Positions 1-40,262 of a stretch of DNA of 40,262 bases are shown here, piece by piece. The stretch's first letter is position 1. The number at the start of each line of letters is the position of its first letter. Origin of the DNA: Kordiimonadaceae bacterium (GTDB lineage Bacteria > Pseudomonadota > Alphaproteobacteria > Sphingomonadales > Kordiimonadaceae); NCBI GenBank assembly GCA_016765035.1, contig JAESQS010000273.1, positions 1-40,262 of the forward strand. The letters are read 5' to 3'. The translations under genes and the position numbers were made by a program. A model generated the notes under the pieces. It saw only the letters and a program-made list of their open reading frames with translations. It was not told the DNA's origin and ran no database searches.

Positions 1-148
1 CCAATGCTCAGCGTGCCCGGAACGATTCTAACAAAACAATGCCTTATAAAAATGCACTTTTTGCATAACCAGGCTACTGCAACAAAACTTGGCTTGTGGG
101 TACTGGAAGCCTTCAACCCTCAATTATTCATAGCTATCGGTTTACACC
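1..148. other. left host flank
   Basis: This is host DNA outside the prophage, defined by the target duplication that follows it. I see no convincing gene. A 75-codon open frame crosses the prophage boundary and lacks an RBS, so I do not call it. TTTACA at 141-146 resembles a -35 element whose -10 partner would lie beyond the other end of the prophage. Confidence 0.7.
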
Positions 149-154
149 AAAAAT
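149..154. repeat. target-site duplication, left copy
   Basis: AAAAAT stands directly outside the 5'-TGAT terminus and is repeated exactly at 40197-40202 outside the ATCA-3' terminus. A 6-bp duplication fits a staggered-cut DDE transposition. Mu itself makes 5 bp, whereas Tn552-type transposases make about 6 bp. The sequence is low in complexity, so the call rests on agreement with the end boxes. Confidence 0.8.
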
Positions 155-199
155 TGATGCGGCGCGAGATAAATACCTCCAAAATGCGAGATAAATACC
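155..199 (+). repeat. left prophage end with two transposase-binding boxes
   Basis: The terminus is TGAT. GAGATAAAT boxes lie at 166-174 and 188-196, 22 bp apart, with the first 11 nt from the end. The right end (40152-40196) has the same geometry in inverted orientation. The inner boxes of both ends share the 15-mer AATGCGAGATAAATA (183-197 here). Position and symmetry indicate binding sites for the transposase at 34705. Direct binding is inferred. Confidence 0.88.
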
Positions 200-254
200 C
201 TGCACCTTTCGTTGCCGTCAGTGAAACATAATAATACATAGCAAAACTACGCAA

Positions 255-1019
255 TCACCAATTCTTAATTATCAGCTCTTTGCTCGGCTTGCGGTTTGCT
301 CCTCCACCAACGGTGTAGGCAATGCCTGCTGAGCTGATATGGTGCTTACAAAACACCTTCCTTATGGCTGGGTGGTCGTTAATTGAGAGGATCGCTTTGC
401 CTTTCATTGTGCTCATTAAATCGGCCATTTCCTCATAGTGTGAAAACGGGAAGTCCATCCCGTAGCCAGCGGTTTGCCAGTATGGTGGATCGAGATAGAA
501 CAGGGTTGCAGGGCGGTCGTACCGAGCAATGCACTTCTCCCACGACTCATTCTCAATGTTCACTCGAGCCAGCCTCAGGTGCGCCTGGCTAAGGTCTTCC
601 TCTATCCGTAATAGATTCAGCTTCGGTGGCGAGGTTGTAGCTGTACCAAAGGTTTGGCCTTCAGTTCTACCACCAAAGCATAGCTTCTGCAGGTAATAAA
701 ACCGGGCAGCACGTTGAATGTCAGTAAGGGTTTCAGGCCGCTTAGTCTTCTCCCACTCAAACACCTGACGACTGGATATAGCCCACTTGAATTGACGAAC
801 AAACTCTTCAAGGTGATGCTGCAAAACACGATAAAGATTGGTGAGCTCACCGTTTAAATCATTGAGCACTTCAACCTTGCTGGGCTCCTTCTTATAGAAC
901 AATGCAGCCCCTCCCGCGAACACTTCAACGTAGCATGTGTGGGCTGGGAATAATGGCAGGATTTTATCCGCTAATCGTGACTTACCACCCATCCAGGGAA
1001 CAATCGGTTTTGCCTTCAT
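255..1019 (-). CDS. DNA adenine methylase, D12 class (Dam-like)
   Basis: This 254-aa protein is a class D12 N6-adenine methyltransferase. It shows PWMGGKS near residues 8-14, the AdoMet-binding FAGG loop at 34-37, and the catalytic DPPY at 177-180. The length is normal for a phage Dam. An RBS (GGAGAG) lies 8 nt before the ATG. It is the last gene of the late operon, ending 100 bp from the left terminus, separated from the lipase by a 150-bp gap with a hairpin. It probably modifies phage DNA against host restriction. Its recognition sequence cannot be read from the protein; GATC is only the commonest case. Position at a prophage edge is typical of an accessory gene. Confidence 0.92.
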   Translation of the reverse strand: MKAKPIVPWMGGKSRLADKILPLFPAHTCYVEVFAGGAALFYKKEPSKVEVLNDLNGELTNLYRVLQHHLEEFVRQFKWAISSRQVFEWEKTKRPETLTDIQRAARFYYLQKLCFGGRTEGQTFGTATTSPPKLNLLRIEEDLSQAHLRLARVNIENESWEKCIARYDRPATLFYLDPPYWQTAGYGMDFPFSHYEEMADLMSTMKGKAILSINDHPAIRKVFCKHHISSAGIAYTVGGGANRKPSKELIIKNW

Positions 1020-1117
1020 CTTTCACTCTCCGCAACAATGATTCAATCTGTTAGGCTAGCCGCGCTCACGTGAGCAGGGGGTCTTGGCTAACTTGCAGCT
1101 TGTGTCTGCGGGTTGGT

Positions 1118-1151
1118 ACCACGACTTAATGTTAGTGCATTGAGTCGTGGT
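1118..1151. terminator. strong hairpin between lipase and Dam genes
   Basis: ACCACGACTTAATG (1118-1131) pairs with CATTGAGTCGTGGT (1138-1151) around a 6-nt loop. This gives a 14-bp stem with a single T-G wobble. No U-tract follows on the minus (late transcript) strand, so it could be an attenuator, a processing site or a terminator. A perfect 12-bp palindrome, GCTCACGTGAGC, lies just downstream in the transcript at 1064-1075. The rest of 1020-1169 shows no gene. Confidence 0.45.
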
Positions 1152-1169
1152 GCCCTCTTTAATTTGACC

Positions 1170-1865
1170 CTACTCCAGCGCCTTCTCTAGCGCCTGCAGG
1201 TAGTAATCCATACCGTGATAACGACTCACACTCAGCCGCTTGCGGCTATAGGCTTCGCCGATCTGAATCTGAATGCCCTGGTCGACTTCGTGGGGGTGTT
1301 TGTACGACCAGAGCCAGCCACGGGGTAGCGCTGTAATCAGGTCGCTGCCGTGGCGATAGGCGATGACTTCACCAATCATGCCATGAGACCAGCAGCGCCC
1401 CACGGTTGCTCTGGGGCATCCAAAGTCGACGAGTGACCGCACGTCATAACCGCAGCTAGCCAGCATGGCAGCAAGCAAACGGGCTTCACCGCCACCTTTA
1501 GAATGCCCTGTTACACGCACTGGATAACTGCAGTCGTAAGCCTCTACGACCAACTTAAAAACGCCTAAAGCGCCACCGCCTACTCCGCTATAAAAGCCCC
1601 TATGCACCAGGCCAATCATGGTGCGTTCTGGCATTGCTCTAATGTCATTTAGGATGTCGATAACTCGGCTTTTCATGCGCTGCCAAAAGCTATCTTCTTT
1701 GCGCCCGGCCATCTCGGTACCGCACATAGCCAGCCACAATTCGCCGTTCACTATCTCGGCCAAACACTCAGCCTCACCGGCAACAAAGGTGCTCTCGCTG
1801 TAGGCTCTTTTGGCTAATTTTGCGAGGCGAAGATGCAACCAAAGTGGCTGTGTTGATGGCGTCAT
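1170..1865 (-). CDS. lipase class 3 family alpha/beta hydrolase
   Basis: This 231-aa protein carries the nucleophile elbow GHSKG at residues 120-124 (Ser122), preceded by an HRGFY segment (88-92) typical of class 3 lipases. HGSD with a likely catalytic Asp and a C-terminal YHG His complete a plausible triad. I start at the ATG at 1865, which has AGGG 10 nt upstream. An in-frame TTG nine bases earlier sits too close to that RBS. The gene follows the tail-tip gene by 5 bp, so it belongs to the late operon. A role in the virion (cutting lipid or capsule esters during entry) or in release is inference. There is no signal peptide. Confidence 0.8.
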   Translation of the reverse strand: MTPSTQPLWLHLRLAKLAKRAYSESTFVAGEAECLAEIVNGELWLAMCGTEMAGRKEDSFWQRMKSRVIDILNDIRAMPERTMIGLVHRGFYSGVGGGALGVFKLVVEAYDCSYPVRVTGHSKGGGEARLLAAMLASCGYDVRSLVDFGCPRATVGRCWSHGMIGEVIAYRHGSDLITALPRGWLWSYKHPHEVDQGIQIQIGEAYSRKRLSVSRYHGMDYYLQALEKALE

Positions 1866-1870
1866 TTTAT

Positions 1871-4042
1871 TCAAACCCTGTCGAAAGAAACATCGTGTTT
1901 CTGGGTGCTAGTGAGGCCGTCACGAAGCGACTCCAGCTCAATACGAACACTGGTATTCAAGCGCCCGCTAAGGCCGCTGTCAGCCTCTTCAGTTGCCCAT
2001 GTATACGTGATGCCAGCCAGCCCTGACTCAGTGCGCACCAGGGCATTATTTTCATCATACAAACGCAGGGTGTAGGTGGTGCCAGGCTCAGGGCCGATAC
2101 TGGCTTCATTCGTGTCGATGATTTGATCATCCTGCAGAATGCGGTCACGGTGCGCCCAATCGATAACGAGTTGGCCAGTGATTGAAACCGGATAAGCGAC
2201 ACCGTTAATTAGTAATTTACCGGGGGGATAAGGCCTGAACTGGCGCTGATCCATCAGCACAGAATCGGTCGCGGCCAGCAGTGGATCCAACTCACCCGCG
2301 CTGGTGCGTGTCAGCAACCTAACATCAACAGTGGTGCCCACCAGGTACTCCGTGGCGTCAGCGCCAACCACTTCGTCATAAAACCAAACCAGCACCCCAG
2401 CTGAGTGCGCCTCGGGCACAGTGTCACCACAGCCACGGGCGAGGGTTGCTGTTTCCAGCCCGTAATCGATTGCCTCTACGCGGAATAATTCATCGTCTAT
2501 CAGCGCTGCCTCACCCACTTCGACACCACTCAAATCAATAGCACCGTTCAGGCTAATAAGTACGTTTGCAGCACCTTTAGCCATGGCCGCAACGAGCAAT
2601 CCAGTAGAGGGGAAATCACCCAGACCCTGCTCGGTAAAACCAACCGGGGCAACGCGTGTTTGCAACGTGTAATTCAAGCTCAGCCCTGTTGGCTTTACAC
2701 CCCACGCCAGCACATAACCCGCGTCGTCTTCGAGTGCCGCCTGATCAGCAGCACTCAGCACAGCCGCCAAATCACGATACGAGGCCTCAATCACTTTGCG
2801 GGTGGCAATCGCCGTTGGTGTGGTGTTCGGCGGCACCCAGCCAGCAGGCTGAACGCCAACAAAACTACTCGCGGGCAGACCAAAAACATCCTCCACGGCC
2901 GTCACCGTAATCGCGCCCTTACCCAGGGTGCCATAGTCGATTGCACCGGCTCGCAGAATGATATTTTCGATACCTCGGGCGGGGTCACTAATGCGAAAAA
3001 CATCACCAGGATTGAGCTTGTAAGCGCGCCTATCGAGCCTCACTTTAAATCGCTTCAGCCCGGACGAACCAATGCGCAAATCGCGCTGAGCAACCCGCAA
3101 TGCCAGCTCGGCGGTGGGCAGGCCAACATAGTCTGCGGTCACCGACACAGTGCCACCGGCCTGAATTGATGCAAGATTTTGCACCCGCACCGAGCCTGGC
3201 TTGTTGGTAATAGGATCATGCCAATTAACCACTTGCTGGTTAAGCCCTCCACTGGTCGCCGCGTTGTTATCCTGCTCTATGCCCAACAGGCCCGTATCGG
3301 GGGTAAAAAGGTCGAGCGTATTGGGGTCATAGTCATCGCGTATCAACGTCAACGACAGCAAGCCAGTGACGCGATCAACAAAAATATTAGCGCCAATATA
3401 ATCCTGAATCTGCTGAATAAAATTCTTTACACCATCTCGCCTTACCCAGCGCAGACACAGCCCAAAACCTTCCGCATGCAGCGTGTCAGCTGCCGCCGCA
3501 AATGCGATCGCATCCAGCCGCGTGGCCGACAAGCCTCTACCCCAGTCTCGGTTGGTACTGGCCTCGTAAATAATGTGGGCACCGTTCATGGCTTTAATAT
3601 TGTCGTTACTCAAACTTACGACGGCTTTTTCTGGATACCAGGCCGGGCCATCCCAGTCTTTTGTTGCTCGACGAGCACGAATTTTCCAGGGCTTTGGGTA
3701 GGGGTTCATACTGGTCACAAGGCCATCGTAAAACAGGGTACACACACCGCGAAAGGCGGGCACAATACCGCCCAACATTGCTGCCAGAGGCGCATTCACC
3801 GGCTGACTTTCGCCACCCATTAGCACTTCCATAGTGCCTTGAATACCGCCTTCGCCTTTGTCGCCACCAAATAATTCAGGGGCATCAATAGCCACTGTCT
3901 GGTTACTGGTGACAGAGCCTTCCCAGGCTGTTTTACCGCCCACTTCTATGGCGACAATTTCATCCACCTCACCCCGACTAACGCCCATGTGAAGGCCAAA
4001 GGAAAAGCGATAACCAACGGTGACTTTCTTGCTACCGCCCAT
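1871..4042 (-). CDS. tail tip / hub protein (central fibre-like)
   Basis: At 723 aa this is the largest protein of the tail-tip set. It has the architecture of siphovirus tail proteins downstream of BR0599 genes: an N-terminal YGSKKV-like MGGSKKVTVGYRF segment, a middle region of GFGLCLRW...QDYIGANIFVDRVTG type (Phage-tail_3-like), and C-terminal beta-rich repeats. It should sit at the distal end of the tail and may carry the receptor-binding function. AGGAGG precedes the ATG, which overlaps the previous gene by 11 bp. Related proteins occur in D3112/B3-like transposable phages. No catalytic motif was seen. Confidence 0.78.
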   Translation of the reverse strand: MGGSKKVTVGYRFSFGLHMGVSRGEVDEIVAIEVGGKTAWEGSVTSNQTVAIDAPELFGGDKGEGGIQGTMEVLMGGESQPVNAPLAAMLGGIVPAFRGVCTLFYDGLVTSMNPYPKPWKIRARRATKDWDGPAWYPEKAVVSLSNDNIKAMNGAHIIYEASTNRDWGRGLSATRLDAIAFAAAADTLHAEGFGLCLRWVRRDGVKNFIQQIQDYIGANIFVDRVTGLLSLTLIRDDYDPNTLDLFTPDTGLLGIEQDNNAATSGGLNQQVVNWHDPITNKPGSVRVQNLASIQAGGTVSVTADYVGLPTAELALRVAQRDLRIGSSGLKRFKVRLDRRAYKLNPGDVFRISDPARGIENIILRAGAIDYGTLGKGAITVTAVEDVFGLPASSFVGVQPAGWVPPNTTPTAIATRKVIEASYRDLAAVLSAADQAALEDDAGYVLAWGVKPTGLSLNYTLQTRVAPVGFTEQGLGDFPSTGLLVAAMAKGAANVLISLNGAIDLSGVEVGEAALIDDELFRVEAIDYGLETATLARGCGDTVPEAHSAGVLVWFYDEVVGADATEYLVGTTVDVRLLTRTSAGELDPLLAATDSVLMDQRQFRPYPPGKLLINGVAYPVSITGQLVIDWAHRDRILQDDQIIDTNEASIGPEPGTTYTLRLYDENNALVRTESGLAGITYTWATEEADSGLSGRLNTSVRIELESLRDGLTSTQKHDVSFDRV

Positions 4043-4280
4043 TAGCGACCTCCTGCCGGGCGTGCTCTACCACGCGCAAAGCGAGGGCATCGCCGGTGTT
4101 CTCCAACTCACTTGCAGCAATACCCTCACGCACAAAACGCGACCAGTCCAGGCCATGGCGGGCAAAGAAAACACGACCCATTTTGGCGCAGAATCCAACG
4201 CGAGAACGCCAGGCAGGCACAGTGCGCAAGTGGGTAATTGTTACCGTAATATCAGCGCCTAACTGAGCCTGACAATTCAC
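4032..4280 (-). CDS. small conserved tail-tip protein
   Basis: This 82-aa protein resembles a small conserved family of Mu-like siphophages in which FCxKxGRxFFARHGLDWSxFVREGI is followed by an acidic stretch and a basic C-terminus. It begins with GTG overlapping the stop of the preceding gene (GTGA) and overlaps the tail hub gene at its end, so the three are translationally coupled. A structural or assembly role at the tail tip is inferred from position. No enzymatic motif is visible. Confidence 0.7.
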   Translation of the reverse strand: MNCQAQLGADITVTITHLRTVPAWRSRVGFCAKMGRVFFARHGLDWSRFVREGIAASELENTGDALALRVVEHARQEVANGR

Positions 4281-4513
4281 TTTTTGCCACCCTTCGATTT
4301 GATCTTGCTGCTGCGGTAATTACCCACACCCAGCACCATCCAGCTTTCAGTCCAGACATCACCAAAAATCACCGCCTGGGGAGTGCCTTCATCAGCCTGG
4401 GGAAAGTTAAAATCTTCAAATGCCTTTGGCTTTGGTGTGGGTGGCTTTTTTGCCAACGACGCAGACAGTACGGCTGAGAGCACCATCAAGCCCAACTGAA
4501 TCCATATATTCAT
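4277..4513 (-). CDS. small tail protein with N-terminal hydrophobic segment
   Basis: The 78-aa protein has a hydrophobic helix at about residues 3-21 (MNIWIQLGLMVLSAVLSASL), a Pro/Lys-rich linker, and a short domain with EGTPQAVIFGDVW. That domain resembles the N-terminal signature of tail tip proteins. AGGAG stands 6 nt before the ATG. It lies between the BR0599 gene and the tail tip genes. The helix could insert in the host membrane or pack in the tip complex. It is too small and in the wrong place to call a holin. Confidence 0.65.
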   Translation of the reverse strand: MNIWIQLGLMVLSAVLSASLAKKPPTPKPKAFEDFNFPQADEGTPQAVIFGDVWTESWMVLGVGNYRSSKIKSKGGKK

Positions 4514-4522
4514 TTATATCTC

Positions 4523-5341
4523 CTAAAAAACCGGGTCGCCATCAAAGGGGCTGCGGCCCGGCAAGCCCGGCACGCCCCCGTAATTATCTTCGTTGGCAAA
4601 TTTACTTTGGCATATCGCTATGGTGCGCAAACACCCTGGGTAAGCCGTCAACGCATCAGCCAGCGCAATACCGTCACTACCGCCCAACAGCGTCAGCAAT
4701 CCACCCACCTGGGTTTCAATACCACGGCGGTCAAACTCACCGCCACCCACTGGCCATTGCACCCAGCCACCGTCAAACCAGCCATCGGGATAACCCGCCC
4801 AGGCAGTGGCCGACACGCTAATGCCGTCGAGGGTAATTACTGTGCCCGCTACTGCGTACAGCTCCATATCCACCCGGCACAGCCTGTCGCCCAGGGCATG
4901 GGGGCAATTGCGCTCCCAGCTCAAACGTAGGCCTTCTCGCGCCATGCTGGCAGCCAGTGATTCGCAGCGAATTTGACAGCGATCCTGCGCAGGGAAATTA
5001 ACGTCACCAATACTGCCCGACCAACGCACCAGGGCATCGGCCTCGCCATAGTGCAGATCCCGAATAGTCAAACTAATCTCATCCGACGGCGGCGCGCCCC
5101 GGTACAGCTGCGCCACATCCAGTGTTGCCGGGCCGGTCACTTCCAGGGCATCGGCACTGCTTTGGCCGCTTTGGCGAATACCGTCATCACTAATAGCGCG
5201 GCCCAAATAATCAATGCCTTGATAGGTGATATCCCGGTCAGAGCTGTTATAAGCCCAGCGCGTACTGGCACCCCGCTCAAATAAATACAGCCGAACGGGC
5301 TTGCCACCTGCCAGTGATATCTCTCGGGCATCAGAGCTCAT
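4523..5341 (-). CDS. BR0599-family tail protein (DUF2163)
   Basis: This 272-aa protein has the hallmark C-terminal pattern of the BR0599 family: ERNCPHALGDRLCRV, then YPGCLRTIAICQSKFANEDNYGG and a final GDPVF. The conserved cysteines probably bind a metal, as in hub proteins of siphoviruses and gene transfer agents. I choose the ATG at 5341, because AGGAG lies 9 nt upstream and it overlaps the previous stop. An upstream ATG at 5371 has that RBS inside its own reading frame. It should link the distal tail protein to the tail tip. Confidence 0.85.
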   Translation of the reverse strand: MSSDAREISLAGGKPVRLYLFERGASTRWAYNSSDRDITYQGIDYLGRAISDDGIRQSGQSSADALEVTGPATLDVAQLYRGAPPSDEISLTIRDLHYGEADALVRWSGSIGDVNFPAQDRCQIRCESLAASMAREGLRLSWERNCPHALGDRLCRVDMELYAVAGTVITLDGISVSATAWAGYPDGWFDGGWVQWPVGGGEFDRRGIETQVGGLLTLLGGSDGIALADALTAYPGCLRTIAICQSKFANEDNYGGVPGLPGRSPFDGDPVF

Positions 5342-7052
5342 CGTCTCGTACTCCTTTAAAAATAGCGTCACTCAGGGCAACACCTTCGGCATCGGTCAGG
5401 TGCTCAATATCAATACCGTCCTGGTCGAGCCGACATAAAAACAACCACGATATGCGCAGCACCTGGTTAGTATTTATGGCCACACCTAGAGCGCTGTCGA
5501 TGGTCAAGCGCTCTAGGTCGGCATCAATTTCAGTGGCACCGGTAATGCGCCGATGAAAGGCCGTACCATCGCGCAGCTCTATGCGAATATCGCGTCGCCC
5601 AGGGGCTGGCGCACCATCCACCAGGCCAAAGCGGGCATAGTCAATATTGGCGATATCCAGACTCAGCTGCACGTTGCTCATGTCGGCCAGCAAGGTCAAA
5701 TCATCGGCGTGAGTTGGCAGCCAAACAGCCACCAGGCGACCCTCCAGCCCATATAGCAAACTGCGAAATGCCGCCTGCTGAGCACGGCCGTCGAGCAACC
5801 AACGGTGCTGGCGCACTGGGAATGCCCGCCCCGCTGTATCGGTGATTTGTGCAATACCAGTGCCGTTATCTAATGCCAGCTGCAAACGCTGCAGGGTGTG
5901 GCTCAGGTCTTTGCTTTCATTGGGCCGCTCTTCCAATACCGGAAAACCGCGATACATTGTCGCTGGCAGCACCGCGGGGTGATCATTGGCCTCAACGCCA
6001 ATAAAAGTCACCACCAGCTCATCGGCCGTATCACTTATGCGTTTTAATTTTGGCTGCTCAGTTAATCGGGCTGCTTGACCAGGGAAAATCCGCGAACCCT
6101 TCGCCCAGGCACTTTGCAGCTCACGGGCAAGATCAATACCGGTGCCGTCAATCGCCAGCACCTCGGCAACCTCTACAGGCAAGGGCGTTTCACCCTGCAA
6201 AATTACCAGACCACCCACGGTGAACTCGCGGTCGACCGTGTCGCAGTCGATGCGCAGGGCATCAACCAATAAGGGTGCTTGCAGGCCTTGAATTTGGTGC
6301 CACAGGGGCAGTGCCCACACCTGGCCACTCCAGGCGAACAATGCCAGGTCAAGCCGCTGGCGATCGCGCTCCGCCAGCAACATGGTCGCGGTAAATTCAC
6401 GGCGGGGGGACAGGCGCAGCGCGCGGCGTTGTTCTGCCGCCGTTGGGCTTTGCAAAATATCGGTGGCCCAGGCCAAATGCTCTTTAATGCCTTTGTTCCA
6501 GTTTGGCGCAAAACCCCAGGGCACAATCCGGGTACCTGTGACGCGTAAACCGGGCATATTGCCGTTGTCGAACAGCCACTGTAATTGCAGGTCAATGTTG
6601 CTCGGGCCGCTTGTATCAATGCCCAGGTCATAGCTCAGTTCAGCGAGCGCGGGATAAAGCACAGGCGGGTTACTTTGGCCGCTGAGCGTTACACCCGGCT
6701 CCAGCCCGCTAATACTGTCCAGAGTCAGAGGCACAAACCAGGCATTCCACACCGTAATTTGACTGGCTTGGGTTGATGCAACATTGCCTAAATTAAGTCG
6801 CCGTGGGGTGATATGCACGCGGTAGTAAAAGTCATCGGCATAGCTGCGCACTCTAATGCCAGCCACGCTGCGCCTCGTAGCTGAAACAGGCCAGGTGTTT
6901 ACTGTCTCGACATCCGGTGCAGGGCTTTGCTCCAGCGCAGAAGGCGGTGGCCAGCCAACAATGCCGCTAAATAGTTGCAGGTCTGCAGACAGGTGGGGGT
7001 TTACCTGGCCTGCAACGGGCGACTGTACGTGGCTGGCCAGTAAAACCGACAT
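5331..7052 (-). CDS. distal tail protein, B3/D3112-like
   Basis: This 573-aa protein lies just upstream of the BR0599 gene and has beta-rich sequence throughout with no enzymatic motif. In Mu-like siphophages such as D3112 and B3 this slot holds a large virion protein joining tail tube and tip. The C-terminal half (FRSLLYGLEGRLVAVWLPTHADDLTL) resembles that group. The RBS is weak. It overlaps the BR0599 gene by 11 bp. Assignment is by position and general resemblance. Confidence 0.65.
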   Translation of the reverse strand: MSVLLASHVQSPVAGQVNPHLSADLQLFSGIVGWPPPSALEQSPAPDVETVNTWPVSATRRSVAGIRVRSYADDFYYRVHITPRRLNLGNVASTQASQITVWNAWFVPLTLDSISGLEPGVTLSGQSNPPVLYPALAELSYDLGIDTSGPSNIDLQLQWLFDNGNMPGLRVTGTRIVPWGFAPNWNKGIKEHLAWATDILQSPTAAEQRRALRLSPRREFTATMLLAERDRQRLDLALFAWSGQVWALPLWHQIQGLQAPLLVDALRIDCDTVDREFTVGGLVILQGETPLPVEVAEVLAIDGTGIDLARELQSAWAKGSRIFPGQAARLTEQPKLKRISDTADELVVTFIGVEANDHPAVLPATMYRGFPVLEERPNESKDLSHTLQRLQLALDNGTGIAQITDTAGRAFPVRQHRWLLDGRAQQAAFRSLLYGLEGRLVAVWLPTHADDLTLLADMSNVQLSLDIANIDYARFGLVDGAPAPGRRDIRIELRDGTAFHRRITGATEIDADLERLTIDSALGVAINTNQVLRISWLFLCRLDQDGIDIEHLTDAEGVALSDAIFKGVRDDEL

Positions 7053-7091
7053 TATTGAGTCAGCCTATCTAGCACAGCCCTACAATTAACA

Positions 7092-8018
7092 TCACGGCCC
7101 GTCATAGCGAATTGCCCAGCCAAAGGTACCTGTGTGCGTTATGCCACCGCCTCCATCACGCTCTGTTGTGTTTTTACTGCGAAACGGGTAGACCATCCAG
7201 AAATCAGGATTCAGGTCAATAATCTCCTCCGGTGCGTAGTTATCGATGCGCAGAAAACGCGCGTGGGCTAAATCGCCAACCATGCTTACCTTATTAGAAG
7301 GCCTCAAAAGAAAGGGCTGTATAGGCAGCAACACTGCCTCACCGTTCCAGTTACTGGGTGATCGGTCAAGCAGAGGAGCAATAGTTTGGGCAGCATTCAG
7401 GCTGCTCATAACTGTTGAGAACCCACTACCAGCAGTCCAGCCGTCATCATCGAGTCCGTCATGCAACACAGTATTGTGTTCTGATGCGATAATGCCTCCG
7501 CCCCAAAATGGCGCCCAGGGCGCATCCCAACTCCCAACGTCACTAGTACCACCACCTATTGATGAAATACCGTTGAGACTTCCTTTTCTACCTAAATCCG
7601 CATAGGTTGCAGTAACCCAGTTGCCCGTACCTGGTAGACCCGCGACATTACTCTGGGCAAACGCGGCAAACTGATAATCGTTTGTAACAGGCCGGATAAA
7701 AAAATAAATCTCATCCGGGTCGGTGAGAATGTGCAGATTATAGGCAACGGGCCAGGCCCAACTGGTGGCAGTAAAACCCACTCGCGGCCCCGATATCGCA
7801 GGGCCTGACAGGGCACCAGCGGCCTGCGATGTACCCCCCAGAAAGCGCAGCATACGATTTTCGCCATACGCTTCGCCCGTGGGTATTGTCACCTCAACAA
7901 ATACATCGCCCTTGTAAATAACATTGCCATCCAGCGTCCAGCCATTGGCCACCAGACCATTGAGCAAGGCGGTGCGCAGCTCGGGGATTGAATTGGCAGA
8001 ACCGGTAATAAAGGGCAT
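7092..8018 (-). CDS. virion tail protein, unknown fold
   Basis: The 308-aa protein is rich in Gly, Thr, Trp and aromatic residues, with the look of a beta-structured virion protein. Its N-terminus (ELRTALLNGLVANGWTLDGNVIYKGD) resembles the opening of the next upstream gene product (DEIKALAETNGWTVLRFD), so the two may be paralogous adaptor domains. The ATG follows the upstream stop by one base (TGATATG), so translation is coupled. Similar pairs lie after the tape measure in D3112-like phages. Function is unknown. Confidence 0.6.
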   Translation of the reverse strand: MPFITGSANSIPELRTALLNGLVANGWTLDGNVIYKGDVFVEVTIPTGEAYGENRMLRFLGGTSQAAGALSGPAISGPRVGFTATSWAWPVAYNLHILTDPDEIYFFIRPVTNDYQFAAFAQSNVAGLPGTGNWVTATYADLGRKGSLNGISSIGGGTSDVGSWDAPWAPFWGGGIIASEHNTVLHDGLDDDGWTAGSGFSTVMSSLNAAQTIAPLLDRSPSNWNGEAVLLPIQPFLLRPSNKVSMVGDLAHARFLRIDNYAPEEIIDLNPDFWMVYPFRSKNTTERDGGGGITHTGTFGWAIRYDGP

Positions 8019-8019
8019 A

Positions 8020-9399
8020 TCAGTGATCCAGTTTTAGTGCGTAATAGTCCATAAACCCAGTGCGGGCTACGTCCTGAATAACGACATACAGCGGCAGAAT
8101 TTCAATGGTGAATACATCGCCGACGATGAAATCGGCAGCACCATCATTGAGGGTTAAATCAATTTGCGAATGGCTAAACGGCGTGCCCACGGTGGCCGGG
8201 CCAATATCGACCGCCTCGGGATCGAGTGCATCAAAAGTACCGCCATTGGCCGCCGCTACAGTGCAGGTCAGGGTGTAAATACCCGGTTTCATGGCTGCGC
8301 CCTGGGCAACGCCGGTTAAGGTGCCGTCACCCGTATTGCCGCCATCAGCCGTGCCGGTGCTGGGTACCGGGCCGAGGCCGATGGTGTTTTCCACCACATT
8401 GTTGAAACCGGCGATCTGAAAAACACCATCCAGCTCACCATAAATACCGTTGGCATCACTCAGCACCACCGGCAACAATTTGTAGTTTTTAGCGGTGTAG
8501 GTGGCAATGAATTCATCACCAACAAGGTAATCGGCAGCGCCATCAAAAATCGTAAAGCCCAGCAGGCCGTTGTCGTAGGGCACGCCCACCGTCGCGTCGG
8601 CCTGGGCACCTTGTACCGAACCAGTAACCGAAAAGGTGCCACCATCGGCAGCGGCCACCGTGCAGGTGAGCGTCCATACTTCGCTTTGCGCAGAGGGCGG
8701 CAGGGTTACATCACTCAAGCCACCGTCGCCGGTACCCAAATAGGTCACCGCCGCTTCGTCGCCGGTTTCACGCAGCGTGTAAGAGCCATTGAGATAGGTA
8801 TTATTCCAGGGCCAGCACTCCACATTCAGCCAGCTGCCGCTATTAAAGCGCAGAGCTAGACTGCCGCGATCGCCTTTGTAGCCCATAGAGTGACTGGTAT
8901 CGGAATAACGGGTCGCGGGCACACCATCCAACATACCGGCACACACCACCGGGTAGGGGTACTGGCTGGGTGTGCCGTGAGGCAACATTTTGCCTGCGTA
9001 GCCACTTTCGTATACCGGCGTGCCTACTTTCAGGGCCAGGGCAATGCGCTGGGGGTTGACGGTCAGCCAGTAGTCAATGCGATTATTGTGGCCGGGAATG
9101 CCACTTAGCTCGGCACCCGGCTGGGTATCAAAGCTGTTGCCAGACACGTAACCCGTGAAGCCAGCCACCACCAGGTTGTAATAGTCAGCACCAATATCGT
9201 GATAAGTTCGAAAGCCGATGAAGATTTCTTCGGTGCCGCTGAAACCTACGCCCTTTAATATCAACTCACGCTCGAAGGCAACATTGTCAAAGCGCAGCAC
9301 CGTCCAGCCATTGGTCTCGGCCAGCGCTTTGATTTCGTCGAGCATCATGTAATGGGCCAGCGTGCCTGCGTTTTGCACAAAGCCAATCTTTACCGCCAT
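8020..9399 (-). CDS. virion tail protein with two Ig-like repeats
   Basis: The 459-aa protein begins with a GWTVLRFD module shared with its neighbour. It carries two related blocks at about residues 240-301 and 371-436. Each has LTCTVAAA(D/N)GGTF, then ATVG(V/T)P, then DGAAD(Y/F)(L/I)VGD. These resemble the Ig-like or decoration domains scattered through phage virion proteins. GAGGTAAACCC stands before the ATG. It is the first gene after the tape measure, so a tail surface or tip role is likely. No enzymatic motif was seen. Confidence 0.65.
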   Translation of the reverse strand: MAVKIGFVQNAGTLAHYMMLDEIKALAETNGWTVLRFDNVAFERELILKGVGFSGTEEIFIGFRTYHDIGADYYNLVVAGFTGYVSGNSFDTQPGAELSGIPGHNNRIDYWLTVNPQRIALALKVGTPVYESGYAGKMLPHGTPSQYPYPVVCAGMLDGVPATRYSDTSHSMGYKGDRGSLALRFNSGSWLNVECWPWNNTYLNGSYTLRETGDEAAVTYLGTGDGGLSDVTLPPSAQSEVWTLTCTVAAADGGTFSVTGSVQGAQADATVGVPYDNGLLGFTIFDGAADYLVGDEFIATYTAKNYKLLPVVLSDANGIYGELDGVFQIAGFNNVVENTIGLGPVPSTGTADGGNTGDGTLTGVAQGAAMKPGIYTLTCTVAAANGGTFDALDPEAVDIGPATVGTPFSHSQIDLTLNDGAADFIVGDVFTIEILPLYVVIQDVARTGFMDYYALKLDH

Positions 9400-9438
9400 G
9401 GGTTTACCTCTTTACTTAATCTGTTTGAAAAGGCGCGC

Positions 9439-12363
9439 CTACGCACCATTGACAATTTGGCTCAACTTGCCGGGGTTGCGACTCAGGTGAAGAAAAATCA
9501 CATCCTCGCCCTGGCTACCGCGCATGCCATCGGCAATGCGATCGGGATCATCCACCAACATAAAGCGCTGATTCACCGACACGTCCGGGGCCAGTGCGGC
9601 GGCGGGCTGGGCCAGCTGGCCACTGTCAGACGGCATGGATGGCGCAGGGAAAACGGGGTCGGGCACACCCGCCAGGCCACCGGTGTTGTGACCCACACGC
9701 AGGGCATACTGGTTTAAAGCCGCCATGCCGTAGCGGTTAAAATCGTAGAGAAAGGCCAGCGCGCCGGGCTGGGTAACGACCGCCGCCCGCGTGACAAATT
9801 CCTCATGGCTGAGGCTGGCGGCAATGCTATCGCTGGTGCCGGTACCCGGCCCGCGCACCTGGCCACCGGTGGCCGCTGCGACCCCGCCACTACCGCCGAA
9901 AAATCCGGCGGCCGCGCTCAAAAAACCACTGGCGCTATCACCGCCACTACCTACCGCCTGAGCAGCAACAGCGGCGGCCAGTAAGCTGGTGGCGGCAACT
10001 TCAATCGCCAGCGCTCCCGGCACCAGGGATGCCGACGCCGTACCCAGCGCCAACGATGATGCCGACACAGCTGCAGCGCCTTTTACCAGCCCCTCATCTT
10101 GCTTATCACCACCGCCAAAAATGCTAGTCGTCACCGAGTTGGCAATTTTCTGTGCTGCCAGTTGCGCCAGTGAACGGGCGATATCACGGGCCATGCCTTG
10201 CACCGCTTCACGAATGGTCAGTGTTCGGGTCGCCAGGCCCTCCAGTGCATTACTCAAGCCATCTTCAAAGCCGCGCTGAATAGCCTGGGCGGTTTCATCC
10301 ACCACCACACGCATACGGCCCAGCTCGGCCTGCAGGTCTTTAACCCGCTCAAGGGCTGCGGGGTCACCGGTCACGGCGGCCAGCTCTTGCATTAAGGGCA
10401 ACAGCTTTTCAACCTCGGCAGCGGTGGCAGCATGCAGATCAACAATTTGCTGGCGGGCATTAATTTCGCTAATGGTGCCAGCCTGCAATTGCGTGTCTAT
10501 CGACTGCTCAGTGCGGGCCTGGTCGCTAAACAAACGGTCGATTTCCGCCTGTAATTCAGCCATGCGGGCACCGGCTTGCTCGACATTAATCAGCCGATTA
10601 ATCAGTGCCACGCCTTCTTCATCGCCCACGGCCTGCAGGCGCTGGCTGATCTCGGCAGACTGCTGGCTCAATTCAATCGCCAGGGCGTCAAACTCATTGC
10701 CCTGGCCGCGCAACAACTGGGCACGAATGCCGCTGATGGTGCTGGCATCGGCATCGGCCTGTTGCTTGCGCTCATCGGCATCAATCGCGGCGGTGGCAGC
10801 CTGGGCGCGTTGTAGCAGCGCACCGGTGAGGCCCTTTTCGGCAAGTTCGTAGGCGCGCACCTGGTCGGTGCTGAGGCTCAGTACCGCGACCTGGCGTTCA
10901 AGATCATTGACGTAATTCTTTTGTGATTTTGCCAGCGACTCAGCCGCCCGCTTTTCCGCTTTCGCCTGCTCGACAGACGCACGGCGGGCATCGAGCTGCT
11001 CGGCATATTTCAGCAGCAGTGCTTGCTGGTCAGCGTCGAGTTTACCCAGCAGTTTTTGCTCGATGGCGTAGCGCACTTTGACGGCTTCGCTGGTTTCGCC
11101 AAGTAGCGTCGCCTGCTTTTTTAAATTTACGAGTAGTTGTTGGTATTGCTTATTGATAGCGGGCGGAATGATGGGATCGTCACCACCTTCATCGGCCTCT
11201 GCGTCGCCAGCACCTTTGCCCGCATCCTTTTTCTTTTGCGCGGCTAGCAGTAGATCGCGCTCTGCTTTTAGTTGGGCTTCTAATTGTTTTAGTTCGTCCT
11301 GAGACGTAAAGAGGAAGCCAACACCACCCGCGAGCCAGCCACGCTGGGCTTTTTGGACGTCGTAAATTTGTCGCTCAAGGGCTTCCAGCGGATCAAGAGT
11401 GCCAGTAATTGACTGCACAATGGTATCAAGGCTAACTCCCAAATCACCGAGCTCAGCCGCCAGCTCTATGCCGCCGGTAGCAAGCCCTGCCAGCAACTCA
11501 ATCAGTGTCGTAAAGGCGGCCTTGGTACCCGGCTCCTGGAGCACACCCGCGAGGCCTGAAATGCTATCGGCCAGATCATTCGTGACGCCAGTGCCCGTTA
11601 CCGTGTCGCCAACCAGAAACAAGACGGAATTATCTAACTCCACCAGGGCCTGGCTCATTAATTTAACGCGGGTATCGAATTTTTCATCGACAAAATCATC
11701 TGCGGCCAATAAGGCTTTAACCATCACATCGCTGGTTAATCGACCTGCGTCGGCCATCTTTTTCAGCTCACCAATTTCGACACCAAGACCCTTGGCCAGA
11801 GCATCGCGCAAGCCTTGCGCCTGCTCACTAATACTGCGGAATTCGTCGCCACGAAGTACGCCCGAGGATAAGGCCTGCCCAAACTGAACCAGGGCGGCAT
11901 CAGCGCTTTGTGCCGTGCCACCTGTAATCGCAATCGACTTAGCAACAATCTCTGTCAGCCGAGCGGTCTCAGCCTGGGTGATGTTGAGTGTCTTGCCATT
12001 TTGTGCGAAGCGCTGATAAATAGTGGCCGTGGAATCAATAGAGGAAGAGGTTTTCTGGGAAATATCAAAGACTATTTGCGTGACAGCCGCCAACTCTTCA
12101 TTGGTTTCTGTCACCAGGCGCAGACGGTTCTGCAAGGCCCCGTACTCATCTGCACTGCGCAGTATTGCGCGGGTTGCAAAGACGGCGGCCGTTACAGTCG
12201 CCACTCCCTTCATGGTGCTGCTCAGCGTTTTGAATTTCTTATCGGTTTTATCGGTAGCGTCACCGACATCATCAATATCGTTGGTGAGCTTATCGAGGTC
12301 ACGGCGGGCCTGGTCAAGATCGGCCTTCATCTTTAACGCGAGTTCGAGTTTTTGCTTTGCCAC
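9439..12363 (-). CDS. tail tape measure protein
   Basis: At 974 aa this protein sets tail length and is threaded through the tail tube. The N-terminal part (about residues 55-240, DEYGALQNRLRLV...IYQRFAQNGKTLNIT...LRGDEFRSISEQAQGL) matches the lambda-type tape measure N-terminal domain. Long Ala/Gln/Glu-rich coiled-coil stretches follow at about 400-700, then an Ala/Gly-rich hydrophobic region near 740-850. The start is GTG at 12363, sitting just after a perfect inverted repeat that includes its possible RBS. It lies directly after the frameshifting chaperone gene, the standard siphovirus order. Confidence 0.92.
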   Translation of the reverse strand: MAKQKLELALKMKADLDQARRDLDKLTNDIDDVGDATDKTDKKFKTLSSTMKGVATVTAAVFATRAILRSADEYGALQNRLRLVTETNEELAAVTQIVFDISQKTSSSIDSTATIYQRFAQNGKTLNITQAETARLTEIVAKSIAITGGTAQSADAALVQFGQALSSGVLRGDEFRSISEQAQGLRDALAKGLGVEIGELKKMADAGRLTSDVMVKALLAADDFVDEKFDTRVKLMSQALVELDNSVLFLVGDTVTGTGVTNDLADSISGLAGVLQEPGTKAAFTTLIELLAGLATGGIELAAELGDLGVSLDTIVQSITGTLDPLEALERQIYDVQKAQRGWLAGGVGFLFTSQDELKQLEAQLKAERDLLLAAQKKKDAGKGAGDAEADEGGDDPIIPPAINKQYQQLLVNLKKQATLLGETSEAVKVRYAIEQKLLGKLDADQQALLLKYAEQLDARRASVEQAKAEKRAAESLAKSQKNYVNDLERQVAVLSLSTDQVRAYELAEKGLTGALLQRAQAATAAIDADERKQQADADASTISGIRAQLLRGQGNEFDALAIELSQQSAEISQRLQAVGDEEGVALINRLINVEQAGARMAELQAEIDRLFSDQARTEQSIDTQLQAGTISEINARQQIVDLHAATAAEVEKLLPLMQELAAVTGDPAALERVKDLQAELGRMRVVVDETAQAIQRGFEDGLSNALEGLATRTLTIREAVQGMARDIARSLAQLAAQKIANSVTTSIFGGGDKQDEGLVKGAAAVSASSLALGTASASLVPGALAIEVAATSLLAAAVAAQAVGSGGDSASGFLSAAAGFFGGSGGVAAATGGQVRGPGTGTSDSIAASLSHEEFVTRAAVVTQPGALAFLYDFNRYGMAALNQYALRVGHNTGGLAGVPDPVFPAPSMPSDSGQLAQPAAALAPDVSVNQRFMLVDDPDRIADGMRGSQGEDVIFLHLSRNPGKLSQIVNGA

Positions 12364-12369
12364 GGCCTG

Positions 12370-12395
12370 CTACCCCACTATTTAACAGGGGGTAG
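12370..12395. promoter_or_regulatory. inverted repeat over the tape measure ribosome site
   Basis: CTACCCC (12370-12376) and GGGGTAG (12389-12395) form a perfect 7-bp stem with a 12-nt loop. On the transcript the GGGG just upstream of the GTG start would lie in the stem, so it could damp initiation at the tape measure gene. This is inference from sequence only. Confidence 0.35.
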
Positions 12396-12420
12396 CGTCG
12401 CTCAGCGGGGGTTTAAAGTC

Positions 12421-12438
12421 TTTTGAACCGGGACAAAA
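12421..12438 (+). promoter_or_regulatory. recurrent 18-bp motif, copy A
   Basis: TTTTGAACCGGGACAAAA is an imperfect inverted repeat (TTTTG-N8-CAAAA around CCGG). It sits in the 157-bp gap between the chaperone GT stop and the tape measure start. Closely similar copies lie at 18254-18271 and 26922-26939, also in gaps before late genes. The rest of 12364-12520 holds the hairpin described above and no gene. Confidence 0.45.
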
Positions 12439-12520
12439 AAGAGGGGGCTTTGACGGGGCGGATGACGCGATATTCTTTGACGCGGCCATGGCGAATAGAG
12501 AAGGCGCTAACCTCCGTTTA

Positions 12521-13185
12521 CTAGAGCAGGGCTTTCAGCATTTTTTCCGTATGCTCAACACTGGCGCCAGCGGCGTTTATGTCGAGGATTCGCTCGCGCC
12601 GTTGTTGGCGCTCGCGGCGCTGGCAAGTGGCGTACCAGAGGAGAAGCTGTCGCCGGGTATAGCGGCCGATTTGTCCTGCTCCGTTGCCGGGCTGGTGGCC
12701 GTGGGCGATGAGGCAGGTGTAGAGTTCAGCCCAGGGGACACTGCCTTGCTGGCCAGTTGTACTGCCGCCAGTTCCTGTTGCGCCATCTGTAGTTGGCGCA
12801 GGCACTGGCGTAGAAAAAAAGGGCCGCAAGCACCCCACCAGGCCATCAGCAATAAATTGCCGTCGTTATCATTCAGATCATTGATAAAGTCACGATCGAC
12901 ATCGGCACTAATGGCCACCAGTTGCAAAACAACGTCGTAATGGTCGCCAATCAGGGCCTCGATACGTTCAAAGGCGAATGTTTCACCCTCGGCAATAGCG
13001 TCTCGCAAGGCATCGGCAAAAGGTTTTGCCAGCGCGCGCAACTGCAAGCCTTCGACGAAGCTGTACTCACGCACGATGAGATCCCGGTGACTCAAGGTCA
13101 GGTAGCGCTCGGAATGGAGGATGTCAAGATCAGAGGTTTCGGGCTCAGCGGGGTTAACAGGCTGAGCGGGTACTTTTTTAGCCAT
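12521..13185 (-). CDS. tail assembly chaperone GT fusion (-1 frameshift product)
   Basis: A -1 slip at T-TTT-TTT (12814-12820) would join the first 124 codons of the upstream chaperone to a 97-codon downstream frame ending at 12521, giving about 221 aa. The downstream frame is plainly coding. GQIGRYTRRQLLLWYATCQRRERQQRRERILDINAA is the typical second-frame chaperone sequence with a charged helix. It has no credible start of its own. The layout equals lambda G/GT: a minor extended product that brings tape measure and tube subunits together. The slip itself is inferred from the site, its phase and the family precedent. Confidence 0.75.
12577..13185 (-). CDS. tail assembly chaperone G (DUF6631-like)
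   Basis: The zero-frame product is 202 aa. Its N-terminal half (HSERYLTLSHRDLIVREYSFVEGLQLRALAKPF...DNDGNLLLMAWWGACGPFFL) is the conserved chaperone domain. The C-terminal third is low-complexity Ser/Thr/Ala/Pro sequence, as expected where the second frame carries the selected coding. It lies 2 bp after the tail tube gene and before the tape measure. It should act in tail assembly and be absent from the mature virion. Confidence 0.8.
   Translation of the reverse strand: MAKKVPAQPVNPAEPETSDLDILHSERYLTLSHRDLIVREYSFVEGLQLRALAKPFADALRDAIAEGETFAFERIEALIGDHYDVVLQLVAISADVDRDFINDLNDNDGNLLLMAWWGACGPFFLRQCLRQLQMAQQELAAVQLASKAVSPGLNSTPASSPTATSPATEQDKSAAIPGDSFSSGTPLASAASANNGASESST
12814..12820 (-). promoter_or_regulatory. 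slippery heptamer for -1 frameshift
   Basis: The minus strand reads CCT TTT TTT CTA in the G frame, so T-TTT-TTT is a perfect X-XXY-YYZ slippery site in the right phase. After the slip the next codon is TCT and the GT frame opens for 97 codons. It lies after codon 124 of G. Confidence 0.75.
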
Positions 13186-13187
13186 GA

Positions 13188-13946
13188 TTACTCGCTCAAC
13201 AGTTCCATGCGGCCGTAGCCACCCAGGGCGGCATCGAGCACGGCGGTGGTGTCCAGCAAGGCGGTGCCGCTGAGTTTTAAATCACCGAAGCTGTCGTTGA
13301 TTAAGTCGAGCTGGCTGGCGGGGTTAAATTTCAGGCGGTACATGCGCACGCGCATCAGGTCGGCTGAACCGTCAACCGTATTGAAGCCATCCATAATCAA
13401 ATAGCGCACGGGCGGGGCCTGGGTAAACAGGGTGATATCGGTATTGCCTGCGTAGTCGTAGGCCGCCTTAAAGGGCTGAGTGTAAGCGGCCAAGTCGAGC
13501 ATGCTGATACGGCCGTAATTAGCGTCATCCAGGGCGTAGTCTGTGTCCAGAGTCAGAGTGGCAGGCGTGCCTAAGGAGTCGGTCACCTCCAGGCTACTAA
13601 CGTTGCCACGGTCGAGGGCAATAACATCACCGACCGCAACAGGGTTGGGAAACGGCTCCTCGGTTATCGAGCCACCAGCGATAGTATTGACTTCACCGTA
13701 CAAGCCCAGGGCGAGGTTTTTTGCCTCACCGTGGTTGAGGGTGAGATCAAAAGTCACTTCCAGCGCCTTGGCGATGGTGGCACTGGTTTGGCGCAGACCA
13801 CTGTAGCTCTCGCTGCGTTTTTCCTCACTTTGCGAGGCTTTAATGCTGAGTAGCGCGGCATCATTAACCCAGCGCATGGCACCGGGCTTGCCGGTTGACA
13901 GGCGCTCACCTAAAAATACTTTGCCTTGAAAACTAAAATCTTGCAT
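13188..13946 (-). CDS. major tail tube protein
   Basis: This 252-aa protein has the size, position and beta-rich sequence of the siphovirus tail tube subunit found in B3/D3112-like phages. The N-terminal FSFQGKVFLGER is followed by a central beta-sandwich and a C-terminal segment of YRLKFNPASQLDLINDSFGDLKLSGTALLD type. GAGGATAG precedes the ATG. The chaperone gene follows at once. No sheath gene is present beside it, which marks the tail as non-contractile. Confidence 0.85.
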   Translation of the reverse strand: MQDFSFQGKVFLGERLSTGKPGAMRWVNDAALLSIKASQSEEKRSESYSGLRQTSATIAKALEVTFDLTLNHGEAKNLALGLYGEVNTIAGGSITEEPFPNPVAVGDVIALDRGNVSSLEVTDSLGTPATLTLDTDYALDDANYGRISMLDLAAYTQPFKAAYDYAGNTDITLFTQAPPVRYLIMDGFNTVDGSADLMRVRMYRLKFNPASQLDLINDSFGDLKLSGTALLDTTAVLDAALGGYGRMELLSE

Positions 13947-14013
13947 GGGGCTATCCTCGCTTGGGTTTGATTCTGGGCTTAACTAAAAACGCTACTCAAA
14001 TGCGCTGGCGCTT

Positions 14014-14214
14014 TTACTTCGCGGCAGCTGGCAGGGCTTTTTTAACCAACCCGGCGTCGGCCTTACTGATAATGTCTCGCTCCGCCAAGAAATAGGCGGT
14101 GGGACGATTGACGTGAATCACCGCATCTTTACCGTACTCGCGGCCAGCGTGGGTGTGGGTTTTCAACAGGGTAACGGGGTGGGTTGTTTTAGGGCCGTCA
14201 GTTAACTCGGTCAT
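14014..14214 (-). CDS. small tail-completion region protein (Mu gp38-like position)
   Basis: This 66-aa protein (core KTHTHAGREYGKDAVIHVNRPTAYFLAERDII) belongs to a small family seen between the tail terminator and tail tube genes of Mu-like phages. GGAG precedes the ATG by 7 nt. Its role is unknown. The phrase order Gly-x-x-Tyr...Ala-x-x-Leu is shared with short head-tail joining proteins that recognise a tube subunit. Confidence 0.65.
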   Translation of the reverse strand: MTELTDGPKTTHPVTLLKTHTHAGREYGKDAVIHVNRPTAYFLAERDIISKADAGLVKKALPAAAK

Positions 14215-14238
14215 TTTGTACTCCGGTTTGTTGCGCGT

Positions 14239-14688
14239 TTAACGCGTGAGAAAATGGCGCACGCTGAATACGTCAATCCATAACAGCGTGCTGGCGTCGT
14301 AGTCCATTACATCGCCCTGCATCCAGCGGATGGGGCGGTGCTTTTTAATGTCGACACTCCAACCCATCAGCGCACCGCGCACGGCGGCAATAATGGGTGA
14401 GGCGTCAGCGGTGGCGGCACTGCCTACGCTGTCGCGAAAATTCCGTACGGCAACCACCACACCAAACAGGCTTTCGACCTGTTGCGCACCACTGGGGCGA
14501 CGCTGGGGGTTGTCAATGTCGGGGGAAATGTCTTTTTCGCCCGCCGGCACCACATAGGCGCTCGGGGTGCGAAAGCTGCTCAGCGACTCAATGGCCGCAT
14601 AGTCGGCAGCGGCACCGACTTCCTGTAACTCACTCACCTCAGCCACTAAACGGGCGATGCTGGGGGTTAAATCAAAGGGGCTCATCAT
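14239..14688 (-). CDS. tail terminator-like protein (Mu gp37 family)
   Basis: The 149-aa protein falls in the Mu gp37 slot after gp36 and shows the family pattern: an N-terminal helix, PSAYVVP, a QRVEQLFGVVVAVRNFRD-like helix-strand, and a C-terminal WIDVFSVRHFLT. It should cap the tail tube at the head-proximal end. ATGs stand at 14688 and 14685; the second may be the true start. The gene follows gp36 by 9 bp. Confidence 0.78.
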   Translation of the reverse strand: MMSPFDLTPSIARLVAEVSELQEVGAAADYAAIESLSSFRTPSAYVVPAGEKDISPDIDNPQRRPSGAQQVESLFGVVVAVRNFRDSVGSAATADASPIIAAVRGALMGWSVDIKKHRPIRWMQGDVMDYDASTLLWIDVFSVRHFLTR

Positions 14689-14697
14689 GGCGGCAAC

Positions 14698-15216
14698 TCA
14701 GCGAAACTTGTTGAGCTGGTCGCGGCCAAACACATTGGGGTCTGACTCAAACATCACGTCGATGGCATCGGGGCCGGTGGTCACCGGGTCGGCAGCGCCC
14801 AGGCTAAATTTGCCCTGGGACGTTTGCTGCAGCAAGCGCGTGGCATCACGGTAGCCCCGCGAAATGGGGTCTTTACCGTCTTCACCGAGGCGATGCTTGT
14901 GCAAAAAATAGCGTGTAATGTCACGCGCCCAGCCCACCACCAGGGGCGGTACCGGGCTCAGCGGCAGGGTGTAACCGCGCTGAGCCAGAAAGCCGTCAAT
15001 AATGCTCTCGGCCTCGGTAATGGCATCGGCAATACGGGCCAATGCACCATCGGCAATATTGGTTTCGTCGGTGGGCCAGGCACCGCGGTCAGCACCCCGC
15101 AGGGTTGCCTCCATCAGGTCATCTTCGACCTTTTTATGGTGGTCAGCCGTCGCCACCTGGGCCAACTCTCTGGCACCGGGGCGTTCGGCTAACTGGGCGG
15201 TGCTGAGATAGTTCAC
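14698..15216 (-). CDS. head-tail connector protein, DUF1320 (Mu gp36-like)
   Basis: This 172-aa protein matches DUF1320. It has an N-terminal MNYLSTAQLAER, a helix DGALARIADAITEAESIIDGFLAQRGYTLPLSPVPPLVVGWARDITRYFLHKHR, and a final GKFSLG turn. It probably is the adaptor fitted under the portal. The start is GTG with GAGG 6 nt upstream. Order and neighbours follow Mu. Confidence 0.85.
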   Translation of the reverse strand: MNYLSTAQLAERPGARELAQVATADHHKKVEDDLMEATLRGADRGAWPTDETNIADGALARIADAITEAESIIDGFLAQRGYTLPLSPVPPLVVGWARDITRYFLHKHRLGEDGKDPISRGYRDATRLLQQTSQGKFSLGAADPVTTGPDAIDVMFESDPNVFGRDQLNKFR

Positions 15217-15239
15217 GGCTGGCCTCTAAATGTCCCGCG

Positions 15240-15521
15240 TTAAACGCCGGTCACTTCTTCGACGATGAGGTCGGGATCATTGTTGAAAATCTCCACCTCT
15301 TCATCAGTCAGTGCTGTCAGGGCAATGCCAAAACCCGTTTCGTCAAAACGGTGGCCGCAACGGCGGATAGAGCCAGATTTGGCTTTGATCCACAGGGCTG
15401 GGATGACCTCTTCTTTGGAATCTGCTTTAGGCTTAGGATCTGCTTTGGGCTTGGGGGCGGCTTTGGGACTGGCTTTATTAGTGGCTGTTTTGGCCGCTGT
15501 TTTTTCTGCTGGTGCTGTCAT
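15240..15521 (-). CDS. HI1506-related protein with Pro-Lys-Ala linker
   Basis: I start at the ATG at 15521 because GGAG lies 7 nt upstream; an earlier in-frame start lacks an RBS. The product has 93 aa. An Ala/Lys/Pro-rich tract (about residues 8-37, with KPKAD repeats) is followed by a compact domain ending ALTDEEVEIFNNDPDLIVEEV. Such proteins occur after the major capsid gene in Haemophilus FluMu-like prophages. The basic tract could touch packaged DNA or a capsid partner. Function is not known. Confidence 0.7.
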   Translation of the reverse strand: MTAPAEKTAAKTATNKASPKAAPKPKADPKPKADSKEEVIPALWIKAKSGSIRRCGHRFDETGFGIALTALTDEEVEIFNNDPDLIVEEVTGV

Positions 15522-15609
15522 CGTGTTCTCCAAATAAAAGCTCGGACTTATTGCGAGGGTCACTGCCGAGGGGCGACTTAAACGCCAGGGTAGGATTTTT
15601 CAGGGTGGC

Positions 15610-16503
15610 TTAGGCCAACCAGGGCGTGCTGAGTACTTCGACCACATCGCGGTTGATGTTGGTGGCGCCATTGGCATCGCGCTCAGCCTTGACCACGGTC
15701 AGGGCAACTGCACGCAGGCTCGGTGGCACAACTAACAGCCGGGGTCGAATACCCAGGGGTCGGGCGTTGTCGCCTTTCAGGCTTTGCATAGCGGCATAAA
15801 CGGTGTTGAAGTTGGCCGTATCCAGCGTTGCTTTACTGCCATAGGCCAGCTGCCACAAACCGAAACCAACATTCAGGCGGGCATCGGCACCGTAGAAAAA
15901 TTGTTTACGCATAAAGACGTTTTCATCGGTCTCGCTGTCCATCATCACAAATTGGTGGGCCTTGCGGTTTTGTTTGATGATGGGCTTCATGACCCGTGTG
16001 TCATCAATCAAAAACCACGGAGCTCCGCCACCGGCCTGGTAATTACTGACCGACTGCTCAACACCGTTTTCGTCCAGTACCGGGTGATCGGTATCAAACA
16101 TAAATTGACCGTCATAGCATTTGCGGGCAAAGCCTGCCTGCAATAGCGGCCAGACCAGGGTGGCAGCATGCTCGCGGGCATCCTGGCCAAGTTGTTGCAT
16201 CAGCGGGCTATAGATACCGTACTGATCATCCTCAATGGCATCACGGGGCACACCAACGGTGTTCTCAAAGGATTTGTTTTTGATGCTGTAGTCGTGCTGC
16301 ATCAAGTTCTGGATAACTCGATCACCAACCCACTCGCGGTAACCCGTGTTAGCACCCAGCCAGCCGTATTGCTCGATGGCTGTTGTGGAGTTGACCTCCA
16401 TCACCAGACGCTCGTAATCAGGCGCTGCACCTTCAAAGCCCTGGTCAAACGAGGACTGAAAGCCGGTGTGCAAAATGCTCAAATTAGCGCGGTTAATAAT
16501 CAT
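15610..16503 (-). CDS. major capsid protein (Mu gpT family)
   Basis: The 297-aa protein is of the Mu gpT major head subunit family. The N-terminus reads INRANLSILHTGFQSSFDQG, followed by YGWLGxxxGYREWVGDR and the NKSFENTVGVPRDAIEDDQYGIY loop. An MPWRLLV-like C-terminal RPRLLVVPPSLR closes the fold. The length is right for the HK97-fold gpT group. GGAGACACTTT precedes the ATG. It follows the decoration-like gene in the late operon. Confidence 0.93.
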   Translation of the reverse strand: MIINRANLSILHTGFQSSFDQGFEGAAPDYERLVMEVNSTTAIEQYGWLGANTGYREWVGDRVIQNLMQHDYSIKNKSFENTVGVPRDAIEDDQYGIYSPLMQQLGQDAREHAATLVWPLLQAGFARKCYDGQFMFDTDHPVLDENGVEQSVSNYQAGGGAPWFLIDDTRVMKPIIKQNRKAHQFVMMDSETDENVFMRKQFFYGADARLNVGFGLWQLAYGSKATLDTANFNTVYAAMQSLKGDNARPLGIRPRLLVVPPSLRAVALTVVKAERDANGATNINRDVVEVLSTPWLA

Positions 16504-16561
16504 AAAGTGTCTCCAGGGACGTGGTGCTAATCAATCAAATAAGGCGTTAAGTGGTGAGGGC

Positions 16562-16966
16562 TTAGGCGAACTCGACCCAGACACCCGTACTGTCGACATC
16601 GACAATTTTTCCGGCGACAGAGCGCGTGTTCGTGCCATTGGTCAGGGCCACGGTGCCATCGTCGACGATGTAGCAATCGCCACCGACATCATCCAGGGCA
16701 ATTTCATCAGCGGCGGCGCTGTTGCCAAAATGAAACACGCCTTTGCGTACCGGCACGCTGACATCACCAGCAGCACCGGCGCTGTTATCGACAAACTCTT
16801 CGGCAACGCCAACGGCAATTAGGCCGATGGCAGCACTGCCGGGCGCACCCCAGCCAGCGGCCAGGACAACAATGCCTCCGGCATAGATGGTTGTAGCGGC
16901 ATCAGCGGGGAAGCTGAACTGGACGCCATCACGGCGCTTGGTATTACGGTCTTTGCTTAGGGCCAT
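16562..16966 (-). CDS. probable head decoration / capsid cement protein
   Basis: At 134 aa this small beta-rich protein has the Gly/Ala/Val pattern of capsid decoration proteins (TTIYAGGIVVLAAGWGAP...SVPVRKGVFHFGNSAA...GKIVDVDSTGVWVEF). It sits between protease/scaffold and major capsid genes. AGGAGAG precedes the ATG. It should bind the outer face of the capsid as trimers. The call rests on composition, size and position. Confidence 0.7.
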   Translation of the reverse strand: MALSKDRNTKRRDGVQFSFPADAATTIYAGGIVVLAAGWGAPGSAAIGLIAVGVAEEFVDNSAGAAGDVSVPVRKGVFHFGNSAAADEIALDDVGGDCYIVDDGTVALTNGTNTRSVAGKIVDVDSTGVWVEFA

Positions 16967-17041
16967 GATGGCTCTCCTTTGCTGTTTGTCTTAAAAACGG
17001 GTGTTACTAATCAGAGCTAAAACGCGTCGCGGCACCCGTAG

Positions 17042-17635
17042 TCAATGACGAGTGGCAGCAGCGGCTTTGGTTTTACCTTTGGTTTTTAAAAAGTCCGCCT
17101 GGGCTATGCCCATAGCACTACAGGCGGCAATTTCATCGGCGCTGAGCGTGTCTTTATCGTCACCGGCGGCGGGTTTCTTGCCCTTGCTTTGCTGGCCTGT
17201 CAGGGCGGCAATAGGCGCAGAGTTATCGATATACGCGGTGAGGGCCGCAATGTCGGATTTCGCCAGGTTCTCGGCCCAGCCTTTTTGCGCCTCTAATAAA
17301 CGGCCATCGGCCAGAGCGTCGGCAATCAAGGTATCGGCACCGCTGGTTTGCACCTGCGTACTGAGGGCTGCGACTTTGTCTTGCAGTTCTCGCATCACCG
17401 CTACGCTGACAAATTTGGCAGGGTCGGGAGCGCTTTTAAGTGATAGCGCGGAGCAGGCAGAGACCAGGCTTGCGGCGTCAGCGTCGGCAGGCTGGCCAAG
17501 GGCGGCGCGCAAGGGCACCAGGGGGTCGTTAGATGCCTTATCAACAAAGGCGGTGAGTGCGGCAATGGCATTGTCCTGACTTGCGTTAGCGGCCAGGCCT
17601 AAAGTGGCAAAGAGTAAGGCGAGTAATTCTTTCAT
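17042..17635 (-). CDS. internal in-frame scaffold protein (Mu gpZ-like)
   Basis: An ATG at 17635 in the protease frame has GGAGAG 6 nt upstream (CCGGAGAGCACTATG). It would yield 197 aa, beginning MKELLALLFATLGLAANASQ. Mu makes scaffold gpZ from inside gpI in just this way. The product would be the assembly scaffold without protease activity. The RBS is better than that of the full-length gene, so Z should be more abundant, as assembly demands. Confidence 0.7.
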   Translation of the reverse strand: MKELLALLFATLGLAANASQDNAIAALTAFVDKASNDPLVPLRAALGQPADADAASLVSACSALSLKSAPDPAKFVSVAVMRELQDKVAALSTQVQTSGADTLIADALADGRLLEAQKGWAENLAKSDIAALTAYIDNSAPIAALTGQQSKGKKPAAGDDKDTLSADEIAACSAMGIAQADFLKTKGKTKAAAATRH

Positions 17636-18220
17636 AGTGCTCTCCGGGGGGTTGTCGAGTGAGATGTTGTCGAGTGAGGTGTTAGATTTGGCGTGTTGGT
17701 GGTTAAAGCTGGCTGCGGCGAGCAGATCGAGCTTTTCCATGCCATCAATGCCAGCGGTGTTGGTTAGCGCGCCCATTTCAAGGCCGGTAACCACACCTGT
17801 GGTGGGGTGGTAGCGAATGACGGGGGAAAAATAGAGGTACTCGCCACCGGCGATATAAGCTCGCGCACGGGCGGTTAATTCAACGCGAGCAAACAAGCCC
17901 TTGCCTTCGCGCCACTCCAGCGTTTCAAACCAGCCTGCAGCGGGTGCGGGCTGACCGTTTTCTTCGCGCAGTAGCGTTTGGTGTTCGTAGTCAACCACCA
18001 TGCGATTAGCACGGGCGTTGAAATCGGTAATGATTTTGCCTGCCGACAAGGCATCGATATGCCAGTGGTCGACGGGGATATCGCGGCCATCGCTGGGCTG
18101 AAAATCGCCGGTGGGGGTCACCTGTATCCAGATCGCGTTGTCGGCACTGTCCCTGCCGAGATTGACAGCAAAGCTGCAAGCGGCAACGGCGATGGCGAGA
18201 GACTGTTTGGCGAATTTCAT
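17042..18220 (-). CDS. head maturation protease (Mu gpI family) with scaffold tail
   Basis: The 392-aa protein begins with the Mu gpI protease region. The segment VDHWHIDALSAGKIITDFNARANRMVVDYEHQTL, then the beta strands to EYLYFSPVIRYHPTTGVVTGLEMGALTNTAGIDGM (about 25-160), contains the conserved DYEH and Ser residues of the family. The C-terminal half (from about residue 196) is Ala-rich and coiled, with KGKKPAAGDDKDTLSADE, and acts as scaffold. An internal start at 17635 can make that half alone. The protease cuts the scaffold and head proteins during maturation. A 302-bp gap upstream suggests a separate promoter. Confidence 0.9.
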   Translation of the reverse strand: MKFAKQSLAIAVAACSFAVNLGRDSADNAIWIQVTPTGDFQPSDGRDIPVDHWHIDALSAGKIITDFNARANRMVVDYEHQTLLREENGQPAPAAGWFETLEWREGKGLFARVELTARARAYIAGGEYLYFSPVIRYHPTTGVVTGLEMGALTNTAGIDGMEKLDLLAAASFNHQHAKSNTSLDNISLDNPPESTMKELLALLFATLGLAANASQDNAIAALTAFVDKASNDPLVPLRAALGQPADADAASLVSACSALSLKSAPDPAKFVSVAVMRELQDKVAALSTQVQTSGADTLIADALADGRLLEAQKGWAENLAKSDIAALTAYIDNSAPIAALTGQQSKGKKPAAGDDKDTLSADEIAACSAMGIAQADFLKTKGKTKAAAATRH

Positions 18221-18253
18221 GGCATCACTGTGCCGCGATGCTAGCGCCGGGTC

Positions 18254-18271
18254 TTTTGCCCCGGTTCAAAA
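18254..18271 (-). promoter_or_regulatory. recurrent 18-bp motif, copy B
   Basis: The minus strand reads TTTTGAACCGGGGCAAAA, 33 bp before the protease start codon. It differs from copy A by one base and from copy C by one base. A second short hairpin, CCGGG-N8-CCCGG, overlaps its 3' half. Confidence 0.5.
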
Positions 18272-18398
18272 AATATTGGGCTGGTCTGCTGGTGAGAACG
18301 GCGGTGAGAACGAAATACTGACAAGGCGCGGAACACCCCAAAAAACCATGCCCCGCCTGTTTTGCGAAGAAACCCCCAGCACAAGGGTGGCAAAGTAT

Positions 18399-18418
18399 CT
18401 TTATAAAGCTTTATAAAG
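18399..18418. repeat. 20-bp perfect palindrome
   Basis: Two tandem copies of the palindromic 10-mer CTTTATAAAG make a perfect 20-bp palindrome. It could bind a dimeric regulator, or act with the adjoining hairpin. No similar site was noticed elsewhere in the window. Confidence 0.5.
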
Positions 18419-18433
18419 CCGTGCTGCGGCTTT
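18415..18433. terminator. possible bidirectional terminator hairpin
   Basis: AAAGCCG (18415-18421) pairs with CGGCTTT (18427-18433) around a 5-nt loop. On the plus strand it is followed by a short T run; on the minus strand by TATAAAG. It lies about 90 bp after the morphogenesis gene stop. The U-tract is short, so termination would be partial. Confidence 0.4.
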
Positions 18434-18522
18434 TGTGGCCACGGGTAGCAACCTTGTTAGCGGCAAAACCCCTAAAGCGGCTCACAGGGGCGCTCAGGGG
18501 CTTTGCAAAAAAAAATCGCGGG

Positions 18523-19086
18523 TTAGCGTTTCGCCAGGGCTTTTTGCAGGTAGCGCTGGGTCTTTAGCAATATTTGCTGGTTATCTTTCTTGCTGGTACC
18601 CAACCAGGGCCGTGCGGGCATGGTAATGCTGTGGGCACCCACGTTGACCTGCTGGGCAAAATTGCTGCTGGCTTTTTTGACGAAGCGATTGCCTACCCCG
18701 GCTTTGGTGCGTTTAAAAAACACCTCCCGTTGTGCCGCGCTTTTTTTAATATCACCACCAAAGTGATGGATGGCGCCATAAACGCGATCGGTGCCGAACT
18801 CCAGCCCGGCATCGTCGTACTGGCCACGCAGGGTATTGCGCAGGTGGCCACGCAGGTGGAGTATTTTGTTGCGATTTTTGTGCTTGCGCTTGAGATAGCG
18901 CGGGCTTAATGCCTGCCAGGCTTTATTGTCGGGCGAACGCTGGGCGATAAAGCGGTTGCGATGGGCGCGATGCAGGTATTCGATAATAATTTGGAACAGC
19001 GGCGCAGGATTGCCCAGTTCGTGCACAACCTGGCCAATGGCGCTGCGCACCTCGGCTGAATCAATTTCAAAACTGGCACCGGCCAT
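18523..19086 (-). CDS. virion morphogenesis protein (Mu gpG-like)
   Basis: This 187-aa protein fits the phage virion morphogenesis family. FRTIAxQRSPDNKAWQALSPRYLKRKHKNRNKILHLRGHLRNTL is followed by DRVYGAIHHFGGDI and the C-terminal MPARPWLGTSKKD. It acts in head-tail joining or tail completion. AGGAGG precedes the ATG. The order F-like, G-like, I, T follows Mu, apart from one inserted small gene at 19234. Confidence 0.88.
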   Translation of the reverse strand: MAGASFEIDSAEVRSAIGQVVHELGNPAPLFQIIIEYLHRAHRNRFIAQRSPDNKAWQALSPRYLKRKHKNRNKILHLRGHLRNTLRGQYDDAGLEFGTDRVYGAIHHFGGDIKKSAAQREVFFKRTKAGVGNRFVKKASSNFAQQVNVGAHSITMPARPWLGTSKKDNQQILLKTQRYLQKALAKR

Positions 19087-19186
19087 GGCGGCCTCCTGTT
19101 ATTCGCTCTATACTGTGTGTAGCTGTCGTGTACGTGCCTCTGGCAAGCGCGGATTAACTTCTGTGCACGGGCCTCCAAAGACGACA

Positions 19187-19213
19187 GTGCCGCAGGGGCG
19201 CAGCTTGCGGCAC
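19187..19213. terminator. hairpin between accessory gene and gpG-like gene
   Basis: GTGCCGCA (19187-19194) and TGCGGCAC (19206-19213) form a perfect 8-bp stem with an 11-nt loop in the 147-bp gap. There is no T run, so it may be an attenuator or transcript-stability element rather than a terminator. Confidence 0.3.
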
Positions 19214-19233
19214 CCTTATCCGTCAAACGTTTG

Positions 19234-19527
19234 CTATCCCCGCACCTTGCCTATCGATTTCCATTGCGCCTCGCCTATCCATTTCACTTCATAGCCGTCC
19301 TTATACGCATAGTTGATTTTATTTGCCTGATCAGCATCCAGAGCACGCCAACGGGGGCTCCATAAATCTGGTACGTCAGCAATAGTTATCTCGGAGTCTA
19401 TGCCCTCGGCATTACACGTGCCCGCAATAAAAACGCCGTGCTTTTTACAGACCTCTCTCAGATCATCAATGACGGCCTGGTATCGCTGTTCATTGATCTC
19501 TCTTACAAAATCGTCTTCTTTGCTCAT
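19234..19527 (-). CDS. hypothetical accessory protein
   Basis: I do not recognise this 97-aa acidic protein. It has an N-terminal helix (KEDDFVREINEQRYQAVIDDLREVCKKHGVFIAG), a short CNAEGIDSEITI strand, and a Trp-rich C-terminus (DLWSPRWRALDADQ...YEVKWIGEAQWKSIG). It interrupts the Mu order between the F-like and G-like genes and is flanked by 62- and 147-bp gaps, whereas most neighbours overlap. That suggests a later insertion. A role in virion assembly cannot be shown. Confidence 0.6.
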   Translation of the reverse strand: MSKEDDFVREINEQRYQAVIDDLREVCKKHGVFIAGTCNAEGIDSEITIADVPDLWSPRWRALDADQANKINYAYKDGYEVKWIGEAQWKSIGKVRG

Positions 19528-19589
19528 GTTTTCATACCCAATAATGACCTAATCATAGGTTTGCATTTTAGCGGCATTCACCTATCGAG

Positions 19590-20837
19590 TCATTCCTCCC
19601 GCCGGTACAACCTGACACCAATACGCGCATCTTCTAGCACTGACACTTCTGGCGCGAAAGTGGTAATGCCCGACCAGCCGTCAGTACCCCACTCAAAGAC
19701 GGCCATCGTTGGCACATCCTGTCCCGGCAATTCAAACTGCGCGATATAGCGCCTGCGTACCACGGTTTTTTTCTGTTTAAACTGATACTCCATACGCACC
19801 CAGATTTCGTCGGGGTCGAGCAGTGCCTCGGCCAGCACAGACATTAGCGGACCACGGTCGCGCTTGTTGGCTTTCAGCAGGCCACTTCGCCTGTCTAAAA
19901 ACAGGTTTCTACCCACGGCAACAGCCTCGCCGATAACATCGATATGCACCACCGGTTGCTCCAGCGTTGCGCCAAAAGGTTCGAGGAAGGCCTGGGCATA
20001 AGCCTCATCGCTGAGATTATCGGGCAGCAACTTATCGGCACCCAGGCTGCGCGGTGCGGGCAGCGGGTCAACGGGTCGGGTATTGGGCAAGCCGGGGCCG
20101 CCGGTCGCGCCAGTGATGGGCGGATTCGGCAGCTCTGGCGGTATCGCACCCTCTAGCCGCGAGCGCCCGGGGGTATGCTCAAAACCGGGGTCAATGCCTT
20201 TGGGCACGGTGACTTCGCGGGGGCCGTTGAGGCTGCGCTGGCCGATTGTGTGGGTCTCTAGTTCCAGCGGCGGGGCTTTGTCTGGCGCTGTTTTGCCCAG
20301 GGCAGCGAGATCGTCTTCGGTCAAACCACTCAGTGAGCACTGGCAACCCCAGGCATTGATAGGGGTATGGGTTTGCAACCAGGGATCGTCGGCACGCAGT
20401 ATTAAACCGTCCCAGGCGAGGTGTTCAGCCCGTGGGTTTTCAGAGCCGCTGTGGTGGTACTGCCTATACGGCAGGGCATCACCGGCCGCCTCTAGCTGTT
20501 CAAAGCGTCCGGCGTTGTAGCTGCTGAATAGATTAGTTTCGTAAATGGTGCGGCTGCGCCAACTGCGCCCGCCGTTGTAGTCCCAGCCATGGGCGGCAAC
20601 GATGTTGTCAAAGTCTTTGCGGAAGCCTTCCAGCGTTTCACCCTCGGCAATCACCTTTTCAATAGCGCTGCGAAAGTCGGCAACGATGGCATTGCGATTG
20701 GCACCGGCCACGGTGAATGCATAGTCGCGTTCCGCGCCGTAGATGTCCGTCCAGCTATCCGTGGGGATATTGACCTTGCGGCGCAGGAATTCAATTTGTT
20801 CGGCAAATGGCAGGGAGCCGTAGCTGGTGTTTGGCAT
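19590..20837 (-). CDS. Mu F-like minor head protein with C-terminal PBECR2-type nuclease domain
   Basis: I start at ATG 20837 (MPNTSYGS), giving 415 aa, because the same start is preserved in a duplicated relict at 21401. Residues about 70-190 are the Mu F head morphogenesis domain (TNLFSSYNAGRFEQL...YRQYHHSGSENPRAEHLAWDG...HTPINAWGCQCSLSGL). The C-terminal part from about 255 (LLPDNLSDEAYAQAFLEPFG...NLFLDRRSGLLKANKR...LLDPDEIWVRMEYQFKQKKTVVRRRYIAQF) resembles the PBECR2 fold of phage-borne BECR RNases. The first half is needed for head assembly. The second could be delivered with the DNA. Nuclease activity is inferred from the family. Confidence 0.88.
   Translation of the reverse strand: MPNTSYGSLPFAEQIEFLRRKVNIPTDSWTDIYGAERDYAFTVAGANRNAIVADFRSAIEKVIAEGETLEGFRKDFDNIVAAHGWDYNGGRSWRSRTIYETNLFSSYNAGRFEQLEAAGDALPYRQYHHSGSENPRAEHLAWDGLILRADDPWLQTHTPINAWGCQCSLSGLTEDDLAALGKTAPDKAPPLELETHTIGQRSLNGPREVTVPKGIDPGFEHTPGRSRLEGAIPPELPNPPITGATGGPGLPNTRPVDPLPAPRSLGADKLLPDNLSDEAYAQAFLEPFGATLEQPVVHIDVIGEAVAVGRNLFLDRRSGLLKANKRDRGPLMSVLAEALLDPDEIWVRMEYQFKQKKTVVRRRYIAQFELPGQDVPTMAVFEWGTDGWSGITTFAPEVSVLEDARIGVRLYRREE
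20781..20837. repeat. 57-bp duplicated segment, functional copy
   Basis: This is the first 19 codons of the F-like gene. It matches 21345-21401 with two mismatches in 57 bp. The two copies bracket a 507-bp segment with two small genes. Confidence 0.9.
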
Positions 20838-20838
20838 T

Positions 20839-21108
20839 TTATTTTTGCTCGATACCCTGCTGCTCTCTCGCCTGCCAGACCGCACCCAAAACCTCGGCTA
20901 CAATCAAGGCGCGCTGAGAGTAGCGACGATCTTCGCACCGGGGATAATAAAAACAGACTTCATATTTCTGCAGATCATAATCCCACTCGACAGCAAGACC
21001 GCTATAGCCATCACTATTTCTTACGCCCGTATTGACCTTGCATTGCTGTCCACTGAGTGCCTCACGAACCTCCTCTGCCGCTTCTAAAACATCGTTGCAA
21101 ATATTCAT
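20839..21108 (-). CDS. hypothetical protein of inserted cassette
   Basis: This 89-aa acidic protein (AAEEVREALSGQQCKVNTGVRNSDGYSGLAVEWDYDLQKYEVCFYYPRCEDRRYSQRALIVAEVLGAVWQ) has an alpha-beta-beta-alpha appearance and no family I recognise. Its ATG overlaps the stop of the 53-aa gene upstream (ATGA), and its stop is one base from the F-like start. With its partner it fills the segment between the two 57-bp repeats, so the pair entered together. A toxin-antitoxin or modifier role is possible but unsupported. Confidence 0.65.
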   Translation of the reverse strand: MNICNDVLEAAEEVREALSGQQCKVNTGVRNSDGYSGLAVEWDYDLQKYEVCFYYPRCEDRRYSQRALIVAEVLGAVWQAREQQGIEQK

Positions 21109-21266
21109 TTTCTAGCTTCTCGCTTTTTTTTCAGCATTTCACGGATTTGGGGCTTTAACCAAAGCTCTTCTTTTGACGAAACCCATATGCCCCGCATTTC
21201 TTTTTGCCCCTGGTCGGCCCTACGTTTTCGCAGAGCTGCAGACTTTTCTTTGCTTGATAACGGCAT
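21105..21266 (-). CDS. small basic protein, possible ribbon-helix-helix regulator
   Basis: A 53-codon gene reads MPLSSKEKSAALRKRRADQGQKEMRGIWVSS onward, ending with LKPQIREMLKKKREARK. The basic N-terminus, short strand (MRGIWVS) and following helices resemble ribbon-helix-helix proteins of phages. The start ATG at 21266 is preceded by AGGAATAGGAA. It is coupled to the next gene by ATGA. If it binds DNA it may control its own cassette. The fold call is tentative. Confidence 0.55.
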   Translation of the reverse strand: MPLSSKEKSAALRKRRADQGQKEMRGIWVSSKEELWLKPQIREMLKKKREARK

Positions 21267-21314
21267 TTCCTATTCCTGCCAATATTGAAGACGCTCTATT
21301 CTAGCGCTCAATCA

Positions 21315-21320
21315 ATCATA
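21315..21320 (-). promoter_or_regulatory. possible -10 of a cassette promoter
   Basis: The minus strand has TATGAT here, with TTGCGG 16 bp upstream as a poor -35. A perfect palindrome GTTGCGCGCAAC (21326-21337) covers the spacer. It would let the cassette genes at 21266 and 21108 be expressed apart from the late operon. Confidence 0.25.
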
Positions 21321-21344
21321 CCGGAGTTGCGCGCAACCGCAAGG

Positions 21345-21401
21345 GCGCAGGAATTCGATTTGTTCGGCAAATGGCAGTGAGCCGTAGCTGGTGTTTGGCA
21401 T
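21345..21401. repeat. 57-bp duplicated segment, relict copy
   Basis: It matches 20781-20837 with two substitutions. The identity stops abruptly at codon 19 of the F-like frame, which marks the junction of the inserted DNA. Confidence 0.9.
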
Positions 21402-21607
21402 TACTTACACCAGACACTAGAGCGCTGTCTGCCTGTTAAGTCGACCCACTTCAACTGTATTGAGGACGGAGACTCTTTACCCGGGTCAAACCAGACATTA
21501 ACGATTTCAAAATTTCCGGCATGTTTGGCCTCGCACAACGAGGCCTTATCCTCGGATTCGTAAATCGCTTCGCATTTTTCGCATTGATAAGCGCTAATAG
21601 GTTTCAT
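21401..21607 (-). CDS. small Cys-rich protein, probable zinc ribbon
   Basis: This 68-aa protein has C-x2-C (YQCEKCEAIY) near residues 8-11 and further Cys at SLCEAKH and the C-terminus (VWCK), a pattern that could bind zinc. It is coupled to the genes on both sides. It lies in a run of small genes between portal and F-like head gene. Function is unknown. Confidence 0.6.
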   Translation of the reverse strand: MKPISAYQCEKCEAIYESEDKASLCEAKHAGNFEIVNVWFDPGKESPSSIQLKWVDLTGRQRSSVWCK

Positions 21608-21758
21608 AGTGTTCTCGCGTTTCTAGCCTTACATTTCTACCCACAAAGCGCTGGCCCTGTCGTGTGATAAAACCGCCAGGCACAGGCTTTGGCTGCTGCA
21701 CAAGATAGGTAGCTCGGTTGCCGTGTACCACCACCCATTTAAATCGTTTACTAATCAA
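21594..21758 (-). CDS. small basic hypothetical protein
   Basis: A TTG at 21758 with GGAG 7 nt upstream opens a 54-codon frame (ISKRFKWVVVHGNRATYLVQQPKPVPGGFITRQ onward). Its start overlaps the stop of the upstream gene and its stop overlaps the next start. This continuous coupling and the amino acid make-up support a gene. The repeated R-x-T-Y-x-V and F-x-G-R-x-V pattern suggests a small beta barrel. Unknown function. Confidence 0.5.
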   Translation of the reverse strand: MISKRFKWVVVHGNRATYLVQQPKPVPGGFITRQGQRFVGRNVRLETREHYETY

Positions 21759-21933
21759 TTGATTTCTCCTTGCTCGGTGTTACTTTCTTAATCTTTGTAC
21801 ATTCAAAAACAGTGTCGCCAACAAAAAACTTACCCAGCCTTTCGCATTCATCTGCAACGGTGATGTGGGCATGCCGCCAGCCACCGAGCCAACCGATTAG
21901 AAACGCCAACAAGACCCAGAAAAGCAACTTCAC
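21751..21933 (-). CDS. small membrane protein
   Basis: The 60-aa product has one hydrophobic helix at about residues 2-19 (KLLFWVLLAFLIGWLGGW), followed by a short hydrophilic domain with two Cys (ECERL...FECTK). GTG start, with GTGA overlapping the portal stop. It may be an inner membrane protein facing the periplasm. Lysis accessory or accessory gene are both possible; nothing decides it. Confidence 0.55.
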   Translation of the reverse strand: MKLLFWVLLAFLIGWLGGWRHAHITVADECERLGKFFVGDTVFECTKIKKVTPSKEKSID

Positions 21934-23537
21934 CGCAACCTTTCGCTTTCATCGAACACTTCATTGCGCCCCGCCAAATTCGCGGTCGCGAGGCCGTCAC
22001 GCATGGCGGCGGCGTAGTCGTCTAGGGTCATGGCTGGGTACAGCTCTAGCAGGCGATCGCGCAGTTCGTCGAGGCTGCTCACCTGGTGGGCGAGTTCGCG
22101 CACGGCGTTGATCCACTGGTCGATGGGCTGACTGAGGTTGTCGGCGAGCTGGTCGAGCATTTGCTGGGGTGGCTGGGGATCTGCGGTTTTTTGTTTTAAG
22201 GGCCTCAACACTGCGTTCAGTGTTGCCTGCTGTTCGTCGGCAATCGGCAAGGGCTTGGGGGCTGCAGGCGCTGCGGGTGGCATGAGAATATCCTCACCCT
22301 CTTCCGGCTCGGGAATGCCCACTTTCTCCTGTGCCCATTGGCGGCCAATGCGATAGCCCATGGCCACCAGTTTGGGCAGGGCTTCGGCGTGGGCGCTGAG
22401 GTCTTCGGGCTGGCTGACGTCAAACTGATAGCGCGGGCAGCGCCGCCAGTCGGCAGTGAGTCCGTTTAAAATAGCGATGGGGTAAATCAGGTCGCGGCTA
22501 ATGGTGTTGGCCACTTGCCGGGCGTCGGCGTCGCGCAGGTCAATGCGGCATTCGTTATGTACATTGCCCAGGGCGTTGGTGTTGGTGCCCGCACCGCTGT
22601 CGCTGGTGAGGGTGCCGCCCAGTATGGCTTTGCTTTGGGTGCGCTCTGCCCACGAAATCATCGCGTTGTAGGCATCGGGGTCGCCAGTAGTGGCGTTGTG
22701 AAAATCGACTTCCATACCAGCCGGAATAATACCGGCGGCGTTGTGGCCGATTTGTGCCAGCGCGCGCAGCAGAGTCAGCTTTTCGTCATTGCTGGCACCG
22801 CCGGGGTATTTACCCAGACGCATGGGGATGCCGTAAATTTCTAGGAATTCAGCGAGATCACCCACCGAGTAATTTTTAAACAGGTAGGGCCAGACCAGCA
22901 CGCGGAACAGGGCCGAGCGCTCAAGGTAACCGCTTTTGGCTTTGTGCTTGTGCACGATCCAGCCGAAGGGGTTGAGGGGCTCGCCGCCCACGGGGCCACG
23001 CAGACGAAGGTGTTGCTCGGTGGTGTCGCGATAGGTCACGAACCAGCTTTGGGGCCGGTGGGTAATGCTGAGGGGCAGGCGTTCGCCCTGGGTGCGGCTC
23101 CAGCCGCCGAATTCGAGGCAGGCAAAGCCTTTGCCGATGGCGTCGGTAATATCAAACAGCACGTCGTCAAAATCGTCAATGGCGTGCAGTAGTTCGCCCA
23201 GCACGCGGGCGTTGTCTTTTTCTTTCTCGCTGGCATTGGGGGGCGGTACAACTTCACCCGGCAGGCTCAGCAAGGCTCGGCGGCGCTTGCCCATCTCGGC
23301 ATAAACGTGGCCATCTTTTTCTTCGATATCTTCGTACAGCTCAAACTGGGCCTGCATGTTGCCGCGCTCGGCTTCATCGAGAATAGTGGCCAGCTTTGAG
23401 GGCGTTAAACCCCGCGAGGGGTGGCCCTGAAATTCGTGGTGCAGGCCTAAGAGCTTTGCGGTTTGCGGCTCAGCCAGGGTGGCTTTGTCGATTTTCATGG
23501 GCTTACCATCGAGCCCCAATATAGATGTCATCACCAT
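21930..23537 (-). CDS. portal protein, DUF935 (Mu gp29-like)
   Basis: The 535-aa protein matches the DUF935 portal family: GNMQAQFELYEDIEEKDGHVYAEMGKRRRALLSLP near residues 55-90, a YGIPMRLGKYPGGAS segment near 245, and LGGTLTSDSGAGTNTNALGNVH near 310. It forms the dodecameric ring at the head vertex through which DNA enters. The start overlaps the terminase stop by 7 bp, as in Mu. The C-terminal part is the usual flexible helical region. Confidence 0.93.
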   Translation of the reverse strand: MVMTSILGLDGKPMKIDKATLAEPQTAKLLGLHHEFQGHPSRGLTPSKLATILDEAERGNMQAQFELYEDIEEKDGHVYAEMGKRRRALLSLPGEVVPPPNASEKEKDNARVLGELLHAIDDFDDVLFDITDAIGKGFACLEFGGWSRTQGERLPLSITHRPQSWFVTYRDTTEQHLRLRGPVGGEPLNPFGWIVHKHKAKSGYLERSALFRVLVWPYLFKNYSVGDLAEFLEIYGIPMRLGKYPGGASNDEKLTLLRALAQIGHNAAGIIPAGMEVDFHNATTGDPDAYNAMISWAERTQSKAILGGTLTSDSGAGTNTNALGNVHNECRIDLRDADARQVANTISRDLIYPIAILNGLTADWRRCPRYQFDVSQPEDLSAHAEALPKLVAMGYRIGRQWAQEKVGIPEPEEGEDILMPPAAPAAPKPLPIADEQQATLNAVLRPLKQKTADPQPPQQMLDQLADNLSQPIDQWINAVRELAHQVSSLDELRDRLLELYPAMTLDDYAAAMRDGLATANLAGRNEVFDESERLR

Positions 23538-25222
23538 GCGCTGGGCTCCATTAATAAGTTGTCGTCGTCATGGGCCTGCTGGTCGCCATGGCGGTCGGTG
23601 TTTGTCTGGTTGTCAAAACCACGGGGCTGTTTGGGGAGGGTCTGGAATTCGATCACCCCGCCCTCCATCCAGGTGGCGCGAATGGCCATGGCCAGAGCGA
23701 CGGCTAAATCACCGTGGCGACGGGCTTTGCTGTCATTGGCTTCAAGGTCCTTCTGGCGGCCTTTGTCGATACAGGGAATGCCGTTTTCGACTTTGATATG
23801 CAGCAGGTCGTCCAGCACCGATTGATGGCGTGGCAGCTCTAAATTGAAGGCTTCAAACTCGCCCTTCATTTTTGGCATCCACTCGGCATACCAACTGAGG
23901 TTTAGCGATATTTGGTCGACCATATTGGTGCCGTATTTAAGGGCAGCCTGCTCGGCCAGATAGCCACCATTGCCGGTGGCGTCGAAAGCGGCACCGCTAA
24001 AGCGTGGCAGGCGGTCGATAATAAAATACATCACCTGGCGTTGTTGCTCGTAGGTGAGATTGCGCAGCTCTACGGTAAAGGGCACCCGCTTGCGCAGGGT
24101 GGGCGCAATGACCAGGGGCACGAATACGGTGAGGTCGCCACGGCGGGCGAAATCTTCACCAAACACATGGCGGTGATTTTTGTTGAGCTGGCTTAGCTCC
24201 TCGGCCAGATTTTCTTCACACCAGGCGTCGATCTCGGCTTCGCGCTGGGCTTGTGTCCAGCCTTCAAAACCTTCCGGGGCCTCGTAGCGCAGTATGGGCA
24301 GGGAGTGGTCCACCACCATGGCCTGCTCGATGAGGATGCGCGACAGGTAGTTGCCGCCGGACTTTTTCGGCACGCAGCCGTACTCTTCATCGGCGCTTTC
24401 TTTGTTGGGGGCATTTTTGTAGAGATCGGCGCGCCACTTCTGTTCGGCCTCGGGTGACCAGGGCTGGGAGTTGACATAGCAAATGCGCTTGTACAGGCCC
24501 TGGGCAATGGCGTCGTCAAGGGTAATGCGATGCAGGGAGTAGTCTTTGCGGCCCTCTTTGGCATCGTTAATGTACTGGTTAAAGGCGTTGTCGACACCAT
24601 TGTGGGTGCTGATCAGCCGCACTTTGTTGCCCCACATAGTCAGTGCTAGCGCGGCTTTTAGCAGCTCTTCAAGACTTTCGTGAAAGGCCGCCTCATCAAT
24701 AACCACGTCACCCTGCAGGCCTCGCAGGTTACTGGGTCGACTACTGAGCGCCTGAATCTTAAAACCCGTTTTCGGGAAGCGGATCATGTAGGCAAGAATT
24801 TCTTCTTTTTTGGCGCTATCCCAAAAGGTTTGCTCGTAGACATCGGCTTCGGCCAACTCGTTAAAGGCGCGGGCAAACAGGGCACAGGCGGCGATGTATT
24901 CCAGCGCCATTTCCTGTTTTGAGCCTACGTAGAAGGTGTTGCAGCCCCGGCGACTGCGCGGCTTGGCGGCGTTGATAACATTGCGGCCTGCCTCTGCCCA
25001 GGTTAAACCGGTACGGCGGGATTTTTCTGCCATAACAATTTGCGATTCATCTTCAAACCAGCGTTGCTGGTAGGGCAAAGACACGGCCTCGCCACCGGGC
25101 ACGGCCTCGTCAACGTTCTGGGGCACCACCACGCCGTAGGTGGTCATCTCTGCCGCCAGATCAATTTTGCGTGGCTCGGAGGTGGCCTTCATGTTGGCGG
25201 TTGGTGGGCTTGAATCTGACAT
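23531..25222 (-). CDS. terminase large subunit (Mu gp28-like)
   Basis: This 563-aa protein is the packaging motor. An ATP-binding region shows AEKSRRTGLTWAEAG (about 65-79, a variant Walker A) and DVVIDEAAFHE (about 165-175, Walker B plus Glu). The nuclease half has FGEDFARRGDLTVFVPL, FDATGNGGYLAEQAA and a final ARRHGDLAVALAMA, which bear the acidic residues. Mu-type terminases cut a fixed distance inside flanking host DNA after the first headful. The gene starts one base after the small subunit stop. Confidence 0.93.
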   Translation of the reverse strand: MSDSSPPTANMKATSEPRKIDLAAEMTTYGVVVPQNVDEAVPGGEAVSLPYQQRWFEDESQIVMAEKSRRTGLTWAEAGRNVINAAKPRSRRGCNTFYVGSKQEMALEYIAACALFARAFNELAEADVYEQTFWDSAKKEEILAYMIRFPKTGFKIQALSSRPSNLRGLQGDVVIDEAAFHESLEELLKAALALTMWGNKVRLISTHNGVDNAFNQYINDAKEGRKDYSLHRITLDDAIAQGLYKRICYVNSQPWSPEAEQKWRADLYKNAPNKESADEEYGCVPKKSGGNYLSRILIEQAMVVDHSLPILRYEAPEGFEGWTQAQREAEIDAWCEENLAEELSQLNKNHRHVFGEDFARRGDLTVFVPLVIAPTLRKRVPFTVELRNLTYEQQRQVMYFIIDRLPRFSGAAFDATGNGGYLAEQAALKYGTNMVDQISLNLSWYAEWMPKMKGEFEAFNLELPRHQSVLDDLLHIKVENGIPCIDKGRQKDLEANDSKARRHGDLAVALAMAIRATWMEGGVIEFQTLPKQPRGFDNQTNTDRHGDQQAHDDDNLLMEPSAW

Positions 25223-25223
25223 A

Positions 25224-25781
25224 TCAGGACTTGCCCAGCAGTATGCCGCGAATACGGCCTTCGAGCTGCTCGCTCATGCCGTCACTGCCGAGGGCTTCTT
25301 CAAGGCGGGATTCCTGTTCTTTTAGCAAACGCGCACGGGCATCGGCTTCAACCTGGCGGCGTTCATCCATGCTCAACTTGCGGGCCTGAATCACGTCTTT
25401 AGCCGCACGGGCCAACTTGCGCACATCGTCGATAGCCAGCTTGCTATCGGCGGCGTCTTGTTGCGCGGCAAAGGTGGCGTGGTTTACCAGGGTGGTGAGA
25501 GATTGCACCATTAGCGCACCGGCGCGGTCGTCAGGGTTTTCGCCCAGCTCCTGCACTAACAGGCGTGACATGGTTTCTTGCTCGCGCATATTCGCGACCA
25601 GCTGGTCGAAGCCGACGCGGTAACGGCCCAGGGCGGAGCGGCTGGGCTTTTGCTCAGCGGGGAATTCGGTGTGCAGGTCGGTAATTAACTCATCGAGAGT
25701 GAGGCGATTTTCACGCAGGCGGCGCTCGATATGGGCGCGCACATCAGGCTGGAGTTTGTCGATAGTGGATTTACGGCCCAT
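25224..25781 (-). CDS. terminase small subunit-like, DUF3486 (Mu gp27)
   Basis: The 185-aa protein belongs to DUF3486: MGRKSTIDKLQPDVRAHIERRLRENRLTLDELITDL...SRSALGRYRVGFD. The N-terminal part is a helix-turn-helix, followed by a long helical region with KLSMDERRQVEADARARLLKEQE. It is thought to recognise phage DNA for packaging. The start overlaps the upstream stop region (GCATGACATGG). Length is normal. Confidence 0.9.
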   Translation of the reverse strand: MGRKSTIDKLQPDVRAHIERRLRENRLTLDELITDLHTEFPAEQKPSRSALGRYRVGFDQLVANMREQETMSRLLVQELGENPDDRAGALMVQSLTTLVNHATFAAQQDAADSKLAIDDVRKLARAAKDVIQARKLSMDERRQVEADARARLLKEQESRLEEALGSDGMSEQLEGRIRGILLGKS

Positions 25782-25782
25782 G

Positions 25783-26076
25783 TCATGCCCCCGGCTTTTT
25801 CACGCCCGGCACCTGGGCACGGCCGGCGGCAACGTCGGCACCGCGCTCGGTGAGGGTGGCGATGAGCAGATTGCTGATATCGTCAATGCTGACCAGGCCT
25901 TGCTCCTGTAACCAGAGCAGCTCGGTTTTCACCAGGTCGCGGCTGGGGCTGTGGCCATATTCGCTGAGCACATTGGTGAGCACCGAGCTGTTGGCTTTGT
26001 AGCTGGGCATGTTGGCGAGGATGCGCAGCATGACCAGGCGCTGGTCTTCGCGTAAATATTCGGTGAAAGGCGGCAT
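25783..26076 (-). CDS. Mu gp26-like winged-helix protein (VpaChn25_0724 family)
   Basis: This 97-aa protein (FTEYLREDQRLVMLRILANMPSYKANSSVLTNVLSEYGHSPSRDLVKTELLWLQEQGLVSID...LTERGADVAAGRAQVPGVKKP) has a winged-helix pattern and the ending typical of the VpaChn25_0724 family. These lie just before the terminase genes in Mu-like phages. AAGGAATAG precedes the ATG. It may help packaging or regulate late genes. Confidence 0.85.
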   Translation of the reverse strand: MPPFTEYLREDQRLVMLRILANMPSYKANSSVLTNVLSEYGHSPSRDLVKTELLWLQEQGLVSIDDISNLLIATLTERGADVAAGRAQVPGVKKPGA

Positions 26077-26101
26077 GGCTATTCCTTCTTTTAATCAATC
26101 G

Positions 26102-26320
26102 CTATGTTTCTTTACGAGCTATGTTTTCAACAGCATCAATAATGTCCTTTATTTCCCAGTCAGCATTACTCTTGATGCCCACCAGCTCGCGTACTCTCTG
26201 CATACCCATTTCCCAGCGGTCTTTCCTTATGCATACGCCGTCGTTACGAACCTCGTAATCCGCAGGATCTTTTCCCCTGAATTCAGGGATGACAAAATCT
26301 TGTTGTGTTGCTTGTCTCAT
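26102..26320 (-). CDS. hypothetical protein
   Basis: A 72-aa charged protein (FVIPEFRGKDPADYEVRNDGVCIRKDRWEMGMQRVRELVGIKSNADWEIKDIIDAVENIA). I do not recognise it. GAG lies 8 nt upstream of the ATG, and the gene is separated by short gaps of 25 and 45 bp from its neighbours in an otherwise overlapping series. It may be an accessory insertion. Confidence 0.6.
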   Translation of the reverse strand: MRQATQQDFVIPEFRGKDPADYEVRNDGVCIRKDRWEMGMQRVRELVGIKSNADWEIKDIIDAVENIARKET

Positions 26321-26365
26321 AATGTTCTCAAAATTGAGAGCCCAATCTTGCGTGCCTTTAAAGCC

Positions 26366-26668
26366 TTATTTGTGGCTTAACAGATAGTCGTTAATACGAT
26401 TGAGGCTGCTATCAATGGGTTTTAGCTGTTTTGACAGGCCGTCGATTTCGGCCTCCATTTTGCCGAGGCGTTCAAACAACAGGCTGATTTGCTGGCGGGT
26501 GGGCACATGGGCCATCTGGCTTTCCATGGTGATTATTTTGCGGTTCATTTCGTCAAAGACGGTTTGCTTGACCGACTGACGATTCGCGTTAAAGGAATAA
26601 ATAGCGAAGGCAATAACGACCACCCAGCGGATAAATTCACTACCAAAATACAATTCATCAGCGTTCAA
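26366..26668 (-). CDS. DUF2730 protein (Mu gp25-like)
   Basis: The 100-aa protein has an N-terminal membrane helix (about 11-25, FIRWVVVIAFAIYSF). A coiled coil follows (TRQQISLLFERLGKMEAEIDGLSKQLKPIDSSLNRINDYL), the DUF2730 layout. It starts with TTG after AAGGAAAG and overlaps the previous gene by 11 bp. Mu gp25 lies in the same slot. Role unknown; a lysis or membrane-associated function is possible. Confidence 0.8.
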   Translation of the reverse strand: MNADELYFGSEFIRWVVVIAFAIYSFNANRQSVKQTVFDEMNRKIITMESQMAHVPTRQQISLLFERLGKMEAEIDGLSKQLKPIDSSLNRINDYLLSHK

Positions 26669-26843
26669 GATTCTTTCCTTCTGAGCCTATGGCCCCAGCG
26701 CTGGTGCTTTGGCCATCACACCAGCGACCAAAGGCGCGAGCCTGATTCACCAGTGCCCGGCGTAACGCAACGATTTCAGCGTGGGCCTGGCTGCATAAGG
26801 GCAAGTCGCTCGCCTGTAGTTTTTCAAGAAGATCACCTTTCAC
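26658..26843 (-). CDS. small hypothetical protein, first gene of late operon
   Basis: The 61-aa protein (from GTG 26843) contains LPLCSQAHAEIVALRRALVNQARAFGRWCDGQ, a likely amphipathic helix. A TTG at 26852 is in frame, but AAGGG is spaced properly (9 nt) only for the GTG. It opens the minus-strand late operon. The pattern resembles short proteins next to gp25 in Mu-like prophages. Unknown function. Confidence 0.6.
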   Translation of the reverse strand: MKGDLLEKLQASDLPLCSQAHAEIVALRRALVNQARAFGRWCDGQSTSAGAIGSEGKNLER

Positions 26844-26972
26844 ATCGTTCAACCCTTATCAATTGACAGCTACTCATTGCAAACAAGTGCCGTGACAGTA
26901 GGCTAAAAACGACGGATAGGCTTTTGAACGGGGGCAAAATCAACACCGCGCGCGCAGGTGTAATCTGGCGAT
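26844..26972. promoter_or_regulatory. divergent late control region
   Basis: This 129-bp gap separates the minus-strand late operon from the plus-strand appendage operon, so both late promoters must lie in or near it. It contains the 18-bp motif copy C and an inverted repeat ACACC (26943-26947) / GGTGT (26957-26961). No good sigma-70 promoter pair was found; TTGACA at 26863 lacks a proper -10. This fits activator-dependent late promoters, with Mor as candidate activator. Confidence 0.5.
26922..26939 (+). promoter_or_regulatory. recurrent 18-bp motif, copy C
   Basis: TTTTGAACGGGGGCAAAA lies 33 bp before the start of the plus-strand late operon. The motif-to-start distance is the same as that of copy B before the protease gene, in the same orientation relative to the gene. 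That regularity supports a promoter-linked role. Confidence 0.5.
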
Positions 26973-27491
26973 ATGAGTAATATTTCTCTAAGCCCAGACG
27001 CTATTCTTGAGCAAACTAACCTCACCGGGGCAGTTGCCGATATCCAGGATAGCCCGGCCAGTCCTGACGCCAATTGGCTTACCGCGCCAGGCAATAATGT
27101 AGCCACTACGGTACGCACGTCGCTGCCAACACCACCCAACAATTTGAACGCCGGTGCGGCCTTACAACAATTTCGCCTGTGGGTGCGCAAAACAAACCAT
27201 TCCACTGATCCGCTGATGACAGTGGAGCTATACGAGGATGGCGCACTAATAGCCACGCTGGCCACGGGGGCCGGGGTCTCTAGCATCAGCGGCCAACTGC
27301 TGACATACACCTGGGACGCAGCCCTTTTAAGCGCCATTAGCGGCGTTGATGTGGAGTGCCGAATCAGTGGCACCTCTGGTGGGGGCAAGCCTACCAACCG
27401 TGCGGCCCTTGAAATTGGCGCTATGGCCTGGGATGCCGATTATGCGGTCAGCACCGGCCCCACGTTGCTGTTAGCCCTGGTACCGGCATGA
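26973..27491 (+). CDS. probable virion appendage protein
   Basis: The 172-aa protein is beta-rich (LQQFRLWVRKTNHSTDPLMTVELYEDGALIATLATGAGVSSISGQLLTYTWDAALL...CRISGTSGGGKPTNRAALEIGAMAWDADY). It looks like a jelly-roll or Ig-type structural protein. It is first in a plus-strand operon of tail-appendage-like genes. A weak AGGTG lies 12 nt upstream. Specific function is not known. Confidence 0.6.
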   Translation: MSNISLSPDAILEQTNLTGAVADIQDSPASPDANWLTAPGNNVATTVRTSLPTPPNNLNAGAALQQFRLWVRKTNHSTDPLMTVELYEDGALIATLATGAGVSSISGQLLTYTWDAALLSAISGVDVECRISGTSGGGKPTNRAALEIGAMAWDADYAVSTGPTLLLALVPA

Positions 27492-27501
27492 GCAGCCACG
27501 C

Positions 27502-28014
27502 ATGAGCACGGTCTATCGCGGCGCATTCGCTACCCTCTGGATTACCCTGCAGGCCAATGAAGCCCTGGGCATTCTCGACGCTGACTATTTAGAAGATTAC
27601 TTCGGCAACGACAGCCAGGTATCGCTGTATCACATCGCTAGCGATACCCATTACCCGGTGTTGATGCTCGACCAGCCACTGGTAACACCGCTGATCCCCT
27701 ATGACATATTCAAGGGCCAAATGGCCATGGCGAGCCTGCCTGACGGGGCTTACCAGGTGCGCGGCCGTTGTCGTGATGTGGGCGGCAATTACACCATCTT
27801 AAGCGCCGTACAAAGCCCCCTTGGCGGCGAGCAGGTGCTGGCGATGGAATTTAACATTCAGCCGGGGCAAGGCTTGCACTTCACCGTGCAACTGCCCTTT
27901 GGGCTGATTCGCATGGGTCTGGATATGGGCACGCTGGATCGCCCGACATTGCCCCATCATTTACTCAACCGTGACCAGCCAATGGCTGAATTACGCACTG
28001 TACTGGAGCGCTAA
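27502..28014 (+). CDS. probable virion appendage protein
   Basis: A 170-aa protein with beta-sandwich character (VSLYHIASDTHYPVLMLDQPLVTPLIPYDIFKGQMAMASLPDGAYQVRGRCRDVGGNYTIL). The PDGxYQVRGRxxDxxGNYT phrase is typical of Ig/fibronectin-like ligand domains. It starts 11 bp after its predecessor and overlaps the next ATG by one base. Assignment to a tail or head fibre is inferred from the operon. Confidence 0.6.
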   Translation: MSTVYRGAFATLWITLQANEALGILDADYLEDYFGNDSQVSLYHIASDTHYPVLMLDQPLVTPLIPYDIFKGQMAMASLPDGAYQVRGRCRDVGGNYTILSAVQSPLGGEQVLAMEFNIQPGQGLHFTVQLPFGLIRMGLDMGTLDRPTLPHHLLNRDQPMAELRTVLER

Positions 28015-28325
28015 TGGTCTACACCGACGACAACGGTTTTACGCTGGATTTTACCAGCCAGTTTGACCTCACCGCCATGACCAGTGTGCGCATGTTAATT
28101 CGTCGCCCCAGCAACAGCGTGGCGGCCTACGATTTTGCCCTGGCTGAATTCAATACGGTGAACGTGGGCGGTGTGCTGAGCTACTTGGTGCGCCCTGGGG
28201 ATTTGACGGTGGATGGCGATTATTTGTTTCAGGTGATTGCCAAAGATGCGAATTCTGACGTGGCGTTTAAGCCCTACACCCTAAAAGTTGAACGCCGCAT
28301 TGCCGGTAATGGGTGGAATATATGA
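28014..28325 (+). CDS. BppU-like tail appendage domain protein
   Basis: The 103-aa protein (DDNGFTLDFTSQFDLTAMTSVRMLIRRPSNSVAAYDF...LSYLVRPGDLTVDGDYLFQVIAKDANSDVAFKPYTLKVERR) follows the pattern of the N-terminal domain of phage baseplate upper protein BppU. The pattern is a D-L-T-x-A-T-S-V-x-M strand followed by Y-x-V-x-x-G-D-L-x-x-x-G-x-Y-x-x-Q. Such domains attach receptor-binding parts to the tail tip. GGAGCGCTA precedes the ATG. Confidence 0.65.
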   Translation: MVYTDDNGFTLDFTSQFDLTAMTSVRMLIRRPSNSVAAYDFALAEFNTVNVGGVLSYLVRPGDLTVDGDYLFQVIAKDANSDVAFKPYTLKVERRIAGNGWNI

Positions 28326-28471
28326 GCGTGATAAGCGTGCGCTGCAGCCAGTGCAATAAGTCCTTTTCAATCAACCCGGCAGCGGGCCAGCCCGTCGCGC
28401 CAGTGTGCCCCAAGTGCGCGCCACGCATTAACAAAACCATTGTTAAAAAGGAGAAAAACCATGCGCTTTGA
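28322..28471 (+). CDS. small zinc-ribbon protein
   Basis: A 49-codon gene begins at ATG 28322 inside the previous stop (ATGA) and contains CSQC near residues 8-11 and CPKC near 29-32, a four-Cys zinc ribbon (MSVISVRCSQCNKSF, then PVAPVCPKCAPR). It overlaps the next start by 11 bp. The spacing resembles small Com-like translational regulators of Mu (which bind mom mRNA), but the resemblance is only in the metal site. Confidence 0.55.
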   Translation: MSVISVRCSQCNKSFSINPAAGQPVAPVCPKCAPRINKTIVKKEKNHAL

Positions 28472-28676
28472 AAGCATTCACGAGATCCCCAAGACCCTGC
28501 GCAGAATCGGCGGCACGCAGCTGTCGATTGACCAAATTGAAGCACTGCTCGACGAAGCAGACAGCAGCGAATTGCCCAATGGTGCCGCACTGGCACAGGC
28601 GAAACGCGATTTTATAACCCGCCACAAGCCCGTGGGCGGGCACTGGGTTGCCACTAACACAGGAGCAAGCGCGTAA
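28461..28676 (+). CDS. small hypothetical protein
   Basis: I start at ATG 28461, preceded by AAGGAG at 8 nt. The 71-aa product (FESIHEIPKTLRRIGGTQLSIDQIEALLDEADSSELPNGAALAQAKRDFITRHK) is helical. It overlaps the next gene by one base. Helical proteins of this size beside appendage genes are often assembly chaperones; here that is inference. Confidence 0.55.
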   Translation: MRFESIHEIPKTLRRIGGTQLSIDQIEALLDEADSSELPNGAALAQAKRDFITRHKPVGGHWVATNTGASA

Positions 28677-29593
28677 TGTTGACACTCAATTTAGCAGGCG
28701 GCTCACAGGCCGACCCTATTCTCGCAGGCCTGGGCCTGAAGCTGGTGGGCGCAGGCTCATCATTCGACATCGCCACGGTGAACGACGCGTTTATTGATGC
28801 CGCCACTGGGGCTGGTGTAACCACGGTGAAAGCCAGCCTTACCCCAGCGGCGACGGTGGTGACGGCGGCCTCTACCGGCAGCTATAACGACACCACCAAA
28901 AGCTGGACGATGAGTAGCACCACCGGCCTGACAGCAGGCGACCCCATTTACCTGAGCCATGCCAGCATTACCGATGGCATTTACTACCTTGGCAGCGTGG
29001 TGAATGGCACCGACTACACGGTGGAGGATGCCAACGGCGTCAACCCCATGGACGGCGGCGGCGTCCAGAGCAGCATTTTCTATCAGGTGGCCTGGGCCTG
29101 GGTGGGGGCTGGTGACGCGGTACCCATTAACCACAACAGCGCAGGCGACCAAAACTTTTGGAAATTTCAGGCCGACGATGGCGCGGTAAGCTCCATCGCC
29201 GAAGACAGCTTTTGGGTGGCCGACAGCCCCGCTGGCGCTGCCTTTATTCAGATTGAGGGCGGCGACTACAGCGGCCAAACCGTGGCCGACAATTTGCTGA
29301 CACTGGTGATACTCACCGGCTGGGCGAACAATGGCGGCATTAGCCATGTTGAAATGGCCAACCATTCGGTGCAAACGGTTAACAATTTCATCTGGACATC
29401 GGGCGGCGGCACTGGCGAAGTGGCCCTGGCCACGGCCGAAGGTGGCCTGACCGCATCGGCAGGCGACGGCAACAAGTACGGCCAGCTGGTGTTTAAAGCC
29501 AAAGCGGGCAGCGCCTATGACGTAACGGCCGATATTGACGTGATTGTCGATAGCACCGGGCCATTGTTGGTATTAACTCTGGTGGCGGCGTAA
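28676..29593 (+). CDS. probable tail/head fibre structural protein
   Basis: The 305-aa protein is Gly/Ala/Thr/Asp-rich and beta-structured, with a DDTTKSWTMSSTTGLTAGDPIYLSHASITDGIYYLGSVVNGTDYTVEDA segment typical of phage fibre and decoration modules. Its last 80 residues (GGGTGEVALATAEGGLTASAGDGNKYGQLVFKAKAGSAYDVTADIDVIVD) form a second repeat-like domain. It is the largest product of the plus-strand operon and the best candidate there for receptor contact. No enzymatic motif. Confidence 0.6.
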   Translation: MLTLNLAGGSQADPILAGLGLKLVGAGSSFDIATVNDAFIDAATGAGVTTVKASLTPAATVVTAASTGSYNDTTKSWTMSSTTGLTAGDPIYLSHASITDGIYYLGSVVNGTDYTVEDANGVNPMDGGGVQSSIFYQVAWAWVGAGDAVPINHNSAGDQNFWKFQADDGAVSSIAEDSFWVADSPAGAAFIQIEGGDYSGQTVADNLLTLVILTGWANNGGISHVEMANHSVQTVNNFIWTSGGGTGEVALATAEGGLTASAGDGNKYGQLVFKAKAGSAYDVTADIDVIVDSTGPLLVLTLVAA

Positions 29594-29598
29594 TTACC

Positions 29599-29922
29599 AT
29601 GAAAATTGACATCGCCCAACTCGCGTTTATCGACCCCACCCTGCGCGACATATTGCTGCAGGCGGAAAAAGCCACCGGCTTTGAATTCACCATCACCAGC
29701 CTGTACCGCATTGGCGACAAGGGCGTGCACGGCACACTGCCACTGCGGGGGGCTGACCTGCGGGTGCGCCTACCCGCCGCTGGCGAGGTGATGGCGGATT
29801 ATATTAATGCGCGCTGGCAGTACGATAGCGAGCGGCCCGCTATGCGCTGTGCGGTGCTGCACGGCATGGGGGCTAATTTACATTTGCATGTGCAGGTGCA
29901 TCCCAGGACTGGGAGGGCTTGA
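29599..29922 (+). CDS. M15-like peptidase (putative endolysin)
   Basis: This 107-aa protein has YRIGDKGVHGTLPLRGADLRV followed, about 50 residues on, by HGMGANLHLHVQVHP. The spaced His, Asp and final HxH resemble the zinc ligands of M15-type D-Ala-D-Ala peptidases, and related proteins are frequent in phages. It probably cuts peptidoglycan cross-links in lysis or entry. It closes the plus-strand operon and stops 4 bp from the convergent HNH gene. No signal peptide, so release would need a holin, and none is obvious here. Confidence 0.65.
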   Translation: MKIDIAQLAFIDPTLRDILLQAEKATGFEFTITSLYRIGDKGVHGTLPLRGADLRVRLPAAGEVMADYINARWQYDSERPAMRCAVLHGMGANLHLHVQVHPRTGRA

Positions 29923-29926
29923 GGGT

Positions 29927-30475
29927 TTAGCAGTCACGCAAGATAGCCAACAATTTAGTCCGCTCAGCACTATCCATCGTCAGCCTGTGCTTTGCTTTAA
30001 CTAACCACCACCGGGCTGCGTACTCGCAATGATACCTTGCCAGTGGTGGCATCCACTTCGCAGGATCTTTACTTCCCTTAGACCGATTGGCCCTTGCGAT
30101 GACCGGGAGCAGGTTTTCAGGGTCATTAGCAAAGGCTCTCTTTTTGGCCCGCGTCCAGTGCTCACCGCCAGAGATATGCGCCTCTTTTAGCGGCACGATA
30201 TGGTCAATATCTAACCGCCCTGCATTAATAAAAACATCACCCGTGTAGGGGCCAATCCATCGACCTGAAACCACTCGACAACCCTGTAGAGTCAGCGGCC
30301 CTGCATTTTTTGCTATGAGTATTTCAGCCCGTGTGTTTTGGCAGTCGCCATCAACATCAGCCCAATAAGGCCAGTCCAGCCGATCATAAGAGCCCGCGAA
30401 AGCGACCAGGGGGATGAGTGCTAGTAGAGCGAGCTTCAAGGCTAGGGCACGACTAAAACCGCTTTGATGGCACAA
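29927..30475 (-). CDS. secreted HNH endonuclease family protein (DUF1524/GmrSD C-like)
   Basis: This 182-aa protein has a signal-peptide-like start (ALALKLALLALIPLVAFAGS). The secreted His-Me-finger nuclease pattern follows: YDRLDWPYWADVDGDCQNTRAEILI, GCRVVSGRW, LDIDHIVPLKEAHISGG with catalytic DHIVPL, then FANDPENLLPVIARANRSKGSKDPAKWMPP. It should act in the periplasm or outside, cutting DNA or RNA. The start is uncertain: TTG at 30475 overlaps the previous gene, and another TTG lies at 30439. It is third in the repressor operon, so the lysogen may make it. Confidence 0.82.
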   Translation of the reverse strand: MCHQSGFSRALALKLALLALIPLVAFAGSYDRLDWPYWADVDGDCQNTRAEILIAKNAGPLTLQGCRVVSGRWIGPYTGDVFINAGRLDIDHIVPLKEAHISGGEHWTRAKKRAFANDPENLLPVIARANRSKGSKDPAKWMPPLARYHCEYAARWWLVKAKHRLTMDSAERTKLLAILRDC

Positions 30476-30807
30476 ACAAAGTTAGCCAGGTCGCTTTTGC
30501 TCGAGCCGTCAACAAGATCAAACCATTTGGTCGGCCTAATTGTCATGGCGGAAAGCGACTCACCATAACCCAGCTCGCGCATTTTCGTCGTCTTACAGTT
30601 TGTTTCTGTTTTTGAATAGGATGCGGACAAAGCGCTAATGCGACTGCTGCTTGCGACAACAACATCACCTTTTATCGCCATTGTTAGCAGGTAATAATTA
30701 GCGTTCTCAACCCGGCTTCGCGGGATAAGTAGTTCGGCATGGACTAGCACCGGGGTGTTTGCCGCAATGGCTAATAGTCCAATTAGTACGACTTTACACA
30801 GTCTCAT
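30442..30807 (-). CDS. exported hypothetical protein linked to the repressor
   Basis: A 121-aa protein starts with a signal peptide (MRLCKVVLIGLLAIAANTPVLVHAE, cleavage likely after AHA-like VHA). The rest is unknown (ELLIPRSRVENANYYLLTMAIKGDVVVASSSRISALSASYSKTETNCKTTKMRELGYGES). Two Cys remain in the mature part. GAGGAAAAACA precedes the ATG, which overlaps the repressor stop (ATGA). Co-expression with repressor and nuclease suggests a lysogenic-conversion function, perhaps as an immunity or exclusion partner of the nuclease. Confidence 0.65.
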   Translation of the reverse strand: MRLCKVVLIGLLAIAANTPVLVHAELLIPRSRVENANYYLLTMAIKGDVVVASSSRISALSASYSKTETNCKTTKMRELGYGESLSAMTIRPTKWFDLVDGSSKSDLANFVCAIKAVLVVP

Positions 30808-31295
30808 TGTTTTTCCTCTTTTGGCTTATCACTAGCGGCCTGTTGAGCCAGGGCTTTTGCAGACACGTCGAGTGACAGCTTGCCAACACCATTACTACGC
30901 CGATAGTTGTCGACCAGGTTTAGCTCTCGACCGCTGAGATAAACCGGCGAAGGCGGCTCGGCCACGCTGCCCCCAGGCTCATGTTTCACGACTTCATACG
31001 CTTCTAAGGCCAGATTTGTTAGTTCGCCACCCTCTGGCTCCCTATCAACACTGAGGCTTAGAGCTGCGGCGAGCTTATCGTCAATCGCTTTTGGCAGGCG
31101 GTTGCCAGTGAGGATGTAGGCGATATCGACCCCGGCTTTACTGATAGCTAGCAAATAGTCCGCGTTCGGCGAGCGATCCCCCTTTTCATAATTGACCTGT
31201 GAACGCCTGTTCACACCAGCCAGCTCGGCAAATTCACCCTGCCCATAGCGCAGCCTGTTTCGCTCTTCTTTTAATCGATCACAAAATAAAGCCAT
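30804..31295 (-). CDS. phage repressor, XRE-family HTH
   Basis: The 163-aa protein has an N-terminal Cro/CI helix-turn-helix (LKEERNRLRYGQGEFAELAGVNRRSQVNYEKGDRSPNADYLLAISKAGVDIAYILTG, about residues 8-64). A longer helical C-terminal part has no peptidase motif, so it is not a LexA-type self-cleaving repressor. It is divergent from the early operon across an 89-bp region with an operator-like repeat, the classic lysogeny switch. It should hold down the early promoter at 31314 and may control its own transcription. Confidence 0.85.
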   Translation of the reverse strand: MALFCDRLKEERNRLRYGQGEFAELAGVNRRSQVNYEKGDRSPNADYLLAISKAGVDIAYILTGNRLPKAIDDKLAAALSLSVDREPEGGELTNLALEAYEVVKHEPGGSVAEPPSPVYLSGRELNLVDNYRRSNGVGKLSLDVSAKALAQQAASDKPKEEKQ

Positions 31296-31313
31296 ACAAG
31301 CCCCGACAAACTA

Positions 31314-31342
31314 TTGACAAGCGCACGTTTATGCGCAATTAT
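31314..31342 (+). promoter_or_regulatory. early promoter with operator in the spacer
   Basis: TTGACA (31314-31319), a 17-bp spacer and AATTAT (31337-31342) make a near-consensus sigma-70 promoter toward the early operon. The spacer contains GCGCA (31321-31325) and TGCGC (31332-31336), a 16-bp inverted repeat well placed for the repressor. On the opposite strand TTGCGC-N17-AATAGT gives a weaker promoter toward the repressor that overlaps the same repeat, so one operator could serve both. Confidence 0.65.
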
Positions 31343-31384
31343 GAGAACGTAAATACACAACAGCACACAGAAGAGGCGACCCCC

Positions 31385-31621
31385 ATGAACAAATCCAGCC
31401 CCAACACACCCCTGCCGTATCCGCAAACTCCAGAAAGCGCACGCGCCTGGTTCGTTGATCACGGCATTTGCCAAACAGCCTGGTCAAAATCCCTGGGCAT
31501 ATCTCGCGCAGCCGTGGTCGATCTTATTCATGGCCGCCGCAAAGGGCATCGTGGAGAAGGCCATCGCGCCGCCATCTTGCTCGGCCTAAAGCTTGACCCC
31601 TCTGCAAGCCAGGCTGCTTAA
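31385..31621 (+). CDS. BcepMu gp16-family DNA-binding protein
   Basis: From ATG 31385 the product is 78 aa: SARAWFVDHGICQTAWSKSLGISRAAVVDLIHGRRKGHRGEGHRAAILLGLKLD. This is the signature of the BcepMu gp16 family (ARAWF...HGxxxxxW...GxSxxxVxxLxxGRRxxxRGxxHxxAxxLGLK) and contains a helix-turn-helix. As first early gene facing the repressor it should act like Ner or Cro, shutting down the switch region. Its presence ties the early module to BcepMu. Confidence 0.82.
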   Translation: MNKSSPNTPLPYPQTPESARAWFVDHGICQTAWSKSLGISRAAVVDLIHGRRKGHRGEGHRAAILLGLKLDPSASQAA

Positions 31622-31729
31622 GCATGCATTCAACACCGCTCATTATCCACAATGAAACGCTATTGCCTATGGGCAATCTTGTCTTTTGTTTGGAAGCCCT
31701 GCAATGCCCCCCTTTACGGGAGATGTCCA

Positions 31730-32113
31730 ATGCCTCGGCGTAATTGGAAACGGCTTGCCCCGACATCACTACGCCAGGCGATGGAGTTGTGCCTGGAGTA
31801 TGCCCGCAGCAAGCACAACCGCTCGGTAGATGGCGTTGCCGACCTGATGGGTCAGTCGAATAAATGGAGCCTTTATAAGTGGATGGAGAACGGCCGCTTG
31901 CCCAGTATTTTGATTCGCCCCTTTGAGCATGCCTGCGGTTGCAGCTATGTCACCCAGTACCTCGCGACCAGCGCTCACAAATTATTAATCGATATACCCA
32001 GTGGCCAGCCCGCAGGCGAGGCCGATTTACTGGCCTTACACAGCGACTTTAATGCCGCCGTTGATTTGCTGGCGGGTTTCTACGGCGGCAAAGCCGAAGC
32101 GATGAAACCCTGA
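31730..32113 (+). CDS. CII-like DNA-binding protein, apparently frameshifted
   Basis: I start at ATG 31730 (GGGAGATGTCC upstream), giving 127 aa. SLRQAMELCLEYARSKHNRSVDGVADLMGQSNKWSLYKWMENGRLPSILIRPFEHACGCSYVTQYLATSAHKLLIDIP resembles CII-type phage regulators. The frame stops at 32113, 98 bp before the next gene, an odd gap in this overlapping operon. The -1 frame continues as coding-like sequence (SDETLSALTEVMSQIAGHRENVSKAMAPELGLFEGETL) and stops at 32214, overlapping the Rha ATG. The full protein is probably 161 aa, made by frameshifting or broken by an indel. Confidence 0.72.
   Translation: MPRRNWKRLAPTSLRQAMELCLEYARSKHNRSVDGVADLMGQSNKWSLYKWMENGRLPSILIRPFEHACGCSYVTQYLATSAHKLLIDIPSGQPAGEADLLALHSDFNAAVDLLAGFYGGKAEAMKP
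32074..32080 (+). promoter_or_regulatory. candidate -1 slippery site G-GGT-TTC
   Basis: The zero frame reads GCG GGT TTC TAC, so G-GGT-TTC has the X-XXY-YYZ form in the right phase. A -1 slip here would join codon 117 to 44 further codons ending at 32214. A simple mutation is the main alternative. Confidence 0.4.
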
Positions 32114-32210
32114 GCGCACTGACCGAGGTAATGAGCCAGATTGCCGGGCACCGCGAGAATGTAAGCAAAGCCATGGCCCCGGAATTGGGGTTATTTGAAG
32201 GAGAGACACT

Positions 32211-32789
32211 ATGAGTGCATTTACCCCCACCCAACCCAGCGCCCTGACTGCCCGCGACAGTTTGTTTATGTCGACCGATGGCCAGCCTTATGTGAGTAGT
32301 CGAGCTATTGCTGAGCGCTTTGGCAAACGCCATACCCATGTGCTGAGAATTATCAAAAAGCTGTTAGCTGACATACAAGCTACCGAGTTCGCCCAGCCCA
32401 ATATTGGGCTGGGGTGTCACCATAAATCAGGGTTTGATCGGACAAATTTTCGTCCGATCTCTTACCCGGATGCCAACGGTCAACAGCGCCCTGAGTATCA
32501 CCTCAGCCACGATGGCTTTGCTCTGGTGGTCATGAGTTTTACCGGCCCTGAAGCCCTGGCCTGGAAGATTGCCTTTATCGAAGCCTTCAAAGCCCTTGAA
32601 GCAGAACTCAAAGCGAAAGATCAGCTCTTTCTCGCTGCCCTGGACAAAATACGACCCTGCCTGCGCATTGTTGTCGAAGGCGGCGAGCAGGGTTTGAACA
32701 GGGCGCAGATAGGCGCACAACTGGATAAATCACTGGCAGCAGTGACCTACCACCGGGGCCAGGCACGAAAGCTGGGCTTGCGAGCATGA
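32211..32789 (+). CDS. Rha family regulatory protein
   Basis: The 192-aa protein has the Rha domain: DSLFMSTDGQPYVSSRAIAERFGKRHTHVLRIIKKL near residues 12-48 and LSHDGFALVVMSFTGPEALAWKIAFIEAFKALEAEL near 90-125. The C-terminal part has a helix-turn-helix-like GLNRAQIGAQLDKSLAAVTYHRGQARKLGL. GAAGGAG precedes the ATG. Rha proteins of phages affect growth in particular host backgrounds and are thought to regulate transcription. It is coupled to the following HTH gene. Confidence 0.88.
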   Translation: MSAFTPTQPSALTARDSLFMSTDGQPYVSSRAIAERFGKRHTHVLRIIKKLLADIQATEFAQPNIGLGCHHKSGFDRTNFRPISYPDANGQQRPEYHLSHDGFALVVMSFTGPEALAWKIAFIEAFKALEAELKAKDQLFLAALDKIRPCLRIVVEGGEQGLNRAQIGAQLDKSLAAVTYHRGQARKLGLRA

Positions 32790-33106
32790 GCAACCTATCC
32801 AAACCCACAGGCCGCACCAGCAATAGCGGCGGTCGCGTATTACGCGTTATGGCAGCCCTACAGGGTCGCACCCTCAGCGGGGTGAGTAATGGCGAGCTGG
32901 CGAAAGCGCTGGGTGAAAGCACGGCCACTATTAACCGCTGTTGCAACACGCTAATTGCCGAGGGTTACGCCCAGAAGCTGGACAACGGTAATTTTTGCCT
33001 GAGCATTAAATTGCTGCAAATCGCGCAGGCCCACAGTACGGAATTTGCCCGCATGCAAGACCGCATGGGGGAGATCAACCAACGGGTGCTCGCACCCTCA
33101 CGTTAA
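32786..33106 (+). CDS. IclR-type helix-turn-helix protein
   Basis: The 106-aa protein shows a winged helix (GGRVLRVMAALQGRTLSGVSNGELAKALGESTATINRCCNTLIAEGYAQKLDNGNFCLSIKLLQIAQ), the IclR-type N-terminal domain without the ligand domain. It starts within the Rha stop (ATGA). It should be a small early regulator. A target cannot be named from the sequence. Confidence 0.78.
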   Translation: MSNLSKPTGRTSNSGGRVLRVMAALQGRTLSGVSNGELAKALGESTATINRCCNTLIAEGYAQKLDNGNFCLSIKLLQIAQAHSTEFARMQDRMGEINQRVLAPSR

Positions 33107-33151
33107 ACACTAGCCGCCCGGCGGCCAATAACAACGGAAAAGGAAAGCACC

Positions 33152-33451
33152 ATGGGAATTAAAATATCTAAGCAGGTGAAAGCCCTTCTAAAACGACGCC
33201 AGGAGCAATGGCTAAAGGACAGGGGCCATCGCGCCCTGGTACGGCTCGACCGCTATATCGAGTTAATGAGCAACACGCCGGGCGGTGCCACGCCGCTGCA
33301 GGCCGAGAAGCTGAAGGGCTTTGTTGAGGCGCTGTGTTTTGCCGAACTGCTAAGCGAGGCGGATGCAGATATCTATACCAGCGTGATTGATGGTGTTGTG
33401 CAAACCGAGGCGCTGGTGAACCCGTTTTTGACGGAGGAGTTGGCGTCGTGA
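33152..33451 (+). CDS. hypothetical early protein
   Basis: A 99-aa, mostly helical protein (KISKQVKALLKRRQEQWLKDRGHRALVRLDRYIELM...LQAEKLKGFVEALCFAELLSEADADIYTSVIDGVV) with a very basic N-terminus that could contact nucleic acid. AAAGGAAAG precedes the ATG. It overlaps the next GTG start. No known family recognised. Confidence 0.65.
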   Translation: MGIKISKQVKALLKRRQEQWLKDRGHRALVRLDRYIELMSNTPGGATPLQAEKLKGFVEALCFAELLSEADADIYTSVIDGVVQTEALVNPFLTEELAS

Positions 33452-33801
33452 GTGAGCCAAAAAAACTCACCAAACAAGATGAAACCACCGCAAGCCATGT
33501 CATCGATATGGTTGCAGGGCTTGTGGTATTGGGCATGGATCTGGAGACGCTGAGTATCAACGGGCAGCGAGGTATTGCGTTACGCGGAATTGGTGGGAGC
33601 GACACTGACTTACAAACGTTGATCGATCTAGGTTCGATTTTTATCAGCATGATTAACTCTGGAAAGACCGTAGAAGAAGCTGTTTGTCAATTAATCATAG
33701 ATGGATACCTTGTTCATTTAACCCCAATTGCAGAGCGTCTTATTGAATTATCCGATGCAGAGTCTGATGCAAAGTTCGCCAACCTTGAGAAAAAAACATG
33801 A
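33448..33801 (+). CDS. hypothetical early protein
   Basis: A GTG overlapping the previous stop (GTGA) begins this 117-aa acidic protein (DETTASHVIDMVAGLVVLGMDLETLSINGQRGIALRGIGGSDTDLQTLIDLGSIFISMINSGKTVEEAVCQLIIDGYL). It is helical with no motif I recognise. Both ends are coupled to neighbours, supporting a real gene. Its codon use looks slightly more AT-rich than the genes around it. Confidence 0.62.
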   Translation: MSEPKKLTKQDETTASHVIDMVAGLVVLGMDLETLSINGQRGIALRGIGGSDTDLQTLIDLGSIFISMINSGKTVEEAVCQLIIDGYLVHLTPIAERLIELSDAESDAKFANLEKKT

Positions 33802-34688
33802 GCAAACCACCCGAAGATAACGACACACCCAAAGCACCCCAGGACATCGTTTCCCAAATTGAAGAGCAGCACAGTGATGCCGCTGAGCACTCTGAGCAGG
33901 TGATGGCCATTTATGGTGACGGGCTGCCCTATGAGCAGTCGCGCCTAATGAATGAAACCCGGTTTTACTTGACGCAATCCGCTGACAGCATGCTAGAGGC
34001 TGGCAAGCGCCTGATCATCATGAAAGAGCACGAGCCCCATGGCACGTTCCAGCACCTGGTTGAAAACGACCTGCAGATAGAGCCGAGGCTTGCCCGCAAA
34101 ATGATGCAGGCTGCCGTTAAATTTCTTTCCCCTCGATTAGCGTCAAAACGGAATACGTTTTCCCTTTTGGGGAAAAGCAAAATTTACGAGCTGATGCTTG
34201 AGGACGAAGATGACCTTGAGGAACTAGCAGAAGGCGGCACTTTCCTGGGCATGGACATGGACGATATCGAGCGCATGTCGTCTCGCGAACTGCGCAAAGT
34301 ATTACGCGATCGCCGCGCCGATGATGAGGCCAAAGACCGGGTGTCTTCCGATCAGCGCCAAACCATTCAAGACCTGCAAACCCAATTACAACGGGCTGCC
34401 CAGCTACCCCCTGACGAGATCGACAGGGAGTTGCGCGAGGAGGCTGGCAAACGTGCATGGGCCGCCGAAACAGGCTTGAGGGGGCAATTGCGGCCCGCCC
34501 TGCAGGCGCTAAGCGATAACGGCAATACGAACGGCATTGATGTCTCTGCCTGCATCGCGGGGTTTGTGAACCAGGTCGAACTGGCCCTGGCGGATATTCG
34601 CCTGGAGCTGAACATTATGCCAAGCGAGTCTCTGGACGATGGCATGGACTGGGATGTGCCACCGTCTGCAAGCCCTGAAACCCACTAA
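33798..34688 (+). CDS. DUF3102 family protein
   Basis: The 296-aa protein has the DUF3102 signature: ETRFYLTQSADSMLEAGKRLIIMKEHEPHGTFQHLVENDLQIEPRLARKMMQAAVKFL, about residues 52-112. A charged coiled coil follows (DRVSSDQRQTIQDLQTQLQRA, about 180-200), then a helical C-terminus. Such proteins occur in early regions of transposable phages, just before the transposase. The start overlaps the upstream stop (ATGA). Function is unknown; an accessory DNA-binding role is possible. Confidence 0.8.
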   Translation: MSKPPEDNDTPKAPQDIVSQIEEQHSDAAEHSEQVMAIYGDGLPYEQSRLMNETRFYLTQSADSMLEAGKRLIIMKEHEPHGTFQHLVENDLQIEPRLARKMMQAAVKFLSPRLASKRNTFSLLGKSKIYELMLEDEDDLEELAEGGTFLGMDMDDIERMSSRELRKVLRDRRADDEAKDRVSSDQRQTIQDLQTQLQRAAQLPPDEIDRELREEAGKRAWAAETGLRGQLRPALQALSDNGNTNGIDVSACIAGFVNQVELALADIRLELNIMPSESLDDGMDWDVPPSASPETH

Positions 34689-34704
34689 ACGAAGGCCTAT
34701 AACA

Positions 34705-36504
34705 ATGCAGTCAACACTGAATGGCGGCCTGATTGAGTACCTGCAAAGCGTGGTACAGGCGGCAGATGATGCGGGCCATGGTGGCAAAACAGCGGTGTAC
34801 CAGGCCGCTGCCGACAAACTAGGTATTGGCAAAGCAACGCTATACCGCAAGATTGGTGAGATCGTGATGCCGACACAACGCAAGCAGCGTAGCGATGCGA
34901 GTGCAACGGCGCTGACCCTTGACGACGCGCAGCATATTAGTGCTTTTCTGATTGAAAGTTATCGGGCTAATGGCAAGCAACTCAGCTCACTCGAGAATGC
35001 GGTTGAGGTGTTACTGAGTAATGGCCGCATTACCGCTGGCCGGGTGGATAAAGCCACAGGGGAGTTTGCGCCTTTATCCATTAGCGCTATTCGCCGGGGC
35101 CTTGAAGTTTATGGCTTGCTGCCGAAACAGTTGAGCAGGCCCTCGCCCAAGGTGCGACTGGCTAGCCAGCACCCCAACCATGTCTGGCAAATAGATCCCT
35201 CGTTATGTGTGCTGTATTACCTGCCACGCAAGCAAAGCGAAGGCCTGCAGGTAATGGATAAGACGCAGTTCTACAAAAACAAACCGGCCAATATTCGCAA
35301 GATTGAGAAAGAGCGCGTCTGGCGTTATGTGATTACCGACCACGCCAGTGGCTGGGTGTTTGTGCATTACGTGCTGGGGGCTGAGAGCGGCAAAAACTTG
35401 GTAGACAGTTTTATTGCCGCCACCCAGCGCCGTGACAACGACCCGGTGCACGGGGTGCCGCTGAACGTAATGGTTGACCCCGGCAGCGCGAATACCGGGG
35501 CGATATTTCAAAACCTGTGTAGAGCATTAGAAATAGAGGTGCTGGTTAATCGCCCCGGCCAGCCCTGGGCAAAGGGGCAGGTAGAGCAAGCCAACAATCT
35601 GGTGGAATGCGATTTTGAACATCGCCTGCGCTTCTTAAAACAACCCCCCACCACGCTTGATGAGATTAACCATTACGCCGGGCAATGGATGTGCCGCTTT
35701 AACGTGCGCAACAAACACAGCCGCCATGGCAAAAGCCGCTTTGCGGTATGGCAAACCATTTTACCGGATCAATTACGGGTGGCACCACCAGCCCAGGTGA
35801 TGCGCGAGCTGGCCACGACGCGGCCAGAACACCGTCTGGTGTCGGTAAATTTAACCATTAGCTTTAAAGGTAAGACCTATAGCGTGGCCGAGGTTGAGGG
35901 CGTGATGGTGGGCGAAAAGCTATTAATTACGCGAGACCCCTGGGGTGCTGACAATAGCGCCCGTGTGGTTGTCACCGATGAGGATGGGCGCGATGTGTTC
36001 GTACCCCTGGAAGCGGAAGAGTACGACGCCTTCGGCTTCCCCACCACGGCGGTGATGATTGGTGAGGGCTACCGGGGCATGAAGGATGGTCAGATAGATA
36101 TTAACCGCAAGGCGGTTGAGCGCCTGGCGATGGGGGCGGATACGGATGAGGCGGCAGAGAAGGCCCGCAAGAAGCAGACCGTGCCGTTTAACGGTGAGAT
36201 TGACCCGATGTTGCCGATTACGAATACGCCGCTGCCGGACTATTTGCCGCGCCGTGGTACGGCGATGGATGTGGCGTCACCGATGATTGAGATTAAGCCC
36301 TTGGGTCATGTGGCGGCGGCGAAGCGCTTGACGATGATGCTGGGCAATAAATGGCAGGGTGCGAGGCACTTTAGCTGGCTGCAGGCCGAGTACCCGGCGG
36401 GTGTGATGGAGGATGAACTGGCGAGTATCGCCAGGCAATTGGCCGGGGCTGGCCCCGGTCATTCAGGGCCATTGGATGTGGCTCGAAAAACAGGAGGTGG
36501 ATGA
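34705..36504 (+). CDS. transposase A, DDE (rve / Mu transposase C-terminal)
   Basis: From ATG 34705 the protein is 599 aa. The catalytic triad is visible: D164 (HVWQIDPSL), D258 (NVMVDPGSANT) and E294 (GQVEQANNLVE). D to E has 35 residues between, the standard DD35E spacing. An N-terminal helix-turn-helix (KTAVYQAAADKLGIGKATLYRKIGE, about 28-52) precedes it, and a beta-barrel-like Mu C-terminal domain (SVNLTISFKGKTYSVAEVEGVMVGEKLLITRDPWG, about 395-430) follows. The organisation is that of the BcepMu/Tn552-like group. It should bind the end boxes and carry out replicative transposition. AAGG lies 10 nt upstream. Confidence 0.93.
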   Translation: MQSTLNGGLIEYLQSVVQAADDAGHGGKTAVYQAAADKLGIGKATLYRKIGEIVMPTQRKQRSDASATALTLDDAQHISAFLIESYRANGKQLSSLENAVEVLLSNGRITAGRVDKATGEFAPLSISAIRRGLEVYGLLPKQLSRPSPKVRLASQHPNHVWQIDPSLCVLYYLPRKQSEGLQVMDKTQFYKNKPANIRKIEKERVWRYVITDHASGWVFVHYVLGAESGKNLVDSFIAATQRRDNDPVHGVPLNVMVDPGSANTGAIFQNLCRALEIEVLVNRPGQPWAKGQVEQANNLVECDFEHRLRFLKQPPTTLDEINHYAGQWMCRFNVRNKHSRHGKSRFAVWQTILPDQLRVAPPAQVMRELATTRPEHRLVSVNLTISFKGKTYSVAEVEGVMVGEKLLITRDPWGADNSARVVVTDEDGRDVFVPLEAEEYDAFGFPTTAVMIGEGYRGMKDGQIDINRKAVERLAMGADTDEAAEKARKKQTVPFNGEIDPMLPITNTPLPDYLPRRGTAMDVASPMIEIKPLGHVAAAKRLTMMLGNKWQGARHFSWLQAEYPAGVMEDELASIARQLAGAGPGHSGPLDVARKTGGG

Positions 36505-36505
36505 T

Positions 36506-37708
36506 ATGAGAACTGCTTTGAAGTTGAAAAAAACACTGCGCCTGGCGGGTGCTGGCCAGACCGAGTTGGCAGGCCATTTGGGGATTAGTCAAGCGGCGGT
36601 GTCGTTGCTAATTAACCATAACCAATGGCCAAAACGTCGGGCGCGTGACGATATAGAGAGTGGCATTACGGCGTTTTTAAGTGATCGCGGATGCTATGAA
36701 AAGAACCTTTTTGCCACTGGGCAAGGGTCTGGAATAAAACCGCCCCATGGCAGTGGGGCGGGGTTTGATACCACTAAAAAGCAGCATCAAGAGTCCCAGG
36801 AGGACGAGCCTATGTTACTACGAAAGCAGAATTTATTACCAGCCACGTGCAAGGCCTTTGGTTTGTTTCGCGACCCCTTTGCGGAGCTGCAGGAGGCTAA
36901 TGATATGTGGCTTAGCCCGGATATTCGCTATGTGCGAGAAGCGATGTGGCAGAACGTGAGGCACGGTGGTTTTCTGGCTGTTGTCGGTGAAAGTGGCGCG
37001 GGTAAAAGCACGCTGCGCCGCGATTTGGCGGAGCGTATTACGCAGGAGAATGAGCCGGTAATTATCATCGAGCCTTATGTATTGGGGGCTGAGGATAACG
37101 ATATAAATGGCAAGACGTTGAAGGTTTCACATATCGCTGAGGCGCTGCTGAGTGCCGTGGCACCGCTGGAGAGTATTAAGCGCAGCAGTGAGATGCGTTT
37201 TGCGCAAATGCACCGGGCATTGAAAGATTCTCATCAGGCGGGATATCGCCATTGTTTGATTATTGAGGAGGCGCATAGCCTGCCGATCCCGACGCTAAAG
37301 CACTTGAAACGGATTCTTGAATTAGAGCTGGGTTTCACCAAGCTGGTGAGCATTATTCTAATCGGCCAGCCGGAATTATTGAGCAAGCTGAGCGAGCGCA
37401 ATGCCCAGGTGCGCGAGGTGGTGCAGCGCTGCGAGGTGGTGACGCTGTCGTCTATTGAGCCGAGCAAGCTGGGTGAGTTTTTGGCCTATCGATTGGGCCG
37501 TGGCGGCAAGCAGTTAGCCGAGGTGATTGATGAGCCTGGCATTGCGGCTTTGGCGCAGCGACTGGTGCTGCCGGGGCGGGCTGGGCGCAATGAGGATGTG
37601 TCGCAACTCTACCCCCTGGCCGTTGGTAATTTTATGTTGGCGGCGATGAATTTGGCGGCGCAGTTAGGCTCGCCCGTGGTGACCGCTGACATTGTAGGAG
37701 GTGTGTGA
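36506..37708 (+). CDS. AAA ATPase, transposition target selector (MuB/TniB-like)
   Basis: ATG 36506 (GGAGGTGGATGAT upstream) gives 400 aa. The first 65 residues are a helix-turn-helix (GQTELAGHLGISQAAVSLLINHNQWPKRR), as in MuB. A 40-residue linker follows, then an ExeA-like AAA domain with Walker A GESGAGKS at 161-168 and Walker B CLIIEE at 250-255. The protein should bind target DNA with ATP and deliver it to the transposase. An internal ATG at 36812 after AGGAGG could start the ATPase alone, with a hairpin just before it. Confidence 0.9.
   Translation: MRTALKLKKTLRLAGAGQTELAGHLGISQAAVSLLINHNQWPKRRARDDIESGITAFLSDRGCYEKNLFATGQGSGIKPPHGSGAGFDTTKKQHQESQEDEPMLLRKQNLLPATCKAFGLFRDPFAELQEANDMWLSPDIRYVREAMWQNVRHGGFLAVVGESGAGKSTLRRDLAERITQENEPVIIIEPYVLGAEDNDINGKTLKVSHIAEALLSAVAPLESIKRSSEMRFAQMHRALKDSHQAGYRHCLIIEEAHSLPIPTLKHLKRILELELGFTKLVSIILIGQPELLSKLSERNAQVREVVQRCEVVTLSSIEPSKLGEFLAYRLGRGGKQLAEVIDEPGIAALAQRLVLPGRAGRNEDVSQLYPLAVGNFMLAAMNLAAQLGSPVVTADIVGGV
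36737..36766 (+). terminator. GC-rich hairpin inside the target selector gene
   Basis: CCGCCCCA (36740-36747) pairs with TGGGGCGG (36754-36761) around a 6-nt loop. Flanking AAA and TTT add pairs across a GG bulge. It looks like a weak intrinsic terminator or translation barrier and lies in the linker-coding part of the gene, 45 bp before an internal RBS and ATG. Confidence 0.35.
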
Positions 37709-38007
37709 TGACCGCGATGGTAATGGTACGTGCAGGCAACCAACAGAATGCCCATATAGCCGTGGGTATGGCGGCGGTGGCTGAGGTGGTAACGGCGCTG
37801 GCGATTCAACAAATTACGGTGTTGAGCATCAGCATTGGCGCTAGTGCCCAGCCTGTTATGTCGTTGCAGTTTGATGAGCGTTTAAAAGAGGCGCTGGGTG
37901 ACGGTGTGGCTGTAAAAATGCAGGGGCAAGCTGCTGGCATGTCCACTTATATTAAACACCTTGGCGGTTGTTTGCTGGAGTGGCAGCAAGCGGATGTGGT
38001 GCATTGA
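37708..38007 (+). CDS. hypothetical early protein
   Basis: AGGAGG 6 nt before ATG 37708 starts a 99-aa protein (VVTALAIQQITVLSISIGASAQPVMSLQFDERLKEALGDGVAVKMQGQAAGMSTYIKHLGGCLLEWQQ). It is an alpha/beta protein of unknown family, conserved in position after the ATPase in BcepMu-like prophages as far as I can judge. It starts within the ATPase stop (TGATG). Confidence 0.65.
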   Translation: MTAMVMVRAGNQQNAHIAVGMAAVAEVVTALAIQQITVLSISIGASAQPVMSLQFDERLKEALGDGVAVKMQGQAAGMSTYIKHLGGCLLEWQQADVVH

Positions 38008-38008
38008 T

Positions 38009-38206
38009 ATGAACCCCTTTCTGAGAGAACAAGTAGGCCGAGGCGCGCAGGTGGTTGATGTGGTTGGCCGCTGTGATGCGGTGGCTGAGTTTTCATTACA
38101 GCAGTGTCGAAATGCCTTATTTGTGCCTGATTTACAGGCCACGGTACAGCAGGCCATTGGGCGACGTATACGTTATTTAAAGAAGCAACCGGAGAACAGA
38201 ATATGA
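38009..38206 (+). CDS. small hypothetical early protein
   Basis: ATG 38009 starts 1 base after the previous stop and yields 65 aa (NPFLREQVGRGAQVVDVVGRCDAVAEFSLQQCRNALFVPDLQATVQQAIGRRIRYLKKQ). It is amphipathic and basic at the C-terminus. The stop overlaps the DUF3164 start (ATGA). No family I can name, but the coupling on both sides makes a gene likely. Confidence 0.65.
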   Translation: MNPFLREQVGRGAQVVDVVGRCDAVAEFSLQQCRNALFVPDLQATVQQAIGRRIRYLKKQPENRI

Positions 38207-38838
38207 GTGTTGATATTGATGAAAGGCAAGCCATTCCTGATGGCTTTAAAGCGGACAATAAAGGCCGGTTGGTGCCAGTTGATTTGATCAAGCCTATCGA
38301 TATGGCGCGCGATGATTTGGTTAGCGACCTGGTAATTGGCGCCAAGTTGGTGAAGGAACATATCGAGGATTTCAAGTCGGCAGCGATGGGTGACATTGGT
38401 GCATTTATTGAGTTGTCTGCTGAAAAATACGGTGTCAAAAAGATGGGCGGCAGTAAGGGCAATGTAACCCTGTACAGTTTTGACGGGCGTTACAAAATTC
38501 AACGTTCAATCGCCGAGTTTTTGGTTTTTGATGAGCGTTTGCAGGTGGCGAAGGTGCTGGTCGATGAGTGCATTCATGCCTGGACTGAGGGCAGCAGTTC
38601 GCAGATTCGCGCGCTTATTGATCATGCCTTTCAGGTGGACAAAGAGGGCAAGGTGAACACCAGCCGAATACTGGGCTTGAAACGCCTGGATATTAAAGAT
38701 GCGAAGTGGCGAGAGGCGATGCAGGCGATTACCGATGCCATGCAGGTGGTGGGTAGTAAGACCTATTTGCGCTTTTATGAGCGGATGGGTGAGTCGGATC
38801 AGTATGAGCCGATTGCGCTGGATATGGCGGCGCTTTGA
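38203..38838 (+). CDS. DUF3164 family protein
   Basis: The 211-aa protein matches DUF3164: IPDGFKADNKGRLVPVDLIKPIDMARDDLV near 11-40, GGSKGNVTLYSFDGRYKIQRSIAEFLVFDERLQVAKVLVDECI near 85-127, and a C-terminal KTYLRFYERMGESDQYEPIALDMAAL. It is a standard early gene of Mu-like phages after the B gene. Biochemical function has not been settled. Confidence 0.88.
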   Translation: MSVDIDERQAIPDGFKADNKGRLVPVDLIKPIDMARDDLVSDLVIGAKLVKEHIEDFKSAAMGDIGAFIELSAEKYGVKKMGGSKGNVTLYSFDGRYKIQRSIAEFLVFDERLQVAKVLVDECIHAWTEGSSSQIRALIDHAFQVDKEGKVNTSRILGLKRLDIKDAKWREAMQAITDAMQVVGSKTYLRFYERMGESDQYEPIALDMAAL

Positions 38839-38839
38839 G

Positions 38840-39088
38840 ATGGGGATTTCACGCCTCACAGCTTTCACAATTGCTGAAAGAGACGATCTTATATATGACT
38901 CTTCTGGCCCAGGTGAAAATGGAAAATATGCGGGCTCGATACACATGCCAAATGGCAGATTATTACTGAACACTACCCCGGTATTTAACTCCCCAGTATT
39001 AGCCATTAAGCACCTGTTTGAATTAAAAGATCGATGCAAGGATTTGGTTATGGCGAAAACAAGCCCGCAAGTGGATATAAAAGCATGA
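38840..39088 (+). CDS. hypothetical early protein
   Basis: Starting at ATG 38840 (TGAGATG after the DUF3164 stop), the 82-aa product reads SRLTAFTIAERDDLIYDSSGPGENGKYAGSIHMPNGRLLLNTTPVFNSPVLAIKHLFELKDRCKDLV. It lacks a known motif. The stretch is more AT-rich than the genes around it, which suggests recent gain. It overlaps the DksA-like gene by ATGA. Confidence 0.6.
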   Translation: MGISRLTAFTIAERDDLIYDSSGPGENGKYAGSIHMPNGRLLLNTTPVFNSPVLAIKHLFELKDRCKDLVMAKTSPQVDIKA

Positions 39089-39276
39089 GCGATGTCGCTG
39101 ACAGAGCCAACGATTTGGCCGATTTGCAACGTGACCAGGCGCTGGAAAAGGTGCCGCGCTATGCGGGCGTTTCTGCTGCTTATTGTGAGGATTGTGATGA
39201 GCAAATACCGGATGCTCGACGCACGGCGATACCGGGCGTGACGCGGTGTGTTGTGTGCCAGCAGGTTATTGAATGA
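39085..39276 (+). CDS. DksA/TraR-type C4 zinc finger protein
   Basis: From ATG 39085, 63 aa. Four cysteines, C34-x2-C37 and C55-x2-C58, with the DksA-like context (AAYCEDCDEQIPDARRTAIPGVTRCVVCQQ). Only the short TraR-like form is present, without the long coiled coil of DksA. TraR of plasmid F binds the RNA polymerase secondary channel, so this protein may tune host transcription during early growth. Coupled at both ends by ATGA overlaps. Confidence 0.82.
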   Translation: MSDVADRANDLADLQRDQALEKVPRYAGVSAAYCEDCDEQIPDARRTAIPGVTRCVVCQQVIE

Positions 39277-39740
39277 GTAAAGCAGCTGCGAATCCGACCC
39301 GTTTACGTTTGATAAAAATCATTCATGTGGCCCGTCGTGAGTTGGGTATGGATGAGTCAACCTATCGTTTAATGCTGGGCAATTTGCCGGGTTTGGATGG
39401 TGCGACATCAAGTGCAAAATTGACCATTCCACAACTACGGTTGGTTTTGGATGGGTTCAAAAAGCGGGGCTTTAAGGTGCGTCCAAAAGGCGGCCCTGGT
39501 AAAGCAGGCACTCGAAAAATGGCTGATGATAATCAGTCGAAATTGATCCGCCATTTATGGTTGGAATTACACAGCGCGGGTGCTGTGCGCGACCCTTCTG
39601 AACAGGCCCTGGCGAAGTTCGCTGGCAAGATGACGAAGGTGGGCTCGCTGCAATGGTTGAGCTCGCAGCAGGCGAGCCAGGTGATCGAGAATCTGAAGAA
39701 TTGGTTGCACCGAATTAAGGAAGGAGCAGATGATGAGTAA
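39273..39740 (+). CDS. gemA: GemA-like regulatory protein (DUF1018)
   Basis: The 155-aa protein has the GemA/DUF1018 pattern: LIKIIHVARRELGMDESTYRLMLGNLPG near 13-40, then QSKLIRHLWLELHSAGAVRDPSEQALAKFAGKMTKVGSLQWLSSQQASQVIENLKNWLHR. In Mu, GemA affects host gene expression and DNA supercoiling and lies beside mor, as here. It starts in the DksA-like stop (ATGA) and overlaps Mor by 11 bp. Confidence 0.88.
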   Translation: MSKAAANPTRLRLIKIIHVARRELGMDESTYRLMLGNLPGLDGATSSAKLTIPQLRLVLDGFKKRGFKVRPKGGPGKAGTRKMADDNQSKLIRHLWLELHSAGAVRDPSEQALAKFAGKMTKVGSLQWLSSQQASQVIENLKNWLHRIKEGADDE

Positions 39741-40083
39741 TGATTCACCGATGGAAGCATTACGCCATGAACTGCTTTCAGATGTGGCCGAGCATACGAC
39801 ATTAATACTCAAGCAGCATGGCATTGATACCGATGTCGCTGACCAGGCTGGCTGTTCTATCAGCAATCATCTCGCCGAGCATTGGGGTGGCCAGGTGGTG
39901 AGCATTCCAAAAAACTATTTATACAAGTTGAGCCAACGTGACCAGGTCATCTATGAGGAGTTCAACGGCACTAATCACTCTGCGTTATCACGCAAGTATG
40001 ATGTGTCGGTGAGGGCTATCTATAAGATCATCACGAGAGTACGAAAAAGAGAGGTCGATAAGCGTCAAATCCAGATGTTTTGA
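39730..40083 (+). CDS. mor: Mor-family transcription activator
   Basis: The 117-aa protein has the Mor layout: an N-terminal dimerisation part (ALRHELLSDVAEHTTLILKQHGIDTDVADQAGCSISNHLAEHWGGQVVSIPKNYLYKLSQRD) and a C-terminal helix-turn-helix (YEEFNGTNHSALSRKYDVSVRAIYKIITRVRKRE). Mor turns on Mu middle transcription, including the gene for activator C. No separate C gene is seen here, so Mor may drive the late operons itself, as in some Mu relatives. It is the last early gene, 113 bp from the right end. AAGGAG lies upstream; ATG 39733 is an alternative start. Confidence 0.88.
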   Translation: MMSNDSPMEALRHELLSDVAEHTTLILKQHGIDTDVADQAGCSISNHLAEHWGGQVVSIPKNYLYKLSQRDQVIYEEFNGTNHSALSRKYDVSVRAIYKIITRVRKREVDKRQIQMF

Positions 40084-40151
40084 CCGTTTCATAATAAGCA
40101 ACGCCTTTTCAATACCTGTCCCGCTATAGACCCGTTTTTGGTGCTATATCC

Positions 40152-40196
40152 CATATTTATCTCGCATTCCCTTATAATTTATCTCAACCTAGATCA
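40152..40196 (-). repeat. right prophage end with two transposase-binding boxes
   Basis: The terminus is ATCA (TGAT on the minus strand). ATTTATCTC boxes lie at 40155-40163 and 40177-40185, 22 bp apart, the outer one 11 nt from the end. This mirrors the left end exactly. The inner box has the shared 15-mer (40154-40168) seen at 183-197. The 113 bp between Mor and the terminus contain no gene. Confidence 0.88.
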
Positions 40197-40202
40197 AAAA
40201 AT
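40197..40202. repeat. target-site duplication, right copy
   Basis: AAAAAT follows the ATCA terminus and equals 149-154 exactly. Shifting the terminus by one base in either direction breaks the match, so the 6-bp reading is the best one. Confidence 0.8.
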
Positions 40203-40262
40203 GCTAACATTCATGATCGCATGCTGCGTAAATAACACTAACGAAAAGAGGTAAGTATGAAA
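40203..40262 (+). other. right host flank with start of a host gene
   Basis: The host sequence resumes here. AGAGGT followed by ATG at 40257 looks like the RBS and start of a plus-strand gene, of which only two codons (Met-Lys) are in the window. The prophage lies about 55 bp upstream of that start codon, in the promoter or leader of the gene. CATGAT at 40212 is a possible -10 element for it. Confidence 0.55.

Follow-up and report, generated by a model that had tools for sequence, protein, structure and literature searches.

A small gene pair preceding an F-like head gene in a Mu-like phage, flanked by a relict and an intact F start

In a 40,262-nt stretch of a Kordiimonadaceae draft genome (hereafter, the window), two small genes are located between a partial, relict copy of the start of an F-like phage head gene and the complete F gene. 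On balance, the origin that we favour is that a moron-like pair was placed before F of a B3-like transposable phage by a one-sided illegitimate join of two close relatives, an account that we consider somewhat better than even. The accessory pair is most likely young, with a junction recent enough to be read.

The duplicated F start and the genes between its copies

A repeat search identified two direct copies of a 59-nt sequence, 97% identical, with a spacing of 564 and 505 bp in between, both on the minus strand: the relict F start (21344..21402, also detected by self-BLAST) and, at 20780..20838, the base preceding the ATG together with nucleotides 1-58 of the intact F gene. This confirms the sequence-only reading, according to which the first 57 bp of F are present twice, with two mismatches, around 507 bp with two small genes; counted as F nucleotides 1-57, the copies occupy 20781-20837 and 21345-21401, with 507 bp between them. 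The repeat is one base longer at either side, starting 1 nt ahead of the F ATG and ending inside codon 20. Chance can be dismissed because, when the 40-kb window was compared with itself (E limit 1e-3, with low-complexity filtering), the pair scored E = 3e-21; BLAST detected no second direct repeat in the window (at least 28 nt, at least 80% identity, spacing below 5 kb). The two mismatches, at F nucleotides 24 and 45, are in third codon positions and both synonymous. Among the 171 possible single changes in the 57 nt, 39 are synonymous, so that the probability of both being synonymous by chance is 0.052. Polarising the two mismatches via relatives gave no result, the codons being too varied.

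Past nucleotide 58, the relict and F sequences diverge abruptly, and the sequences preceding the two copies, i.e. the end of a 68-aa gene and the end of an 89-aa gene, are unlike each other. The relict ATG overlaps the upstream stop, as the earlier reading had it, sharing the A with the TAA of the 68-aa gene (TAATG). Translation from this ATG yields a 29-codon mini-ORF (21312..21401, minus strand) that consists of 19 relict F codons and 10 cassette codons followed by TGA. The RNA of the relict plus the cassette leader folds no better than shuffled sequences (z = 0.10). A 12-mer at F nucleotides 59-70 (20768-20779), starting exactly at the repeat end, recurs at 21030-21041 inside the 89-aa gene. 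It is the only direct match of at least 10 nt between the cassette and F beyond the repeat, and its length was reached by 3 of 2000 shuffled cassettes when compared with F nucleotides 59-158 and by 54 of 2000 when compared with all of F beyond nucleotide 58, a post hoc comparison.

The cassette proper is encoded on the minus strand and starts, between the relict and the first gene, with a non-repeated 77-nt leader (21267..21343). The first open reading frame encodes a basic protein of 53 aa (21105..21266; 17 K/R, 7 D/E) and the second one an acidic protein of 89 aa (20839..21108; 15 D/E, 10 K/R); the two genes overlap by 4 nt, and the start of intact F lies one base on from the stop of the 89-aa gene. 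Ahead of the 53-aa ATG, AGGAATAGGAA looks, by eye, like a ribosome-binding site. The G+C content of the cassette is 47.7%, compared with 59.0% for F and 59.8% for the portal gene; this difference in composition is in line with the earlier description of an accessory cassette in a tightly packed late operon. The leader contains a perfect 12-bp palindrome (21326-21337), the sole exact copy in its own draft genome; some 12-bp palindrome is present in 118 of 5000 shuffled leaders. By our judgement, this palindrome does not match the integron attC core, and the attC reading was dropped. Between 20700 and 22000, a consensus scan for promoters of the sigma-70 type found 0 sites (shuffles average 1.1), and no terminator-like site was found on the minus strand (shuffles average 1.8); no Rfam family reached the gathering score in the window.

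Convincing relatives of the 89-aa and 53-aa proteins were found in none of the IMG/VR, phage, plasmid and genome samples searched. IMG/VR was searched by peptide-pattern scans, by which only close relatives are detectable; the tblastn targets were 50,697 phage and 72,556 plasmid records, and genomes were sampled by order and phylum. Outside the phage's own genome, the matches were marginal: of 398 genomes, two gave one with the 89-aa protein (E = 0.013 and 0.030) and three with the 53-aa protein (E = 0.0087, 0.013 and 0.040). Marginal matches at two loci, L120 and L128, were rejected as chance, judged from the surrounding open reading frames: from the translations, we take the long frames of L120 to resemble malate dehydrogenase and a diguanylate-cyclase-type gene, and L128 to be a FAD-oxidoreductase-like stretch. 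The cassette is present once in its own incomplete genome and in none of 97 other genomes, and its proteins are absent from the F loci examined. Neither protein has a match in Pfam (up to E = 1) or PADLOC (up to E = 10), the NCBIfam matches are at chance level, and the PHROG matches are weak (phrog_27594, E = 0.063, and phrog_27887, E = 0.38, for the 89-aa protein; phrog_536, a transcriptional regulator, E = 0.22, for the 53-aa protein). Across these four collections, no transposase or recombinase was matched. With regard to a possible toxin-antitoxin pair, the same searches for known toxin and antitoxin families gave nothing beyond these weak or chance-level matches.

The AlphaFold2 model of the 89-aa protein, with an arrangement of helix, three strands and helix, is of low confidence (mean pLDDT 58), and Foldseek searches with it against PDB and BFVD returned nothing at E = 0.001 or better. 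In VIA, the top hit is T7 Gp1.2, which inhibits dGTPase (Z 7.4, rmsd 2.8, 77 aligned residues, 4% identity), at a Z-score below 8, which can reflect merely a common arrangement; a phage 'inhibitor of dGTPase' is also at rank 43 in BFVD (E = 0.12). This predicted likeness is a lead only. AcrIIA4 (PDB rank 9, E = 0.2) was set aside as a likeness of the same model. The 53-aa model is helical (mean pLDDT 72, pTM 0.29). Comparison of the two cassette proteins with PDB chains by phmmer gave a best E of 0.22 for one and no match for the other. The pair might conceivably serve host takeover or defence.

The portal-F junction in the window and in relatives

The intact F-like head gene (19590..20837, minus strand) encodes 415 aa and, by profile matches, combines a Mu F-type domain (Phage_Mu_F, E = 7.9e-13; phrog_220, E = 9.4e-85) with a C-terminal PBECR2 nuclease-like domain (E = 1.3e-28). 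The C-terminal 130 residues thus make up a toxin-type domain fused to a head protein. The full frame and the start of F are preserved despite the cassette, so that, as the sequence-only reading maintained, an intact F is kept alongside the relict. On the minus strand, the gene order is portal, 60-aa, 54-aa, 68-aa, relict F, 77-nt leader, 53-aa, 89-aa and F. The portal gene (21930..23537; Portal_Mu in Pfam) is followed by a gene for a 60-aa membrane-type small protein whose start overlaps the portal stop (21751..21933), a 54-aa open frame (21594..21758) and the 68-aa gene (21401..21607), which encodes four cysteines and whose TAA overlaps the relict ATG. With 47.1% G+C, this block is low like the cassette. 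In the collections searched, the 68-aa protein has no convincing relatives (DUF7128 is a sub-threshold match, E = 0.12) and the 54-aa protein none at all; neither was found in the F loci examined. Relatives of the 60-aa protein are present in five loci (L014, L056, L068, L139 and L147) and in 13 Pseudomonas and Aeromonas phage records. In four of these loci, the relative lies between the small and large terminase genes (L014, 2605-2775; L056, 644-805; L068, 2622-2783; L139, 3189-3350); the terminase genes of the window are 1 nt apart, with no 60-aa gene there. The relative in L147 (5001-5120) lies beside what, from its translation, we take to be a primase gene. The 60-aa gene is a small gene moving between gene junctions, and the neighbours at 21401-21933 are also additions to the portal-F gap. 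An 18-nt match between the portal end and the 60-aa gene was dismissed as coincidence, the motif being largely kept in relatives of the 60-aa protein located elsewhere. On the other side of F, between F and the G-like gene, lies a 97-aa frame (19234-19527, minus strand) with no Pfam match and a chance-level PHROG match (E = 0.093); F may therefore have added genes on both sides.

Using F as bait, we assembled 116 loci (80 of 183 confirmed in IMG/VR, 34 from one genome per species and two phage records), of which 115 have both F and portal readable (L114 is without a portal). Some are one phage present in two collections; 93 are distinct by the first 600 nt of F, including all 22 with an initial gap. 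Among the matches listed, F overlaps the portal end in 83 of 115 loci, lies within 5 nt in 10 and at least 87 nt away in 22. The gap of L014 is only apparent, since its portal frame is broken and the usual overlap can be seen at the DNA level; the final tally among the matches listed is 94 of 115 with F overlapping or at most 5 nt from the portal gene and 21 of 115 with other DNA in between. It follows from the former count that the 68-aa gene is itself an addition, and from the latter that DNA has been inserted repeatedly between portal and F. These 21 gaps (L022, L026-L029, L036, L042, L047, L074, L077-L080, L084, L089, L090, L103, L108 and L116-L118) are 208-767 nt long among the matches listed and contain varied open reading frames, several on the opposite strand; L116-L118 are remote (28-43% identity in F). 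The insert of L118 contains a frame of 212 aa whose DPPY motif we take to be methyltransferase-like. In the window, the portal-F gap was filled more than once.

By BLAST, none of the 22 other real or apparent gaps among the matches listed contains a copy of the F start: the best match is 20 nt at 85% identity in L116 (E = 0.015), compared with 58 nt at 96.6% in the window (E = 1e-24). The F-start duplication is a single case among the matches listed, and the outcome that would speak against the earlier reading, namely, all relatives sharing the arrangement, was not encountered. Outside the 115-locus tally, we considered six remote F loci (L122-L127, 31-52% identity) and loci obtained with the portal as bait, partly on the same contigs. 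By extrapolation, there is no portal-F gap in L122 and L124, and among the portal-bait loci the portal-F spacing is about 520 nt in L138 and about 40 nt in L142 and L143. In one group of relatives (L056, L060, L068 and L073), the ends of the portal and F genes share a direct repeat of 32 nt with 91-94% identity (5867-5898 and 7159-7189 in L068).

Judging by the relationships of the flanking proteins, portal/F is also a module boundary. The best match of the window F is in an Alcanivorax phage, L085 (69%), and that phage ranks fourth for G (58%), behind L007-L009; its portal and large terminase are remote from those of the window (35% and 26%), and the window portal and terminase match those of L101 and L139 at 59-63% and 76-77%. 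The T protein of the window is closest to L101 and L139-type phages. Since the matches of L101 and L007 to the window extend to either side of portal/F, the module boundary does not date the cassette event; it may be old or confined to the lineage of L085.

Origin of the arrangement

Under the favoured account, two closely related phage DNAs with F starts about 3% apart would have met in one cell. Homologous exchange would have occurred somewhere within F, and the opposite end would have been joined without extended homology, the resident F, broken past nucleotide 58, becoming attached to DNA upstream of the donor's cassette. The expected product is the 68-aa gene, nucleotides 1-58 of the resident F as the relict, the cassette and the complete donor F. 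Because the F start survives, head assembly need not suffer, and because relict and intact gene are of one F lineage, the cassette arrived after that module was in place. The pair would presumably be expressed through late-operon read-through and translational coupling, given the RBS-like stretch and the 4-nt overlap, and the relict would be translated at most as the 29-codon mini-ORF. With 59-nt direct repeats, slippage or recombination would be likely to remove the cassette and would restore the previous junction exactly. From this layout, we infer two parents, a one-sided illegitimate join, and expression and instability of the pair; any benefit from it is likewise hypothetical. That both mismatches are synonymous mildly favours two functional F alleles over one copy decaying, and yet two mismatches are too few to decide between two alleles and a single duplicated sequence that mutated later. 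The phage, plasmid, IMG/VR and genome searches yielded neither a donor (cassette and F without the relict) nor an empty site, a cassette-free copy of the exact junction in which F directly follows the 68-aa gene; cassette genes with other flanks were likewise not found in the collections searched, so that the two checks proposed by the earlier reading came back empty.

That reading had the cassette bringing its own copy of the F start, a claim that goes beyond what the sequence shows, given that an unequal join of two phage genomes and a 59-bp target duplication give the same product. The latter, i.e. insertion at a staggered break with fill-in copying the F start, such that the copies were identical at birth and acquired two later mutations, is the less likely route but deserves consideration, with a geometry that fits: target sequence on either side of an unrelated insert. 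However, target duplications are usually a few bases, far short of 59 bp, the cassette proteins match no transposase or recombinase in Pfam, PHROG, NCBIfam or PADLOC, cassette relatives were not found elsewhere in the collections searched, and under neutrality both differences would be synonymous with a probability of 0.052. Replication slippage, which is common in phages, would alone be sufficient for a tandem duplication in one phage up to F nucleotide 58, the intervening material being later deleted or replaced; we regard this as rather improbable, given that the sequences before the two F copies are unlike, so that this route requires one more event, located precisely at the repeat edge. 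The draft state of the genome (360 contigs, 76% complete) raises the question of an assembly artefact from two co-existing strains, which is doubtful: the copies differ at two places, hence are not one repeat read twice, and the relict and F part abruptly at nucleotide 58.

Two further readings assign a role to the repeat itself. It would be quite surprising if the repeat were a functional element, either a recombination site or a regulatory duplicate, with the pair removable or mobile. There are long direct repeats at both ends, and the leader palindrome is the sole exact copy in its genome, yet shuffled leaders also produce such palindromes at the frequency given above; moreover, among the matches listed, copies of the F start are missing from all 22 other gaps, the cassette has no recombinase match, and the second copy is simply F coding sequence. 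We would hardly expect, either, that the F start of 59 nt and the cassette, together 564 bp, form a minimal mobile cassette, non-autonomous and targeting the F 5' end. If so, the replacement F start would make insertion harmless, with precise exit via a phage or host recombinase; however, neither a second copy nor a second case was found in the genomes and loci searched.

Whichever route was taken, the junction before the last event can be reconstructed, as the sequence-only reading proposed, but it is not ancestral: F adjoins the portal gene in 94 of the 115 relatives listed and the 68-aa gene is itself added, so that the junction of the 68-aa stop and the F start represents the state before the last event. 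Likewise, the record of the entry of a gene pair is indeed well preserved, although it is a single case of an ordinary kind of event.

Relation to known systems and meaning

An SXT/R391 element supplies a new gene start to the gene that it enters, and an intact start remains, as it does at F. The site of insertion is the 5' end of prfC (PMC2791158). The SXT/R391 elements are described as encoding an integrase and as being about 100 kb long (PMC2654960), whereas the present cassette consists of only two small open reading frames without a recombinase match, and the F start is not used by other inserts (0 of 22 gaps with a copy among the matches listed). MPMEs of mycobacteriophages are phage-genome inserts of similar size (439 bp vs 505 bp), but they are described as having inverted repeats at their ends and a 6-bp addition, and as inserting at several sites (PMC3029335); no second site of the cassette was found in the genomes and collections searched.

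The likeness to morons is closer: the cassette separates two genes that lie side by side in relatives (94 of 115 among the matches listed), shares the gap with three other added genes, and differs in base composition from its large neighbours (47.7% vs 59.0% and 59.8% G+C), with the upstream small genes equally low. As to the third moron feature, a promoter and terminator of its own, the scan of 20700-22000, which covered promoters of the sigma-70 type, gave no site. Similarly, the moron-like plasticity regions of Pseudomonas aeruginosa Mu-like phages consist of small genes of accessory type, some low in G+C, that lie between conserved ones; no flanking sequences indicative of a shared recombinase target are reported for them, and how they were acquired is called mysterious (PMC4378225). 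Compared with the regions covered there, the phage analysed here carries a 59-nt duplication that marks the event. Joining by homology at one end and illegitimately at the other has been proposed for variable segments of bacterial genomes (PMC2884548). Such homology-assisted illegitimate recombination predicts the layout observed at F, although that work concerns DNA entering bacterial chromosomes, unlike the present phage case.

The entry of single accessory genes into packed phage operons often leaves no flanking signature. In this phage, the junction is readable. It suggests that one side of the crossover was homologous and the other illegitimate, shows by what means the head gene was preserved, and marks the space between portal and F as a place where DNA repeatedly enters Mu-like phages.
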